This document shows, piece after piece, positions 1-64,000 of a DNA stretch of 64,000 bases. The DNA is taken from contig NZ_VJYB01000001.1 in assembly GCF_030400225.1 (NCBI RefSeq), positions 372,001-436,000 on the forward strand. The letters run 5' to 3'. A model generated the notes under the pieces. It was not told where the DNA came from and searched no databases. It was given only the letters and a program-made list of their open reading frames with translations. The position numbers and the translations under genes were made by a program. The stretch is from Lactobacillus sp. UCMA15818. Its GTDB lineage: Bacteria; Bacillota; Bacilli; Lactobacillales; Lactobacillaceae. Position 1 is the first letter of the stretch. Every line of letters starts with the position of its first letter.

Positions 1-360
1 TAATAATGCCAAGAGTGCCAAAATTGCTGGTAAACCTTGCGATAAAATAATTTTTGGATTTGCTGTCAATGCGCCATATATCGCTGCAACAACAACAAAG
101 CCAATAAAAAGCAATAATCCAGAAAAAACTGCATTACTTGGAAAAACAAATAATACTAAGAAGATTCCTACACCAATGAACCCATTATATAAACCTTGAT
201 TAGCCATGGAAATTTTTGCCTCTTTTTGACTTAAATATTCTGGTGACAAACCGAATGCATTTTGTGCCATCTTACTTTGGACTGCAAACATCTCTAGTAG
301 CATTATAAAAAACGCTTCGATAGCTACGAGAATAACTAAAATATAACTTAAGGTGCTCAA
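1..360 (-). CDS. DUF1304 family membrane protein (3' end cut off by window edge)
   Basis: Reading begins at a TTG seven bases after a GGAGG and stays open to the window edge, giving 120 residues without a stop. The protein is almost entirely hydrophobic, with about four membrane segments. It contains the stretch MANQGLYNGF near residue 52, which I associate with DUF1304 small integral membrane proteins. That family is usually about 120 residues, so only the last few residues should be missing. Function is unknown. It follows the ylbL-like protease gene on the same strand after about 20 bases and is probably co-transcribed with it. Confidence 0.75.
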   Translation of the reverse strand, partial: MSTLSYILVILVAIEAFFIMLLEMFAVQSKMAQNAFGLSPEYLSQKEAKISMANQGLYNGFIGVGIFLVLFVFPSNAVFSGLLLFIGFVVVAAIYGALTANPKIILSQGLPAILALLALL

Positions 361-379
361 AAAAAGTCCTCCTTTTGCA

Positions 380-1417
380 TTATTTGTTTTCCTTCAAATA
401 GGAAATTGCATCCGTGATAACCCTAACAGGAACGACCTTGATTTTTAAATTGAACTTCTTAACAGCTTTTTTGGCTTCCTGATAATTTGATATAGCCTGT
501 GGATCAGCTTTTTTTTCAATTGCAGAAACTGGATTATTCGGTGCAAAAAATATTTTAGCACCTGCTCGATCAGCCGCAACGACTTTCTTATCAATTCCTC
601 CGATATCTCCCACCTCACCATTACTTGAAATCGTACCTGTTCCAGCAATATTGCGCCCTAATTTCAGGTTGGTTCTAGATAACTGCGAATACATCTGAAG
701 CGCTAGCATTAACCCTGCAGACGGACCACCTATTCCTTCCATATCAGTTTTTATTTTTGTGGCACTAATTATCCTTGTTCTTTCAGCAAGCGAAATTCCA
801 ATCCCACTTCTATTTGTTCCAGCTAATTTAACAGTCTGTCCTGTTGCCTTTTTTTGTTTCCCATTTCTTAGATAGGTAATCTCAATTGGCGCTCCTTTTT
901 TTTGTGAACGCACATAATTCATAAAACTGGTAGTATTTTCAAAGTGCTTATTGTTTACAGCAGTAATTGTATCGCCAACTTCGAGTTTATTCTTAAAAGT
1001 TGAATTTTTCAGAATAGACATTACATATATTCCCAAATACTCTTGCCGATATGCTTTATGTGTCAAATGCAAAGAAACTGCTTTGGCTTGGTTTACAGCG
1101 TCACTCATGTAATATGACTGAATTCTATCAAATTCAGAATCAGTTTCATTTCCAGATATTTCATCCTCTGGAATACGTGAAGTATACTTATCCAAGTAAC
1201 TAGTCAAATAAAGTAGCGGTGTTGCTCGCCCCAAACTAACATATGTTAGCATTAGTTCACCTTTTGTTTTATCTTTTTTTCCACTGACTTTAACATAATC
1301 AGCAACATTAACAGCTTTTCCAATTGTCTCTAAATAAAATGGCAAAGGTAAGAAACAGATAAGTGCTAAAACAATAACCCCTAATGCTGCTAGGATATAA
1401 ATCTTCATTTTCTTCAT
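380..1417 (-). CDS. SepM/YlbL-type PDZ and Lon-like membrane serine protease
   Basis: A 345-residue protein with one N-terminal membrane anchor (about residues 7-28), a PDZ-like region (about 125-200) and a C-terminal Lon-type S16 protease domain. The catalytic serine is in GGPSAG (Ser233), and the partner lysine is probably Lys278 in IDKKVVAA. The active site should face outside the cell. In streptococci the homologue SepM trims the competence peptide; in Bacillus it is YlbL. The substrate here is unknown. The ATG overlaps the coaD stop codon by four bases, which points to translational coupling at the end of a ylb-type operon. Confidence 0.9.
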   Translation of the reverse strand: MKKMKIYILAALGVIVLALICFLPLPFYLETIGKAVNVADYVKVSGKKDKTKGELMLTYVSLGRATPLLYLTSYLDKYTSRIPEDEISGNETDSEFDRIQSYYMSDAVNQAKAVSLHLTHKAYRQEYLGIYVMSILKNSTFKNKLEVGDTITAVNNKHFENTTSFMNYVRSQKKGAPIEITYLRNGKQKKATGQTVKLAGTNRSGIGISLAERTRIISATKIKTDMEGIGGPSAGLMLALQMYSQLSRTNLKLGRNIAGTGTISSNGEVGDIGGIDKKVVAADRAGAKIFFAPNNPVSAIEKKADPQAISNYQEAKKAVKKFNLKIKVVPVRVITDAISYLKENK

Positions 1418-1890
1418 ATCAGTTTATCCTTCAACGCCTCTTCAACATTCACTGGAACTAATCCCGCCAAGTCACCATCAAATTTTGCAACCTCTTTAAT
1501 CAAGCTGGAAGAAATATGTTCGTATTCTTTATTGGTAGGTAAAAAAAGCGTTTCTAAATCTGGATTTAATTTCTTATTAATCGCGGCAATATCCGTCTCA
1601 TACAAAAAGTCACGTCCGCTCCTGAGGCCCCTTAAAATTACTTGCGCTTGTAAATCCTTAGCAGCTTGAACAGTTAATACATTCTCACGGGCCGCAACAG
1701 TAACATTTTCAATATTTTGAATCTCATTTTTAATCAGCGCTACTCTTTCTATACTCGAAAAAAGTCCAGATTTACTAGTATTGGTCATCACAAGTACCAC
1801 AATTTCATCGAATATCAAAGAAGCTCTCTTTATTAAATCAAGATGCCCACATGTAATCGGATCGAAGCTTCCTGGAAATATTGCCTTCAT
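1414..1890 (-). CDS. coaD: phosphopantetheine adenylyltransferase
   Basis: Transfers AMP from ATP to 4'-phosphopantetheine, the penultimate step of coenzyme A synthesis in the cytoplasm. The 158-residue length is normal. The N-terminal nucleotidyltransferase motif is FPGSFDPITCGH (the TxGH form, residues 13-16), and the C-terminal ISSSLIKE motif of the family is present. It starts two bases after the rsmD stop, with a GGGGTGA ribosome site inside the end of rsmD, and overlaps the downstream protease gene. The rsmD-coaD-ylbL order matches ylbH-ylbI-ylbL of Bacillus. Confidence 0.96.
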   Translation of the reverse strand: MKAIFPGSFDPITCGHLDLIKRASLIFDEIVVLVMTNTSKSGLFSSIERVALIKNEIQNIENVTVAARENVLTVQAAKDLQAQVILRGLRSGRDFLYETDIAAINKKLNPDLETLFLPTNKEYEHISSSLIKEVAKFDGDLAGLVPVNVEEALKDKLI

Positions 1891-1892
1891 AA

Positions 1893-2450
1893 CTATTCAC
1901 CCCTGTATCGATAAACTACAACTTCTGTAATTCCATAATCAGCACGTCTAGTTAACTCCAAATTTAAAATATTATCTGGTAACTGTGCAACTTGGTCAGT
2001 CTCGCAAATCACGACTGCATCTTCATTAAGTAACTGCAAATCAATAATTTTAGTTAACAACGATAAGATTTTTTGCTGTTTATACGGTGGATCTAAAAAA
2101 AGATAGTCCACAGTAATTTTATCTGCATGCAACTTGGCAAGTATTCTCTCTGCATCATTCTTGAATACCGTAAACTTCGCTGGTTCTTTAGTAACTTCAA
2201 TATTTTCATTAATTGTCTTAATCGCCTGATACTGCCGATCTACCAAGTATGCATGCTCAAGTCCCCTTGATACAGCTTCGATGCTCAAGCCCCCACTTCC
2301 TGCGAACAAATCGAGCCCTACTCCACCGCTGAAGTAGGGTCCAATTATATTGAACATTGATTCCTTAATTTTATCGGTTGTTGGCCTTGTTTTCATGCCT
2401 GGTACTGCCTTTAATCTTCTACCGCCATAATTACCAGCTATAATTCTCAT
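1893..2450 (-). CDS. rsmD: 16S rRNA (guanine966-N2)-methyltransferase
   Basis: Methylates guanine 966 of 16S rRNA in the small ribosomal subunit. The 185-residue protein has the SAM-binding motif DLFAGSG (residues 47-53) and the catalytic DPPY motif (120-123). The open frame extends upstream into ylbG, but the family begins with MRIIAG. The ATG at 2450 follows a suitable purine-rich site and sits just after the ylbG stop, so I use that start. It is part of the ylbG-rsmD-coaD run. Confidence 0.94.
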   Translation of the reverse strand: MRIIAGNYGGRRLKAVPGMKTRPTTDKIKESMFNIIGPYFSGGVGLDLFAGSGGLSIEAVSRGLEHAYLVDRQYQAIKTINENIEVTKEPAKFTVFKNDAERILAKLHADKITVDYLFLDPPYKQQKILSLLTKIIDLQLLNEDAVVICETDQVAQLPDNILNLELTRRADYGITEVVVYRYRGE

Positions 2451-2454
2451 AATC

Positions 2455-2757
2455 TCACTCTTTATTATTCTTGTATTTTTCACGGTCTTCATCTGTCAGC
2501 CGATACATCTTCCCAACAGTGTCCGTAAAACTTATTTCAACATCTGGCAAGGGTGAAACCATTACCTTTTTCACATAGCGCATTCCTGAAAGCTTTTCAA
2601 TAGTTTCTGAAACTTTAATCCTATCTGTATACAAAATTACATATTTCATTTTCCTTGAAACATAGTGAATTGTTCCAAATCTACGTAATTGTCTACTATT
2701 TTTCAAGTGATACAAGTAGACAATTACTCCTTGACGTTCATTTAATTCTAAACTCAT
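2455..2757 (-). CDS. ylbG: YlbG family protein (DUF2129)
   Basis: A 100-residue soluble protein matching the YlbG/DUF2129 family by length, by an N-terminal segment with the repeated form GVIVYLYHLKNSRQLRRFG, and by its place next to rsmD. The role is not established. Its ATG overlaps the stop codon of the preceding CAP-associated protein gene (TAATG), so the two are translationally coupled. Confidence 0.88.
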   Translation of the reverse strand: MSLELNERQGVIVYLYHLKNSRQLRRFGTIHYVSRKMKYVILYTDRIKVSETIEKLSGMRYVKKVMVSPLPDVEISFTDTVGKMYRLTDEDREKYKNNKE

Positions 2758-3902
2758 TAGTTCCCACCTTTGTTAATGATTATTACAAGTAAGCCTTGGT
2801 CATAGGCAATACCAATTTTTTTAGTTTTCGAAGCAATCAAACTATCCCAGACATTTTGTTGCAATTTTGTCTTTTCAAAAAAAGTCGTTGCATTGTAGAA
2901 CGGAAAAATGACGTACATTTCAAAGTTCTTAGTATTTAAATCAACATCTTGATATAGTTTTTTCGAAAAGCTACCTTGACTTAAACTCAAGAAACGATTT
3001 TGACCAACATCACCACTTGTAATATCTTCTAATAAATTGGCATGGCTTGCTCTAAGATAACGTTTCGGATTTTTTTCCAATACACTAATTATCCTCTGTG
3101 CACTCTGCGTCAACGGGTCACCCACTGGTAGAGTTGTATTCGCGAGTATTCGCCTTTTAGTATTGATCACCTGCATTAAATCATAAGGAACCATAATATC
3201 CAACTGGTTCCAATTAGTTTCCCCTTGGTATTGTGAAGGAATCGGCGTTCGAGAAATAATTTGATAGATATTTTTCTTCAAAAGCATCCCTGTGTCTAAA
3301 AATTCCAAAGCTATTACTCTTTTAGAATTAGGCTGTAAGTACGGAATCACATAGCTTCCGTTTGTAAAGCCAATAAGTGGGTGATTATTCAAATCATTTT
3401 CCGATAATTCAAACTGAAAGTTTTCTTCACGATATGAAACCTCAAAGTTTGCATATAACGTCGACAATCTCAGAAGCTGCTTGAATGACATCCCTACCCT
3501 TAGTTTTGAATTGTTACTTACCAAATTTCCTACTACAACTATTGAACAAATCTTCTGTGTATACTGATCAATTCCAACTTTTAAATAATTAGACGAATCA
3601 AGATTATAGAGCAACCATTTTACATTTATTGCGCTATTCATAGTCGCCTCTGGCCGTCCAAATTTTTCTTCAAATTGATTACTTTCCATACCAATATAAC
3701 TTGCAAATCCTTGTGTTTTAATACGCATGATTTGAGGTGTAGTTAACCGTGCATTTGCTTTTTGAATTCTTTCGGTACTGCGCTGTTGTTTATTCTTAGT
3801 GCTTTGATCGCTATAAATAGCGCTACAATACATAACAAGCAGAGAAAGAAACAATACTAGTATGAAATTTCTAATTGTTCTCAAAACTAATTTTATTCTC
3901 AT
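2757..3902 (-). CDS. CAP-associated domain protein, membrane anchored (YlbC-like)
   Basis: A 381-residue protein with an N-terminal membrane segment (about residues 10-30), a middle region with two short repeats of the form GMxxxQFxxxFGRP and GMSFKQLLRLST (CAP-associated N-terminal domain), and a C-terminal part that resembles a CAP/SCP fold. The second half lacks the usual paired histidine and glutamate residues, so enzymatic activity is doubtful. In Bacillus, ylbC sits in the same place between pycA and ylbG. The likely location is the outer face of the membrane. It starts four bases after the pycA stop. Confidence 0.75.
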   Translation of the reverse strand: MRIKLVLRTIRNFILVLFLSLLVMYCSAIYSDQSTKNKQQRSTERIQKANARLTTPQIMRIKTQGFASYIGMESNQFEEKFGRPEATMNSAINVKWLLYNLDSSNYLKVGIDQYTQKICSIVVVGNLVSNNSKLRVGMSFKQLLRLSTLYANFEVSYREENFQFELSENDLNNHPLIGFTNGSYVIPYLQPNSKRVIALEFLDTGMLLKKNIYQIISRTPIPSQYQGETNWNQLDIMVPYDLMQVINTKRRILANTTLPVGDPLTQSAQRIISVLEKNPKRYLRASHANLLEDITSGDVGQNRFLSLSQGSFSKKLYQDVDLNTKNFEMYVIFPFYNATTFFEKTKLQQNVWDSLIASKTKKIGIAYDQGLLVIIINKGGN

Positions 3903-3905
3903 CTT

Positions 3906-6900
3906 TTAGCTTTTTGTAGGTTCTATTTCAATTAATAAATCCTGCGTCTCTAGAATGTCTCCCGCTTTCACATAAATATGCGTTATCTTTCCATCTGTGG
4001 GTGCCTTAATTGTTGTCTCCATCTTCATCGCTTCAGTTACAATCAAAGGGATACCCTTTTTTACAACCTGTCCCTTTGAAACCAGTACACTCAAGACAGA
4101 ACCACTAAGAGTTGCTCCAATATGCTTCGGATTTGTTGGCTCAGCCTTTAGTATTTTTTTGACTTTTCCCTTCTTACTCTTATCTTGAACTACAATTTGT
4201 TGATCCTGACCATTTACCACAAAGTATAGAATTCGCTTACCATCTTCATCTGCTTCACCAATTGAAGCCAACTTAACAATCAAAGTCTGCCCTTTGCCAC
4301 GTTCAATATGAACAGTTTCTTCTATCCGCATTCCCTGATAAAACGTTGTCGTATCAAGTGGAGATAAGTCTCCAAAATTCGCTACCGTCTGTGCATAATC
4401 AACAAATACATCCGGATATAGCAAATAACTCAATAATTCCTCTTCAGTAGGTAGATGCTTTAACTTGGTTCTTAACTCAGTGTTTTTTTGCGCAAAGTCA
4501 ATTGGCTTAGCCAAGCTACCCGGACGAACTGTGATTGGTTCACGATCCTTCAAAACAACTTTTTGTAAGTCTTTTGGAAAACCACCAACCGGCTGTCCTA
4601 AATCACCCGCAAAGAAATTAACAACAGATTCTGGAAAATCTAAAGTTTCCCCCCGTTCAAAAATGTTTTTTGCATCTAATTTATTTTTAATCATAAAAAT
4701 TGCAAAATCTCCAACTACTTTTGAACTTGGTGTTACCTTTACAATATCCCCCAACAACTCATTAACTTCTTTATAGGTTTTCTTGACTTCCTCAAAATCT
4801 CTAATTCCCAAGGCCTTGGCCTGTTGCTGCAAATTTGAATATTGACCACCTGGCATCTCCGTTTCATAGATGTCCGTCTGTGGTGCTGTAATTCCATTCA
4901 TGAAATCCTGATAAAAAGGCTTAACACCTAACCAATAACGATTAATTTTTTCAACATTTTCAATATTCACATCAGGCTGTCTTTTATCTCCTGACATTGC
5001 GTAGTACAAACTACTCATGCTTGGTTGACTAGTTGTTCCTGATAGTGCACTTGCAGCAACGTCCACAATATCAACACCAGCTCGTGCAGCTTGTAGATAA
5101 GTTGCGATCCCATTTCCAGTTGTATCATGCGTATGCAAGTGGATTGGAACATCCAAATCTGCTTTTAAAGTTGAAATCAATTCATATGCAGCTTGTGGCT
5201 TGAGTAATCCAGCCATATCTTTAATACCAATTATTTGCGAACCAGCCGATACTAAATCCTTTGCTAATGTCCGATAATACTGTAAATCATACTTGTGCTC
5301 AGCAGGATTTAACACATCACCTGTATAACACATTGTTCCTTCTGCTATTTTACCAGTATCACGCACAAATTGGATACTCTTCTCCATTTGTGTCACCCAA
5401 TTTAGACTATCAAAAATGCGGAAGACATCGACCCCATCTGCCGCGCTCTTTTTAATAAAGCGCTGTAATACATTGTCTGGATAATTCTTGTACCCCACAG
5501 CATTAGAACCTCTAAATAGCATTTGCAATAAAGTATGCGGCATGGCCTTACGAATCTTCTTTAGTCTTTCCCATGGGTCTTCATCCAAGAAACGATAGGC
5601 AACATCAAAGGTCGCTCCTCCCCAAACTTCGGCAGAAAATACATTAGACAGTGCATTATCAAATGCCTCGGCAACTGGCAGCATATCTTTTGTACGCATT
5701 CTAGTCGCAAAAAGGCTTTGATGTGCATCACGCATCGAAGTATCCGTCAACAATAATTTTTCTTGTCGCGTTACCCAACTCATCGCTTCAACTGCGCCCT
5801 TACTATCCAACATACTTTTTGCATTTTCGTATTCAGTAGGAACAGTGAAATCATTCATAAGACGGATTTTAGGAACAAAAATTTTCTCATGTCTTTCTGC
5901 ACCTGGGAAGCCATTAACGGTAATACTACCGATATATTTTAGTAACTGATTTGGTGTGTTTTTAGGGTGGTTCAAGTGGAACAATTCCGGAGTTGAATCA
6001 ATAAATGTTGTATGAGCCTTTCCAGAAATAAAATCTGGGTGATTAATCACATTGTGCATGAAGGGAATATTCGTTTTGATACCTCTGATTCTAAATTCAT
6101 CAAGTACACGGTCCATTTTCAAAACTGCGCCACTAAAAGTCCTCGCTTGAACACAGGCTTTAACCAACAGTGAGTCAAAGTAAGGGCTGATTACGGCACC
6201 TGCATAAGCATTTCCACCATCTAAACGGACTCCAAAGCCACCCGGTGAACGGTAAGTTTCAATCTTACCTGTATCAGGCATAAAATTATTCTCAGGATCC
6301 TCAGTTGTGATTCGACACTGAATAGCATGCCCATGAAAATTCAATTTATCCTGTCTTGGAATCTCCAAGTCAGCAAACAAATCTGCTCCTGCAGCAATTA
6401 AGATTTGTGACTGAACAATATCAATACCAGTTATCATCTCAGTAATTGTATGTTCTACTTGAACACGCGGGTTAACCTCGATAAAATAAAAATCTGTGTT
6501 GGTAACCAAAAATTCAACAGTTCCTGCATTTTGATAATTTACACTTTTCATTAAAGAAACAGCAGCTGTACAAATTTCTAGCCTGCGCTCGTTACTTAAT
6601 GAACTTGGGGCTACCTCAATAACTTTCTGATGTCTTCTCTGAACTGAACAATCCCGCTCAAATAAATGAACAACATTACCATGCTGATCAGCCAAGACTT
6701 GAACTTCAATATGTTTAGGATTCTTTAAATATTTTTCAATATACAATTCTTCGTCACCGAAGGATTGTTTAGCCTCACTCTGTGCTCTGTTAAAACTTTC
6801 TTTGATTTCTGATTCATCATTTATAACTCTCATTCCTCGGCCGCCGCCACCTAAGGCTGCCTTAACCATAATAGGATAACCATGCTGCTTAGTGAACTCT

Positions 6901-7334
6901 TGGACTTCTTCTAAACTATAAACAGGTCCATCACTTCCAGGAATTGTCTGTAATCCGGCATCATGGGCAGCTTTTTTAGCTGCCACCTTGTCTCCAAAAA
7001 TCGCTAGCTGCTCTTTAGTTGGACCAATAAAAATAATTCCCGCTGCCTCACATTTTTGTGCAAAAGTTTCATTTTCAGACAAAAAACCATATCCAGGATG
7101 AATTGCATCTGCACCAGTTTCTTTTGCAACTCTAATAATATCATCCATATCAAGATACGCTTCAATCGGTTTTTTACCCTCTCCAATCTGATAAGCTTCG
7201 TCTGCCTTAAATCGATGAACAGAAAATTCATCTTCCTTGGCATATACGGCAACAGTTTTTACCTTAAGTTCCTGGCATGCACGAATTATCCGAATTGCGA
7301 TTTCGCCACGGTTTGCAATTAATATTTTTTTCAT
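3906..7334 (-). CDS. pycA: pyruvate carboxylase
   Basis: Carboxylates pyruvate to oxaloacetate using ATP, bicarbonate and biotin, and so feeds aspartate and the lysine/diaminopimelate branch. The 1142-residue protein has the normal full-length order: biotin carboxylase with ATP-grasp (about 1-450), carboxyltransferase (about 530-800, with the LLTDTSMRDAHQS start), the PYC/OADA region, and a C-terminal biotinyl domain with AMKM, where Lys1104 carries biotin. The frame opens 15 codons earlier, but MKKILIANRGEIA is the conserved start. It lies 63 bases after ftsW, as in Bacillus. Confidence 0.97.
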   Translation of the reverse strand: MKKILIANRGEIAIRIIRACQELKVKTVAVYAKEDEFSVHRFKADEAYQIGEGKKPIEAYLDMDDIIRVAKETGADAIHPGYGFLSENETFAQKCEAAGIIFIGPTKEQLAIFGDKVAAKKAAHDAGLQTIPGSDGPVYSLEEVQEFTKQHGYPIMVKAALGGGGRGMRVINDESEIKESFNRAQSEAKQSFGDEELYIEKYLKNPKHIEVQVLADQHGNVVHLFERDCSVQRRHQKVIEVAPSSLSNERRLEICTAAVSLMKSVNYQNAGTVEFLVTNTDFYFIEVNPRVQVEHTITEMITGIDIVQSQILIAAGADLFADLEIPRQDKLNFHGHAIQCRITTEDPENNFMPDTGKIETYRSPGGFGVRLDGGNAYAGAVISPYFDSLLVKACVQARTFSGAVLKMDRVLDEFRIRGIKTNIPFMHNVINHPDFISGKAHTTFIDSTPELFHLNHPKNTPNQLLKYIGSITVNGFPGAERHEKIFVPKIRLMNDFTVPTEYENAKSMLDSKGAVEAMSWVTRQEKLLLTDTSMRDAHQSLFATRMRTKDMLPVAEAFDNALSNVFSAEVWGGATFDVAYRFLDEDPWERLKKIRKAMPHTLLQMLFRGSNAVGYKNYPDNVLQRFIKKSAADGVDVFRIFDSLNWVTQMEKSIQFVRDTGKIAEGTMCYTGDVLNPAEHKYDLQYYRTLAKDLVSAGSQIIGIKDMAGLLKPQAAYELISTLKADLDVPIHLHTHDTTGNGIATYLQAARAGVDIVDVAASALSGTTSQPSMSSLYYAMSGDKRQPDVNIENVEKINRYWLGVKPFYQDFMNGITAPQTDIYETEMPGGQYSNLQQQAKALGIRDFEEVKKTYKEVNELLGDIVKVTPSSKVVGDFAIFMIKNKLDAKNIFERGETLDFPESVVNFFAGDLGQPVGGFPKDLQKVVLKDREPITVRPGSLAKPIDFAQKNTELRTKLKHLPTEEELLSYLLYPDVFVDYAQTVANFGDLSPLDTTTFYQGMRIEETVHIERGKGQTLIVKLASIGEADEDGKRILYFVVNGQDQQIVVQDKSKKGKVKKILKAEPTNPKHIGATLSGSVLSVLVSKGQVVKKGIPLIVTEAMKMETTIKAPTDGKITHIYVKAGDILETQDLLIEIEPTKS

Positions 7335-7397
7335 TAGAATCCCACTTTCTTGAATTGAATAATGAATCTCTAAAATCACAAAAGCGCTATTAATAAA

Positions 7398-8573
7398 TCA
7401 AATCTTTCCCTTTCGATTCCGCTTTTGGTTAATCGAAATATTTATTACTATTCCTAATGCAAGAGATAAAACAATCATACTTGAACCACCATAAGATACA
7501 AATGGGAATGTAACACCTGTAATTGGCAGCAATCCATTAACTGCGCCGACATTGAATAGAGTTTCGATTCCCATAAAAGTTCCAATTCCATAACAAATCA
7601 TTGTTTCGTATGGCCTACTTGCTCTAATTCCAATTAAAAAAATTCGCAAAACAATCCAAGTAATTAGCAGCAGTACAACCATAACACCAACTGCCCCAAG
7701 CTCCTCACTAATAATTGCTATGATAAAATCTGTATACGGCTCAGGTAAATATCCTCTTTTTTGCACACTATTACCAAGCCCAACACCGAACAAACCACCA
7801 TTACTTATCGCATAGTAAGAATTAATCAATTGCTGCCCGCTTGTTGATGAAACATTAAAGGGATTATAGAATGCTGTTAGTCTAGCATACATATACTCAA
7901 TCTTTGTTCCTTTGAGGGGCGCGGGATCCCAAAAACGCAAGAGTTGAACTACTATAATTATTGAACCCAATATTCCAGACAAGCATAGTAGCGACTTACG
8001 ATAATCTTTTCCACTCGCATAGTACATTACCAAAGTAATGAATGCATTGATTGAAAAACCTCCTAAATCTGGTTCGATTAAAACAAGAATCAACAGTATT
8101 GACACTAATATAACTGGTTTCCAATTAGGCTTACTAATCAATGTACCCATTGAGTTTGAGTGTTCACGGTTAAAAGTAATTTGTGCCATAAAAAGAACGA
8201 GGTACAGTTTGCAAAGCTCAGCCGGCTGAAAACTAAATAATTTCAAATTGATCCAACCGTTAGCTCCATTGACTGCAGTAGTAAAAAACTTAGCATACAA
8301 CAATAGTACTACCATTACAAAAAAACCAATTATTATAAAGTTGCGGTGAGCCAATTTGATGGTCGGAATCATTATTGAAAAAAAGACACAGCCTAATCCT
8401 ATCACAACATAAAGCAACTGCTTCATTAGGTACGTATTAGTTGCCGCCCCCGCATATGAGAGGTTTATTGAACTGGCAGAATACACCATAACTGCACCAA
8501 TACAACATAAAATTATGTAAGGTACAAATAAATAAAAATCGAAATACCTCATCTTATCTCTAAATTTTTTCAT
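7398..8573 (-). CDS. ftsW: septal peptidoglycan glycosyltransferase FtsW (SEDS family)
   Basis: Polymerises lipid II into glycan strands at the septum, working with a class B penicillin-binding protein. The 391-residue protein has about ten membrane segments, the conserved stretch NGWINLKLFSFQPAEL (about residues 106-120) and the EPDLG motif with the catalytic aspartate at about 169. The ATG at 8573 is 12 bases past the ylaN stop; an internal ATG seven codons on is an alternative start. It lies outside the dcw cluster, in the ylaN-ftsW-pycA arrangement of Bacillus. Confidence 0.94.
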   Translation of the reverse strand: MKKFRDKMRYFDFYLFVPYIILCCIGAVMVYSASSINLSYAGAATNTYLMKQLLYVVIGLGCVFFSIMIPTIKLAHRNFIIIGFFVMVVLLLYAKFFTTAVNGANGWINLKLFSFQPAELCKLYLVLFMAQITFNREHSNSMGTLISKPNWKPVILVSILLILVLIEPDLGGFSINAFITLVMYYASGKDYRKSLLCLSGILGSIIIVVQLLRFWDPAPLKGTKIEYMYARLTAFYNPFNVSSTSGQQLINSYYAISNGGLFGVGLGNSVQKRGYLPEPYTDFIIAIISEELGAVGVMVVLLLITWIVLRIFLIGIRASRPYETMICYGIGTFMGIETLFNVGAVNGLLPITGVTFPFVSYGGSSMIVLSLALGIVINISINQKRNRKGKI

Positions 8574-8585
8574 GGCAATCAGAAC

Positions 8586-8861
8586 CTATTCATCCTCTCC
8601 CACTGAAATATAAATGCTTGAAAGCAGGTGTTCTAAGTCCTGAATCATTTGCTGAGCCTCATTCATGGTTATCAGGCCACAACGCTCGGCCAAGTGCACT
8701 TCTTTTGAAAAACCAAAAAGCTGTGTATCTGCAACTTCTTCAAAAGCGGGGCACTGAGACAAACATAATAAGTTCCGCTGTTTATCTAATAACACCCGAA
8801 TTTTCTCAGAATCAGCTTGCAGAATTTCCAACATTTCTTGTCTTGATACAAACTCCTGCAC
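8586..8861 (-). CDS. ylaN: YlaN family protein (DUF1507)
   Basis: A 91-residue protein of the YlaN/UPF0358 family, identified from its length, the block QCPAFEEVADTQLFGFSKEV and its place before ftsW. In Bacillus and Staphylococcus YlaN is linked to iron homeostasis through Fur; that role is taken from the family. I start it at the GTG at 8861, which lies eight bases after AAAGGGGG. The frame can be opened further upstream to 8999, but those residues do not resemble the family and cover the promoter. Confidence 0.88.
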   Translation of the reverse strand: MQEFVSRQEMLEILQADSEKIRVLLDKQRNLLCLSQCPAFEEVADTQLFGFSKEVHLAERCGLITMNEAQQMIQDLEHLLSSIYISVGEDE

Positions 8862-8891
8862 TGTTACTGCCCCCTTTCTAAATATACGGTA

Positions 8892-8920
8892 ATTATAGCA
8901 TACTAGTTTTTTTCTTGAAA
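8892..8920 (-). promoter_or_regulatory. promoter for ylaN-ftsW-pycA operon
   Basis: On the minus strand an extended -10 (TGCTATAAT, 8892-8900) lies 17 bases after TTTCAA (8915-8920). The expected start point is about 25 bases before the ylaN ribosome site. The -35 is weak, but the TG extension compensates. Confidence 0.55.
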
Positions 8921-9144
8921 TATACCATCGTGGACTTAAGTGCCAATTATAATGTCTGTCCTTGTAGTTTATTATGTAACCAAAATTCGTATTTTTCAAT
9001 TGATTTATATCGAAAAAGCAATTATTTTCTCCAGTTTACGAACTCTATTATTTTTTTGGAGCTATTTATAAAATAAAAAGAAACTTTTTTTAATTCTTGC
9101 AGTCATTAATAACCAGAGATATTAAATTTTTGCCTAACAAAAAG

Positions 9145-9182
9145 TTCTAATATTAACTGATTTTCACCAATTAATACCAGAA
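9145..9182 (-). terminator. probable typA terminator hairpin
   Basis: Imperfect inverted repeat with TTCT/AGAA and TATTAA/TTAATA arms. On the minus strand it runs into ACTTTTTG, so it can stop transcription from typA. It closely resembles the hairpin at 48275-48310, and both precede a copy of the dispersed palindromic element. The 442-base gap between ylaN and typA holds only this hairpin, that element and the ylaN promoter. Confidence 0.5.
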
Positions 9183-9216
9183 CTAATCTTAGATTGTTTA
9201 TTTATTACGAACAAAT

Positions 9217-9286
9217 GTGTTTCATAAATCAAAATTTTCCGTCTAATTTAGCGTTAGTACTCAAATTTTCCCGACTTATGTTACAC
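9217..9286. repeat. dispersed palindromic element, copy A (lacks central hairpin)
   Basis: Starts with GTGTTTCATAAATC and ends with GACTTATGTTACAC, an inverted pair with few mismatches. The inner stem seen in copies C and D is missing, so this copy is about 70 bases. It shares the run TTCCGTCTAA with all other copies, and AGTACTCAAATTTTCCCGAC with copy D. Confidence 0.75.
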
Positions 9287-9303
9287 TTACATCTCTTTTT
9301 TAA

Positions 9304-11151
9304 TTAGTCTTTACGCGTAGCAATCTTCTTTTGTTTTGCAACTTTTTCACGGCTATTCGTCTCAAGAATTCTCTTACGTAAACGAATGCTTTCCGGTGTA
9401 ATCTCCAACAATTCATCTTCGTTCAAGAATTCAAGTGATTCTTCTAGAGTAAAGTGTGTTGGTTTCTTAATCGAAGCAGTCTGATCCTTATTAGAGGAAC
9501 GAACATTAGTCATGTTCTTACCCTTCGTAACATTAACAGAAATATCGCGCTCACGTGAACTTGCACCAACAATCATGCCTTCATAGATTTCAGTTCCTGG
9601 ATCAACAAAAATCGTTCCACGATCCTCAACTCCCATAACAGCATAAGTTGTAACTTTCCCACGATTAATCGACACCAAAGCTCCATTACGACGACCAGGT
9701 TCCCAGTTACGAATAACAGGCTTGTACTCTGAGAAAGTATGATTAAAAATACCATAACCACGTGTCATTGAAAGAAATTGTGAGTCATATCCAATCAATC
9801 CACGAGTAGGTGCTGAGAACGTCAATCGAGTTTGACCGTTGGCATTTGTTTCCATATTGGACATTTCACCCTTACGTTGTGCTAACGAATCAATAACTGC
9901 TCCTGAATATTCATCTGGTGTATCAATAATAACATTTTCGTATGGTTCACATGTTTGACCATCAAAGTCGCGATAAATAACTTGTGGACGTGAAACAGCA
10001 AGTTCAAATCCTTCACGGCGCAATGTTTCAATTAAAATTGAAAGATGAAGTTCCCCACGACCCGAAACGACCCAAGCATCCGGTGAATCAGTGTCTTCAA
10101 CACGTAAGGAAACATCTGTATGCAATTGCATCTTAAGACGATCTTCCAACTTACGAGCAGTAACAAATTTTCCTTCATTACCAACAAATGGAGAATCGTT
10201 AGTCCTGAATGTCATCTGCAAAGTAGGTGGATCAATCCGCAAAACAGGTAACGCTTCAGGCGTGTCTACTGGACATACTGTTTCACCAACGAAAATATCT
10301 TCCATCCCGGAAATTGCAATTAAATCTCCTGCTTGAGCATCTTCAATTTCCAAGCGTTTTAATCCAAAGAAACCGAAAAGCTTGGTAACACGGAAGTTCT
10401 TCTTTGAACCATCAAGCTTCAAAACAGTAACCTGATCACCAACTTTAATTTTTCCACGGAATACACGACCAATTCCGATACGACCAACAAATTCATTATA
10501 ATCAAGCATTGAAACCTGGAATTGTAATGGTTCGTCAGAGTTGTCAACTGGTGCTGGAATTGTTTCAATAATCGAATTGAAAATCGGATCCATAGTATGT
10601 TCTTGTGTTGCTATATCAGAATCCAACGAAGATGTTCCATTAACTGCGGAAGCGTAAATAACTGGGAATTCCAATTGATCTTCCTCAGCACCCAATTCAA
10701 TAAACAAGTCTAAGACTTCATCAACGACCTCTTCAGGGCGAGCACCAGGACGGTCAATCTTGTTGATAACAACAATTGGCGTTAAATGTTGTTCTAATGC
10801 CTTTTTCAAAACAAATCGTGTCTGAGGCATTGTCCCTTCAAATGCATCAACAATTAACAATACACCATCAACCATTTTCATAATACGTTCAACTTCGCCA
10901 CCAAAATCGGCATGTCCTGGTGTATCTAAAATGTTAATTTGTTTGCCTTTAAACTTAACGGCAGTGTTCTTAGAAAGGATTGTGATTCCACGTTCCTTCT
11001 CAATTGCATTTGAATCAAGAGCACGATCATCGATCTCAGTATGTTCATCTAAAGTATCCGATTGCTTCAATAACTCATTAACCAAAGTTGTTTTGCCATG
11101 ATCAACATGGGCAATAATAGCAACGTTACGGATATCATCACGTGTTTTCAA
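9304..11151 (-). CDS. typA: translational GTPase TypA/BipA
   Basis: A ribosome-binding GTPase of the elongation factor family that helps 50S subunit assembly and growth under stress. The 615-residue protein has the G1 motif AHVDHGKTT (14-22), DTPGH (G3) and NKID (G4), then domain II, the EF-G-like domains and the basic C-terminal TypA domain. The start is a TTG at 11151, about ten bases after GAAGGGA; no ATG fits. Upstream is the suhB terminator, so it is its own transcription unit. The place between yktC/suhB and ylaN agrees with Bacillus. Confidence 0.96.
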   Translation of the reverse strand: MKTRDDIRNVAIIAHVDHGKTTLVNELLKQSDTLDEHTEIDDRALDSNAIEKERGITILSKNTAVKFKGKQINILDTPGHADFGGEVERIMKMVDGVLLIVDAFEGTMPQTRFVLKKALEQHLTPIVVINKIDRPGARPEEVVDEVLDLFIELGAEEDQLEFPVIYASAVNGTSSLDSDIATQEHTMDPIFNSIIETIPAPVDNSDEPLQFQVSMLDYNEFVGRIGIGRVFRGKIKVGDQVTVLKLDGSKKNFRVTKLFGFFGLKRLEIEDAQAGDLIAISGMEDIFVGETVCPVDTPEALPVLRIDPPTLQMTFRTNDSPFVGNEGKFVTARKLEDRLKMQLHTDVSLRVEDTDSPDAWVVSGRGELHLSILIETLRREGFELAVSRPQVIYRDFDGQTCEPYENVIIDTPDEYSGAVIDSLAQRKGEMSNMETNANGQTRLTFSAPTRGLIGYDSQFLSMTRGYGIFNHTFSEYKPVIRNWEPGRRNGALVSINRGKVTTYAVMGVEDRGTIFVDPGTEIYEGMIVGASSRERDISVNVTKGKNMTNVRSSNKDQTASIKKPTHFTLEESLEFLNEDELLEITPESIRLRKRILETNSREKVAKQKKIATRKD

Positions 11152-11260
11152 ATTTTTTTCTTCCCTTCAAATTTATATCTCTACTTTACTAAATCTCTAC
11201 TCTCATTTTTAAACTAAAATCAAATGAAAATATTTAAAGTTCTTTTTCATTGTTTAGCAT

Positions 11261-11285
11261 AAAAAAACTGTGACCTCAGTCACAG
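11261..11285 (-). terminator. rho-independent terminator after suhB
   Basis: Perfect seven-base stem CTGTGAC/GTCACAG with a four-base loop, followed on the minus strand by seven T residues. It ends the yktA-suhB unit. Confidence 0.9.
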
Positions 11286-11296
11286 CTCACGACCAG

Positions 11297-12076
11297 CTAA
11301 CTTTTTTTAATAAGTTTCGCTATGTCCTTTTGAGCATTCTTTGTAGCTACGAGTACATCACTAGATATTAGCATATTCACGGGTGTCCCGTCAATCATTT
11401 TCACACTTAATCCAAGAGTCTCTGCTAAAATTTTACCTGCCGCGAAATCCCACGGCCTCAGATAAGACACATAACCCGCACATTTCCCTTCAATTACATG
11501 AATGATTTGAATTCCTGCACTTCCATATATCCGTGTTCCGCTACTTGCTAGAGCAACTGCTTGTAAATTGAAAAAGTTATGAATAAGATATGGCGCTCCA
11601 ATTCCAATTAATCCATCCTTTAAAAAAACATTATCGGGTGCTCTCATTTTGTTATTATTACAGAATACACCAATATCAGGTCCCCCCCAATACAGTTTAT
11701 CCTCTATAACATCATAAATATACCCTCTAAGTCCTTTGCCGTTCTCATAAACAGCTATCATACTGACAAAATGACTGTGTTGTTTTACAAAGTTCATCGT
11801 GCCATCAATCGGATCTACAAACCAAGTCAAACCATCCATATTCAAATCAGCTTGAGTGAAAGATTCTTCACCGATAATATTAGCTTCGGGAGATAACAAG
11901 TGAATATTCTTGCTATAAAATTTTTCAACTTCCTTATCTACATTTGTAACTAAGTCATTTCTTCCACTCTTAGTCCACACATCTAAATCTTCATCAAAGG
12001 CTGCGAGTATTTTGGCACGAGCCTCATGCATCCAACCCTTAACTGCTATATCCAGATATTCGAGTTCTTTCCCCAC
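11297..12076 (-). CDS. suhB: inositol monophosphatase family protein
   Basis: A 259-residue magnesium-dependent sugar/inositol phosphatase of the IMPase/FBPase superfamily. The metal-binding motifs are visible: GEES (about residue 69), WFVDPIDGTMNFV (about 85-97) and RPWDFAAG (about 204-211). The natural substrate is uncertain; Bacillus YktC is the positional counterpart. The start is GTG at 12076, seven bases after AGGAGG. It is transcribed with yktA just upstream, and a strong terminator follows. Confidence 0.9.
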   Translation of the reverse strand: MGKELEYLDIAVKGWMHEARAKILAAFDEDLDVWTKSGRNDLVTNVDKEVEKFYSKNIHLLSPEANIIGEESFTQADLNMDGLTWFVDPIDGTMNFVKQHSHFVSMIAVYENGKGLRGYIYDVIEDKLYWGGPDIGVFCNNNKMRAPDNVFLKDGLIGIGAPYLIHNFFNLQAVALASSGTRIYGSAGIQIIHVIEGKCAGYVSYLRPWDFAAGKILAETLGLSVKMIDGTPVNMLISSDVLVATKNAQKDIAKLIKKS

Positions 12077-12087
12077 ATTAATGCCTC

Positions 12088-12381
12088 CTACCTCGCAGTA
12101 ACACCAAGATGTACAAATTGTTTATTACTGCTTTGGACAAATTTAGCAGCTTGATAAATACTCATCCCAGTTCTATCAAAGAATTCACGATCAATTTTTT
12201 TCTGATTCATCTTCATAGGAACTGCCTTTTGATACGCATGATACTTTTTTAAAAAAACTTCGCGCTCAATCTTAGCAGTGTACAATTGTTCAACTGCTTG
12301 ATAAAAATCAGTCACTGCGATAATTTCATTTGTACTCCACTCAGATAGCAAAGGGTAATCAAAATTATTTGGTATTTGCAT
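12088..12381 (-). CDS. UPF0223 family protein (YktA-like)
   Basis: A 97-residue helical protein matching UPF0223/YktA by length, by its FDYPLLSEWSTNEII start region and by its position before suhB. No function is known. It is the first gene of a two-gene unit; a TATAAT-like -10 on the minus strand at 12420-12425 lies in a divergent promoter region shared with def. Confidence 0.85.
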   Translation of the reverse strand: MQIPNNFDYPLLSEWSTNEIIAVTDFYQAVEQLYTAKIEREVFLKKYHAYQKAVPMKMNQKKIDREFFDRTGMSIYQAAKFVQSSNKQFVHLGVTAR

Positions 12382-12474
12382 AGTAATTGTATCCTTCCGT
12401 TAAGTTACTTTCTTTCTACATTATACACATACATTAGCCTAAAAATATATATTCACAACTTTTAGCAAAAGTAT

Positions 12475-12503
12475 TTCATAATTAGTTCCAAATAAGTTAT
12501 AAT
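12475..12503 (+). promoter_or_regulatory. promoter for def
   Basis: TATAAT at 12498-12503, with the weak -35 TTCATA at 12475-12480 and a 17-base spacer. The def ribosome site GGAGG follows at 12524. Confidence 0.55.
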
Positions 12504-12536
12504 AAATAGTGATTAGAAAAAACGGAGGCTTTTATT

Positions 12537-13091
12537 TTGATAACCATGGAAAATATTATTCGTGAAGGTAATCCAACATTGCGTGCTCGTGCAAAAACAG
12601 TTACTTTCCCTATGAGTGCAGAAAAAAAAGAACTTGCAGGAAAAATGATGGAGTTTCTTGAAAATAGTCAAGATCCTGAGATTGCTGAAAAATACAAGTT
12701 ACGTGCCGGCGTTGGTCTGGCTGCTCCTCAAGTGGATGTCTCACTTCGGATGACAGCAGTCCTTGTTCCTGATGAAAATGACGCTCCATTATTCAAACAC
12801 ATATTAGTCAATCCAACTATTTTGAGCGAGTCAGTAAGAATGGCTGCACTTTCAGAAGGAGAGGGATGTCTTTCGGTTGATCGAGAGGTTCCAGGGTATG
12901 TTCCAAGACACGACCGGATCACACTGCGCTGGTACGATTTGGATGGAAATAAACATATTGAAAAATTACGCGATTATGTTGCAATCGTGTGTCAACACGA
13001 AATTGACCATCTTAATGGGGTACTTTTTTATGATCACATCAATAAAGATCATCCGTTTGAAACAGACTCTTCAACCATCTTAATTGGTTAA
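12537..13091 (+). CDS. def: peptide deformylase
   Basis: Removes the formyl group from the N-terminal methionine of new proteins. At 184 residues it is a type 2 (Gram-positive) deformylase. The three motifs are present: GVGLAAPQ (58-65), EGCLS (109-113) and QHEIDH (153-158); Cys111, His154 and His158 bind the metal and Glu155 is catalytic. I use the TTG at 12537 because GGAGG lies eight bases before it; the ATG at 12546 would put the ribosome site 17 bases away. It is monocistronic, with a strong inverted repeat downstream. Confidence 0.95.
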   Translation: MITMENIIREGNPTLRARAKTVTFPMSAEKKELAGKMMEFLENSQDPEIAEKYKLRAGVGLAAPQVDVSLRMTAVLVPDENDAPLFKHILVNPTILSESVRMAALSEGEGCLSVDREVPGYVPRHDRITLRWYDLDGNKHIEKLRDYVAIVCQHEIDHLNGVLFYDHINKDHPFETDSSTILIG

Positions 13092-13133
13092 ACAAAATCA
13101 TTCTGTGATCTATCGTAAATATAATAATTTATT

Positions 13134-13211
13134 GAAAAACCACCCTAAATGAAATGCCTTTCCCTGTTTATGTTAATATGGGAAATACAAAATTATTTTA
13201 GGATGGTTTTT
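13134..13211. terminator. long bidirectional inverted repeat between convergent genes
   Basis: Arms AAAAACCACCCTAAA (13134-13148) and TTTAGGATGGTTTTT (13197-13211) match at 14 of 15 bases. A second inner pair, TTTCCC/GGGAAA, closes a smaller loop. T-runs on both sides suit termination of def and of the convergent gene at 13223. Confidence 0.65.
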
Positions 13212-13222
13212 ATAGTTGTTCT

Positions 13223-13690
13223 TTAGTCTACTCTGTGAATATCACGTAAATAATTAACTGTCTTTTCATTTACAGCATAGGTAATATCAACTCGCAAAAG
13301 ATTACTTTCCTGCCATAAATCAGAGACAACAAAAACTGGAAAATTATCATATCTACTCAACTTATTTTGTTTTGCATATTCTTGCATGTACACCGAAAGT
13401 TCTTCTCGAAATTCATCATCAATTATCCTGTGATTAACATCAACTTCATATTCATAAGCCATCACTCCGCTACCCCAAACATCTGAAAGTCTAGAAGTAC
13501 TAATTTCTAATTTAATTTCATTTTTTCTGAGGCCAAGCCGCTTAAGACTTGCTGCAAAAGCACTATCGGTTATGTCTTTATTTGCCTGTTGCAATTTAGC
13601 ATACTTATTTTTTCTAACATTCCGAATAATTAATAAGACGCTAAATAAAATAACAAGGCCTACTAATATCCAAGTTGTCATGTGTAACAA
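13223..13690 (-). CDS. membrane-anchored protein of unknown function
   Basis: About 155 residues: one N-terminal membrane helix, a short basic stretch, then a charged soluble domain of about 110 residues ending in NYLRDIHRVD. I do not recognise the family. I prefer the TTG at 13690, six bases after GGGGTGA, over the ATG at 13681 or the upstream frame. It is convergent with def and divergent from rpoY-rnjA. The soluble part is probably cytoplasmic, because the basic residues follow the helix. Confidence 0.7.
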   Translation of the reverse strand: MLHMTTWILVGLVILFSVLLIIRNVRKNKYAKLQQANKDITDSAFAASLKRLGLRKNEIKLEISTSRLSDVWGSGVMAYEYEVDVNHRIIDDEFREELSVYMQEYAKQNKLSRYDNFPVFVVSDLWQESNLLRVDITYAVNEKTVNYLRDIHRVD

Positions 13691-13804
13691 TTGTTTCACC
13701 CCGACTTTCGCAATAATTATAACACGGGCATTCAAAATATTATTATTAACTAGCTATTAATTTCAAAAGTTAAAGTTTACTTTATATACTTATAGATGAG
13801 TCTA

Positions 13805-13813
13805 TGCTAGAAT
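13805..13813 (+). promoter_or_regulatory. extended -10 promoter for rpoY-rnjA
   Basis: TGCTAGAAT (TG at 13805-13806, hexamer 13808-13813) without a clear -35. It predicts a leader of about 110 bases before rpoY. Confidence 0.45.
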
Positions 13814-13872
13814 AGATACAATTATTGTGTACACAATCCATGTTCGGAATTACAATTAGAAGTTTTACCCTA

Positions 13873-13898
13873 CTGTGTCTTGCTAAAGGCAGGAACAG
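13873..13898 (+). other. hairpin in the rpoY-rnjA leader
   Basis: In the expected 5' leader, CTGT...ACAG and CTTGC/GCAGG can pair around a TAAAG loop. There is no T-run after it, so it is not a terminator. It may affect stability or translation of this RNA, which encodes the ribonuclease J1. Confidence 0.35.
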
Positions 13899-13932
13899 CA
13901 GAATTTAATATATTTTAAGGAGTTACTATTTT

Positions 13933-14160
13933 ATGATTTACAAAGTATTTTATCAACCAACCACAAAAATCAATCCACGTCGTGAAAATACTCAATCGCT
14001 TTACATTGAAGCTGTTTCCGAAGTTAGTGCTAGAAGTACAGTTGAAGAACAGACAGACTATAATATTGAATATCTAGAAGAGTTGAGCCCCAAAGCTCTC
14101 GAATATGAACAACAAGATTCTGATTTTAAAATAACGGAGTTTGATAATGAAAAAGCTTAG
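13933..14160 (+). CDS. rpoY: RNA polymerase epsilon subunit RpoY
   Basis: A 75-residue accessory subunit of Firmicutes RNA polymerase (DUF1447, YkzG). The family opening [20 protein letters not shown] is clear, and the C-terminal end is acidic as usual. AGGAG lies eight bases before the ATG. Its end overlaps rnjA by 14 bases, the same gene pair as in Bacillus (ykzG-ykqC). Confidence 0.92.
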
Positions 14161-15823
14161 TGTCAAAAACAACGAGACTGCGGTCTTTGCTGTTGGTGGC
14201 TTAGGGGAAATTGGAAAGAATACTTATGGTGTTCAATTCCAAGATGAGATTATTGTTGTCGATGCTGGGATAAAGTTCCCAGAAGATGAGCTATTAGGTA
14301 TTGATTATGTTATACCTGATTACCAATATCTTGTTGCCAATCAGCAAAAGATTAAGGCTCTTGTTATCACGCATGGTCACGAAGACCATATCGGTGGGAT
14401 CCCTTATTTGCTAAAACAAATTAACGTACCTATTTACGCTGGGCCGTTAGCACTTGCTCTCATCAAAGGAAAACTCGAAGAACATGGATTGTTGAGAACT
14501 ACCGAGTTACATGAAATTGATGAAGACACAGTGCTAAAGTTCCGCAAGACAAGTGTTTCATTTTTCAGAACGACTCACTCTATCCCAGACACATTAGGTG
14601 TAGCTGTAAAGACTCCTAGTGGGACCGTGGTTGTTACCGGTGATTATAAATTTGATTTGACACCTGTAACAAATCAGCCACCTAATTTGCAGCGAATGGC
14701 AAAATTAGGCAGTGATGGGGTTTTATGTTTACTATCCGATAGTACAAATGCAGAAATTCCTAATTTTACAAAATCCGAACGTTGGGTTGGCAAGTCAATT
14801 AGGCATATTTTTGAAAAAGTCGAGGGACGAATTATTTTTGCAACCTTCGCCTCTAATATTTCACGTGTCCAACAGGCTGCTGAAGCCGCAGTTGCCAAGG
14901 GGCGTAAAATTGCTGTTTTTGGAAGAAGTATGGAAGCTGCAATTGTTAACGGACGAGAATTGGGATATCTTGATATTCCCGATGATGCCTTGGTTGATTC
15001 CCGTGAAATCAATAGCTTACCTGCGAATAAAGTCATGATTCTCTGCACTGGCTCTCAGGGAGAACCAATGGCTGCATTGAGTCGAATCGCTAATGGAACA
15101 CACAGACAAGTTGCGATTCAACCTGGAGATACTGTAATTTTTTCAAGCTCGCCTATTCCTGGAAATACATTAAGCGTTAATCATGTTATCAATGAATTGG
15201 AAGAAGCTGGAGCCGAAGTTATTCATGGTAAGGTAAATAATATTCATGCTTCAGGGCACGGTGGACAAGAAGAACAAAAGCTGATGTTACGATTAATGAA
15301 ACCAAAATACTTTGTTCCTGTTCATGGTGAATATCGAATGTTGAAAATTCATACAGGACTCGCAGAAAAATGTGATGTCCCGCTTGACCACTCTTTCATT
15401 ATGGAAAATGGTGACGTTTTAGCACTTACAAAAGATTCTGCACGAATGGCTGGTCACTTCAATGCAAGCGATGTTTATGTTGATGGTTCAGGTGTTGGTG
15501 ATATTGGTAATGTTGTATTGCGTGATCGCAAAGTTCTTTCCGAGGAAGGATTAGTGATTGTTGTTGCGACTATTGACCTTTCAAAGAAAGAAATCTTGGC
15601 TGGACCTGATTTATTATCTCGCGGATTCATCTATATGCGTGAATCTGGTGAGTTAATAGAACGTGGACGAAAACGTCTCTTTAATGTTATCCGCAAAAAC
15701 CTTGGTAAACCAAATTTGAGCGAATCTATGTTAAAAGACGCGATTATTGATGACTTAAGAGGATTTTTATTTGAACAAACCGAGCGCTATCCAATGATTA
15801 TACCAATGCTTGTAATTGTTTAG
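14147..15823 (+). CDS. rnjA: ribonuclease J1
   Basis: A metallo-beta-lactamase fold 5'-3' exonuclease and endonuclease of RNA decay and rRNA maturation in Firmicutes. The 558-residue protein has the zinc motif HGHEDH (76-81) within [15 protein letters not shown], the beta-CASP region, and the C-terminal part with PVHGEYRML. The ATG at 14147 lies seven bases after GGAG inside rpoY, so I prefer it to the TTG two codons upstream. A terminator hairpin follows the stop. Confidence 0.95.
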
Positions 15824-15846
15824 TTGCTATTCTTATATCAACTACG

Positions 15847-15883
15847 GGGCTGGATCAAAATTTAACTTTTGACCAGCCCTTTT
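15847..15883 (+). terminator. rnjA terminator (GGGCTGG hairpin)
   Basis: GGGCTGG-A-TCAAAA pairs with TTTTGACCAGCCC across a six-base loop, with TTTT after it. The same hairpin sequence recurs at 17072, 20292 and 21313. Confidence 0.8.
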
Positions 15884-15896
15884 ACTGGTTCCATAG

Positions 15897-15932
15897 AATA
15901 TACTTCACAGATCAGACTTTCCTTTATTAACC
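15897..15932. repeat. possible decayed copy of the palindromic element (left end)
   Basis: The stretch from TATACTTCACAGATCAGA aligns with the left end of the copy at 48332 at roughly 70 percent. It lies 18 bases after a terminator hairpin, as the clear copies do. The right half is not recognisable. Confidence 0.3.
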
Positions 15933-16014
15933 ATGAACATTTTGCTATTTGCTGAATATTGCACCTGCTTTAACAATCCAGAACTTTATTATTTTTATAA
16001 AAAATAGTAAAAAC

Positions 16015-16044
16015 TGCACAGAACGTTCTACAAGCAGTTATAAT
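16015..16044 (+). promoter_or_regulatory. promoter with a 10-base palindrome in the spacer
   Basis: TATAAT at 16039-16044 is preceded by TGCACA (16015-16020) with an 18-base spacer. The palindrome AGAACGTTCT (16020-16029) lies between them and could be an operator. It does not match the Gram-positive LexA box. Confidence 0.45.
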
Positions 16045-16079
16045 GTTGAGGGTAAACAAAACTAGGAGGGAGGATTACT

Positions 16080-17042
16080 TTGAAAACCTTTTTTTTCTTC
16101 GTTGACAATCACTTTCCAGAAAGTGATTCCAACAGTGTTTGGGGCACCTTGGAAGGCGAATTACAAAAACGTACAATCAAGTATAAAACTGAATTGATTA
16201 GTGACGGTCAGCAGATTGAGTATGTTTTGAAAAAGAATCTGAATAATACTGACTTAGAGTCCAAAAATAATCTTGTTGTAGTCACAGTTGGAAGTTCAAC
16301 TTTTTTTCTAGATGTCCTTACAAAATTACGCAACGCTAGTACACAGCAAATTCCAATAGCGTTTATTTTGATTAATGAAAAAACTAATTTTGCGACCAAA
16401 ATAGGAGTTTCATCCAATCCTGTGGTTGCTCTAAGACAAATTTTGAACTCTGTTCATCCAATTTCTTATAATCTAGGATTAGTTGAAAATGCGCTAGGCA
16501 CAGGTAAACAAATTTTTACTGATGAACTTATTGTTGGCTTTAGCGCTTATGTAACTGACCTTATTAAAAACTCAAAATTCTACAATCTGCTTGTCAAATA
16601 TCATTTGTCACTTATTGCTGAGTTTTGCGCAATAACAGATGCATTCATCAATCAAGAATCTTTCTCTGTCACTACTAGACTTTCACAAAAATACAATTTC
16701 TTTAAAAATTCTTTTTCAATTCGTATCAAAAACCAACCCTTCTTAGATAACGAAAATTCCAAAGAGACCAATAACCTTCAGCTCACAATTATTACCAGTC
16801 TGAATCCACTTTCTTACTGGCTTATTCTTCTTGCTAGAAAATTTAATTTTTCTTCAAAAATACCATTTATTCATACTTTTGAACAAAAACAAATTCATCT
16901 AGTAATAAATTCACTTGAATTTAGCCAGATTGATAATAGACAACTTATTAACAAATTTTATGATGCATATCTCAAATCATTCTCCTATCCTTTTTGGTTT
17001 GATGTTGACAGTATTTCCATTTCTGAAAAGGATAATTCCTAA
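16080..17042 (+). CDS. degenerate diacylglycerol kinase-like protein, probably inactive
   Basis: A 320-residue protein that aligns by pattern with DgkB/YegS lipid kinases: an N-terminal core, a strand VVVTVGSSTFFLDVLTKL where the family has a GGDGT nucleotide loop, NEKTNFATKIG where the family has GTGNDFA, and TDELIVGFSAYVTDL where the family has the NxxGxGFDA segment. All three glycine/aspartate signatures are changed, so lipid phosphorylation is unlikely. The frame is intact, with a TTG start after a strong AGGAGGGAGG, its own promoter and a terminator, which argues for a retained role. The assignment rests on pattern similarity only. Confidence 0.6.
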   Translation: MKTFFFFVDNHFPESDSNSVWGTLEGELQKRTIKYKTELISDGQQIEYVLKKNLNNTDLESKNNLVVVTVGSSTFFLDVLTKLRNASTQQIPIAFILINEKTNFATKIGVSSNPVVALRQILNSVHPISYNLGLVENALGTGKQIFTDELIVGFSAYVTDLIKNSKFYNLLVKYHLSLIAEFCAITDAFINQESFSVTTRLSQKYNFFKNSFSIRIKNQPFLDNENSKETNNLQLTIITSLNPLSYWLILLARKFNFSSKIPFIHTFEQKQIHLVINSLEFSQIDNRQLINKFYDAYLKSFSYPFWFDVDSISISEKDNS

Positions 17043-17071
17043 ATAAAAGTCTTCCGAGTATCCAAAAATAA

Positions 17072-17109
17072 AGGGGCAAGATTGAAAGCTAACTTTTGAT
17101 CTTGCTCCT
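17072..17109. terminator. bidirectional terminator between convergent genes
   Basis: GGGGCAAGAT...ATCTTGCTCC stem with an AAAG/CTTT inner pair, between the lipid-kinase-like gene and recD2. The minus strand runs into CCCCTTTATTTTT. It belongs to the same hairpin family as 15847. Confidence 0.75.
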
Positions 17110-17130
17110 CTATTTATTTCGGATAACCAT

Positions 17131-17172
17131 GTGTCTTAAGTCAAAATTCTCCGTCTAACTTCGAATTACTCA
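17131..17172. repeat. dispersed palindromic element, copy B (truncated at recD2 stop)
   Basis: Only the left half is present: GTGTCTTAAGTC, then TTCTCCGTCTAACTTCGA and ATTACTC. It ends exactly on the recD2 stop codon (17170-17172), so the element supplies the end of that gene or was cut by it. It begins 21 bases after a terminator hairpin. Confidence 0.7.
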
Positions 17173-19584
17173 AAAAGATGCCGGTGTAATTTCATTCATT
17201 CCAATCATTGGGTCAATCTTCCCACTATTTATTAAATCCGTTGTGAGAATCGGGTCAGCTCTATAATCCTCTTTCTTTTCTGAAATACTATTTATTTTTT
17301 CAGTATCAGCAGCTGGTGGATTAAAAACGGCTGCTAGACGCTGCACAAGTGTTGTTGCTCGATTAACTGCGACTTGCTTGACACTATTCATATATGCAGC
17401 AGGTTCACCTAGCAAAATTAAGAAGTCCCTTGCACGTGTAACTGCAGTATACAAAAGATTACGATTGAGCATTCTGGTATATTGCTGTACCATCGGTAGA
17501 ATTACCATTTTAAATTCACTGCCTTGTGCCTTATGAATTGATATACAGTAAGCTAACCGAATTTTTATCCAATCTTTGCGTTTAAATTCGACTTCATTAT
17601 CGTCAAAATCAATTATCAAAGACTCTTGGTGATCCTTACTTTCCTTACTAGTAACAATTCCTACGATTTCACCAAGATCACCATTAAAGATATTATTTTC
17701 AGGTGAATTCACAAGATGCAAAACCTTATCACCAATTCTAAAATACTGTTTGTTAATCTCAACTTGCTTCTTTCCCTTAAGATGTGGATTCAAGATTTCT
17801 TGCAACATCTCATTTAATTTATCAATTCCAGCGGGCCCACGATACATTGGCGCGAGTACTTGAAAATCACGTATTTTGAATCCTCTTGATCTAGCCTTTT
17901 CCACCACTTGTCGAACAACATTTTCAATCTGATAAGAATTACATTCAATAAATGAACGGTCGCTCTTTCCTTGTTTTATGTCAGCAGGTAAGGTTCCATT
18001 CTTAATGGCATGTGCCAAAGTAATAACAGATGACTCGTTTTCTTGTCGATAGATTGCTTTCAATTCAATCTTAGGTAAATCAGGGCTTGTTAGCAAATCA
18101 GCAAAAACTTGTCCAGGTCCAACCGAGGGTAGCTGATCTTTATCACCAACAAAAATTACTTGCATATTTTTAGGAATAGCATCCATTAAGATATCAAATA
18201 AAGCAGTATCCACCATCGACATTTCATCAACAATCAATAAGCTTCCTTCCAATTGATTATGTTCACTATCATTTTCATCACCGCTGCCTAACCCCAACAA
18301 GCGATGAATTGTACTAGCAGGTAGCCCTGTTGTCTCATTCATTCTCTTAGATGCTCTTCCAGTCGGTGCCGCCAAGAGAATTGGAAATTGTTCGTTTTTG
18401 TATTCATTAATGTCCAAGGAAATATCTTTCAATGCGGCATAAATCGCCACGATACCATTAATGATAGTTGTCTTTCCAGTACCTGGTCCACCTGTCAGTA
18501 GGTAAACCTTAGATTGAAGTGCTTCTTTGATGGCGTTAACTTGATCAATCCCATACTCTATTCCAAGTTGTTCTTCAACTTTTGCTAGTAACTGTTTGAA
18601 CTCACCATCAAAATTACTGCCAATTTTAATTTTTGTTTCCTTAATTTCTTTAATACGTTCAGCAATTCTCCATTCAGACTCGTAATACTTTCTTAAATAG
18701 ATTCTGTTTTCTTCCCCGACTACTACACCATCATTTGCTAATTCCAAAAGCTGATCTGCAAGTAACTCTGGGGGAAGCTCGACTCTGCGGCTATTGCTTA
18801 ACAAAATCATTGTTTCATTAAGTAGCTGCTTTGCATTTGTGTATGTATTACCCTTTTCTTGACAAATATCATATATTCCTTGAAGAAGTCCTGCTTTAAT
18901 TCTTTGTGGAGTATCTGCTGCCAAACCCATTTTTTCAGCAATTTGATCAGCTCGTTTGAATCCGATTCCTGGAATTTCCCGTGCTAATCGATACGGGTCC
19001 TCATGAATAACTTCAACCGTTTTTTCGCGGTAACGGTTATAAATTGACGATGCCATCTGACTTCCAAAACCAAAACCATTGAGTTCAATGATGATTTGCT
19101 GGGTACCATTATTAGTCTTTAAATTCTCAATTAGCGTTTCTTGCTGTTTTTTACTGAGGCCTAGCTTTTTTACCTTCTGTTCATCAGCAATAATCTGTGC
19201 AATTGCATCTAATCCCAAGGTTTCAACAATTCTTGTAGCTGATTTCTCACCAATTCCGTTAAAGGTTTCACTTGACAGATATGTGATTAAGCCCGATCTG
19301 CTAGAAGGCATTTCATTTTGATAATTGAAAACTTGAAATTGTTGTCCGTATCGTGGATGAGTTACTAATTTACCTACAAAACGATATTCAACTCCCTCAT
19401 TAATATCGGCAAAGTTGCCGGTTGCGACAATCTGATTTTCATTCCAATTGAAATTAGTCTGCACAATCTTAACTTGTATTACTTTGAAAAAAGTTTCTGG
19501 ACTCTCAAAGAAAATGGCATTCACACTGCCAACAATATACTTCTCAGTCTCACCATTTGTGTCTAGCAAATCCACTTCACTCAC
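17170..19584 (-). CDS. recD2: RecD2-type ATP-dependent DNA helicase
   Basis: A 5'-3' SF1B helicase found in bacteria without RecBC, involved in replication fork and repair processes. The 804-residue protein has the RecD2 N-terminal extension with helix-hairpin-helix repeats (about 100-220), Walker A GGPGTGKTT (365-373), Walker B VDEMSM, and the C-terminal motif with SIHKAQGSEF. The start is GTG at 19584, ten bases after AAGGAG. It follows the TPR gene by 18 bases, the yrrB-yrrC pair of Bacillus. Its last bases lie in a repeat element. Confidence 0.94.
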   Translation of the reverse strand: MSEVDLLDTNGETEKYIVGSVNAIFFESPETFFKVIQVKIVQTNFNWNENQIVATGNFADINEGVEYRFVGKLVTHPRYGQQFQVFNYQNEMPSSRSGLITYLSSETFNGIGEKSATRIVETLGLDAIAQIIADEQKVKKLGLSKKQQETLIENLKTNNGTQQIIIELNGFGFGSQMASSIYNRYREKTVEVIHEDPYRLAREIPGIGFKRADQIAEKMGLAADTPQRIKAGLLQGIYDICQEKGNTYTNAKQLLNETMILLSNSRRVELPPELLADQLLELANDGVVVGEENRIYLRKYYESEWRIAERIKEIKETKIKIGSNFDGEFKQLLAKVEEQLGIEYGIDQVNAIKEALQSKVYLLTGGPGTGKTTIINGIVAIYAALKDISLDINEYKNEQFPILLAAPTGRASKRMNETTGLPASTIHRLLGLGSGDENDSEHNQLEGSLLIVDEMSMVDTALFDILMDAIPKNMQVIFVGDKDQLPSVGPGQVFADLLTSPDLPKIELKAIYRQENESSVITLAHAIKNGTLPADIKQGKSDRSFIECNSYQIENVVRQVVEKARSRGFKIRDFQVLAPMYRGPAGIDKLNEMLQEILNPHLKGKKQVEINKQYFRIGDKVLHLVNSPENNIFNGDLGEIVGIVTSKESKDHQESLIIDFDDNEVEFKRKDWIKIRLAYCISIHKAQGSEFKMVILPMVQQYTRMLNRNLLYTAVTRARDFLILLGEPAAYMNSVKQVAVNRATTLVQRLAAVFNPPAADTEKINSISEKKEDYRADPILTTDLINSGKIDPMIGMNEITPASF

Positions 19585-19602
19585 CTTACCGTTTCTCCTT
19601 TC

Positions 19603-20268
19603 CTATTTTTTGTGTTTTGCAATTATCGTTTTTTGAATATCTATTATCTGTCCTCTCATTTTGCTAAAAGTTTCATGATCCAATTTTTGCGCTACCTTAA
19701 AATAATTAGCCGCTTGTTCTTCTCCCTCAAGAACTAGTGTAATTATTCCTCTCTGAAAGTTTGCTTCAAAATTATGTGGCTCCTTTGCCAAAATCAAATC
19801 AAAATATTTTCTTGCATTTTTAAAATCACCCAAAGCCAAAAAAATATTAGCAATTAATTGTTTGGCTCCCATATCTTTGCTTCTATCGTCCTCATTTATC
19901 GTGAGAGCAAATGCTAACGATTTCTTATAGTTACCTAAAGCGTATTCACATTGTGCAGTCATTAGGATTGCTTCACCCTTAAGTTCTTGTCCTTTAATCT
20001 TACTAAAATAATTAATTGCTTTTTGGAAGTAATTTGCACTATAAAGAACATTACCTAAGCCATAATTTAACAAATCTAGCTCAGTTTTACCACTAAATAA
20101 TCCCAATGCTTTCAATAATAATTGCTCTGCCTGCTCATAATCTTTGAATTCTGTTAATAATACACCTAACTTATAATAGGCTTTAGCATCATCTGGATTC
20201 TTATCAATCTTCTCAATTGCTCGTTGCACTAACTTTTGTGCCCTGACATTTAGCTGCTCTCTATTCAT
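19603..20268 (-). CDS. TPR repeat protein (YrrB-like)
   Basis: A 221-residue soluble protein made of tetratricopeptide repeats, for example DAKAYYKLGVLLTEFKDYEQ. It is probably a scaffold for protein contacts; partners are unknown. I use the ATG at 20268 after AGGAAGTGG rather than the upstream frame. It precedes recD2 in the same unit. In Bacillus the order trmU-yrrB-yrrC is the same; here a histidine phosphatase gene lies between mnmA and this gene. Confidence 0.85.
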   Translation of the reverse strand: MNREQLNVRAQKLVQRAIEKIDKNPDDAKAYYKLGVLLTEFKDYEQAEQLLLKALGLFSGKTELDLLNYGLGNVLYSANYFQKAINYFSKIKGQELKGEAILMTAQCEYALGNYKKSLAFALTINEDDRSKDMGAKQLIANIFLALGDFKNARKYFDLILAKEPHNFEANFQRGIITLVLEGEEQAANYFKVAQKLDHETFSKMRGQIIDIQKTIIAKHKK

Positions 20269-20291
20269 AAATCCACTTCCTCGTAATATAT

Positions 20292-20328
20292 GGGGCTGGG
20301 TCAAAAGTTAAATTTTGATTCAGTTCCT
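20292..20328. terminator. terminator-like hairpin before palindromic copy C
   Basis: GGGGCTGGGTCAAAA pairs imperfectly with TTTTGATTCAGTTCC. T-runs on either side are poor, so termination of the minus-strand histidine phosphatase gene may be partial. Confidence 0.5.
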
Positions 20329-20347
20329 CTATTTATTCCGTATAAAC

Positions 20348-20444
20348 GTGTTTCATAAGTCAAAACTCTCCGTCTAACTTCGAATTACTCATAGCAAAGC
20401 ATTCGCTATGTTCGTAATTTCGAGTTACCCAACTTATGTCACAC
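20348..20444. repeat. dispersed palindromic element, copy C (full length)
   Basis: A 97-base element starting GTGTTTCATAAGT and ending ACTTATGTCACAC. Inside are arms TTCGAATTAC/GTAATTTCGA and CATAGC/GCTATG around a nine-base loop. Compared with copy D, the stem is kept while the loop differs, as expected for a structure held by pairing. Confidence 0.8.
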
Positions 20445-20457
20445 TTCCTTCCTCGCA

Positions 20458-21111
20458 CTACACTGTATCACTTTGATCAAGCTTCTTATTCAAATAATCT
20501 GTTTTGTTCCATTCTAGACAGTCAAAATTCACTTCATCACTTGTTTCTAGTATTGTTGTACTTGTATTAGATAATCCACCCGCTTTTCGCAGATTTTCAA
20601 GCGAATAGCCTAACAAATGTCTAATTTCTGCACATAGCGCAGCACCATGACTGACAATAATCACATTTCCATTTGGATATTTTTCACAGATTTCTTTGAT
20701 AATTGGTGTCATTCTTGCAAATAATTCTTGAAAACCTTCACCAGAAATTTCTTTTGCATGATATAAATCTGGATGATTTCGAAAAGCATCTAGTTCCTTG
20801 GGGAATTTTTTAGCAACATCCGTAAACAGCATGCCTTCCATTTCTCCAAGATTAAATTCACTTAATCGTGTGTCTTCTTCCACCATTATTTTCTGTGGTA
20901 AAGCCGCCGCTAATTCGGATGCCGTTACAAATGCCCGCTTAATTGGACTACAATATATTTTTTCAAATTGTTTATTTTTGAGATACTTTGCTAACATTTT
21001 TATTTCAGTATGGCTTTCTGGTAGTAGCTCCGAGTCGCCCTTTGCCCCTTGGTACCTACCTTCTAGGTTCCAAATAGTTTTTCCATGCCTGATAAAAAAT
21101 AATTTAGTCAT
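20458..21111 (-). CDS. histidine phosphatase family protein (phosphoglycerate mutase-like)
   Basis: A 217-residue cytoplasmic protein with the catalytic FIRHGKT motif at the N terminus and the second histidine in VSHGAAL near residue 165. Such proteins can be mutases or phosphatases; the substrate cannot be read from the sequence. The ATG at 21111 lies six bases after AGGAGG; a TTG directly on the ribosome site is rejected. It is flanked by hairpins on both sides and sits between mnmA and the TPR gene. Confidence 0.88.
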   Translation of the reverse strand: MTKLFFIRHGKTIWNLEGRYQGAKGDSELLPESHTEIKMLAKYLKNKQFEKIYCSPIKRAFVTASELAAALPQKIMVEEDTRLSEFNLGEMEGMLFTDVAKKFPKELDAFRNHPDLYHAKEISGEGFQELFARMTPIIKEICEKYPNGNVIIVSHGAALCAEIRHLLGYSLENLRKAGGLSNTSTTILETSDEVNFDCLEWNKTDYLNKKLDQSDTV

Positions 21112-21312
21112 GCTCAACCTCCTTTGATGTCACATTCAATTATGCCATTCTTTTGTGTTATTATCATTATTTTTTCAATACTTTGTTTCAATTAACTACG
21201 AAAAAAGTCAGTATAAAGCCGCTAAAATTTGAAGACTGCTAATTATAAACAGCTTGTGTGTATTAAGACAGCGAATTTCGACTGATACACATATTTATCT
21301 GGAATCAATAAT

Positions 21313-21348
21313 GGGGCCAAATCAAAAGTTAACTTTTGATCCAGCCCC
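21313..21348. terminator. palindromic GGGGC hairpin after mnmA
   Basis: ATCAAAAGTTAACTTTTGAT is a perfect palindrome, flanked by GGGG and CCCC, without a clear T-run. It is a member of the hairpin family seen at 15847, 17072 and 20292. The gap 21112-21429 holds this hairpin and the TGTGTAT/ATACACA inverted repeat near 21257-21291, and no gene. Confidence 0.55.
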
Positions 21349-21429
21349 CGTTATAAAACTATTATTTCATTTTTCAGAGAATCGATTGCCATTTAGCATA
21401 TTTTCAGCTTACCAATTTTATACGCAAAC

Positions 21430-22575
<1,146 letters not shown>

Positions 22576-22670
22576 TCAATATAGATTCTGAATCTCTACG
22601 AGTTGAAGGTCGTATTATTTCAGTAAACCTAATTATATCTAGTTCATTAACTTTTGACAAGTCAACCTAA

Positions 22671-23012
22671 TTATTTTTCGATTAAGACAGCACGCTCTTT
22701 TAGATTATCAATTACAAAATTAAGTTGTTCTATATGCTTTTCAACATCTGATCCCTTAGAAATATTAATTTCTTTCAGCCCATTTGCACTGGTTACACCT
22801 ATTTTGAAAGTCTGCAAATCACTACTAATCGTAACTTTTAATTTTATGCTTGCATTATATGGAGATGTTGGATCAAGCGGGCGTTCAAGTATGAATTTTC
22901 CCCCTTTACTTTCTAAAAAACCTACATCCCGCAAGGTATATTTCTTAATTTCTGTGCTTAATGCAAATACGCGATTATCACCCAGAATTTTAGCTTCTTT
23001 AGTATATGCCAT
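22671..23012 (-). CDS. DUF1831 family protein
   Basis: A 113-residue soluble protein of the DUF1831 family, common in lactobacilli next to cysteine desulfurase. The ATG at 23012 overlaps the iscS stop (TGATG) and follows AGGGGG by eight bases, so expression is coupled to iscS. The position suggests a helper in sulfur transfer to MnmA, but no function is shown. Confidence 0.8.
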   Translation of the reverse strand: MAYTKEAKILGDNRVFALSTEIKKYTLRDVGFLESKGGKFILERPLDPTSPYNASIKLKVTISSDLQTFKIGVTSANGLKEINISKGSDVEKHIEQLNFVIDNLKERAVLIEK

Positions 23013-24169
23013 CAACTGTTCCCCCTACTCTTTTTGATAATTTTAGTTAATTGTGCAATTAAGTAATCAATATCCTCCACTGTATTCTCCACTCCAAAAC
23101 TAAATCTTAGAGATTCTTCGATTCGTGGGCTGTTTGCACCATACATTGCCGTTAAAACATGCGATGGTTCAACACTGCCAGCTGTACAAGCTGATCCTGC
23201 AGAAGCTGAAATACCATTTAGATCCAAATTGGTTAGTAATGCATCCCTTTTACATCCCTTAAACCATATATTAATTACATGCTGTAAATTATTTTTTATA
23301 ATCTCGCCATTAACTTCAAATTCAATTCCAGCCATTTGCAATCCCTTGACTATTTGCTGCTTGAATTCATAATACTTCTTTTGCCGTATTTTTTTTTCGT
23401 CTACATTGACTAATTCAACAGCCTTGGCAAAACCAGCAATTGCTGGAATATTCTCGGTACCCGCACGTCTTTTTAATTCCTGATCGCCACCTTTCAACAA
23501 TGAAGGAATCTTAACTTTTTCAGAACGATAGAGAAATCCTAAAAATTTTGGCCCGTTAAGTTTATGTGCTGAAGTTGACAACAAATCAATCTTATCTGCT
23601 TGAACATCGAGATCAATCAATCCATACGCTTGAACTGCATCTGTATGAAACCATGCAGTAGTCTGCTCAACTAATTCTCCAATTTCATGGATTGGCATAC
23701 GACTACCAACTTCATTATTTCCAGTCATAACTGATACTAAAATCGTATCTGGTCTAAGCGCATTCTTTAAATCCGTCAGCCTGATCAGCCCACGCTGGTC
23801 GACTGGCAAGTAAGTAACTTCGAACCCAAGTGACTCAAGGTATTTCATTGATTTTAAAACTGCTTCATGTTCAATCGCTGTTGTGACCAGGTGCTTTCCT
23901 TCAGATTGTCTAGCCAAAGCTGTCTCGATAATTGCAGTATTGTCACTCTCAGTACCGCCACTTGTAAAAACAATTTCATCATCTTTTTTCGCATTAATCG
24001 ACCGAGCAATCAGGTGTCTACTATCATCCAAAATGGCCCGTGCTTGCCTTCCATGAAAATGAGTACTTGAAGCATTCCCAAAGACATTACTCATGGTTTC
24101 AGTCATTGTTTTGATAACTGGTGCAACCATTGGCGTTGTAGCTGCATTATCTAAATAAATATGTCTCAC
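23012..24169 (-). CDS. iscS: cysteine desulfurase (IscS/NifS family)
   Basis: Takes sulfur from cysteine using pyridoxal phosphate. The 385-residue protein has the PLP lysine in STSAHKLNGPK (Lys203) and the persulfide cysteine in SAGSACTAGS (Cys328). No iron-sulfur scaffold genes are beside it; the neighbours are DUF1831 and mnmA, so it probably serves tRNA thiolation as YrvO does in Bacillus. The start is GTG at 24169, nine bases after GGAG, 11 bases beyond the mtnN stop. Confidence 0.94.
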   Translation of the reverse strand: MRHIYLDNAATTPMVAPVIKTMTETMSNVFGNASSTHFHGRQARAILDDSRHLIARSINAKKDDEIVFTSGGTESDNTAIIETALARQSEGKHLVTTAIEHEAVLKSMKYLESLGFEVTYLPVDQRGLIRLTDLKNALRPDTILVSVMTGNNEVGSRMPIHEIGELVEQTTAWFHTDAVQAYGLIDLDVQADKIDLLSTSAHKLNGPKFLGFLYRSEKVKIPSLLKGGDQELKRRAGTENIPAIAGFAKAVELVNVDEKKIRQKKYYEFKQQIVKGLQMAGIEFEVNGEIIKNNLQHVINIWFKGCKRDALLTNLDLNGISASAGSACTAGSVEPSHVLTAMYGANSPRIEESLRFSFGVENTVEDIDYLIAQLTKIIKKSRGNS

Positions 24170-24180
24170 TCTTATCGCTC

Positions 24181-24867
24181 CTATTTTACTAAAACATTTA
24201 GAATCATTTGCGCAGATTTCTTACCAGCCTCAATGATAAATTCGTCAAATGAAGTTTCTGCTTCTTCATTGCCTGTATCCGACATTGCACGAACAATTGC
24301 GAAAGGAACTTTAAATTGAGCTGCAACTTGAGCAACTGCTGCGCCTTCCATCTCACAACATAAAACATCAGGATAAATATCCTTAATTGCTTTTATTTTG
24401 TCAGAAGATGCAACGAACTGATCACCGGTTACAATCAGCCCCATTTCAACATGCTGTCGATTTTGTTCAGCTGCTTCCTTCAATGTTTCAACGAGGTGTG
24501 AATCAGCTTCAAATTTTTGTGGCTGTTGTGGTAACTGACCTGGAAGATAACCAAATACAGTAGCATCAACATCATGATATGCCGCAGCCGTAGATAAAAC
24601 AACATCGCCAACATGCAATCCTTGCCCGATTCCTCCTGCCGAACCAGAGTTTATAATGACCTCTGCTTTGAATTGTGCAATTAACAAGCCCGTAGTCATT
24701 CCAGCTTGAACCTTGCCAATTCCAGATTGAACAAGAACGACTTCGTTTTCATTAATTGTTCCTTCAAAAAAAGTAATTCCGGCTATCTCAGTTCGTTTTG
24801 CTGCTTTTAGTTCTAATTTCAGCGCCTTTATTTCTTCATCCATTGCACATAAAATTCCGTATCTCAT
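24181..24867 (-). CDS. mtnN: 5'-methylthioadenosine/S-adenosylhomocysteine nucleosidase
   Basis: Cleaves adenine from methylthioadenosine and S-adenosylhomocysteine, recycling the by-products of SAM use. The 228-residue protein begins with MRYGILCAMDEEI and has the GSAGGIG phosphorylase-fold loop, the CCEMEGAAVAQV substrate-binding segment and a catalytic aspartate in MSDTG. The ATG at 24867 is preferred over a TTG two codons upstream. It lies between the small membrane protein gene and iscS. Confidence 0.94.
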   Translation of the reverse strand: MRYGILCAMDEEIKALKLELKAAKRTEIAGITFFEGTINENEVVLVQSGIGKVQAGMTTGLLIAQFKAEVIINSGSAGGIGQGLHVGDVVLSTAAAYHDVDATVFGYLPGQLPQQPQKFEADSHLVETLKEAAEQNRQHVEMGLIVTGDQFVASSDKIKAIKDIYPDVLCCEMEGAAVAQVAAQFKVPFAIVRAMSDTGNEEAETSFDEFIIEAGKKSAQMILNVLVK

Positions 24868-24890
24868 TTTCAACTACCCTTCCTCACATT

Positions 24891-25151
24891 TTAAAAGTTT
24901 ACAAATACCATAAAACAGTAAACGCAAATAATTGCCATAAATAAACCAGCAATTACCCAATTTAATTTTCTAGCCAATTTTCTTTTTTTCTCATCGTTAA
25001 TTTCATTTTTTTCATCCTGTCTCTGCTGTGAGCGACTTACAGTTTCTTCAGGTATTTCTTGTGCATTTTCTTTCTTCCTTGTTGTTTCTTGTATATCAAG
25101 AGATTGTGAATGACGCCCAACTTTGCCGAAAATCTTATCTTTTAATCCCAA
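24891..25151 (-). CDS. small membrane protein of unknown function
   Basis: 86 residues: a charged, polar N-terminal part of about 60 residues and one C-terminal membrane helix ending in MVFVNF. I do not recognise a named family. It starts with TTG eight bases after AAGGAG, one base past the Nudix gene stop, so it belongs to the dapF-nudF-mtnN run. The tail-anchored layout would place the polar part in the cytoplasm. Confidence 0.75.
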   Translation of the reverse strand: MGLKDKIFGKVGRHSQSLDIQETTRKKENAQEIPEETVSRSQQRQDEKNEINDEKKRKLARKLNWVIAGLFMAIICVYCFMVFVNF

Positions 25152-25152
25152 A

Positions 25153-25704
25153 TTAACTTCTCCTTAATTCAAGCAACTCCCACTTCCAGACAGCCATAAT
25201 TGTCTTGCTATCACAAATTAAACCCGCATTAATCTTTTCTTTTGCTTCCGCTAGCGTCAATTCTACAGTATTCAGGAATTCATCTGCATCTTGTGGTAAT
25301 TTTTTAGACACGGGCTGTAAGTCGTGAGCAAAATACATTAACATTCTTTCATCTGCAAAGCCTGGTGATGTATAAAAATCCGCAAGTAACTCCAAACTCT
25401 CAGATTGCAATCTGACTTCTTCATTAAGTTCACGAATCGCTGTCTTTTTAGGATCCGTTTCATTTGCCTCTATCTTACCTGCAGGAATTTCCAAAGTAAC
25501 ACGCTGCATAGGTTCACGCCATTGCTCAACAAATATCATTTTATTTTCTGCGGTTAGACAAATGATAGCTACGGCTCCATGATGTCGCACGATTTCTCTT
25601 CTAGCTTGTTCGCCGTTTGGCAACTTAACTTCTTCCTCTTCAACCCGGATAACTTTCCCTCGATATACCTCTTTAGAACTAATTACCTCTTCTTCGTATT
25701 TCAT
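25153..25704 (-). CDS. Nudix hydrolase, ADP-ribose pyrophosphatase type
   Basis: A 183-residue protein that probably splits ADP-ribose or a related nucleotide sugar. The Nudix box runs from GKIEANE to RELNEEV. It is unusual: one extra residue lies between the first glutamate and REL, and the usual glycine after the EE pair is replaced (EEVRL). The overall fold pattern, including EQWREPM and the downstream LLADFYTSPGFADERM, is that of NudF. It starts one base after the dapF stop. Confidence 0.85.
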   Translation of the reverse strand: MKYEEEVISSKEVYRGKVIRVEEEEVKLPNGEQARREIVRHHGAVAIICLTAENKMIFVEQWREPMQRVTLEIPAGKIEANETDPKKTAIRELNEEVRLQSESLELLADFYTSPGFADERMLMYFAHDLQPVSKKLPQDADEFLNTVELTLAEAKEKINAGLICDSKTIMAVWKWELLELRRS

Positions 25705-25705
25705 A

Positions 25706-26683
25706 TTATAAACTCCCTACAAAATCTTCATATGCTGTTTGCTCAGTTGTTGCTGACCACTTAACAGCAGTAAAATCACCTCTGAGTGCTTGTTCTTGTG
25801 ATAATTCAACTTCCGCAACAAATGTTGCATTCCCAATTAAAGACATCCAGTATGAACCATCTTCTCTTTGATGAACCTTTGTATTGACCATTCCGCCTGG
25901 ATTATGCACCGTTATTAAATCTTCCAAGCTTGTGTGTGCTGGATAAAGCAATGAATATATCAATGACGAGGCTGACATTGCAGTCCCGCAAGCATTTGTG
26001 AAACCCACGCCTCTTTCAAATGTTCTGACAAAAATATTATTATCTGCAAATACTTCGACAAAGCTAACATTAACACCATCAGGGAAGACAGGATTCTTGC
26101 CATTGTTCAAATAAGCTGCAATTCTTTCTAATTCAGGTCCCAGCAATTCTTCATGATTGACAAAAGTAATTAGATGCGGATTAGGTACGGCTACCGCTGA
26201 AAATTTCAAAGTTTTAGATAACTCTGGAACTATTTCATTAAATAATCTTTCTTTACCAACAATATGCATTTTTAAATCACTAGCAGCAAAACTGACTGGT
26301 GATATTTCTGCATCAAATGCAGTCACATTTGGTGCAAAGTCCTTTGCTTTTTTTACTTCAAGATCTGCATACATTGTCTCAATCTTAAAATCGGTTAAAT
26401 TATTTTGTTCACTCAAATATCGTGCAACTGTCCGAATTCCATTTCCACACATACTTGCTTCACTGCCATCAGCGTTAATAACCCTCATTTTACCAACTAC
26501 AGAATTATCATGTCCACTCGTCACATATAGTATTCCATCGGACCCACCATGCAACCCTGTCTTACGATCACATATCTGTCTAGACAGCCCTCTTAATTCT
26601 TCCTCAGATAATTTCTTATCTACCTGTTTTTCATCCAAAATAAAAAAATCATTTCCTGAACCGTGAACTTTAATCATCTTCAT
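25706..26683 (-). CDS. dapF: diaminopimelate epimerase
   Basis: Turns LL- into meso-diaminopimelate for peptidoglycan and lysine. The 325-residue protein has both catalytic cysteines, Cys79 in ASMCGNGIR and Cys232 in TNACGTAMS. It is longer than the usual 275 or so residues; the extra length is at the C terminus (about 280-325), as I recall for lactobacilli. GGAGG lies eight bases before the ATG. It agrees with the DNPR motif of MurE and the aspartokinase in this window. Confidence 0.94.
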   Translation of the reverse strand: MKMIKVHGSGNDFFILDEKQVDKKLSEEELRGLSRQICDRKTGLHGGSDGILYVTSGHDNSVVGKMRVINADGSEASMCGNGIRTVARYLSEQNNLTDFKIETMYADLEVKKAKDFAPNVTAFDAEISPVSFAASDLKMHIVGKERLFNEIVPELSKTLKFSAVAVPNPHLITFVNHEELLGPELERIAAYLNNGKNPVFPDGVNVSFVEVFADNNIFVRTFERGVGFTNACGTAMSASSLIYSLLYPAHTSLEDLITVHNPGGMVNTKVHQREDGSYWMSLIGNATFVAEVELSQEQALRGDFTAVKWSATTEQTAYEDFVGSL

Positions 26684-26822
26684 CAGAATGACCTCCTACT
26701 GATTTAACAATATCTTACAACTATAATAGCAGAAATTAACCACTTTAGTCTTCTATCCCGTAATTATTCAACTATTATTTATTTTTTTCAAAAATTTACT
26801 TTCTTATAATCAAGCAGTACTC

Positions 26823-26857
26823 AAAAAACCAGGTCAAAATTATTTTTTTGCCTGGTC
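26823..26857 (-). terminator. ileS terminator
   Basis: ACCAGG/CCTGGT stem with an A/T-rich loop; on the minus strand it runs into TTTTTT. The gap 26684-26943 holds this hairpin and a weak trace of the palindromic element near 26878-26918. Confidence 0.75.
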
Positions 26858-26943
26858 TTTTCATAGGTTGCAGATAAATATTCTAGAAATCAAATTTCGA
26901 CAAACTTATTTCAACCTCTTACTTATTAACAACAAATTACTGC

Positions 26944-29742
26944 CTATTCCTCTAATCCAGCAGATACTGCATCTGGAAAGTCAGCTTTAACAATTGCTGC
27001 GCAACTTGCACAAAGTGTCGGAAAATCATTATCAGATCCAACATCTTCTTTAATCATTCGACAGCGTGGACAAACCTCGCCCTTAGCATGGCCAACAACA
27101 ATCGATAATTCAGCAGTGTATTTTTCCGCTTCCGCTGGTGCATCATCCAATGACTTAACCTCTAACGCAGAAACAATCAAAGCTTGACGAACATTGATCT
27201 GAAGCTTCTTAAACAATTGTATAACATCCTCTGAAGCATAGAGTACCACTTGCGCTTCAAATGACTTACCAATTAATTTCTCATTACGAGCCTTTTCCAA
27301 TGCTTTAAATACTTCTGAACGAATATCCATGAATTCAGCAAAATTCTTACTTGTTTCAAGCTCATTATTATAATGATTTACTGCGGGCATTTCAGACAAC
27401 TGTGCAAATTCCTCTGGTTCCTTCAAGTATCCCCAGATTTCTTCAGTTGTATGAGGTAAGACTGGTGTTAACAGCTTTGTCAAACGAACAGCAACATCAT
27501 ATAAAGCGGTTTGCATTGAACGTCTTTTATGACTATCTTCACCTTCGATATAAACGATGTCCTTGGCGATATCCAAGTAAAATGCTGAAAGATCAACAGT
27601 TACAAAGTTAATCAGCTTCTTGTAAATATCCATAAAGTTATAAGTCGCATAAGCATCCAAAACATCTTTAGAAAATTTGTTAATTCTGATTTCCATATAT
27701 TGATCAAGTGCTTCCATATCGTCAAAGGCAACTGTATCTTTTGCTGGTTCAAAATCAGTCGTATTAGCAAGTAAGAAACGAACTGTATTTCTAATTTTAC
27801 GATATGATTCAGAAATTTGTTTAAAACTATCCATTGAAACACGTACGTCAGCAGAAGTGTCCACACTTAAAACCCACAAGCGAATAATTTCGGCACCCAT
27901 TTGTTTGATTACCTTTTCAGGAACAATCGTATTACCAAGAGACTTACTCATTTTACGTCCCTCACCATCAAGTGTAAACCCTTGGGAAAGGACTTGCTTG
28001 TATGGTGCCTTACCTGATACTGCAACACTTGTAATCAGGCTAGAATTAAACCAACCACGGTATTGATCAGAGCCTTCAAGATACATATCGCTTGGATATT
28101 TCAAGTTTTCACGAGCGGCCAAAACACCCTGATGTGAAGAACCTGAGTCAAACCAAACATCCATAATATCTGTTTCCTTAGTAAATGTACCATTTGGTGA
28201 ATGTTCACTAGTAAAACCTTCAGGTAGTAATTCTTTTGCTTCTTTCTGGAACCAAATATTTGAACCGTTCTTTTCAAACAAATCAGCAACATGCTCAACC
28301 GTTTCCCTAGTGATGATTGCCTCACCATCCTCACCATAGAAGATGGGAAGTGGAACACCCCATACACGTTGCCTTGAAATTACCCAATCTCCACGATCAC
28401 GAATCATGTTATACAACCGCTTTTGTCCCCAACTAGGAAAGAATTTTACGTCATCAATTGCAGCAAGAATTTCAGAACGAATCTTGTCAACTGATGCGAA
28501 CCATTGTGGTGTAGCTCTGAAGATTATTGGTTTCTTAGTACGCCAATCAAATGGATAGCTATGTTCAAGCGGCATATATTTGAGGAGAAGATTATCAGCT
28601 TTTAACTTATCTAATGAAATTTGATTGGCATCTTCATAAAAGACACCTTCAAAATCGCTACCAGCCTCGGCTGTTAAGTAGCCCTTATCATCAACTGGGA
28701 CAAAGATGTCAAGACCATATTGCTTTCCAACATTAAAGTCATCTTCACCAAATCCAGGAGCAGTATGAACAAGTCCAGTACCTGAATCCAATGTCACAAA
28801 ATCACCAATCATTGTAACTAATTTACGTTCTGGATAAAAAGGATGCTCTGTCAACACATACTCTAATTCTGATCCTTTGACGGTCTTCAGTGTGTCAAAT
28901 TTTTCCCATCCAAAGCGTTCTGCATTAACTTCAACAAGCTCCGTAGCTATCACAAATTTACGCTTATCACCTGCTGGTTGCACAACTGAATAATCAAAGT
29001 CTTTATCCACAGTGATACCTTCAGACCCAGGGATTGTCCAAGGAGTCGTCGTCCAGACAACCATATATGTATCGTCATCTAAGACTCCTTTGCCATCAAT
29101 AACATGTTCACCATAAAAAGCAGATGGGGATGTCACATCATGGTATTCAACCTCTGCTTCAGCTAAAGCAGATTCTGATGACCATGACCAAAATACAGGC
29201 TTCTTGCCTTTATAAATCAATCCACGTTCTGCCATCTTACCAAAAACACGAATTTCTTGTGCTTCAAAGGTCGGATCAAGCGTAACATAAGGTTTTTCCC
29301 ATTCACCAGCAACTCCCAGACGTTTGAAATCTTTGCGTTGCTTATCTACTTGTTCAAGTGCATACTTCTGACATTCTTCACGAAATTCAGCAACAGACAT
29401 TGCCTTACGATTCACACCAGCCTTTTTTAACTGTTGTTCAATTGGAAGGCCATGAGTATCCCAACCTGGAACATATGGAGCTCTAAATCCCATCATAGAT
29501 TTGGAACGCACAATAAAGTCTTTTGAGATTTTATTCATTGCGTGTCCCATATGAATATTCCCATTTGCATATGGAGGACCATCATGTAACACAAAAGTTG
29601 GTTTACCCTCGTTTAATTTTTGTCTCTTCTCATAGACCTTATTTTCTTCCCAAAAATTTTGGCGTTCAAGTTCACGAACTGGCAAGTTGCCTCGCATTGG
29701 GAACTTAGTTTTACCTAAATTCAATGTTTCTTTAACTCTCAT
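26944..29742 (-). CDS. ileS: isoleucyl-tRNA synthetase
   Basis: Charges tRNA-Ile. The 932-residue class I synthetase has the HMGH signature (64-67, the HIGH motif), the editing domain in the middle, the KMSKS motif in [10 protein letters not shown], and the C-terminal zinc site CPRC...CASC. It lies at the end of the dcw cluster after divIVA, as in many Firmicutes, but has its own T-box leader, so its expression follows the charging level of tRNA-Ile. Confidence 0.97.
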
Positions 29743-29772
29743 TATTATCTCTCCTTGTCAAATATTTTAAAC

Positions 29773-30003
29773 AAAAAAAGACCTCATCCCAAGGGACGAA
29801 AATCTTTCGCGGTACCACCCAATTTAAAAAAATACAAATGTATTTCTCTCTCAAACAGCTAATTAACGATTGCCAACCGGATAAACTTACTACAAAGTTC
29901 AGTCTACCACTAAAAAGATGATAAACATCGAAGAATTGAATGTCAAACTTTCACCATACATTGACTCGCTATTTCAGGAACCTCGATGTTCGTATTCTTT
30001 CCA
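29773..30003 (-). ncRNA. T-box riboswitch for isoleucine
   Basis: On the minus strand, the T-box core GGGTGGTACCGCG is at 29808-29820. It is followed by a terminator hairpin (29779-29805, CGTCCC/GGGATG) and a T-run. A stem I region lies upstream (about 29905-30003), where the loop reads TTTATCATCTTT; either ATC at 29917-29922 can be the isoleucine specifier codon. Binding of uncharged tRNA-Ile to the T-box would favour the antiterminator and allow ileS transcription. Confidence 0.92.
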
Positions 30004-30007
30004 TTAT

Positions 30008-30718
30008 TTAAGATTTTTCAGAAGATGATTCCTCATTAAAGTGCTGTCCTTCATCATCTTCTGGGAAAATGACCACTGCCTTCTTCTCACTAGTTACATC
30101 GTCGGCCTGCTCATCTTCAACCTCAATATTCGAGAATGATTGTACTTCTTTAGCAGCAGCTTTGTCAAGTTCAGAATCTCTTCTGATTGCTTCTTGAATT
30201 TCTTCATAGCTACTTGTGTCACCTTGACGTAAAATTTCATCCCATTCACTGCCCTTAACAACTTCAAGCTGTGATTCCATCATAACTTGTAACTTTTGTC
30301 TGAAAATTCGTGCCTGCTTCTTCAAATCATCTGTCTCAAATATTAATCTTTTAGCTTTCTGTGAAGCTTCTTCAACTATCTTTCGTGCCTTCTCATTCGC
30401 TTCGTCTACGATATCCTTAGACTGCTTTTGCGCTTCATGACTAATAATTTCTGCTTCGCGTTGAGAATTTGCCTTGACTTTATCAGCTGCTTCTTGTGCA
30501 ACGATAATTGCTTGATTAAGTGAATCTTTTAAGTCGTTAAAATATTTCAACTTTTCTTCGTTTTGTTTTAAACCATCGGCTAATCGTTCACTTTCTTTGA
30601 TATTCAGCTCATAGTCTTTGATAATTTGATCCAAAAAGTCATTTACTTCATCTTGATCGTAACCACGCAATTTAACACGAAACTCTTTGTTATGAATATC
30701 TAGTGGGGTCAAAGTCAT
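30008..30718 (-). CDS. divIVA: cell division protein DivIVA
   Basis: A 236-residue coiled-coil protein that binds curved membrane at poles and septa. The N-terminal MTLTPLDIHNKEFRVKLRGY lipid-binding segment is conserved, followed by long coiled coils (about 25-160) and an acidic, poorly conserved tail. It closes the division-gene run after ylmH with a 24-base gap; the ileS leader begins just after its stop. Confidence 0.95.
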   Translation of the reverse strand: MTLTPLDIHNKEFRVKLRGYDQDEVNDFLDQIIKDYELNIKESERLADGLKQNEEKLKYFNDLKDSLNQAIIVAQEAADKVKANSQREAEIISHEAQKQSKDIVDEANEKARKIVEEASQKAKRLIFETDDLKKQARIFRQKLQVMMESQLEVVKGSEWDEILRQGDTSSYEEIQEAIRRDSELDKAAAKEVQSFSNIEVEDEQADDVTSEKKAVVIFPEDDEGQHFNEESSSEKS

Positions 30719-30742
30719 ATCCCCAACACCTCCATGTATGTA

Positions 30743-31528
30743 TTATTTTTTTAGAACATCTGCTTCCACTCGGATTTTTCCTTTTTTTGATACTCCTTGA
30801 AGTGCATTTAATCTGAATCGCCCATAACTGCGTACAGAAACGATATCATGTTCTGCTACTTCAACATCAGGCTTTTCAGTATTCATCCAATTAAGAACCA
30901 CCTTGCCTGAGTTCAACAAGTCCTTAACATGCTTTCTAGACAGATTATAAACCCCTGCAATTAAGATATCCAATCTTAACGAACTAACTGAGATTTGAAT
31001 TTCTTGCCATTCGTCGATAGGTATTATTATCTCAGCTTTTGTTATTTCTTCAAGATGGACCCTCACCTTACCAATAGTTTCAACCTGAATCTTCAAAAAA
31101 TTAACCATGCTAGCAGCGGTAACAAACTGCCATCGTTCACCATCAGTTACAATATCACCAATCAAATTACGTCTCAATCCAATATGAGTTAATGCACCTA
31201 AAATTTGGCTATGCTTAAGCGTTGCAAATTTTAGAGGATATTTTATCCAAATTAGTGCAAGTTCAAAATCAGTCTCATTTGGTTCATAGTATTCCGGATA
31301 AAAAAGGACTCTTCGTCGTTCAGCTCCTTGCAATAAGCCATCAGTCTTCATCTTTAAATCTGGTTCGGTATTTAAAAGCATTTGTGCAATATATACCTCA
31401 CGTGGGTTCAAAAATTCGGTCAATATTGGTCGATACTCAGTCGCTGCTTGTGTCATCAAACTACTGAGTTCATCAATAATCGACGTTTCTTCACTTCTAA
31501 AATGTTGATATATCGTTTGCTTATCCAT
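30743..31528 (-). CDS. ylmH: YlmH family RNA-binding protein with S4 domain
   Basis: A 261-residue protein with an N-terminal YlmH domain and a C-terminal S4 RNA-binding domain (about 180-255, with SLRLDILIAGVYNLSRKHVKDLL). Family members bind ribosomes and have been linked to rescue of stalled translation. Here it sits between yggT and divIVA, the standard place in Gram-positive dcw clusters. Confidence 0.9.
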   Translation of the reverse strand: MDKQTIYQHFRSEETSIIDELSSLMTQAATEYRPILTEFLNPREVYIAQMLLNTEPDLKMKTDGLLQGAERRRVLFYPEYYEPNETDFELALIWIKYPLKFATLKHSQILGALTHIGLRRNLIGDIVTDGERWQFVTAASMVNFLKIQVETIGKVRVHLEEITKAEIIIPIDEWQEIQISVSSLRLDILIAGVYNLSRKHVKDLLNSGKVVLNWMNTEKPDVEVAEHDIVSVRSYGRFRLNALQGVSKKGKIRVEADVLKK

Positions 31529-31537
31529 GCTGAGTAA

Positions 31538-31816
31538 TCACACTAAAAGCATCAAAAAGCCAAAAATCGAACTATATACAAAATTAAAACCACTCTGAAC
31601 AAAGCGCAGCGCGATCAAAGCAACGATTGGAGCAAAACTGATCCCACCAATTAAGGGGACAAATCTATCAAAAAATGAAAGGTAAGGTTCACATATTCTG
31701 CCCAAAATATCGGCCAACTTTGAACCCTGAGCTGCGGGAAACCAACTCATTAATACATACACTATAATCGCGAACGAATATAGCTCAAAAATACGATTAA
31801 TAATTGTTAAAATCAT
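31538..31816 (-). CDS. ylmG: YggT family membrane protein (YlmG)
   Basis: A 92-residue protein with two membrane segments, and SWFPAAQGSKLADILGRICE between them, typical of YggT/YlmG. The precise role is unknown; in Gram-positives it is part of the sepF-ylmG-ylmH-divIVA set. Confidence 0.88.
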   Translation of the reverse strand: MILTIINRIFELYSFAIIVYVLMSWFPAAQGSKLADILGRICEPYLSFFDRFVPLIGGISFAPIVALIALRFVQSGFNFVYSSIFGFLMLLV

Positions 31817-31833
31817 ATATATAACTCCTTGAA

Positions 31834-32256
31834 TTAGTTAAAATCCGAATCTGTAAATTCTGACGTAACATTTCCCTCAACGACAAAACCAGCAGGTGTA
31901 CAAAGAAAAATTTGGTCGCCAATTCTTTGAATTTCGCCATTGATTGCAAAAATAGTTCCCGTTAAAAAATCAACGATCCTTTTAGACTGTTGTTCATCCA
32001 TCCGCTGAAAGTTTACAACGGCAGCTTGATCACTCAGTAAACGAGTGGCTATAGCCTTGACATCAGAATAAACTCTTGGTTCAAAAAGTGCAATCTTCTT
32101 CTCAGACATTGTTCGCCTCTTTCCATCAAGTGAAACAACGTTTTTATTAGTATCAACTTGCGGCGTTTGTTGCTCTTCATATTGATAATTTTCATCTTCA
32201 TCAAATTGATCATCCGATATTCCAAAAAACTTGCCAAACTTTGCTCCTAAAGCCAT
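31834..32256 (-). CDS. sepF: cell division protein SepF
   Basis: A 140-residue protein that anchors FtsZ to the membrane and forms rings. The N terminus MALGAKFGKFFG is the amphipathic membrane-binding helix, then a variable acidic linker, then the SepF core (about 55-135, with EPRVYSD and VVNFQRMD). I start at the ATG at 32256, five bases after GGGAGGTG; the upstream codons in frame are the ribosome site itself. Confidence 0.93.
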   Translation of the reverse strand: MALGAKFGKFFGISDDQFDEDENYQYEEQQTPQVDTNKNVVSLDGKRRTMSEKKIALFEPRVYSDVKAIATRLLSDQAAVVNFQRMDEQQSKRIVDFLTGTIFAINGEIQRIGDQIFLCTPAGFVVEGNVTSEFTDSDFN

Positions 32257-32286
32257 TCTTTCACCTCCCAATCATAATTTTACATC

Positions 32287-33534
32287 TTATTTACGTCGAT
32301 GACGGAAAAATGGAGGTGTATTCAACCCATCTTCATCATTATCATCTTGTTCTTTCTCAGTATCGGCCTTAAATATATCAAATTTTTTCTTTTCAATATT
32401 CCTAAATTCATCTGTTTTTGCTTCAGAAGCTGGATGTTCTTCTACAATTTCACGTCGCAAATCCCAATCTTTTAAGGGATCATTACTCTCAACTTCTCTT
32501 GTTACTTCGCTACCATCATTCTTGCGAATATTATTATGTTTAACTTGTGTCGCTCTCGATCCCCTGCTGTTCTGGTTTTTCTTATCAATCCCAGTTGCTA
32601 TCACAGTCACGACCACTGTATCTTCAAGGTCTTCGTTGATTGAGGTTCCAAAAATAATATTAACATCACTTGTTGCAGCTTGAGCAACGATATCAGAAGC
32701 ATCTTGTGCTTCAAAGAGGCTTAAATCAGGACCACCTGTAATATTAAGCAGCACTTGCTCTGCCCCATCAATTGAAACTTCCAATAATGGTGAAGAGATT
32801 GCTTTCTTTGTTGCATCAGCAGTTCGATTTTCACCGTTGGCCGAGCCAATTCCCATCAAAGCAGAGCCTTGATTTTCCATGACAGTTTTTACATCAGCAA
32901 AATCCAAGTTAACATATCCGGGAGAAGTAATTAAGTCTGAAATTCCCTGGACACCCTGGCGCAAAACATTATCAGCTTCCTTGAAAGCCTCCATCATTGG
33001 AGTCTTTTTGTCTACAATTTCAAGTAACCTGTTATTTGCAATGATGACTAATGTATCAACATGTTCCTTCATTTGAGCAACGCCCTCTGCTGCAAAACGA
33101 GCGCGCTTGGGACCTTCAAAGCTAAATGGTCGTGTAACAACACCTACCGTTAAAGCCCCTTGCTCTTTAGCAACTTTGGCAATAATAGGTGCAGCACCTG
33201 TCCCAGTTCCGCCACCCATTCCTGCGGTAACAAAAATCATATCTGCTCCTTTAAGAGATTCGGCTAAAGCCTCTTCACTTTCTTGTGCTGCCTTATCACC
33301 AACTTCAGGATTTGAACCTGCTCCTAATCCACGTGTAAGTTTCGGCCCAAGTTGAATTTTTGTCTCAGCCTTTGAACTCGCTAAAGCCTGCACATCTGTA
33401 TTAGCAACAATAAATTCAACACCTTTTACATCATCAGCAATCATTCGATTTACTGCATTTCCGCCGGCACCACCAACACCAATAACTTTGATTGTTGCTC
33501 CTTTGTTTTCATTTGCATCCAGTGAAAATTCCAT
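32287..33534 (-). CDS. ftsZ: cell division GTPase FtsZ
   Basis: The tubulin-like protein of the division ring. The 415-residue protein has the GTP signature GGGTGTG (107-113), the T7-loop region and a long variable linker (about 325-400). It ends in [10 protein letters not shown], the conserved tail peptide that binds FtsA and SepF, with basic last residues. It follows ftsA by 21 bases. Confidence 0.98.
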
Positions 33535-33555
33535 TGCATTCCCTCCAAATTATTC

Positions 33556-34875
33556 TCAGTCAAAAAAGGTATTGAAAAAGTTCTTGATTCCCTCAAAAGA
33601 ACTGCTCTTTTTATTTTTTTGCTTTTTCTGCTCAGTCTCTTTACTATAATCGACCTGTTGTTCTTGTACACCAGCTGCAGTTCTATTTTCAATTTCCGGA
33701 GCGCTATCATCCAGAGAAGCCTTGACAACTTTTTCAATCTCGCTTTGCTTAGTCATATATGCAACCAACCCAATCGCTTGCGTAAACGATGGGTGTCGCA
33801 ATCCCATTTGTTGCGGGATAAATAATTTAATATTTGTATCAAAGATGTCCTCTGCTAGTTCCTTAATACCTGGCAGCGCAGCAACACCACCAGTAATAAC
33901 AATGCCTCCTGGAAGTTTTAGCGCATCAATTCCTTGTAACACATTTTTAAGCTTTATAAAGATCTGCGTCAATCGTGCTTCAATAATCTCACTCAAGTAT
34001 TCTCCACTAATTTGAACAGCGTCAGCCTTGCCAACCACTTCTACCGAAAAAACATCATCTTTCGATGCTAAATAACTGGCAGCATATCCAAAATTACGCT
34101 TAATCTTTTCAGCATTCTCAAGCGACGTATTTAGAACAACGGAAATATCCTTGGTAACGAACTTCCCGCCTTCTTGATCAACATATGTATACTTTAACTT
34201 ATGATCATGTACAACTGCTGCCGTTGTTTGACCGCCACCTAAATCAATTAAAACTGCCCCAAAATCTTGTTCGCCATCACTAAGTGCCTGTGTCGCAAGT
34301 GCCAAAGGTGCAACGACTATGTTCTTAACAACAAGTCCCGCACGCTCAACACACTTAACAGTGTTATGTAAAACCGTCTTTGGTCCAGTATATAAAACAC
34401 CACTCATTTCAAGACGAACACCGACCATTCCGCGAGGATCCTTAATTCCATCAAATCCGTCAACCGTAAATTCATTAGGAATAACATCAATAATATCTCG
34501 TTCTGGTGGCAACTTTTGAATAAGTGCTGCCCTTGTTACATGATAAACGTCAGTACTATCGATTTCCTTAGAATTTCCATTACCATCACCGACAGCTATT
34601 ATTCCATTGCATGGAACAATTTCTAAGAGATTAGCCGGTATACCAACTGTTATTTCTGAAATTTGAATATTCGCTTTTTGTTCCGCTTGATCAATTGCTG
34701 CTTTAATTGCATCTACAGCCCTGTCAATGTCAACAATGACCCCACGGCTCAACCCATCAGAACGCTCACTGCCTACTCCAATAATATTAAGTTGTCCCTT
34801 GACAAATTCTGCTACGATTACTTTGATCGAAGTAGTTCCAATATCAAGTCCAACATAAATTCCTGAATTATCCAT
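33556..34875 (-). CDS. ftsA: cell division protein FtsA
   Basis: An actin-like ATPase that ties FtsZ to the membrane. The 439-residue protein has the phosphate-1 segment GLDIGTTSIKV (9-19), a phosphate-2 DLGGGQT and VITGGVAALPG. The C-terminal amphipathic helix GIKNFFNTFFD sits after a charged linker of about 50 residues. The 126-base gap before it, after divIB, is A/T rich and may hold an internal promoter, but I see no convincing hexamers. Confidence 0.97.
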   Translation of the reverse strand: MDNSGIYVGLDIGTTSIKVIVAEFVKGQLNIIGVGSERSDGLSRGVIVDIDRAVDAIKAAIDQAEQKANIQISEITVGIPANLLEIVPCNGIIAVGDGNGNSKEIDSTDVYHVTRAALIQKLPPERDIIDVIPNEFTVDGFDGIKDPRGMVGVRLEMSGVLYTGPKTVLHNTVKCVERAGLVVKNIVVAPLALATQALSDGEQDFGAVLIDLGGGQTTAAVVHDHKLKYTYVDQEGGKFVTKDISVVLNTSLENAEKIKRNFGYAASYLASKDDVFSVEVVGKADAVQISGEYLSEIIEARLTQIFIKLKNVLQGIDALKLPGGIVITGGVAALPGIKELAEDIFDTNIKLFIPQQMGLRHPSFTQAIGLVAYMTKQSEIEKVVKASLDDSAPEIENRTAAGVQEQQVDYSKETEQKKQKNKKSSSFEGIKNFFNTFFD

Positions 34876-35001
34876 TGGTTGAGCTCCCTTCTAAAAATAA
34901 AATTAACTAATATTTACTCAAACTAACAACTAGAATTTTACCACAACACTTAGCATTTATACACTTTTCAAGCTTTTTTATTGTACAAATTATTAATTTT
35001 T

Positions 35002-35850
35002 TTATTTTAATTCTGTTGAATATGCACCGACTTCAAAATTTATTTTAATTTTTCCAGTTGCTTTGGCTTTAATTTGTGAATAATATTTCATTTTTCCTGA
35101 AAAGGTTGGGAGTGTCGCAATGATTTCGTTTCCATCATTCATGTAAACCTTAATCCTCTCTGGATTAACAGAATCAGGAGCTGCATGAATTTCCGAAATA
35201 CCTGTTAATAAACTTGTTGTCAGTTTATTCATCTCCTTTGCTAATAACTTAGTTTCAGAAGAAGTTTTAAAATTTGAGAAAACTGGCAAATTGCCTTCAG
35301 GTGACGTCCGTTGTACAATTGAAGCGTTCCCCTTACTATTCAACGCATAATAATTATTACTTATTAACAAATATCCAACAACTTTTTCCTTGGAAATTTG
35401 GATATTAACACTTCTATCTTTCAACACAAAACTAACATTTTTAACTTCACTAATATCATTTTTGATCTGTCCAGCTGCCTTTTTTTCTTCCAAGTATACT
35501 TGCAGCAGATAATCATTTGTTTTGATTCCGCTGGCCTTCTTAATCGCTTCTTGTGTAGCTTGATCCACCCCAGTAACATTTACTTCTTTAACTTTGCTGA
35601 TTGGTAAAATAAAATAAAATGAAATTATAGTAATGAAGCCAAAAAAGATTAAATTAATAATCATTTTCTTATGCAAGAGCATTTTTCTTTGCTTGACCAA
35701 TTTAGGCAATTTATTACCCATCCGCTTTTTTTTAAAATCTTTCTTTTTCAAAGCCGCCTTATGTCTCTTTTTTTGAGCTTGTTCCCAAGGTGTAAGAGGT
35801 TGGTTACTATTTTTTTCTCTGCCAAAAAAATTATTTAATCTAAATTTCAT
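35002..35850 (-). CDS. divIB: cell division protein DivIB/FtsQ
   Basis: A 282-residue bitopic membrane protein: a basic cytoplasmic N terminus (about 1-65), a membrane helix (about 68-90), then a POTRA domain starting at VKEVNVTGVD and the beta domain outside the cell. It acts with FtsL in the divisome. The start is the ATG at 35850, five bases after GGAGG; an ATG four codons upstream overlaps that ribosome site and is not used. Confidence 0.92.
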   Translation of the reverse strand: MKFRLNNFFGREKNSNQPLTPWEQAQKKRHKAALKKKDFKKKRMGNKLPKLVKQRKMLLHKKMIINLIFFGFITIISFYFILPISKVKEVNVTGVDQATQEAIKKASGIKTNDYLLQVYLEEKKAAGQIKNDISEVKNVSFVLKDRSVNIQISKEKVVGYLLISNNYYALNSKGNASIVQRTSPEGNLPVFSNFKTSSETKLLAKEMNKLTTSLLTGISEIHAAPDSVNPERIKVYMNDGNEIIATLPTFSGKMKYYSQIKAKATGKIKINFEVGAYSTELK

Positions 35851-35868
35851 ACCAACCTCCATTAATTT

Positions 35869-36963
35869 CTAATTATTGGTAATTAAATCTGTCAGCACTC
35901 TTTCAATTCGCTTAGATGAATCTGGAATGCCAGCCTTCCTAGCTTCTTTCGCAATTTGACTTCTTCTTTCATCATCTTTCATCAACTCGTTGACTTCATC
36001 TGCCAATGTTTGACCGCTTAGTACATCTTCCTTAATCATTATCGCTGCATCTATGTCAGCAAGACTACGTGCATTATAAGTTTGATGATCATGTGTTACA
36101 TTGGGACTTGGAATCAATATTGAAGGGATTCCCAATACAGTTATTTCAGCCAGACTTGTTGCCCCTGATCGGCCAACTATTAAATCAATTTCGGGTAAAA
36201 TCGCCGGCATATCCTGAATATACGGCTTAATCACAATGTTGTTTAACTGTTTTTCTCCAATTTCACTTTTTATTTTCTCATAGTAGATACTACCTGTCAC
36301 AAATAAAACCTGGAATTCATTCGTGTCAAACAAAGCAAATGCATCCATTGCAGCTTCATTGATACGCCGAGCACCTCTTGAACCACCAAATATCAATACT
36401 GTCTTTTTGTTCTCCGATAGGCCCAATTCAGCTAATCGTCCGGTTGATTTAATATCAGCTACTTGTTGTGCCCGCGGATTTCCCGTAAAGACAACTTTTT
36501 GACTTGGAAATTCTGTTTTAGCAGCTTCAAAACAAATTCCAATTTTATCTACAAAATGACTTAAGAATTTGTTTGTCACTCCTGCAATGCTATTTTGTTC
36601 ATGAATGAATGTTGGAATATGCAATTGCGATGCAGCATAAACAACTGCCCCACAAACATAACCACCAGTACCCACGACAACATCAGGTTTGAATTCCCTA
36701 ATTATTTTCTTAGCTTCATGAACACTTTTTAAAAATAAATAAATAGTCTTAAAATTTTGCAACGATAAAGAACGTTTAAATCCTTGAATTTCAATCGTCT
36801 TAAAATCAATTCCTGCATTCGGAACAATTTTACTTTCCAGCCCTTTATTCGTTCCGACATACAGAAATGAACTACGAGTGTCATCTTTTTTTAAAGTCTC
36901 AATTAATGCTAGCGCCGGATAGATATGTCCACCCGTGCCGCCGCCAGATATTAGTAAGCGCAC
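35869..36963 (-). CDS. murG: UDP-N-acetylglucosamine-undecaprenyl pyrophosphoryl-MurNAc-peptide transferase
   Basis: Makes lipid II from lipid I at the inner membrane face. The 364-residue GT-B protein begins with the [12 protein letters not shown] loop and has the second G loop and donor-binding segment [15 protein letters not shown]. The start is GTG at 36963, two bases after the murD stop. The place between murD and divIB is standard. Confidence 0.97.
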
Positions 36964-36967
36964 TATC

Positions 36968-38335
36968 TTACATCTCCAATTCTTTCTTTAAATCTTCGAT
37001 TGCTTGAATAAACATATCTCCTCGCACTTCAAAAGTTGGATACTGATCCCAACTTGCACAAGCCGGTGAAAGTAAGATCACATCATTCTCCTTACTCATA
37101 TCGTACGCAATCGGTACTGCAGTCTTAACATTTTCAGTTTTAACGATTTGTTTAACTCCTGCCTGCTTTGCCGCTTGTGCAACTAGATCACCAGTTTCAC
37201 CAAATACAATTATTCCCCTCAAGTTTTTAAAATATGGAATCAACCTTTCAAACGTAAAACCCCGGTCCAAACCGCCGGCGAGCAGCACTACTGGATTGTT
37301 AAAACCAGCCAATGCCTTTTCTGTTGCTTCCATATTAGTTGCTTTTGAGTCATTATAGATTTTACGTTGATTAATCGTTGTAACATATTGCGTACGATGT
37401 CTAACACCTGAGAAGGTCTTCAGAACTTCCACAATATTTTTATTCTCTTGGCCCATTAATTTTACAACAGTAATAGCTGCAAGTGCATTCTCAATATTAT
37501 GTTCACCCGGAATCTTGATTTCAGATGCGAGCATGATCTTTTCTTCTCTAAAATAAAGCCAACCATCCTTTTCGTAAGCCCCTGCTTTGCTGGTGCCCTT
37601 TCGAGAAAAAGGAACAATTGTTGCATTTGATTGTGTACTTAACTTGCGCCATTCTTCTGAATCCCAATTAACAACAAAGTAATCAGCTTTTGTCTGATTC
37701 TTTGTAATATTCATCTTTGCTTTAATATAATTCGCGCGCGTTCCATGGTAATCTGTGTGGGCCTCATAAATATTAGTCAGTACTGCTACATGTGGGCGAA
37801 GTTTTGTTGCTCCTAACAATTGAAAGCTTGATAATTCTGTGACCATCACATCTTTCTTAGTCGCCTTTTGTGCTACCAAAGTTGCAGGAATACCAATATT
37901 TCCCGCAACATATGCCTCTCCATCTTTTCTTCCTTGATTAAGCATCAATGAAATAAGAGTGGTTGTAGTAGTCTTGCCATTTGTTCCTGTCACACCAATC
38001 ATTTGCGCATCCAAAATTTCATATGCTAATTCAGGTTCGGTAATAATCGTAAATCCACGTCTTACAGCTTCTGCAATCAACACATTACTATAAGGAATTC
38101 CAGGATTCTTTACAATCAAATCTGTGTCATCTAAAAGTGAAAGCGGATGGCCTCCTGTTATTACTTTGATTCCTTCAGCCTGTAAGTTATCTACAATATT
38201 TTGTGGTGCTTTTTTTAAATCATTCACAGTTACTTTTGAACCTAATTTGCAAAGAAGCTTTGCAGAATTAATTCCACTTTTTCCCAACCCAACAACTAAC
38301 ACTTTTTTATTCTTATAAGTTGTTGTTGTTTTCAT
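36968..38335 (-). CDS. murD: UDP-N-acetylmuramoylalanine-D-glutamate ligase
   Basis: Adds D-glutamate to UDP-MurNAc-L-alanine using ATP. The 455-residue Mur ligase has the ATP loop [14 protein letters not shown] near residue 112 and an N-terminal Rossmann stretch [11 protein letters not shown] choose the ATG at 38335, eight bases after AAGGGA; the ATG three codons upstream sits directly on that site. Confidence 0.96.
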
Positions 38336-38362
38336 AACAGCCATCCCTTTTCTAATAAAAAT

Positions 38363-39325
38363 TTAAAGTATTACTATAAGGCTCAAGATACTTGCGCCCA
38401 GACCAATTAACCAAAAAGTTATATCTATGCGCCACTCACTCCAACCACTCAATTCAAAATGATGATGAATTGGGCTCATCTTGAAAATACGCTTTCCAGT
38501 TAATTTAAATGAAGCAACTTGCAACATTACACTTGCAGTTTCTATCACAAATATAATTCCAATTACAAGTAATGATAGTTCATGATGTAATAATAATGAG
38601 ACTGCTGCCAATGCACCTCCTAAGGCCAACGACCCCATATCTCCCATAAATATTTTTGCAGGTTTATGGTTAAATAATAGAAAAGCAAAGAGTGCACCAA
38701 TAACTGCTAAGCAAAAGAGCAAAACATCACTTTGCCTTTGATTAGCCGCAATTACAGCATATGTTCCAAAAGCTATTATAGCTTGTCCTGCTACAAGTCC
38801 ATCAATTCCATCTGTCAGATTTACCGCATTTGAAAATCCAACAAGCCAAAAAACAACAAAAAACACAAACAGAAAACCAATATTAATCTCATTACCAAAA
38901 AAATGCAATGCAAGTGGAAATCTCTCATGCCAGTACACAGCAGTGAAGATCAAGCCACCAATTATTTGACCAAGCAGCTTCTGCCAAGCTTTTAATCCTT
39001 CATTTTGCTTCTTCCACAACTTGATAGAATCGTCCCAAAATCCTAATATTCCATATAGTAACAAAATGAAGTCTAATACCAGTAATCTGGCACTCAACTG
39101 TCTATAGATAACAGGAATTACAATTGCAGTTAATAATATCGCAATATTAAAAACAAAGCCTCCCATTGTTGGCGTTCCTGCTTTTTTTTCATGCCACTTT
39201 GGTCCCTCTTCACGAATCATCTGTCCTTGTTTTTTCTGATGTGCATAATCAATAAAGACCGGTAAAAAAATTAATGTTATTAAAAAACTAACTATTATAG
39301 TAAGAACCATTTCAATTGAATTCAT
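38363..39325 (-). CDS. mraY: phospho-N-acetylmuramoyl-pentapeptide transferase
   Basis: Forms lipid I by moving phospho-MurNAc-pentapeptide onto undecaprenyl phosphate. The 320-residue protein has about ten membrane helices and the motifs [21 protein letters not shown] and the histidine-rich [12 protein letters not shown]. It begins right before the stop codon of murE with no gap, so the two are coupled. Confidence 0.97.
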
Positions 39326-40813
39326 CTAATTTCCCTGCTCCTTTAAATCGAGTGCTTTTCTTGCTTCCTCAACATCATCAAAATGGTGCTTTGTTTCTCC
39401 AATAATTTGATAATCCTCATGTCCTTTTCCAGCAATCAAGATAATGTCTTGTGGCTTTGCCATTGCAACGGCGAAATTAATTGCTGCACGTCTATCAATA
39501 AATGTTGGAATTTCCACTAGTTCAGGAACACCTAAGAGCATCTCATCGATTATTGTTTGTGGATTTTCTGAACGCGGATTATCTGATGTAAAAATGGGAT
39601 AGTCACTATGCACAACGGCAATTTTAGCCATTTTTGGTCTCTTCAACTTATCACGATCTCCACCGCAGCCAACTACACAAAAAACTTTGCCCTTTGCAAA
39701 ATCATTGATTGTCTCTAAGGCATTCAATAATCCATCCGGTGTGTGCGAATAGTCTATAATTGCAGATACTTTGCTTTCAGAGGTAATCAACTGCAATCTT
39801 CCCCTGACACCTGGAAATTGCTCAAGCGCCGTAATTACACTTTCAGAGTCTATTCCACAGGCATATGCAGCTGCAAATGCAGCCAAGATATTGTAGACAT
39901 TAAATAAACCCACCATTTTGACACCTAGATGAAATTTCTCGCCAAAAACAATTAAATCAAAATCAGTTCCTTTGCTATGAATTTCAATATTTTCCGCCTT
40001 GATCATTGCCTCTTTTTTAATTCCATAAGTCAAAACCTCAGCAGCAGTATCCGCTGCAAATTGTTCGCCAATTGGATCATCAATATTCAATACCGCCACT
40101 TTAGGATTTCCAGAGTGTGTGTACTTGTTTCCTAGTTGTGAAAACAATAAGCTTTTTGCATGTGCATAATTTGCCATTGTCTTGTGATAATCCAGATGAT
40201 CCTGTGTCAAATTAGTAAAGACCGCAACATCAAAATCAATTCCCCACACTCTTCCTTGAATCAATGCAATTGAAGAAACCTCCATTGCGACCGTGCTGAC
40301 ACCCTTTTCAACCATCTTATTTAAAGTACGCTGCAAAGTAATAATGTCAGGAGTTGTATTCTTGGTTTTTAAAATTTCATCATCAATTTTTCGGTACATC
40401 GTGCCAATCAATCCGGTTTTTTCACCTAGATTACGGAAAATTGCTTCTATAATGTGGGTGACTGTTGTCTTTCCATTTGTTCCCGTTACTCCAACTATTC
40501 GAAGTGCTTGGCTCGATGTTTCATAAAAAAAGCTACTCAAAATCGCCATCGCTTTGTTAGTATTTTGAACATATACAACTGGTACCGAAACTTCGCCCAG
40601 TTCTTCTTGTGCAATGATCATTGCCGTACCCTTTTTTATCGCTTCTTGTACCAATTCGTGTCCATCAACTTTTACTCCTTTAATCGCAACAAAAATACTC
40701 CCCGCAATAACTTCGCGTGTATCTTGTGTCAGTAAAGAAACCGAAAAATCTTCAAACTTTTCAGGTACTACTTTTTTAAATTTTAAACTCTTAATCAATC
40801 TGCTCGCTTGCAT
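39326..40813 (-). CDS. murE: UDP-MurNAc-tripeptide synthetase, meso-DAP adding
   Basis: Adds the third residue to the peptidoglycan stem peptide. The 495-residue Mur ligase has the ATP loop GTNGKTT (111-117). The acceptor motif is DNPR (411-414), the form seen in meso-diaminopimelate adding enzymes; lysine-adding MurE has a different residue in place of the arginine. Its place inside the dcw cluster, between the transpeptidase gene and mraY, agrees with Bacillus rather than with lysine-type lactobacilli. Confidence 0.95.
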   Translation of the reverse strand: MQASRLIKSLKFKKVVPEKFEDFSVSLLTQDTREVIAGSIFVAIKGVKVDGHELVQEAIKKGTAMIIAQEELGEVSVPVVYVQNTNKAMAILSSFFYETSSQALRIVGVTGTNGKTTVTHIIEAIFRNLGEKTGLIGTMYRKIDDEILKTKNTTPDIITLQRTLNKMVEKGVSTVAMEVSSIALIQGRVWGIDFDVAVFTNLTQDHLDYHKTMANYAHAKSLLFSQLGNKYTHSGNPKVAVLNIDDPIGEQFAADTAAEVLTYGIKKEAMIKAENIEIHSKGTDFDLIVFGEKFHLGVKMVGLFNVYNILAAFAAAYACGIDSESVITALEQFPGVRGRLQLITSESKVSAIIDYSHTPDGLLNALETINDFAKGKVFCVVGCGGDRDKLKRPKMAKIAVVHSDYPIFTSDNPRSENPQTIIDEMLLGVPELVEIPTFIDRRAAINFAVAMAKPQDIILIAGKGHEDYQIIGETKHHFDDVEEARKALDLKEQGN

Positions 40814-40831
40814 AAATTCACCATACTATCC

Positions 40832-42979
40832 CTATTTAAGCTTTACCGTAATATTTGTAGTTCCATCCAATGATTTATTGGCAACCAGGCTTTGTTCACT
40901 GACATAGCCTGAACCTTCAATATCAAAATTAATTCCTAGTAGTTTGCCAAGTTTCACAACATCACTTCTAGACCATCCCGTCAAGTCAGGCATCACCTTT
41001 TCCCCATCTGTCATTAAAATTATTCGTTCTCCAGACAAAGAGGTGCTTCCAGCTGTTTCTGATTGTGCCGTGATTTTATTACCATTCCCAACTTCTGTAA
41101 CTAATAATCCAGCATTTCGTAACGTAGCTTTTATACTTGTAGCATTCTTACCTATATAATTTTTTATTGCAATTTGTGTATTACTTGCAGTTTGTCCAGA
41201 ATTTTCGTCGAGTGCACGTTTTAAGAGCGGATTAAACACGCTGGCTAACATCTGGCCTGAAGTTCCACCAGCAAAAGTTGTTGGTTGCTTCATAGTGATG
41301 TACAAAATATATTTTGGATTATTTGCAGGTGCCACTCCTGCGACAGAGAAAATATAATTCATTTCTCCTTTGAGATATCCTGTTCCTGTACTATCGCCAA
41401 TTTGTGCAGTCCCAGTCTTCACCCCTATCCGGTATCCATCAATTTTAAAAGCACTCCCTGTACCATTTTGATTATAAACAACATCTTGCATCATACTCAA
41501 CACTTTTTTTGCGGTTGAGGCTTTAATCGGATGTCCTACAACTTTTTTGTTAAATTTATAAACTGTTTTTCCATTATTAGGATTCACAATTTTTCGAACT
41601 AACTGTGGCTTTACCATTTTACCATTATTAGTGATTGCTGAAAATGCTTGAAGCATCTGAAATACTGTTACAGTTATTCCCTGTCCGTATGCAGTATTCG
41701 CTTGGTCAATCGGATATTTATATTCTATACTACCCTTAGCCTCATTTGAAAGCCCTGAATTTGTCGACTTCAATAATCCAAAGCGTTTAATATATTTCAG
41801 CCAACTCTTGGCTCCCATCATTTGTTCTAAATGTGCCATTCCGACATTAGACGAGCGAATAAAGGCATCACGATAAGTGATATTGCCCCATCCACTTGGA
41901 TACCAATCACTCACTGTCTGTCCATTAATCTTATAAGTTCCCGATTTATAAGTTGCATTTGCATTGTATTTTCCACTATTGATTGCCGCTGCCATCGTCA
42001 AAATTTTTATAGTGGAACCAGGTTCAAATCCATCTTCCACTAGGGTGTCACGCCACATGTCGCTCAACCCAGTCTTGGTTTGCGCATTAAAAGTCGGCCG
42101 TTGAGTTGCAGCAACGATTGCACCTGTTTTTGCATTCATCAAAACAGCATTCATTTCTTTTGCATGATACTTACTTTGTGCTTGCGACATCAAGGTCTCT
42201 AAGTAAGTTTGCAGCCTTGAGTCCAAGGTTGTATAAACATTATTGCCATTTTTGGCCTTCCTAGATTTTATTTTTGAACCAGGAATAGGTGTTCCTTTAA
42301 TATCCTTCTCAAATTTTTTTACTCCATTTATACCTGTCAACAATTTATTATATTGACTTTCAAGTCCCATGACACCAGTCATTTTCCCATTATTATTCTC
42401 AGCAATCCCTATTAACTGAGAAGCAAAAGTTCCGTTAGGATAGAGTCGAGCTTGCGCTTCTGTAAAGTTAATTCCCTTTATGTTAGCATCTTCAATCTTA
42501 TTTTTAGTTTCAAGTGAAATGTTTTTTCCGGCGGTTCCAAGTTCTACTTGGTATGTATCTTGGTTCTCTGGATTCAAAGCTTTCTTAACTTGTGCATATG
42601 AAATTGATAAATTTTTGCTTAAAACCCTTGCTGCTTTATCTTTATCCTTATCAGCCAAATATTCTCTTTTTCCAAATGCTACGGCGGTCTTTGATAAAAC
42701 TATGTAAATTGTATAAGTTGAAGTATCTTCTGCGATTGGTTGATTATCAGCATCATAAATCGTTCCACGCTGGGCCTTTATCTCAGTCTTACTGGCATAC
42801 AACTTAGCCACACTTTTTCTCAAATTCACATGATCCACAGATTGAAAAATTGCAATATAAAAAAAACGACCGATAAACATTGCGAAAATGATTGCAACGC
42901 TAAAGAAAATCCATCGACCGAATCGTTTCCTATTTTGCTGTCTTCGCTTTATTGTTTCTCGTCCATTTTTTTTAATCAT
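40832..42979 (-). CDS. pbpX: division-specific penicillin-binding protein with PASTA domains (PBP2X-like)
   Basis: A class B transpeptidase that crosslinks septal peptidoglycan with FtsW. The 715-residue protein has a membrane anchor (about 23-45), a dimerisation domain, and the transpeptidase domain with STIK (322-325), SSN (376-378) and KTG (521-523). Two C-terminal PASTA domains follow (about 600-715). Its start overlaps the ftsL stop by four bases. It is the counterpart of FtsI/PbpB. Confidence 0.95.
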   Translation of the reverse strand: MIKKNGRETIKRRQQNRKRFGRWIFFSVAIIFAMFIGRFFYIAIFQSVDHVNLRKSVAKLYASKTEIKAQRGTIYDADNQPIAEDTSTYTIYIVLSKTAVAFGKREYLADKDKDKAARVLSKNLSISYAQVKKALNPENQDTYQVELGTAGKNISLETKNKIEDANIKGINFTEAQARLYPNGTFASQLIGIAENNNGKMTGVMGLESQYNKLLTGINGVKKFEKDIKGTPIPGSKIKSRKAKNGNNVYTTLDSRLQTYLETLMSQAQSKYHAKEMNAVLMNAKTGAIVAATQRPTFNAQTKTGLSDMWRDTLVEDGFEPGSTIKILTMAAAINSGKYNANATYKSGTYKINGQTVSDWYPSGWGNITYRDAFIRSSNVGMAHLEQMMGAKSWLKYIKRFGLLKSTNSGLSNEAKGSIEYKYPIDQANTAYGQGITVTVFQMLQAFSAITNNGKMVKPQLVRKIVNPNNGKTVYKFNKKVVGHPIKASTAKKVLSMMQDVVYNQNGTGSAFKIDGYRIGVKTGTAQIGDSTGTGYLKGEMNYIFSVAGVAPANNPKYILYITMKQPTTFAGGTSGQMLASVFNPLLKRALDENSGQTASNTQIAIKNYIGKNATSIKATLRNAGLLVTEVGNGNKITAQSETAGSTSLSGERIILMTDGEKVMPDLTGWSRSDVVKLGKLLGINFDIEGSGYVSEQSLVANKSLDGTTNITVKLK

Positions 42980-43359
42980 TTTGAAACATTCCTTATTGAA
43001 TTATCATTTATGGTTAAACCTGCATCTTGTGCAACCTTCATTAACCTACTTTTGTTTGAAAGTTCACTAACTTCTTGTTTTGTATTAACATTATCGTTTT
43101 GAATCTCGACAATTTTTTGATTCACATTCTGTAATTTATATTGAGTACTTGAAAGGCTCACCTTGGAAGACACCACAAAAATCATCATTCCCATGAATAA
43201 TAGACTCAATAATATTGCACTCATAATTTCAAATCCTGAAAATGGTACTCGAGTGCTTTTTACTTTTGATTGTTTCTTATGTATTGGTGCCGTTTGTTCT
43301 TGTCGTTTAGGGAGTGTTGTTTCTAATTGTCTTGCGGTATTTTGTGCCATTTTCTTCAC
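42976..43359 (-). CDS. ftsL: cell division protein FtsL
   Basis: A 127-residue bitopic protein: a basic cytoplasmic tail, a membrane helix (about 44-66) and an extracellular coiled coil ending in NDNSIRNVSK. It forms a complex with DivIB and DivIC. Assignment rests on topology and on the place between rsmH and the transpeptidase gene, since the sequence of this family is poorly conserved. Confidence 0.88.
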   Translation of the reverse strand: MKKMAQNTARQLETTLPKRQEQTAPIHKKQSKVKSTRVPFSGFEIMSAILLSLLFMGMMIFVVSSKVSLSSTQYKLQNVNQKIVEIQNDNVNTKQEVSELSNKSRLMKVAQDAGLTINDNSIRNVSK

Positions 43360-43367
43360 ATCCTTTA

Positions 43368-44318
43368 TTATCTTTTTATTCTTTCAATCACTCTCAATTT
43401 TGCAGAATGCGCTCGATGATTGTTAAGTAGTTCTTCTTCACTCGGTAGAATCGGCTTTCGTGATACTAATTTAAACTTCGGCTGTAATTCATCGGGAATC
43501 ACTGGCAAGCCTTGTGGGATATCCTGCACTTCACTCTTTTCCTTGAAGATTGACTTAACTAGTCGATCTTCAAGCGATTGAAACGTAATGACACTAATTC
43601 TTCCGCCAATCTCAATCAGTTCCAAAGCTTCTTCCAATGACTGTTCCAGCGCCCCAAGTTCATCATTAACGGCTATTCTAATTGCCTGAAAAACCTTTTT
43701 TGCTGGATGTCCACCTGTACGCCTTGCCCTGGCAGGAATCGACTCTTTTATCAGTTCAACCAGTTGACCAGTTGTTTCAATTCGAGCAACTTGTCTCTCT
43801 TTTTCTATTCTTCTAGCAATCGATTTAGCATATTTTTCCTCACCATATCTAAAGAAAATACGAACTAACTTTTCATATGACCACTCATTAACAATCTCTT
43901 CAGCGGTCAATTCTTGAGCCTGATCCATTCGCATATCAAGCTTAGAATCATAACGATAGCTGAATCCACGCTCTGCATTATCAAACTGTGGTGATGAGAC
44001 TCCTAAGTCATATAAAATCCCGTCTACGCTAGTAATACCCTCCGCTAATAATTTTGCATTAAGAAACCTGAAATTTGCTTTTACGAAGGTAACCTTTCCA
44101 GAAATCAACTCGTCTTTAAACCTGTTCTGATTGTATGTAATGGCTGTTTGATCTTGATCAAAGGATATGAGATGTCCCTCTTCAGAAAGCTTAGAAACAA
44201 TTAATCCACTATGTCCGCCACCACCTAAAGTACAGTCAACATAGATACCATTTTGTTTAATTGCTAATCCTTCTACTGCTTCATTCAATAGAACAGTTGT
44301 ATGTCCAAAATCTGCCAC
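43368..44318 (-). CDS. rsmH: 16S rRNA (cytosine1402-N4)-methyltransferase
   Basis: Methylates C1402 in the ribosomal P site. The 316-residue protein has the SAM motif [11 protein letters not shown] (about 28-38), YDLGVSSPQ, and the conserved segments [15 protein letters not shown] and RAHSAKLRV. The start is GTG at 44318 after a GGGGGA site. It is the second gene of the dcw cluster. Confidence 0.96.
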
Positions 44319-44333
44319 GTTAATCCCCCATTA

Positions 44334-44765
44334 TTAAAGACCAAAATCAATCATATTTTCAGCAATTTCATCAAAGTTAGTTTCTGCTTCTGTCGAGAAG
44401 TCATCCCACCGTGCTTCAGACCATATTTCAAATCTGTTTGAGACGCCCACAACAACACACTTTTTATCAAGTGAAGCATGACTGCGAAGTGACTTTGGAA
44501 TACTTACTCTTCCTTGCTTATCAAATTCACACTCAGTAGCTGCGGAATAAAAAAATCTTACAAATGAACGGGCATCTTTTTTTGTGAGTGGAAGTTTCTG
44601 CAGCTTTTCTTGCAAAATGTTCCATTCAGATTCAGGGTATCCAAATAAACAGCCATCCATTCCACGCGTTATTACAAAGACTTCGCCTAAATCTTCACGA
44701 AACTTTGAAGGAATAATCAAGCGCCCCTTCTCATCAATTGCGTGCCGATATTCACCCATAAACAT
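44334..44765 (-). CDS. mraZ: transcriptional regulator MraZ
   Basis: A 143-residue DNA-binding protein made of two SpoVT-AbrB domains, opening with [16 protein letters not shown] and with [11 protein letters not shown] in the second domain. It controls the dcw operon by binding repeated boxes ahead of its own gene, which are visible here at 44804-44849. The frame is open 19 codons further, but the ATG at 44765 lies six bases after AAGGGGGTG and begins the family sequence. Confidence 0.95.
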
Positions 44766-44803
44766 GTAAGACACCCCCTTGACACTACTATATTTTGATA
44801 CTA

Positions 44804-44849
44804 CCACATTTCCCCACTTCACACCACTTTTTCACCCACAAATTACCAC
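44804..44849 (-). promoter_or_regulatory. MraZ operator: five GTGG boxes in the dcw promoter region
   Basis: On the minus strand GTGG occurs at 44804-44807, 44814-44817, 44824-44827, 44836-44839 and 44846-44849. The first three are spaced exactly ten bases apart, as in known MraZ sites, with the form AAGTGGTGTGAAGTGGGG. Two more boxes, also ten apart, lie 12 bases beyond. A TATAGT hexamer at 44787-44792 could be the -10. Confidence 0.8.
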
Positions 44850-44942
44850 TTAATTATTAAATTCTCTTTTCAACCTCTAAAACAACTTTTTAATAGACAA
44901 AAACTTTCGTAATTAGAAAATTCTTCAATGCATTAAGATACT

Positions 44943-44983
44943 AAAAAAGCTGTCTCAAACAATTAAGTTTGAGACAGCTTTTG
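44943..44983. terminator. bidirectional terminator after DUF3397 gene
   Basis: A perfect stem AAAAGCTGTCTCAAAC / GTTTGAGACAGCTTTT with a short AATTAA loop, followed by TTTTTT on the minus strand. It separates the aspartokinase-DUF3397 unit from the dcw operon. Confidence 0.92.
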
Positions 44984-44996
44984 AAACCAATAAATC

Positions 44997-45338
44997 TTAT
45001 ATGCTAAGAATAAATAATGGGATAAATAAGCCATATACCGCAAGTCCACAAAAACGAAAATATGATTTAAAAAACACACGATAGATTATTTCGCCTTCAA
45101 TATATGCATACACCAGAGTCATCATAATTCCTAGTAAGCCTAATCCAAAAAACAAGAACGGGATTACTGATAATTCCAGTTGTGTTAGTGAGGTCATAAA
45201 AATACAATATATCACCGGAATAATCATTAAATAAGGTATTCTAAGCTTTCTTCGAATTTTCCTAGGCAAAAATTTCTTCAGAATTACTAAAGACAAAAAT
45301 ACAATTAGAATTAGCAGTAACTGATAATACCATGTCAT
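44997..45338 (-). CDS. DUF3397 family membrane protein
   Basis: 113 residues with three or four membrane helices and a basic loop (LPRKIRRKLR). It fits the DUF3397 family of Lactobacillales, usually found just before mraZ. Function is unknown. I use the ATG at 45338, five bases after AGGTGA; a GTG three codons upstream overlaps that site. It follows the aspartokinase gene by 17 bases and ends at a strong terminator. Confidence 0.8.
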   Translation of the reverse strand: MTWYYQLLLILIVFLSLVILKKFLPRKIRRKLRIPYLMIIPVIYCIFMTSLTQLELSVIPFLFFGLGLLGIMMTLVYAYIEGEIIYRVFFKSYFRFCGLAVYGLFIPLFILSI

Positions 45339-45355
45339 CTCAATCACCTATGCCC

Positions 45356-46555
45356 TTACTCCCGTAATAAAAAAGTATCATGCAACGCATTTACTGCTAC
45401 TTCTAAATCGGCTGCCTTAACTAGCACCCAAATTGTTGTATAGCTATCTGTTGTTTGCAAGATTTCAATATCATGACTGGCCAGAGCCGTTACAATTCTT
45501 GCTGCTATTCCAGGTGTACCCATGATTCCAGCACCTACAATCGACACTTTCGCACAGTTTTCTACCAAGGTATGAACAATCTTTTTACTCTGAAGCAATT
45601 CCTTAGCTAGTTCAGATTCTTCATGGTTTAAGTTGAAAACCACTTTTTCAGGTAAAATATTAATGAAATCAACACTCAAATGATTATCTGCCAATAAGTT
45701 AAATACCTGATCAGCTGAAAGATTCTCTGTTAAAACACTGAATTGAGTCAACCCAACTTGATGAGCAATTCCTGTGACGCTCCGATAATCTTGTAAGGCA
45801 AGGTTCTTATCCGAAATTAGTGTTCCTAATTCGTCCACTCCGTCCCAAGTTGAACGAATTCTCAATGGGACATGCGCTTGCTGTGCAATTTCAACAGCCC
45901 GCGGATGAATAACTTTTGCCCCTTCATGTGCCATATTTGCAACTTCTTCATAGCTCACATTTTTTAAAAATTTAGCTTTCTTTACAAGCCGTGGGTCGCC
46001 AGTCATCATTCCAGAAACATCAGTAAAAATATCAACTCTTTTAGCTGATAAAGCTGCCCCCAAAAGTGCAGCCGATGTGTCACTACCACCTCTGCCTAGA
46101 GTTGACATATGACCTTCTCTCGAAAGTCCTTGGAAACCAGCCACGATCACTACATCATTTTCAGAAAAGGCTTTATTGATATTTTCGGTTTTAACATCTA
46201 AAACCTTAGCATTTTGATAATCATTGTTAGTCCTAAAGCCAGCATCTGGACCAGTCATTGCCGCTGCAGAAATGCCCTCTTTTTTTAATAGCTGTGTAAA
46301 TACAGCAGTTGAGATAATCTCACCAACTGAGACAATCATATCTAATTCACGTGCTGACAAACTCGTTTGATCTGCATCTACAAGATTCAAGAGCGAATCT
46401 GTGGCATACGGTGCCCCTTTTCTTCCAATTGCAGAAACAACCACTACCACTTTATACCCTTTCTCTAAGGCATAACACACATGTTCAAGTGCCTTGTGCC
46501 GTGCCTTATCATCTTGGACCGATGTCCCACCAAATTTTTGTACCATGATCTCCAT
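45356..46555 (-). CDS. lysC: aspartate kinase
   Basis: Phosphorylates aspartate, the first step toward diaminopimelate, lysine, threonine and methionine. The 399-residue protein has the KFGGTS motif (7-12), GRGGSDTSAALL (about 155-166) and two C-terminal ACT domains for feedback control (about 270-395). I see no lysine riboswitch in its 83-base leader. With dapF and murE it supplies the cell wall cross-linking residue; which end product inhibits it cannot be read here. Confidence 0.94.
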   Translation of the reverse strand: MEIMVQKFGGTSVQDDKARHKALEHVCYALEKGYKVVVVVSAIGRKGAPYATDSLLNLVDADQTSLSARELDMIVSVGEIISTAVFTQLLKKEGISAAAMTGPDAGFRTNNDYQNAKVLDVKTENINKAFSENDVVIVAGFQGLSREGHMSTLGRGGSDTSAALLGAALSAKRVDIFTDVSGMMTGDPRLVKKAKFLKNVSYEEVANMAHEGAKVIHPRAVEIAQQAHVPLRIRSTWDGVDELGTLISDKNLALQDYRSVTGIAHQVGLTQFSVLTENLSADQVFNLLADNHLSVDFINILPEKVVFNLNHEESELAKELLQSKKIVHTLVENCAKVSIVGAGIMGTPGIAARIVTALASHDIEILQTTDSYTTIWVLVKAADLEVAVNALHDTFLLRE

Positions 46556-46638
46556 TACTCTTTACCTCGTTTCGCTTCAATTGTCGTCGCTATTAAATTA
46601 CAAATAAATGAAATTTTGTTACTAGATTTACTCATTCA

Positions 46639-46667
46639 ATTATAATTGTTAGTTTATGTAAATTCAA
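46639..46667 (-). promoter_or_regulatory. promoter for aspartate kinase gene
   Basis: On the minus strand TTGAAT (46662-46667) and TATAAT (46639-46644) with a 17-base spacer: a near-consensus vegetative promoter. Confidence 0.8.
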
Positions 46668-46680
46668 TTTGTTTTAGAAA

Positions 46681-46710
46681 GTCTTTGTATACATAGTTTC
46701 CAACAAAGAC
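46681..46710. other. inverted repeat between two divergent promoters
   Basis: GTCTTTGT (46681-46688) and ACAAAGAC (46703-46710) form an eight-base perfect inverted repeat with a 14-base spacer. It lies 13 bases above the aspartokinase -35 and three bases above the DUF4044 -35, and there is no T-run. It could be a shared regulator site. Confidence 0.4.
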
Positions 46711-46713
46711 CGT

Positions 46714-46742
46714 TTGACACAATTCACAGTAAAAAGTATAGT
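46714..46742 (+). promoter_or_regulatory. promoter for DUF4044 gene
   Basis: TTGACA (46714-46719) and TATAGT (46737-46742) with exactly 17 bases between them: one of the strongest promoter matches in the window. Confidence 0.85.
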
Positions 46743-46777
46743 ATATTGTAAAGCTTATACGAAAGGTGAATTTTGTT

Positions 46778-46897
46778 GTGGCAAAGAAGAAAAAATCACG
46801 ATTTCAAAAAATTACAATGGTAGTTGTTTGGCTGATGATTGTTGTTACTTTAGGTACCGTAGTTCTTAGTGCAATCTTCTCAGTAATGGGATATTAG
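46778..46897 (+). CDS. DUF4044 family small membrane protein (39 residues)
   Basis: A 39-residue protein with a GTG start eight bases after AAAGGTGA: a basic start MAKKKKSRFQKIT followed by one membrane helix and a short end VMGY. It fits the DUF4044 family of tiny Lactobacillales proteins. The strong promoter upstream and terminator downstream make it a complete transcription unit. Function is unknown. Confidence 0.85.
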   Translation: MAKKKKSRFQKITMVVVWLMIVVTLGTVVLSAIFSVMGY

Positions 46898-46931
46898 TTA
46901 TTAGAACTCCATAAAAATATATACTAAATCC

Positions 46932-46969
46932 AAAAAAGGGACGCGTTAATACGTGTCCCTTTTTTTTGG
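46932..46969. terminator. strong terminator after DUF4044 gene
   Basis: AAAAAAGGGAC...GTCCCTTTTTTTT stem with inner CGT/ACG pairs. It works on both strands and also ends the minus-strand HTH gene at 47037. Confidence 0.9.
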
Positions 46970-47036
46970 ATACATTTATATTGAATTAGCTTGTGAGCTA
47001 GCTATAAATATTCTATTCTTAGTTCCTTTTGAAGTT

Positions 47037-47255
47037 CTAGGAACCCACGCCTGCATATATACAAATTTTTTTAATCCACTCATCAGTATTTTCTGTTGGT
47101 GCAACTCTACCGTTAATCAATTGGTTTACATACGGTTTAGAAAGACCAAAATGATCGGCTATATCAGACTGCGAACTCGGTTTTAGTTTCATCCGTTTAT
47201 TTCTTTTTAGACTTAATAATATTGCATCCGTAAGATCATACTCCACTTTAACCAC
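47037..47255 (-). CDS. small HTH regulator, Cro-like (divergent partner of XRE repressor)
   Basis: 72 residues with a helix-turn-helix visible as SQSDIADHFGLSKPYVNQLING. It is transcribed away from the XRE-ImmA pair, and the 209 bases between hold two palindromes. This layout is that of a phage or integrative-element switch with a Cro-like protein, but nothing follows it: the next feature is the DUF4044 terminator, so any early operon behind it is lost. Confidence 0.7.
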   Translation of the reverse strand: MVKVEYDLTDAILLSLKRNKRMKLKPSSQSDIADHFGLSKPYVNQLINGRVAPTENTDEWIKKICIYAGVGS

Positions 47256-47393
47256 TCCAATTCACTAATAAATTATCTAACTTATTTGACGATTACCACA
47301 TCTTATTATAGAATCAATCAGTAATATCAAAATAATTTTCCCTAACTAATGTATCAATTTTATTTTCTACATTATGTTAATAGGTAAATTATA

Positions 47394-47440
47394 CTAACTT
47401 ATACGTTAGATTTCAATTGTTTTTCTAACTTTTTAGTTAT
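47394..47440. promoter_or_regulatory. twin operators of the XRE/HTH immunity switch
   Basis: CTAACTTATACGTTAG (47394-47409) and CTAACTTTTTAGTTAT (47425-47440) share the form CTAAC-N6-GTTAK and are 31 bases apart, three helical turns. Half-sites CTAACTTA (47277-47284) and CTAACTAA (47342-47349) lie nearer the divergent gene. The second palindrome overlaps a TATATT -10 candidate and is 25 bases before the XRE start. Confidence 0.6.
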
Positions 47441-47464
47441 ATTAAATTTATTGGGAGTTTTAAA

Positions 47465-47785
47465 ATGTATACATTAGAAGTAATTAAGCAACTTGCTAAA
47501 GAAAGAAATATTTCCGTTTATGAACTTGAAGAAATATTAGGGTTTGGAAGAAATACGATTTATCAATGGTCACATCGAACACCATCTATTGAGCGCGTCA
47601 AAAAAGTCGCTGATTATTTTGGGGTTTCCTTAGATTACTTAACTGGTCGAAGTTCTAAAAAAGATATAAGCAAAATTGATTTAGCAACTGTTCCCGATGG
47701 CGTACTTACATTTGAAGGGAAAGAAATTCCTGAAGACGAACTTGAAATAATTCGTCATCTATTGCGAAACAAGCCTTCAAAATAA
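47465..47785 (+). CDS. XRE family repressor (CI/ImmR-like)
   Basis: 106 residues with an N-terminal XRE helix-turn-helix (about 5-60, SVYELEEILGFGRNTIYQW) ending in the typical FGVSLDYLTGR, then a short C-terminal part. GGGAG lies before the ATG. The next gene encodes an ImmA-type protease, the usual partner that cleaves such repressors. It probably binds the palindromes upstream and represses itself and the divergent HTH gene. Confidence 0.85.
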   Translation: MYTLEVIKQLAKERNISVYELEEILGFGRNTIYQWSHRTPSIERVKKVADYFGVSLDYLTGRSSKKDISKIDLATVPDGVLTFEGKEIPEDELEIIRHLLRNKPSK

Positions 47786-47802
47786 GCGAGGTGTGTAGCC
47801 CA

Positions 47803-48201
47803 TTGGAGGAATTATTAAAATTAGCAAAAAAAGAGCATATTAAAATTATTTGGACGCAGGAACTTGCTCCCACAACTCCACCCGTTGCTATTTATAATCT
47901 AAGAAGTATTATCATGAATTCTAATTGGCATAACCCCAATCAATTCATTTTTCAGTTGGCACATGAATTAGCTCATTTAATTTATGGGGATCCACTTGAT
48001 CTCTATTTATATAATCAAACCCCTGCACAAAAATTTAAAATTGAGTCAAAAATTAATGATTATGCGTTGCAAATTATATTTAATTTGTATAATGAAATCC
48101 CCTACAGTGAGATCAACATTGTATCCTTTATGCAAAAATATGAGATTCCGGCGCATTTAGAAAATCGCGTCCGTTTCTTGATTGGCGAGAGTGTGTTGTA
48201 A
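47803..48201 (+). CDS. ImmA/IrrE family metallopeptidase
   Basis: 132 residues with the zinc motif HELAH in QLAHELAHLIYGD. ImmA proteins cut the cognate repressor to induce a mobile element. I start at the TTG at 47803, nine bases after GAGGTG; an earlier in-frame GTG at 47791 overlaps that site. It forms a two-gene unit with the XRE gene and is followed by a terminator hairpin at 48275. Confidence 0.85.
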   Translation: MEELLKLAKKEHIKIIWTQELAPTTPPVAIYNLRSIIMNSNWHNPNQFIFQLAHELAHLIYGDPLDLYLYNQTPAQKFKIESKINDYALQIIFNLYNEIPYSEINIVSFMQKYEIPAHLENRVRFLIGESVL

Positions 48202-48274
48202 ATATATAAAATTCAAGATTACACAAGGGATTCTCCTTTATTCAGGACACTATTTAAAATGTAAAGCAAAAAAA

Positions 48275-48318
48275 TCTGGCATTAACTGATTTTCATCAGC
48301 TAATACCAGAACTTTTTT
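48275..48318 (+). terminator. terminator after ImmA gene
   Basis: TCTGGCATTA...TAATACCAGA stem with an inner CTGAT/ATCAG pair, followed by ACTTTTTT. It is nearly the same hairpin as at 9145-9182 and again sits just before a palindromic element. Confidence 0.75.
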
Positions 48319-48331
48319 ATTCTAAATAAAT

Positions 48332-48437
48332 ATACTCCATAAGTCAAAACTCTCCGTCTAACTTCGAATTACTCATAGCAAAGTGCCTGCTATGTTCGTA
48401 ATTTCGAGTAGTACTCAAATTTTCCCGACCTTGTACT
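48332..48437. repeat. dispersed palindromic element, copy D (full length)
   Basis: About 106 bases. The left end reads CTCCATAAGTC, followed by AAAACTCTCCGTCTAACTTC; the inner stem ATTACTCATAGC / GCTATGTTCGTAAT has a loop that differs from copy C; the right end AGTACTCAAATTTTCCCGAC matches copy A. The outermost right bases have diverged. Confidence 0.75.
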
Positions 48438-48509
48438 GCCTATCTATATTAGTAATTTGTGTTAATATTCAAGCTCTCTTACTTTATAGCACAATTCCTT
48501 TTACACGTA

Positions 48510-48728
48510 TTAACGACGTCTTTCAGGAATACGAGCTGCCTTACCATGTAATGCACGAACACAACATAGGTATTTAGTTGATACTCTTTTTATATTCAGA
48601 TAATTATCTCTTCCTATTATATAACTTAAGTGATGTGTGTTTAGCATTCGCTTGATTTTCACATCATATTCATATTTTTGCCCCTTATTTGCCCCTTTTT
48701 CTTTATGATTGTATTTTATCTTATTTCT
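48510..48728 (-). other. open frame with integrase-tail-like GANKGQ; possible prophage end
   Basis: A 72-codon frame on the minus strand, open from 48728 to a stop at 48510, without a ribosome site. At 48678-48695 it reads GANKGQ, within a double GGGGCAAA run, which resembles the C-terminal tails of some phage integrases of Lactobacillales. It lies where the chromosome-prophage junction is expected (between the immunity module and the prophage cargo genes). It could be an att region or the last piece of a lost integrase gene. Confidence 0.25.
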
Positions 48729-48824
48729 CTATCGTTGCTATGCCATCTTTGGTCGTTAAAGCAGATGAACTTAATCGTGAAGTTTGTCTGCTTTTTTTAT
48801 TTCTAAAAAAGTTTGATTTTCCTA

Positions 48825-48853
48825 TTGACGTATCTATAAAGATACGGTATTAT
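48825..48853 (+). promoter_or_regulatory. promoter with palindromic operator for prophage cargo genes
   Basis: TTGACG (48825-48830) and TATTAT (48848-48853), 17 bases apart. The spacer contains CGTATCTATAAAGATACG (48829-48846), a palindrome with seven-base arms CGTATCT/AGATACG. A repressor bound here would block the promoter fully. Confidence 0.8.
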
Positions 48854-48896
48854 ATAAACATAGAAAGAAATCCAAAAAATAAAGGGGATAATAAAT

Positions 48897-49118
48897 ATGA
48901 TTAATGCAAACTTTGGAGATTATGATTTAGTACAGGTATCAGAGAACGAGTTCAAGAAAGTATTCCATTCAAACGTTCAAGGTAAAAATGAAACATTCAC
49001 GATTCTTAGCAAGGATTTAGACGCATTCAAAGCTACCGTTAAGGAGATCGAAGAAACAGAAGATACAGATACTAAATTCAATGATATTGACTATATTGAA
49101 CGTGAGTATCTAATCTAA
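48897..49118 (+). CDS. prophage cargo protein of unknown function (73 residues)
   Basis: A small acidic protein, rich in Asp and Glu in its second half (EIEETEDTDTK), without membrane segments or known motifs. AAAGGGG precedes the ATG. It is first in a two-gene unit at the lysis end of the prophage, opposite in direction to the late genes and behind an operator-controlled promoter. That position suggests a gene expressed in the lysogen. I do not recognise its family. Confidence 0.7.
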   Translation: MINANFGDYDLVQVSENEFKKVFHSNVQGKNETFTILSKDLDAFKATVKEIEETEDTDTKFNDIDYIEREYLI

Positions 49119-49165
49119 TTTGAACTTTTAGGGCATTAAGCCCTATTTGTGTTTATGGAGGCAAA

Positions 49166-49639
49166 ATGGAAAATATCATAGATCTATCAAAAATTAAGAA
49201 GCTGCTAGATAGCGATATATCTGCTTATGCTATTTCAGAAGAAACTGGTTTAACTCGTGCTATGATTAATCGCTACCGAAAAAATGAATCAAAATTAGAA
49301 AACATGACTATCAAAGTCGCTTTAAAACTGCAGAAATGCTATGATGAGAAATTTAATATGGGATTAATTGGAGATAGTGGACAAAACATTAGCTATGATT
49401 CAGAAGAACTCATTGCTGAGCTAAAAGAAGACATCACAGATTTTGGAGACTTTGAGTGCTGGGCGTGGATTAAAAAAATTGACGGTGTAAAGATATATAC
49501 GAACTACGACTTCAAAGATGGCGCTACACAATTAACAAAAGACGAGGTTAAGACTGCACACGAAAATGGAGAACAATTCGAGATACTGAAAGCTAAGCAT
49601 TTACTGGAACTGTTAGAGAAACAGAATGAAATTTTGTAA
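49166..49639 (+). CDS. HTH-containing prophage cargo protein (157 residues)
   Basis: The N-terminal 60 residues look like a helix-turn-helix (DISAYAISEETGLTRAMINRYR); the C-terminal 90 residues form an acidic domain without a known match (DFGDFECWAWIKKIDGVKIY). GGAGG lies before the ATG. It may bind the operator at 48829-48846 and control its own unit, or be one half of a toxin-antitoxin or exclusion pair with the gene before it. A strong terminator follows. Confidence 0.7.
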   Translation: MENIIDLSKIKKLLDSDISAYAISEETGLTRAMINRYRKNESKLENMTIKVALKLQKCYDEKFNMGLIGDSGQNISYDSEELIAELKEDITDFGDFECWAWIKKIDGVKIYTNYDFKDGATQLTKDEVKTAHENGEQFEILKAKHLLELLEKQNEIL

Positions 49640-49641
49640 AC

Positions 49642-49675
49642 AAAAAAGCCCCACTCAATTAAGAGTGAGGCTTTT
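49642..49675. terminator. bidirectional terminator between cargo and late genes
   Basis: AAAAGCCCCACTC / GAGTGAGGCTTTT stem with a short loop, between convergent units. It ends both the plus-strand cargo genes and the minus-strand late transcripts. Confidence 0.9.
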
Positions 49676-49761
49676 AAAATGCGGTCCAACTTGCATATCT
49701 GAAACAGATTAGCATTTTAGAACACGAATATTATTTGATTTTTAAGTATCCTGAATGTTCG

Positions 49762-50079
49762 TCACAATTTACCCAAGCCTAGCAGTCTAGCTGCTTTATA
49801 TTCGGAACCTGTTCTTGTTGATTTCACAACCTTAGAAAGATTCTTACCGTTGATAGATATATCACCAAACCCTTTACTGTTAGCCCACTTAAAAGCTTTT
49901 CCAATTTTTTTAGCTCTGTCCTTGCCAATCCAAACTGTTTGTCCTTTTTCAACATGGCCTTTCATTGAAGTATTCGCTATCTTGTCAGCCAACGATTTCA
50001 ACGTAGAAAAACTGGATGTCTTAGGTCCTGAACTTCCTCGACTGCCACTCTTTCCACTGCTTGAACCTCTCCCACCCAT
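49762..50079 (-). CDS. small basic GGRGSSSG protein at the prophage end
   Basis: 105 residues beginning MGGRGSSSGKSGSRGSSG, then a basic soluble domain with KGQTVWIGKDRAKKIGKAFKW. The same glycine/serine opening is seen in phage proteins linked to head morphogenesis or toxin-like C-terminal domains, but no function can be given. It is the last gene of the late strand, overlaps the DUF4417 gene by 82 bases in another frame, and is likely translated with it. Confidence 0.65.
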   Translation of the reverse strand: MGGRGSSSGKSGSRGSSGPKTSSFSTLKSLADKIANTSMKGHVEKGQTVWIGKDRAKKIGKAFKWANSKGFGDISINGKNLSKVVKSTRTGSEYKAARLLGLGKL

Positions 50080-50696
50080 TGTTTAGTCATCCTTCCTATA
50101 TTTTTATTTTCAAAATATTCTATTCTATCAAAGTCTACATCAATGCTTTTGCCATAAATCAAAACCTCTCGCGGATCAATCCGCTCTATCATTTCATTAA
50201 ACCCTTTTATGAACATCTCTTTATTAAACTTATTGTTCATAATACCCACTGTACTAACTGTTACTATGCTGTGTGTAGGTAGGCCCTCAAAACAAAAATC
50301 AAAACTTTTTTCATCAGACCATGAAACAGTTGGAATAACTTTGATTCCTAAGTCTTGATAATATCTTCCTAAAACTCTGCTACGATAAACGTTATATATT
50401 TGAATTGGTAATGGCATATCTTTATACAAAGAAAAATCGGGTGTAAAGATACCATCAAACTTTTTAAAAAGCTCAACATATTTTTTTGGACTGTTCCAAA
50501 CACGTTCAAATTGATAATCATCTAAATAGAAATGAATAAAAGAATTGTGTTCAGATTTTGAAAGTGCATAATTGAAGCCTGTCAGTTGTGTAGGTATTGC
50601 TCTTTCAGCTTTCAATATTGGCATCTCAAAAGTATCAAATCCGACATTGCTTAAAATATCTAGGTTATATTTGCTAACCGTCCTTTTACTTCCCAA
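49998..50696 (-). CDS. DUF4417 family protein
   Basis: 232 residues with features of DUF4417: FIHFYLDDYQFERVWNSP, DGIFTPDFSLYKDMPLP, and a histidine-containing GLPTHSIVTVSTVG segment. Function is unknown; the family is common on phages and mobile elements. The start is TTG, six bases after AGGTG, 17 bases after the endolysin stop. Its last 27 residues share DNA with the GGRGSSSG gene. Confidence 0.75.
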   Translation of the reverse strand: MGSKRTVSKYNLDILSNVGFDTFEMPILKAERAIPTQLTGFNYALSKSEHNSFIHFYLDDYQFERVWNSPKKYVELFKKFDGIFTPDFSLYKDMPLPIQIYNVYRSRVLGRYYQDLGIKVIPTVSWSDEKSFDFCFEGLPTHSIVTVSTVGIMNNKFNKEMFIKGFNEMIERIDPREVLIYGKSIDVDFDRIEYFENKNIGRMTKQWVGEVQAVERVAVEEVQDLRHPVFLR

Positions 50697-50712
50697 TTAT
50701 CACACCTCATTT

Positions 50713-51738
50713 TTAGAATGGTTTAACACCTGCATTTAACTTCTTCTGCATGGCAGCAACCATATTAGAATATCCACTTGAAATTTTACCATCTACTGGT
50801 GTTCCTAATTTACGTTGCATAGCTCTAATTGTTTGCGGACCCATGTATCCGTCTTGTGTCACGCCTAAATGCTTTTGGAGTATCTTAATTAGTGAACTAG
50901 GTTTACTAATCTTTCCGTCTTGATACTTCATGTTGTAAATTTGCTGAAGTCTTAGGGTAGTTGCTGAACCCCATATACCGTCAACAGTCAATCCTGTTTT
51001 AACCGTCTTCTTAGTAACCTTAGTTACATTGGTTGTTGCTGAATTTGAGATAACTGAGGTCGTCCCTGCGGTGTAGTAAGTGTCATATAGCTGTGATATA
51101 TCAAAGCGTCCTGAAATGCCTGTAAACGTCATTTTAGAGCTAAACTGCCAAGCATGGTTAGATGTATACCTATCGACTGTCACTGTATATGGATATGCTG
51201 CAATCCAGCCTGTCCCACTCGATACAGATAGATATTTGCCTATCCAGCTTGCAGATGTGTAGATGTCTGTGCGATATCCTGCTGCTTGCACGATTGCGTT
51301 AAAGGCGGAGATATTAGCGTCATTAACTGCTTTAGAGTTCTTCTTGAATACACTTGATTCAACGTCAACAGCTAATACAGCACCTACGCCTAGCCCGTCA
51401 GCTTTAGCATTTTGAACAGCCCAATATGCTTCCGATTGTGCTTTAGCAAGTGTGCCGAATCTTGCAAAGTGGTAACCATTAGTGTACAGTCCTGCATTAG
51501 TTGCGTTTGCGATTGCATTCTTGGCACCACTCCAGGCATATGTGCTACCTTCCGAAATTTTGACTGTAACAGCTTTTACACCGTAATTATTTCTGATTGA
51601 TGTAAAATCAGATTGACTAAGTGTTGTGTTGTTCCCCGATATATCAATCATATCTGTACGTGCGGCAAACACACTGACTGCAAAAATAAAAGGAGCTATG
51701 AAAGCCCCCAGTCCTGCTAATATTTTTTTGAGTTTCAT
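50713..51738 (-). CDS. GH25 endolysin with signal peptide and peptidoglycan-binding tail
   Basis: 341 residues: a signal peptide (about 1-26), a GH25 muramidase domain with MIDISGN (Asp32) and AVDVESS (Asp125, Glu127) as likely active-site residues, a threonine/serine-rich linker (about 225-245), and two peptidoglycan-binding repeats with VDGIWGSATTLRLQQ and DGYMGPQTIRAMQ. It cuts the glycan backbone. The signal peptide suggests export by the host Sec system, so the holin may only trigger lysis by depolarising the membrane. Confidence 0.92.
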   Translation of the reverse strand: MKLKKILAGLGAFIAPFIFAVSVFAARTDMIDISGNNTTLSQSDFTSIRNNYGVKAVTVKISEGSTYAWSGAKNAIANATNAGLYTNGYHFARFGTLAKAQSEAYWAVQNAKADGLGVGAVLAVDVESSVFKKNSKAVNDANISAFNAIVQAAGYRTDIYTSASWIGKYLSVSSGTGWIAAYPYTVTVDRYTSNHAWQFSSKMTFTGISGRFDISQLYDTYYTAGTTSVISNSATTNVTKVTKKTVKTGLTVDGIWGSATTLRLQQIYNMKYQDGKISKPSSLIKILQKHLGVTQDGYMGPQTIRAMQRKLGTPVDGKISSGYSNMVAAMQKKLNAGVKPF

Positions 51739-51740
51739 AG

Positions 51741-52115
51741 TTACCTCCTATTTTTTGTTCCAACAATATTTCCATCTTCATCAAGAATGATACCTAATGA
51801 ATTAGCTTTTGAATTATTCTCACTCCCCGTCAATTTATCCACTACTGCGCTAATTTCATCAATCTTCTTCTCTATTCCGCTCGTATCAACTGATTTTGAT
51901 GCCTCAGTTAGAGCTTTGTTTCCAGTAAAACTACCAATGAAGCCAAGTACAGAACTCAGTAAAAGTCCAATAATGATCACATCTGATTGGCTAAAAATCA
52001 CATGAAACCCATATTTTGCAATCAGCACAAAAAGTACAACCATGAATGTAGCTAACTGGACCCAAAATGATGGTTTATTAATATTTGCAGCTAACATCTT
52101 TTTTAAACTTTTCAT
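51741..52115 (-). CDS. phage holin
   Basis: 124 residues with two membrane helices near the N terminus (FWVQLATFMVVLFVLIAKYG and VIIIGLLLSSVLGFIGSFTG) and a charged C-terminal half with a short coiled coil. Two-helix holins of this type are encoded right before the lysin, as here (two-base gap). Its ATG overlaps the stop of the preceding gene. Confidence 0.82.
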   Translation of the reverse strand: MKSLKKMLAANINKPSFWVQLATFMVVLFVLIAKYGFHVIFSQSDVIIIGLLLSSVLGFIGSFTGNKALTEASKSVDTSGIEKKIDEISAVVDKLTGSENNSKANSLGIILDEDGNIVGTKNRR

Positions 52116-52501
52116 TATTCTTCCTCCTTGATTTTTAACACCTGAACTTTTTTGTATAAAATCTCTCCCGTTCCATTTCCACCTAATGCCTTATAACTTG
52201 TAAAAATGTATTCCAAGTCATTCAGTTGTCCAGGAGTCACATATCCACGTGAAATATATTCAGTACAATTTGCATACAATTCATGATGCAGCATTGCAAC
52301 CACACCTGCTTTGAGTAAAATATCAGATTTTCCTAGATCAATAATTTTTTGATTTTGTACATTGTCTTTATTTTGTTGAAGTGCCTTTTTATGATTAAGG
52401 TACTTTCCCCATTTTGACACTGCTTTCCAAAAAGCCGTTACAAAACCTAACTCCGCCATAATACTTATGAGCTGTTTGACCATCTCAAAGTCTACACTCA
52501 T
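52115..52501 (-). CDS. phage lysis-cassette protein of unknown function
   Basis: 128 residues. A weakly hydrophobic N-terminal segment (about 8-30) is followed by a basic helix and the conserved phage stretch HHELYANCTEYISRGYVTPG and YKALGGNGTGE. Similar proteins occur beside holins in many phages of lactic bacteria. It may be a second holin or an accessory membrane protein. GGGGTG is found before the ATG. Confidence 0.65.
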   Translation of the reverse strand: MSVDFEMVKQLISIMAELGFVTAFWKAVSKWGKYLNHKKALQQNKDNVQNQKIIDLGKSDILLKAGVVAMLHHELYANCTEYISRGYVTPGQLNDLEYIFTSYKALGGNGTGEILYKKVQVLKIKEEE

Positions 52502-52555
52502 CTCACACCCCTTTTTGCCAACCGCCCGCCCTATTTGCTGTAAAAAAATAAGCCC

Positions 52556-52783
52556 TTAGGCCGTTACTGCTGTGAGCTTAGCAAGCATTGACTTAGCTAA
52601 TGTTTCAAAATCTGCTTTTGTCATGTCGTCAAACGTTTTTCCGTCTGGTAAATCAGTAGAATTAATCTGTAAACTAGCACTAATTGAATTTCCGTCTTGT
52701 GAACCTGAGAGCCCTACCTGAACGCTTGTTGTAGCATTATCTGTACCAAATTGATAAGCTAATCTATTTAATGTGATTGTCAT
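52556..52783 (-). CDS. small phage protein of unknown function
   Basis: 75 residues, soluble, with an N-terminal beta-rich half (SVQVGLSGSQDGNSISASLQ) and an acidic helical end. It lies between the DUF1617-like gene and the lysis cassette, where tail-tip accessory proteins are common. No family recognised. Confidence 0.6.
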   Translation of the reverse strand: MTITLNRLAYQFGTDNATTSVQVGLSGSQDGNSISASLQINSTDLPDGKTFDDMTKADFETLAKSMLAKLTAVTA

Positions 52784-52785
52784 AA

Positions 52786-53223
52786 TTATTTATCCCCTTT
52801 TTCATAATTTTCTTCAAGTTTGTCTAAAAGCAAGTCATAGATAACAGCGTCTGCATTACTCAGTTCATAATTGTAGTTATTCAGTGCTTCATACAGTGCT
52901 TTAATCTTCTCACTGTATTCAGTGAACTCAATACCTACCGTTTCTTCTGCCAAATCAGCAAGCTCCTTATCAAGCTCTTTGCCTTTTGACTCGTCCTTTA
53001 GGATATATTTATTATCTTTAACAATTTTTTCGCCTTTCTCGTCAACCTGAAAATAAGGGTCACGGACGGTATTTATCTCGTCGTTATATTCCTTATTCTT
53101 GTCCTCAATTGATTTAATTAGCTTAGTACGTCCTCGACTGGCTTTTCCCTTTAACTTTGCTTGTGCTAAAAAGTTACCAACTGCTACTAATTCTCCATTT
53201 TCAAACTCGATTAATTTACTCAT
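52786..53223 (-). CDS. DUF1617-like phage protein
   Basis: 145 residues, highly charged and helical, starting MSKLIEFENGELVAVGNFL, resembling DUF1617 phage proteins found after the tail fibre gene. The role is unknown. Its ATG comes directly after the stop codon of the tail endopeptidase gene. Confidence 0.65.
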   Translation of the reverse strand: MSKLIEFENGELVAVGNFLAQAKLKGKASRGRTKLIKSIEDKNKEYNDEINTVRDPYFQVDEKGEKIVKDNKYILKDESKGKELDKELADLAEETVGIEFTEYSEKIKALYEALNNYNYELSNADAVIYDLLLDKLEENYEKGDK

Positions 53224-56200
53224 TTATACTGTTTCCTTTCCGAAATCTTCATCAATTTCCAAACGTGTATTTTCATATCCCAATCTCTTAGCTTTGACTT
53301 CATAACTAACTTCAAGATTTGGTACATTAGATTCAATAATAAAGTAGTCTTTACCCTGCTCAGATACCCATGCATAGCCATTCCCGTAGCTTGATACAAA
53401 TACATGGTAATCAACATTTGTATTAACTGTTTCAAGAAATAGACTATCCATCATAACTTTTACTTTTGAACCTGAACCAGTGTTTACTTTTGCCATATCT
53501 CCGAAGTAATATTCAGCTGTTTCATAAGCACTAATAGCAACCCATCCTTTTGAAGTTTGGACTATAGCATTCTTAGTACCCGAGACTGAAAAGTCACCAA
53601 CTACCCATCCCTTCCCATACACACTGAATTGCTTAGTTGTAACATCAACCTTATTACTTGAACTAGAACCAATAGTAATACCAGTGCTTGACATTTGAAT
53701 GCTATTTGAATAACTATCGCTTAACTGAACACCATAACCACCGTATACAGATGTAGGCAACTTTGTTGAAACATTTGAGAAACTGATATAGGCGGTTTCT
53801 GAACTAGTTGTCACTAAATCTGATGAGACACTTTCGTAAAAACCTATTTCAGAGCCATCAATAACAAGTCCTTTTGATGTTCCACTGCTTGTCTTTAATG
53901 CCATTCTTGATAGATTAAAATATACTCCTTGTCTTGATGTATCAGTAATACTCATTGTTCCACTATCAATCTCAATATCTAGGGTTCCACTGCTACTTTT
54001 AATTGAACCTTTCTGAAATAACACTTCGCCAGTGCTTAAATTAAGTGACAAATTAGAACCTGAAATTATTCCAGTACTAATATTATTCGCATTCAGATTA
54101 ATAACGTTAATCAAACTTGCATCAATCTTGCCTGCGGTCAATTTGCTTGCTGACAAACTGGAAATCATAGCATCCTTAATAACAGCACTATCAATCGTTG
54201 TCGTTCCTGTAATGTGGACTTTTGCGCCATCAATGAGAATGCCCTCTGATGATACGTTTATCTGGTTAATAACATCTTTTTTCTGAACGCGTAGATTGAT
54301 GTTGTCTGAAAGCTGCTGAACTTGTGAATAATTAGCAATTTCTGAAGCCGCAGGACACCATGGTGTAGCAGTTGACCCTAACTCAACTTTTACCTCATTA
54401 AAATATAAATCTGCAGAGCTACCGCTAGTTGATGTCGCATTATTATCAAAGCGTAAATACGCATTCCCGATTCCAGAAGCTACGGTAAACGTGACTGTAT
54501 AATATTGAATACCAGATGTCGAAAATTTGACACTTTTTACTAATTGCTGAGAAACAGTATAGTTATCAGTCGTGTTATTTGCTGCTCTCCCTAGTAGGAA
54601 AACATCTGCGTTTGTTAATAAGCCATTGTTAAACGCTTTAAAACTCAATGTATACGTTTTCCCAGATGTTATAAAAAATCTAGGACTTGAAGCTGTTACT
54701 TCGCTAGTTGTTGTGTTGTGAATGACAAATAAATAAGATTGACCACCATTATAAAATGAATGCTTAGTAAGATTTGTATTGTCCCATGCAATCTGACTAG
54801 TATCAGCATTTGAATTCGATACTAAATTCGCTCCCACTGCACTGTTAGACCAATCAGTTTGACTAACTTTACTATTAATTAGGCCACTTAGGATTGTTTG
54901 GTCTGAATTATAAGTATCACTTGTGACACGTTGTTGAATAGCTTGGTCTGTCTGCGTTCTGTAAGATGTGAAAGCTGAACTATCTACTTTGTTGATAAAA
55001 GCATTAGATACTTGCGTTTGATAACTTGTAAAAGTATCATTGTCCACTTTCTTTGAAACAGTTGTTGCAAGACCATCAACGGTAGCTGATAAACTAGTAA
55101 CTGCTGTTACGGTAGCATTATCTGCTGGATTGGTTGAATAATCAGTAGCAGTTGAACCCTTTTCGAGTTTGAAATTATTGTTATATGTTCCTGTGTTGTT
55201 CGGAGTATTAGGTCCAAACTTAATATAAGATACTCCCACAGGTATTGTTATTGTTTCAGGAGAACTTGTATTTATTTGTGCATCATTCATCCTACTAATA
55301 TATGTTTTTGCGGAGTCATATGTCGCAATTCTTGAAACATACGAACCAGAGTCACCAAAAATAGATATTGTATACACTTCACCAGCTGTAACAGGAATAT
55401 AGTCTGTTGTAAAACCATTCTGAAAAGTAACAATAGTGTTACCGCTGAATGTTGTTTTAGGTGAGACTGTTTGACCTATGATTAGGTTAGTACCAACTGC
55501 ACTGTTATTTACCTGTGTTTGAACACTGGATATGGTTGCGTTGATTCCAGACGCAGTAGTAGTTATCTGATTTGTCGTCCACGTTTGCGTCGCATAACCT
55601 TTGGCATTTATAGCGTTATCAACCTGTGAAGCGGACATCTTTAATGCCAAGCCATTCTTCAGCTCTGCGATAGTCATGGTTGAACCATCTTTTAGATCTG
55701 TAACGGACTGGTTAACAGCATTTGCGACATTTGAAGCGCTAGTTGCCTGTGATATTGCAGTATTAGCAATCTCTGATGCAGTGTTCGCAGTATCTGCTGC
55801 ATTTTGAGCGTTAGTAATTGCTACACTTGCATTATTTATTGCAGTATTAGCTGTCTCAACTGCAGTACTTGCATTCTGCTTAGCTGTATCTGCTTCTGTC
55901 ATCGCAGCTGTTACGTTCTCAGATATCTCAACCCCTGTTGCATCAGAAACTTCTTGATTCCAGCGAGTACCATCATAAATCCATAATTCTTTTTTATCTC
56001 CATTAGTACGCCAATAAATATCACCTGAAATCAAATCAGTCAGACCAAGCGTGTTAGGGTCGTCAGTACCTGTGAATGTTCTATTTTTACCATTAGCAGA
56101 GTAATACACGGTTATTACATCTTGCTGTAACTGTTGAATAGCATTTGTCGCCGATACTTGTGCGCTCTGTAATTGTTCCGCTTGTGATAAATCTCCTGCA

Positions 56201-57135
56201 GTAACTGTGTAACCAATACGTTTCTCATTAGCATCAAACTCTTCTTCAAGTTTGATAATTCTAACTTTGCGTTTGAAATTAAGTTTTTCATCTATCGCTA
56301 GAATCCAATCGCCAACCTGTGGGCTATCATAGTTAGGATAACCAGCATTTTCTAGATCATACATATTAAGAGATACAGACACAGCAAATGTTGCATCAAC
56401 TCCTGTTTTAACAGCAGCTAACAAGTTATCTGAAATGGTATAACGCTCATCAACGATAGGATCCAAGTCAAGAATGCCATATGTTTCAGCTAAATCAGAG
56501 GTATATTCTACTTCAAGCCTGCCCTTAGACGTATCATCTTCATCATTGTAAGCACCAAATCCCTTACCATGAGTTGCAAAATTAGATATGTTGTTTTCCT
56601 CGATTAAATCAGATAAGTTAATTCCATACCTAGCAATACTTGTTAAATCTGAACCTATTTGAGCCTTTATAGTGACTTTAAGATTACTAATTTCAAGTTC
56701 AACGCCTGCATCGGAAATAATATCTGATAGTAAGTCAGCTTTATTTTTCATACCCCAGTTGTCTTTTTCAAACGCTGCTACAGTAGTTTGTAAATCATAT
56801 GTGTAACCACTACCACTAAAAAGAGCACTAAGATAAGCTTCAAAAGTATGTGACCCACTCCAACTTTCATAAAATACTGACTTAGAGAAATCCCACAAAA
56901 ATTTATGCACTGCATCAAATTCAACTGTATTATCTTCATCATTTAATTTTGTGTAACTTATGACATATTTTTCATCTTGAAATTTAAAACTCCAACCATA
57001 ACCTATATTCTGTAATACATCATCACCATTAAAAATAGTGCCTGAAATAGAAATATTCCCCGAAACATCAATTGTTCTCGTAAGATTCATTTGAGCAATA
57101 TATCCATTGCCATCTTTATCATAAAACAACGTCAA
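53224..57135 (-). CDS. phage tail endopeptidase / tail fibre protein (Tal)
   Basis: 1303 residues. The N-terminal 350 or so form the conserved prophage tail domain that makes the tail hub. Then comes an alanine-rich coiled coil (about 400-500, repeats of the form ANTAISNA), two carbohydrate-binding-like modules (starting near GTNLIIGQT and GANLVSNSN), and a long C-terminal region with STGIISGSNLSLNLSTGEV typical of tail fibres. It probably binds the host surface and may cut peptidoglycan. The start is TTG after GGAGGTGA, six bases away. Confidence 0.88.
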   Translation of the reverse strand: MTLFYDKDGNGYIAQMNLTRTIDVSGNISISGTIFNGDDVLQNIGYGWSFKFQDEKYVISYTKLNDEDNTVEFDAVHKFLWDFSKSVFYESWSGSHTFEAYLSALFSGSGYTYDLQTTVAAFEKDNWGMKNKADLLSDIISDAGVELEISNLKVTIKAQIGSDLTSIARYGINLSDLIEENNISNFATHGKGFGAYNDEDDTSKGRLEVEYTSDLAETYGILDLDPIVDERYTISDNLLAAVKTGVDATFAVSVSLNMYDLENAGYPNYDSPQVGDWILAIDEKLNFKRKVRIIKLEEEFDANEKRIGYTVTAGDLSQAEQLQSAQVSATNAIQQLQQDVITVYYSANGKNRTFTGTDDPNTLGLTDLISGDIYWRTNGDKKELWIYDGTRWNQEVSDATGVEISENVTAAMTEADTAKQNASTAVETANTAINNASVAITNAQNAADTANTASEIANTAISQATSASNVANAVNQSVTDLKDGSTMTIAELKNGLALKMSASQVDNAINAKGYATQTWTTNQITTTASGINATISSVQTQVNNSAVGTNLIIGQTVSPKTTFSGNTIVTFQNGFTTDYIPVTAGEVYTISIFGDSGSYVSRIATYDSAKTYISRMNDAQINTSSPETITIPVGVSYIKFGPNTPNNTGTYNNNFKLEKGSTATDYSTNPADNATVTAVTSLSATVDGLATTVSKKVDNDTFTSYQTQVSNAFINKVDSSAFTSYRTQTDQAIQQRVTSDTYNSDQTILSGLINSKVSQTDWSNSAVGANLVSNSNADTSQIAWDNTNLTKHSFYNGGQSYLFVIHNTTTSEVTASSPRFFITSGKTYTLSFKAFNNGLLTNADVFLLGRAANNTTDNYTVSQQLVKSVKFSTSGIQYYTVTFTVASGIGNAYLRFDNNATSTSGSSADLYFNEVKVELGSTATPWCPAASEIANYSQVQQLSDNINLRVQKKDVINQINVSSEGILIDGAKVHITGTTTIDSAVIKDAMISSLSASKLTAGKIDASLINVINLNANNISTGIISGSNLSLNLSTGEVLFQKGSIKSSSGTLDIEIDSGTMSITDTSRQGVYFNLSRMALKTSSGTSKGLVIDGSEIGFYESVSSDLVTTSSETAYISFSNVSTKLPTSVYGGYGVQLSDSYSNSIQMSSTGITIGSSSSNKVDVTTKQFSVYGKGWVVGDFSVSGTKNAIVQTSKGWVAISAYETAEYYFGDMAKVNTGSGSKVKVMMDSLFLETVNTNVDYHVFVSSYGNGYAWVSEQGKDYFIIESNVPNLEVSYEVKAKRLGYENTRLEIDEDFGKETV

Positions 57136-57148
57136 TTCTGCTCACCTC

Positions 57149-57979
57149 CTACAAGTAAAGATTCTTGACGCTCTTTAAAACAATAGTCCCAGCAAGTGTT
57201 GATGTAACAACATTCTTACCTGGATTTAAAACAAAGTATTCTGCATTGGTTAAGGCATTAAAATTAACTCCATTCAATAAATTGGTGATACCAGCTAGTT
57301 TAATTACATCACCAGATTCAATTGCTTGACTGCATTCCCATTTACGAGAACCAATTGTTAAATCAAAGCCTGCACTTTTTGCCTCACTCGCAGTTATTTG
57401 TACATACCAACCAGATTCGAGCTGATTATTAGCTACTGTTCCACCGTAATCAACAGAACCACCACTTGAAACACTAATATCCTGTGCAATGGTTTCTCCA
57501 AAAGGTAACTCTTTAGTAGTAAATTCTAGCTCCCAAGTTGAACGCAATTTTTCACCAACTTTACCAACAAATTCAGGTGAATTAGTATCAGAACGATAAA
57601 CTAAAAAACGCTTGTTAGCAGTTGTATCACCACTAGCAAACGTTATTTCTCCTGAAGTTTGACCAGGTCTTAAAAAATCATATAAACCATTATCACTATA
57701 AAGTTGTTGAATGTAATACCCATCAATATTTAAAAGCAAACCATTTATCTGTTGTTGTTTACTCAAATCATCACTTATACTGCTTGCTTCAATCAGAATG
57801 GTTGCTGTTATCGTTTTAGAAATAAATCTACCACCGTAATCAAGTGAGCCATTACGCCCATTGAAACTTTGAGTAGTTCTATCAATTTCAGCAGGTCCTT
57901 CATCAAAAGCAATCAAACTAGCACCATAATCACTTAATTTAACACTTGTTCCATCAAGAGTTGTAATTTTTAAATCCAT
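57149..57979 (-). CDS. distal tail protein (Dit)
   Basis: 276 residues of the phage tail family that forms the hexameric hub between tail tube and tip. The N-terminal half reads EGPAEIDRTTQSFNGRNGSLDYGG, and FLVYRSDT and the C-terminal NPGKNVVTS strand fit Dit. It starts one codon after the tape measure gene, with GGAGG inside that gene's end. Confidence 0.85.
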   Translation of the reverse strand: MDLKITTLDGTSVKLSDYGASLIAFDEGPAEIDRTTQSFNGRNGSLDYGGRFISKTITATILIEASSISDDLSKQQQINGLLLNIDGYYIQQLYSDNGLYDFLRPGQTSGEITFASGDTTANKRFLVYRSDTNSPEFVGKVGEKLRSTWELEFTTKELPFGETIAQDISVSSGGSVDYGGTVANNQLESGWYVQITASEAKSAGFDLTIGSRKWECSQAIESGDVIKLAGITNLLNGVNFNALTNAEYFVLNPGKNVVTSTLAGTIVLKSVKNLYL

Positions 57980-60625
57980 TTACGAACCTCCTAACTTTAG
58001 CGATGATAAATTAGTCTTTCGTGCCTCATTTGTTTTGACAGATGTATAAATCTTATCACCAACAATTTCATTTGATACATAAATATTGCTGTCCTTTTGC
58101 TCACTTGAATCAATTGGTTGTATAGCAACATCACTCGTTGTTGAATAGTTCAAATCTCCCGCAGTAACTGCAGCAGTTGAATCAGCAACTGTATTAGCTA
58201 ATTGAGATGCCATACTCGAAACATTGCTCTGAACTTCGCTAAAAGCGTTTTGCAGTGACTTATTAAAGCCACCCATAATAGCTTGTCCAGCAGGTATTAA
58301 CAGTTTTTTATCGTAGCTGATTGGTCCTTTGTGTTTACGGATCCATGAAGCAATATTTCCAACAAAACTTGTAATCGAACCCCAAACTGACTTTAATCCA
58401 TGTAGGAAACTGTTCATGATAGCTTTACCTGCATCCCAGAGATTAAAACTAAGAGCCGATCTAATAACAGATTTTACACTGTTCCACAGACCACTAGCCC
58501 AAGAAACGACACCATTCCATGCTGAATGAATACCATTTATTACTGCTTTTCCAGCATTAACCACAGTTGACTTTAATCCATTCCAAATTGAACTGGTTAT
58601 TGATTTTATTCCATTCCAAACAGTCGAAGTTACTGATTTAATACCGTTCCAAATTGATGTAACCGTGCTTTTAATTCCATTTGCCACTGATGTTACAACT
58701 GATTTAATACCATTCCAAATTGTTGAGATTACCGACTTGATTCCGTTCCAGATAGATGAAGCAACAGACTTGATTCCATTCCAGATAGTTGTTAATACTG
58801 ACTTAATACCATTCCAGATTGTTGTTGCCGCAGCTTTTAAATTATTCCAAACACTTGACCAATTGCCTTGAATAGCACTTAAAATAGCTTTTAATATGTC
58901 CGCAATTGCATTAATTACTGTTGATATTACTGTTTTGATGACATTCCAAATTGTTGAAACAACCGTCTTAATCACGTTCCATTGAGTGCTCCATACTGTT
59001 GATATTGTCGAAAGGACGGTTGTAATAATGGTTTTTACAACATTAAAAGCAGTTGTAACCACTGTTTTAATGGTATTCCAAATGGCTGTTACTACTGAAA
59101 CAATAGTATTCCAAATGGCTGACCAAATTGTTGTTAAGGTTTGCCAAACAGCTTCAATGGCTGTTACAACTACTTGAATGATCGGGGTAATCGCATTCCA
59201 GATTGCGCTTGCGGCTGATACTAGTCCTTGCCAAACAGCCTCAATTAAAGCAACTGCTGCGTTCCATAAATTGACGATTGCACTCGTAATTGGTGAAACT
59301 GCCGTTACTATTCCGTTCCAAAGAGCAGAAAAGAATGATGTAATCCCTGACCAGACACTTTTAATAGTTGTTACTGCTGTTGAAAATGCTGTAGTAATTG
59401 CACTCCAAACGGTTTGAGCGATTGAAACTAATCCTTGCCATGCACTACTTAAAAACGAAGTAAAGCTTGACCAAAGTTGTTGTCCAGTTTTTGTTTGGGT
59501 GAAGAAGACAACTAAGCCAGCTACAAGAGCTGCAACCAAAGCTATGATTGCAACAATAGGATTAGCAGACAAAACAGTAAAAAGTGCTGTAGCAGCTGTT
59601 TTAATACTATTAATAATTTGAATAACTTTGGTTATAGTGTTAAAAGTTGCCACAAATGTTACTACACTTGTTGCTAATGGTAACAACCAATCAGAATTGC
59701 TTTGAACCCACGAAACTATAGACTTTAAAGTATTCCATGCACTTTTCACATCAGAAATCAATTTATTTGCCATTGAAGTAAAATCAATTGTTCCAACATA
59801 ATCTATCAATGAACTAATGGCATTTATGCCGTATTGAGACACTTTATTAAACGCTGGTTGCAATTTATTAGTTAATGTTTCCTTTAACCCGTCCATTGCT
59901 TGCCCGACTGTTTTATATTGTTCAGCCATTTTAGTGAACGTTTTATTCGTACCAGTTTTTGCTACGGCTGCAAAGAAATCTTGTGTTGATACTTTGCCTT
60001 CTTGAACATTTTTAACCAATTGAGCAGTACTAATACCCATTGTTTTTGCAACAGCTGCAATACCTGCAGGAGTCTGCTCGAGCATGAGTTTGAAATCTTG
60101 CCACTGCACCATTGGTTTAGCAGCCATTTGTGTTGCTTGTTGGCTTAAAGTCTTCATAGCCTGCTGTGGATTTTCAGCCGCAGAAGCTAACCCACCGAAA
60201 CCTTTAACCAATTTCAGTGTTGATTTTGTTCCTACAGCGGCTAGTTGAGAGTATGTTGATGCCATATCAGATGAACTGTAAATTGTCTTTTGTGCGAAGC
60301 TTTGTAAAGAACTTTTTACTTTGTCAATTTGACTAGAACTTTTACCGATACCCTGCATATTCTGAGTGAACGTTTTCCAAGTCGCACTTGAATTACTCAG
60401 CTCTGAAACCATGCTACCTATTCCGCCTTTTATCAAGTTAAAAGCAGAAACTGCCACACTTGCACCCAATCCAGCCAAAGCACCCATCTTTATAAAAGAT
60501 TTTCCACCAGTACTTGCTGAGCCTGATACTTTGCTCGTCATACTTTTAGTTGCACTCTGCATCTTGTTCATAGCACTTGTATAACCGCTTATATTAGCTG
60601 TAAATGTTGCAGCTACATTAGACAT
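57980..60625 (-). CDS. tail tape measure protein
   Basis: 881 residues. The N-terminal part has the tape measure core (about 90-280, MASTYSQLAAVG, QATQMAAKPMVQWQDFKLML). A hydrophobic stretch follows at about 310-375, then a long helical region with tryptophan about every 11 residues (480-760), then KGPISYDKKLLIPAGQAIM near the end. It sets tail length and enters the cell membrane at infection. Its ATG overlaps the gpGT stop (TAATG), with GGAGGTG seven bases before. Confidence 0.93.
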   Translation of the reverse strand: MSNVAATFTANISGYTSAMNKMQSATKSMTSKVSGSASTGGKSFIKMGALAGLGASVAVSAFNLIKGGIGSMVSELSNSSATWKTFTQNMQGIGKSSSQIDKVKSSLQSFAQKTIYSSSDMASTYSQLAAVGTKSTLKLVKGFGGLASAAENPQQAMKTLSQQATQMAAKPMVQWQDFKLMLEQTPAGIAAVAKTMGISTAQLVKNVQEGKVSTQDFFAAVAKTGTNKTFTKMAEQYKTVGQAMDGLKETLTNKLQPAFNKVSQYGINAISSLIDYVGTIDFTSMANKLISDVKSAWNTLKSIVSWVQSNSDWLLPLATSVVTFVATFNTITKVIQIINSIKTAATALFTVLSANPIVAIIALVAALVAGLVVFFTQTKTGQQLWSSFTSFLSSAWQGLVSIAQTVWSAITTAFSTAVTTIKSVWSGITSFFSALWNGIVTAVSPITSAIVNLWNAAVALIEAVWQGLVSAASAIWNAITPIIQVVVTAIEAVWQTLTTIWSAIWNTIVSVVTAIWNTIKTVVTTAFNVVKTIITTVLSTISTVWSTQWNVIKTVVSTIWNVIKTVISTVINAIADILKAILSAIQGNWSSVWNNLKAAATTIWNGIKSVLTTIWNGIKSVASSIWNGIKSVISTIWNGIKSVVTSVANGIKSTVTSIWNGIKSVTSTVWNGIKSITSSIWNGLKSTVVNAGKAVINGIHSAWNGVVSWASGLWNSVKSVIRSALSFNLWDAGKAIMNSFLHGLKSVWGSITSFVGNIASWIRKHKGPISYDKKLLIPAGQAIMGGFNKSLQNAFSEVQSNVSSMASQLANTVADSTAAVTAGDLNYSTTSDVAIQPIDSSEQKDSNIYVSNEIVGDKIYTSVKTNEARKTNLSSLKLGGS
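58555..58830 (-). repeat. 33-base tandem repeats inside tape measure gene
   Basis: Eight units of 11 codons of the form IWNGIKSVxTS in the tape measure gene. Unit copies differ at silent and non-silent sites, so the array is old, and one unit has lost the tryptophan (VANGIKSTVTS). Confidence 0.9.
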
Positions 60626-61065
60626 TAACTATCACCTCCAAACGCCTTATTAAGCCTTTCTAGTGCCTTTAAACTAGGTTTGCTATTCGTAGTTGGTTTA
60701 TTACCTGTTATTTGATTTTCAGCTTTACTAATAGCTTTTTCTGCTGACTTGACCGAACGTTTAGGATTCTTCGCATTCTGTACGTTTGCAATATTAATCG
60801 CTAATTCAAGAGAACGTTTACGCTCGTCATTGTGCATTAGTGCAGCACCTTCTATAAGTGCTCTAGCTTCCCAAAAATAACTACTCATAACAAGCTGTCT
60901 ATCAAATATACCTACACGCGCGAAATCAATTAGGAGAGACTCTTCTTCACTTCTTCCAGCGTATTTTTCATTACTTTCAGTTCCATTTTGTCGTTCTCTG
61001 TCTTCGCTTCCTTGCCCTCCACGAACAGATTTGTAAATTTCATCCAACGTTTTGCGGCTTTCTTG
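60625..61065 (-). CDS. gpT part of tail assembly chaperone gpGT (made by -1 frameshift)
   Basis: The frame continues from the slippery site at 61065-61071 without a stop to 60625, adding 146 residues to gpG residues 1-99 (fusion about 245 residues). There is no good ribosome site for separate translation. The end is helical and basic (KALERLNKAFGGDS). The fusion acts as a chaperone that loads the tail tube onto the tape measure in lambda-like phages; it is not part of the finished virion. Confidence 0.85.
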   Translation of the reverse strand, partial: QESRKTLDEIYKSVRGGQGSEDRERQNGTESNEKYAGRSEEESLLIDFARVGIFDRQLVMSSYFWEARALIEGAALMHNDERKRSLELAINIANVQNAKNPKRSVKSAEKAISKAENQITGNKPTTNSKPSLKALERLNKAFGGDS

Positions 61066-61361
61066 AAAAAAGCTGATTCTTGTAATTCCTCTTTCAAATC
61101 TTCACTGATATCGCCATCGTATTTATTGATAGTTTCCACTACCTCGTCTTCCGTAGCCTTTGCAGGCAATAAAGAACTAACAGCATTGAAAATTGCTGAA
61201 TCATCACCTGTAACTAGAGATACCCAAATACTCCCAGCTCCATCATTATTAGAAGTCCCATTCTCCGGATTTTTAGTTGAAAAGAGCTTATTTGCTCTGA
61301 AAAATGATGCGTAATCGAACTTATATTCTTTGTCTTTACCTTTGAAATTTAGTGTTATCAT
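60930..61361 (-). CDS. tail assembly chaperone gpG
   Basis: 143 residues, acidic, starting MITLNFKGKDKEYKFDYASFF, between the major tail protein and the tape measure gene. GGAGG lies before the ATG. Its end overlaps the gpT frame by 118 bases or more. It is the unshifted product of the gpG/gpGT pair. Confidence 0.85.
   Translation of the reverse strand: MITLNFKGKDKEYKFDYASFFRANKLFSTKNPENGTSNNDGAGSIWVSLVTGDDSAIFNAVSSLLPAKATEDEVVETINKYDGDISEDLKEELQESAFFKKAAKRWMKFTNLFVEGKEAKTENDKMELKVMKNTLEEVKKSLS
61065..61071 (-). other. programmed -1 frameshift site T TTT TTC
   Basis: On the minus strand the heptamer TTTTTTC lies with exact frame T TTT TTC in gpG codons 97-99. A -1 slip after Phe99 enters the open gpT frame (next codons CAA GAA AGC). 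This is a canonical XXXYYYZ site. I see no clear pseudoknot downstream. Confidence 0.85.
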
Positions 61362-61413
61362 TTTAATCCTCCATTTTTCGTCTCATTTTTATCGTCTCTG
61401 TCTTAACTAATTA

Positions 61414-62223
61414 TTAGCCTGCTGTTACAGTTACAGCGCATGTTGCTGTCAAGCCATTTGATGTCGTAGCAGTAATTGTTGCTGAACCAGCTGCAACGCC
61501 AGTTACTACTCCACCATCATCAACTGTTGCAATTGATTCATCACTAGATGAGTAAGTCACCACACTACCAGCATCATCAGGTGTTAATGAAGCTGTTAAT
61601 TGTACAGTAGACCCAACTTCTACACTAGCTGTCGTTTTATCTAAGGTAATTGCTGTAGCTGGCGTTTCTCCGAATTGACCACTAGTTTCACCAGGGCGCT
61701 CATAGTCGTATAATTTCTGTAATGCAGATACTTGTTCGTCAGTGAGTGGGAACGTTCCTGAAACCAGCTTTCCTAAAATATTCAATGTAAAGTCTAGTTC
61801 ACTGAATGAATCTTCATCTGAAATATCTGCTGAGTCAACAACACCATATCCAAACATTGAAGGATAAACTGATAACCCATCTTCTGTAGTTTTTAAGCGG
61901 TCATCAACGATTACACGCCAAACTTTAACCTGCTTTCCATCATGTTTTGCGTTAATAATAATATCTACCGCTTTATCGCCCGGCACCATGTAATGAGTTA
62001 ATTCGATTGAATCTTCATTTGTTGATGGTGCTACAATGCGACCCATTTTGCTTTGTTCATCCAGTGAATCGCCTTCGATTGAAGTATCACCAGACTCTTG
62101 ATGTGCTGGTAAAATAGCCTTACTTCCGATTGGTGCATCTGTAGATTGGATGAAGTACCAAACATCTTTACCACGATATGGTGTCTTCTTAACGTACTCA
62201 ATTCCGTTGTTTACACTTGCCAT
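61414..62223 (-). CDS. major tail protein with C-terminal Ig-like (Big_2) domain
   Basis: 269 residues. The first 185 or so are the tail tube domain (NGIEYVKKTPYRGKDVWYF...). The last 85 are a bacterial Ig-like domain with TVQLTASLTPDDAG, SSSDESIATVDDGG and GVAAGSATITA. Such domains decorate the tail surface and may hold the phage to cell-surface sugars. AGGAGG lies before the ATG. Confidence 0.9.
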   Translation of the reverse strand: MASVNNGIEYVKKTPYRGKDVWYFIQSTDAPIGSKAILPAHQESGDTSIEGDSLDEQSKMGRIVAPSTNEDSIELTHYMVPGDKAVDIIINAKHDGKQVKVWRVIVDDRLKTTEDGLSVYPSMFGYGVVDSADISDEDSFSELDFTLNILGKLVSGTFPLTDEQVSALQKLYDYERPGETSGQFGETPATAITLDKTTASVEVGSTVQLTASLTPDDAGSVVTYSSSDESIATVDDGGVVTGVAAGSATITATTSNGLTATCAVTVTAG

Positions 62224-62234
62224 TTAAATTCCTC

Positions 62235-62588
62235 CTAAATTGTTATTGTCATTAAAAAAAGAGCACGGCGTAAATCTCTGCCAATGCTCTCATCTATCAT
62301 TGTTTGTACAGTTAAACTATTCCACCTAACGCATTTACTAAGCGATAATTTAACCTGTCTTACATACTCTTCAAATTCAATTACACTCACATTCTCAGTC
62401 CATACATCGATTTGCTGTTCAACTTCATTTAGTGCTGGTCCAAATTTAGTTGACACATCAGAATCAGTATGAACACCTATTTGGACGAGTGGTAATGTGT
62501 CATCCGTCGTAGGTTGTCTAAAAATAACTGTTATCCCATCACTAATAAACTGAGTTTTGATATTAGTATAAAAATCTGCTAACCTCAT
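62235..62588 (-). CDS. tail terminator / minor capsid-like protein
   Basis: 117 residues between the HK97 gp10-like gene and the major tail protein, where the tail terminator is normally encoded. Sequence clues are weak (LPLVQIGVHTDSD, EEYVRQVKLSL). The ATG at 62588 overlaps the previous stop (TGATG) and lies seven bases after GAGGAG; a GTG one codon upstream is possible. Confidence 0.65.
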   Translation of the reverse strand: MRLADFYTNIKTQFISDGITVIFRQPTTDDTLPLVQIGVHTDSDVSTKFGPALNEVEQQIDVWTENVSVIEFEEYVRQVKLSLSKCVRWNSLTVQTMIDESIGRDLRRALFLMTITI

Positions 62589-62956
62589 CACATCACTCCT
62601 CTAAGAGCAGCTTCGACTGTGCTGTAAAAGAAAGGTTTAGCCGCCGCTACTCCGGGTCTCATGAATGGCTGTGCACGCATCTTATACGTTCCATCTTCCA
62701 CGAAACTAGAATAGTCTGCATTAGCATCATACTCACCCGTCACCGTGTCACCGCTAATTTTTACTGGTTTTACCATTATGTTGTTCCTCAGATAACCCGT
62801 TCTATGTGGAGCAACTTTTTGAGATGTTTGCTGTGCTTTTGCTACAGTGGCTTTCATGGCCGATGCTGTGACATTCCTAGCCTTTCCTTTTGAAGATTCA
62901 AATTGTGCAAATAATTTGTCTAGTCCACTAAATTCTACTTTTATGTTACTTGACAT
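62588..62956 (-). CDS. HK97 gp10-like head-tail protein
   Basis: 122 residues with the gp10 family pattern: VEFSGLDKLFAQFES, a run of helices, VAPHRTGYLRNNI and FVEDGTYKMRAQPFMRPG. It is a neck or tail completion protein. One base separates it from the gene upstream. Confidence 0.82.
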   Translation of the reverse strand: MSSNIKVEFSGLDKLFAQFESSKGKARNVTASAMKATVAKAQQTSQKVAPHRTGYLRNNIMVKPVKISGDTVTGEYDANADYSSFVEDGTYKMRAQPFMRPGVAAAKPFFYSTVEAALRGVM

Positions 62957-63247
62957 CTATCCACCTCCTGACACAATCAAAACAGTTGATTTACGATTAA
63001 CAAATGTCTTTTTGACTGTGTATTCAACGTTATCAATCTTCACTCTATCAACTAGTGCTACTTTATTCTTAATATGAATTTCATATGCATTAGTCGATAA
63101 TAACCCAAAACTTTCCAAATCTTGTACGTTCGTGATAGGTATCAATTCACAAGGAACATTCTCTGTTTTTGTAGAAGCAGGTGCATCCCCTAATCCATCA
63201 TTGTCCTGAGAATATCTAATAAGTGTAATTCTATCGCTATATCTCAT
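62957..63247 (-). CDS. head closure / head-tail adaptor protein
   Basis: 96 residues, beta-rich, starting MRYSDRITLIRYSQDNDGLGD, the pattern of small phage adaptors (minor capsid 1 or gp16-like). Its ATG overlaps the stop of the connector gene (TAATG). Confidence 0.75.
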   Translation of the reverse strand: MRYSDRITLIRYSQDNDGLGDAPASTKTENVPCELIPITNVQDLESFGLLSTNAYEIHIKNKVALVDRVKIDNVEYTVKKTFVNRKSTVLIVSGGG

Positions 63248-63591
63248 TAGACAAACCTCATTCCCGACCTTCGCCTTAAACTTGATTTACGGTATTGATC
63301 TAGGCTATTAGCATACTCAGATAAGTCAATAGATTCCCAAGAATTGCTAATATCACTTTCCCCACTTGAGGTCTTACCCTCATCACCGATACGATTATAC
63401 ATTTTGATTACAATGTCTTTGACTATCCAATCAGTACCACTAGGCAAAGCTACTAGTCCAGCATTACCATCTTGATTGATATAACTCACAATTCTGTCTT
63501 GCGCATCAGTTATTAAATCATTCAACAGCCCATCTTGAACTGTATCTGATATCCCAACACGCAGTTTAATGCTTGATAATACATCAGCCAT
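63247..63591 (-). CDS. head-tail connector protein (gp6-like)
   Basis: 114 residues, helical, with DLITDAQDRIVSYIN and VKDIVIKMYNRIGDEG, typical of gp6/gp15-type connectors that sit below the portal. It follows the capsid gene after 65 bases. Confidence 0.8.
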   Translation of the reverse strand: MADVLSSIKLRVGISDTVQDGLLNDLITDAQDRIVSYINQDGNAGLVALPSGTDWIVKDIVIKMYNRIGDEGKTSSGESDISNSWESIDLSEYANSLDQYRKSSLRRRSGMRFV

Positions 63592-63656
63592 ATAATCACC
63601 TCTTTAATAGCCGCCGCATAAGCTATTGTTTATTTCCTAAGCGACTAATGATTTGA

Positions 63657-64000
63657 CTATTCCGTTACAGTTACAGCAACAGTCGCAGTGAATGAACCAC
63701 TTGTAGCTGTGATAGTAGCAGAACCTGCAGCAACACCACTAATAGTTCCGTCTGCAGCTACTGTAGCTACTGCTTCATCACTTGAAGCAAATGTTGCAGC
63801 AGAAACAACAGCACTAGCATCAGATGCGGTTGCTGGATCAGCAGAAACCGTTACTTGTTTAGTCGCTCCAACCTTGATTGAAGCTGTCTTTTGACTCAAT
63901 GTAATACCAGTTGTAACAGTTGAACCTGCGGTAAAGATTGCCGCTTTATTATCATCAAGAATGAATGTACCACCCTTACCAGCACCTTGGAGAGCAACAC
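63657..64000 (-). CDS. capsid-region protein with C-terminal Ig-like (Big_2) domain, N terminus outside window
   Basis: The frame is open to the window edge, so only the last 113 residues are seen: a linker with GTFILDDNKAAIFTAGSTVTTG and then an Ig-like domain with KVGATKQVTVSADP, ASSDEAVATVAADG and GVAAGSATITATSG. The place right before the connector gene makes the major capsid protein the best guess. The apparent internal start at 63899 is not a real gene start. Confidence 0.7.
   Translation of the reverse strand, partial: VALQGAGKGGTFILDDNKAAIFTAGSTVTTGITLSQKTASIKVGATKQVTVSADPATASDASAVVSAATFASSDEAVATVAADGTISGVAAGSATITATSGSFTATVAVTVTE

Follow-up and report, generated by a model that had tools for sequence, protein, structure and literature searches.

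What use is a small operon that a prophage keeps at its very edge, read against the late genes and behind a promoter of its own? The locus studied here raises this question with two genes, for which the original prediction had proposed superinfection exclusion, anti-phage defence or a toxin-antitoxin function. Its description of the layout held: both open reading frames, for an acidic 73-residue protein (48897-49118) and for a 157-residue HTH protein (49166-49639), lie where it had placed them, each with an ATG start and a ribosome-binding site; the endolysin, the holin-like protein and the late genes are on the other strand, in agreement with a place at the lysis end; and the promoter spacer does hold an 18-base palindrome. 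As for the function, the evidence points to counter-defence instead of the roles as they had been worded.

The unit and its place in the prophage

The host genome measures 2.58 Mb and carries the prophage, 39 kb long, at the 3' end of rplS. In the coordinates of the window (the whole stretch of DNA that was analysed, 64 kb), the limits of the prophage were confirmed by a direct repeat of 32 + 17 identical bases, interrupted by a single mismatch, at 48508 and at 87518. The right copy lies at the 3' end of rplS and adjoins a tyrosine integrase, rplS and the integrase being named by Pfam; the left copy (48508..48557) is the att core that ends the prophage. With this core at 48508, the HTH and M78-peptidase genes at 47465-48201, a pair of the phage-repressor kind, fall outside the prophage and in host-side DNA; G006 (L088), another genome of the genus, has this pair in the corresponding place. 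To the right of the window, the large terminase subunit of the prophage has an intein-splicing match in its C-terminal part (L059:4439-6596; E 9.7e-10) and is adjoined by an HNH-like gene recognised by eye, and this region may represent an intein or a homing insertion. Here and below, the gene-product names Nramp, yfhO, rpmG and antirepressor, as well as those of some lysins, were given by reading the proteins by eye and are presumptive.

Inward from the left core, the unit sits between the core and the lysis genes, convergent with the late operon, which ends on the opposite strand with a holin-like protein, an endolysin and a DUF4417 protein. Its elements follow each other in this order: an intrinsic-terminator-like hairpin on the plus strand (48758..48794), conserved in a second genome of the genus (G007); a promoter (48825..48853, plus strand); the gene of the 73-residue protein on the plus strand; a weak hairpin that might be an attenuator (49129..49145, plus strand); the gene of the 157-residue protein, also on the plus strand; and, separating the unit from the convergent late operon, a terminator-like hairpin scored on the minus strand (49644..49675). 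Terminator-like hairpins were found at four sites, against 0.5 in shuffled sequences, and one of these four is the operator described below.

The promoter is of the sigma-70 type, TTGACG-17-TATTAT, with 10 of 12 hexamer bases matching, and is alike in G007 and in G008. Given that the promoter scan returned fewer promoter-like sites than the shuffles (2 vs 5.8), the hexamers are weak evidence and the conservation is the stronger point. Within the spacer lies a putative operator (48829..48846), the inverted repeat CGTATCT-N4-AGATACG (CGTATCTATAAAGATACG), 18 bases long with perfect arms of 7 bases and a centre of 4 bases. It is the sole match in the 64-kb window at up to two mismatches, with 0.11 expected and at least one match in 9 of 100 shuffles, and the host genome holds no second copy. 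In G007, both arms are kept and the centre is changed. Among 369 genomes of the family, TTGACGTATCT-N4-AGATACG occurs in three, namely the host (G000), G007 and G008, in one copy each and always between -35 and -10, and it is absent from the other 366; a control pattern had no match in the 369 genomes. Every occurrence is the promoter of an operon with a related HTH (at least 68% identical), even where the cargo differs, and a search of 14 genomes without the leading TTGA returned the same three. The autonomous and regulated two-gene cargo unit that had been predicted is borne out by this distribution.

The exact full promoter was absent from the viral contigs searched. A shorter operator pattern occurred in three of them, always in the identical stretch of sequence where a terminase-like gene (by eye) begins, and we regard these matches as chance because no relative of either protein is found there (tblastn best E 2.9). 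Neither the 157-residue protein nor the 73-residue protein nor A1, one of the profiles of the C-terminal domain (CTD) presented below, had confirmed relatives in the viral contigs.

The HTH domain and the control of the unit

Residues 1-61 of the 157-residue protein (49166..49348, plus strand) form an HTH of the AcrIIA15-NTD or Aca11 kind, a probable autorepressor. Compared with the PDB by phmmer, these residues matched the chain of the AcrIIA15 N-terminal domain (E 1.5e-4), the full AcrIIA15 chain (0.0015) and Aca11 (0.45); up to E 10, these were the only chains. The 69-residue HTH protein of G008 (79% identical) matched AcrIIA15 at 8.2e-8, Aca11 at 0.0067 and a phage immunity repressor at 0.038, and the 63-residue HTH protein of G003 matched AcrIIA15 at 4.3e-7 and Aca11 at 1.3e-4, the next E-value being 1.4. 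The original view that neither protein belongs to a known family is thus right for the 73-residue protein and does not apply to the HTH half of its partner.

In 397 genomes of the family, the best HTH relative outside G000, G007 and G008 is that of G005 (65% identity over the whole protein, 55% over the HTH), followed by relatives at 48% or less. The putative recognition helix reads TRA(M/V)INRYR in the three operator-bearing genomes G000, G007 and G008, EQDIILNYR in G005, which is without the operator, and SRNAILEMR in G003, where the promoter has only a degenerate repeat in the same place (by eye). In phage LFP01 of Limosilactobacillus fermentum, this helix reads SRQTIFNLR and the operon promoter carries other repeats (two TGTAAA-N6-TTTACA, alike at 16 of 18 positions). 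One of the two lies over the -35 and the other after the -10 (hexamers by eye; L116:4633-4772), upstream of the operon that encodes the HTH-CTD fusion. Because the operator goes with this HTH in three genomes and the recognition helix differs elsewhere, the HTH would be the part that reads the inverted repeat, and the predicted binding of the 157-residue protein to the operator is well supported. By analogy, the protein may dimerise on the repeat and repress its own promoter. In a report on AcrIIA15 (PMC10901769), two inverted repeats are described, one of them between -35 and -10, repression of its own promoter was measured, and Aca genes serve as markers for anti-CRISPR genes. Judged from the sequence, our unit is very likely a self-contained cargo operon with Aca-type autoregulation.

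The comparison with AcrIIA15 can be taken further. Like AcrIIA15, and like the fused Aca-Acr proteins AcrIIA13-14, the window protein combines an N-terminal HTH of the same sequence family with a C-terminal domain of effector size; as in AcrIIA15, the operon promoter has an inverted repeat between its -35 and -10 elements and the host has a type II-A system. Unlike in AcrIIA15, the operon starts with the 73-residue gene, the promoter has one repeat instead of two, and Cas9 inhibition is what we infer. Moreover, the CTD of the window protein shows no kinship in sequence with its counterpart in AcrIIA15 (phmmer aligns only the HTH, and a second stretch scores -1.0 bits), and for this reason we refuse to call the protein AcrIIA15 proper. 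Aca11 and the separate Aca autorepressors have a related HTH too, which stands alone as the last gene in the operons of G008 (69 residues) and G003 (63 residues); unlike Aca11, the window HTH is fused to another domain.

The wider HTH matches also include phage proteins of unknown function (phrog_1529; orf140b of Sfi21), as would be expected of an ordinary phage regulator that is accompanied by an accessory gene and has no anti-defence role. We consider this scarcely probable, in view of a unit that has its own promoter and terminators and is common to prophages at different att sites, and of an operator that has a single copy in the host genome. No homology to structural proteins or to proteins of replication, named beforehand as evidence against a cargo unit, turned up.

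Exchange of partners and the C-terminal domain

In G007, the same gene pair stands at the lysis end of a different prophage, near tRNA-Arg, so that the unit is common to prophages at different att sites. Between G000 and G007, the 73-residue gene shows 7 nucleotide changes in 74 codons with 1 residue replaced, the HTH part 55 nucleotide changes in 61 codons with 19 residues replaced, and the C-terminal part (73-157) 46 nucleotide changes in 85 codons with 11 residues replaced. In G008, the operon (L058:5857-7357) is read in the direction opposite to its prophage-like neighbours (by eye) and consists of three genes, for proteins of 137 and 293 residues and, last, for the 69-residue HTH protein; the 293-residue protein has sub-threshold AP2 and arm DNA-binding matches. 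Its promoter (TTGACGTATCTTTATAGATACGTTATAGT) carries identical operator arms at the corresponding position, and promoter and leader (72% over 95 bases) as well as the HTH gene (73% over 183 bases) resemble those of the window and frame a different cargo.

Single parts of the unit are found as well. G006:C61 (L048) holds two copies of the 73-residue family (70% and 43%) without the fused protein, and G005:C1 (L055) one fused protein (65%) without the 73-residue gene. These copies stand in runs of small genes, within elements that have a terminase, a portal and a ParA-like gene (the ParA of G006 by eye) and are probable phage-plasmids. Both runs are long and made of genes with their own ribosome-binding sites, and each looks like an island for counter-defence or early takeover. 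In G003, the lysis end of a prophage likewise has a convergent two-gene unit (L093:9927-10708), next to an endolysin-like gene at 8584-9816, that encodes a 196-residue protein of unknown kind and the 63-residue HTH protein of the AcrIIA15-NTD/Aca11 kind, a candidate acr-aca pair.

A toxin-antitoxin system, with one protein as toxin and the HTH protein as antitoxin and autorepressor, would share with our unit the small two-gene operon, the downstream HTH gene and the operator, and the G008 HTH does match the HigA-antitoxin model TIGR02607, below threshold (E 0.0037; 17.1 bits vs a cut-off of 47.7). We rank this explanation low, as very unlikely, because the pair is not kept together: the 73-residue family occurs alone in G006, the fused protein alone in G005 and the HTH with other cargo in G008. 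Furthermore, both window proteins are acidic and neither matches a Pfam or NCBIfam model above its cut-off, toxin and antitoxin families included. The same Aca-type control might also serve another kind of counter-defence or of competition between phages, such as anti-restriction or phage exclusion. The two 73-residue copies in the small-gene run of G006:C61 and the 157-type gene in the like run of G005:C1 would suit such a role, and other kinds of genes may use Aca-type control. No PADLOC match was obtained (the PADLOC models represent defence, not counter-defence), and in the host, the system directed at this phage lineage is a Cas9 system; on these grounds, we think this possibility decidedly unlikely.

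The 73-residue protein (pI 4.33, net charge -9) belongs to no Pfam, NCBIfam or PADLOC family, and its best E in PHROGs was 0.09. The profile of its family (A2) reached a best E of 0.69 against the PDB, no relatives were found among the plasmids and phages searched, and its structure model (pLDDT 65.5) had no PDB fold match below E 3.6. As the first gene behind the regulated promoter, it encodes a candidate second inhibitor and nothing beyond that; with less weight than for its partner, we would call it probably a co-regulated second counter-defence protein. A member of the family of about 78 residues is present in the chromosome of five genomes of another genus (g23; L049, L050, L051, L052 and L053), always beside a yfhO-like gene; in four of the five, an rpmG-like gene flanks it on the far side (in the fifth, the contig ends there). 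Identity to these chromosomal relatives is 27-32% in the four that were aligned, and they represent an uncharacterised host family.

Residues 62-157 of the second protein (49349..49639 with the stop codon, plus strand) form the acidic CTD (pI 4.5), the candidate Cas9 inhibitor. This is a domain in its own right, since in the genus it is also a separate gene of about 92 residues. Lone CTD copies stand beside an Nramp-like gene in G000, in G005 (with an insertion element between) and in G006; in G000:C12, two neutral or basic copies lie about 2.6 kb apart around this gene (L056:4961-5239 and 7790-8065). Another lone copy in G006 adjoins the att core sequence of the window and a lysin fragment, and one in G002 adjoins a lysin fragment (lysins by eye). 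G022, from another genus, has two CTD relatives: one closes a run of four small genes facing a prophage lysin (by eye), and the other comes after a gene of the phrog_2277 type. Phage phiJB has a weak relative (E 0.03) that likewise comes after a phrog_2277 gene, its place being between the muramidase and the integrase. At two unrelated places (L086:8422-9101 and L085:3828-4264), CTD relatives overlap the end of the phrog_2277 gene by a few bases, a recurrent pairing. In phage LFP01, the complete HTH-CTD fusion is present (32% identical), with the endolysin on one side and the integrase on the other. Being fused, paired or alone, often at the lysis ends of prophages, and accompanied by different regulators, the CTD seems to be a mobile part. 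The window protein resembles the fused Aca-Acr proteins, its HTH (1-61) being joined to a domain that exists alone elsewhere and would act as the effector. Among 13 CTD copies, five are acidic, with net charges of -8 to -17 (three fused copies, the copy of the four-gene run in G022 and that of phiJB); the other eight have net charges of 0 to +6 and include the two beside lysin fragments (G006, G002) and the second G022 copy.

The CTD members scanned had no Pfam or NCBIfam family over the cut-off. Three profiles were compared with the PDB: A1 (11 rows), A6 (13 rows) and A7 (11 more diverse rows, leaving out five of the A1 rows). With A7, the first match was 23aa, annotated as "Anti-CRISPR protein", at a marginal E of 0.0076 (composition bias 7.3 bits), over positions 9-91 of 92, and the next had an E of 0.15. 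A6 also placed 23aa first (E 0.13), and A1 listed a single unrelated chain, 6f3t (E 0.83), and not 23aa. Alone, the phiJB protein matched 23aa at E 0.48, with human proteins scoring alike, and the G022 protein had no match listed in the PDB. The match of 23aa (108 residues) to the CTD profile is marginal and covers nearly the whole domain; 23aa differs from the window protein in that its aligned part holds no HTH. Up to E 10, the CTD profiles matched neither AcrIIA15 nor any paratox chain in the PDB.

The AlphaFold2 model of the 157-residue protein was built on an alignment of two rows. Its pLDDT is below 50 over residues 1-76, which makes the HTH part unreliable, and block means range from 58 to 86 from residue 81 on. 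Compared with this moderate-confidence CTD model, the best of 775 aligned chains is paratox, as 6cka (Z 5.6; 62 of 68 residues, rmsd 3.0) and 7n10 (Z 5.2); the latter is also first in Foldseek, at E 1.0. Z-scores below 8 may reflect a common or chance arrangement. AcrIIA15, Aca11 and 23aa are absent among the fold matches listed, from which nothing follows with the HTH unmodelled, and the viral fold library searched with the structure model gave nothing at E 0.001 (best E 0.026, for an uncharacterised protein).

The fold matches raise the possibility that the acidic CTD has the paratox fold and blocks an HTH-type regulator of the host, for DNA uptake or defence genes, the fused HTH being its own repressor. 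Paratox holds the two best places among the 775 aligned chains; according to PMC8383118, its gene, too, lies at the 3' end of prophages and the protein works through an electronegative surface, two features in common with the CTD. On the other hand, the Z-scores stay below 8 and the next fold match, at Z 4.5, is unrelated. Paratox differs from the window protein in lacking an HTH, in having ComR as its target and in being encoded next to a toxin gene, and no similarity between the two was seen in sequence. No toxin family was recognised beside the unit: the named neighbours are the DUF4417 protein and the endolysin, and the neighbours of 73 and 105 residues belong to no known family. Moreover, the HTH has its relatives in anti-CRISPR operons. 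We hold a paratox-like action to be unlikely.

The host Cas9 system and the proposed function

The host has an apparently intact type II-A system with a Cas9 of 1172 residues, for which the best PDB match is St1Cas9 (E 3.3e-244) and which carries the GLDIG and VDH motifs, together with Cas1, a Cas2-sized gene, a Csn2 of the St type and 12 spacers. For St1Cas9 itself, AcrIIA30 and AcrIIA31 are reported as inhibitors (PMC8934645). Of the 12 spacers of the host, spacer 11 of 12 in transcript order (spacer 2 in plus-strand order), matches the prophage at 83364-83393 in 29 of 30 positions, with TTACAA as 3' flank. The target is an antirepressor-like gene (by eye), and the mismatch is silent and, counted from the PAM side, falls on base six. 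The G007 and G005 arrays each have one spacer that matches the prophage at 30 of 30 positions. In targets with up to five mismatches in selected loci (not whole genomes), with duplicate loci merged, the 3' flank is NNRYAA in eight of nine distinct targets of the G000, G005 and G007 arrays, the exception being G007_sp1 (CAAAAA); the motif was derived from these same targets and is a description, not a test. For the G002 array, counted apart, one of five targets has this flank (sp25, with five mismatches). The prophage lineage is repeatedly sampled by this type of CRISPR system, and the lysogen lives with a near-perfect self-match. A mismatch in the seed can suffice for escape, and the self-match is therefore no proof of inhibition.

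This type of Cas9 is present in four of 14 genomes of the genus (G000, G002, G005 and G007), and the CTD is present in these four and in G006, where no Cas9 was found. Accordingly, this Cas9 accompanies the CTD in four of five genomes and is found in none of the nine genomes without it (Fisher p 0.005; 14 genomes, kinship uncorrected). An HNH match in G006, initially among the Cas9 matches, proved to be a phage HNH gene and was dropped from this count.

Taken together, three observations favour counter-defence, most probably of the anti-CRISPR type: the relatives of the HTH, the St1Cas9-like system of the host with its anti-prophage spacer, and the way in which partners are exchanged. We infer that the unit is probably a counter-defence operon directed specifically against Cas9, and it reads best as a unit of the fused Aca-Acr type in which the effector domain is new. 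Upon infection, the promoter would be free and both proteins would be made at once; the 157-residue protein, as a dimer formed through its HTH, would then bind the repeat between -35 and -10 and shut the promoter, and a low level of expression might persist in the lysogen. The acidic CTD would act as the effector, most likely by binding the St1Cas9-like Cas9 of the host, probably through DNA mimicry, and the block of Cas9 may protect both the phage and the prophage from the CRISPR array of their own host.

Some observations speak against this anti-Cas9 reading. The lone neutral or basic CTD relatives are ill-suited to DNA mimicry. Lone copies are present in all four genomes with this Cas9 (G000, G002, G005 and G007), some of them in plain chromosomal places, and this argues against free Cas9 inhibitors because such inhibitors should not sit there. 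The prophage may instead have escaped its spacer by mutation. G006 has the CTD although no Cas9 was found there, the 23aa match is marginal, and paratox, the best fold match, acts on a regulator and not on Cas9. Tentatively, the CTD might found a new family of proteins that share a paratox-like fold and inhibit St1-type Cas9; lactobacillus prophages and phages would carry it at the lysis end, fused to an Aca repressor, paired with another small gene or alone, some hosts keeping charge-changed chromosomal copies, perhaps as decoys or as the source; this broader proposal is doubtful. If it were true, the same small acidic fold would be used by phages against a competence regulator and against Cas9.

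Among the papers retrieved, no title or opening of an abstract described an anti-CRISPR of this genus. If the anti-Cas9 reading is right, the unit provides a candidate Cas9 inhibitor with its native target at hand, in a genus of food-related lactobacilli. The operator motif and the HTH marker lead to further candidates through guilt by association, as in the operons of G003, G008 and phage LFP01. Moreover, an effector domain that occurs in fused, paired and lone forms would allow the origin of Aca-Acr fusions to be studied, and its chromosomal copies raise the question of the use that hosts make of such domains.
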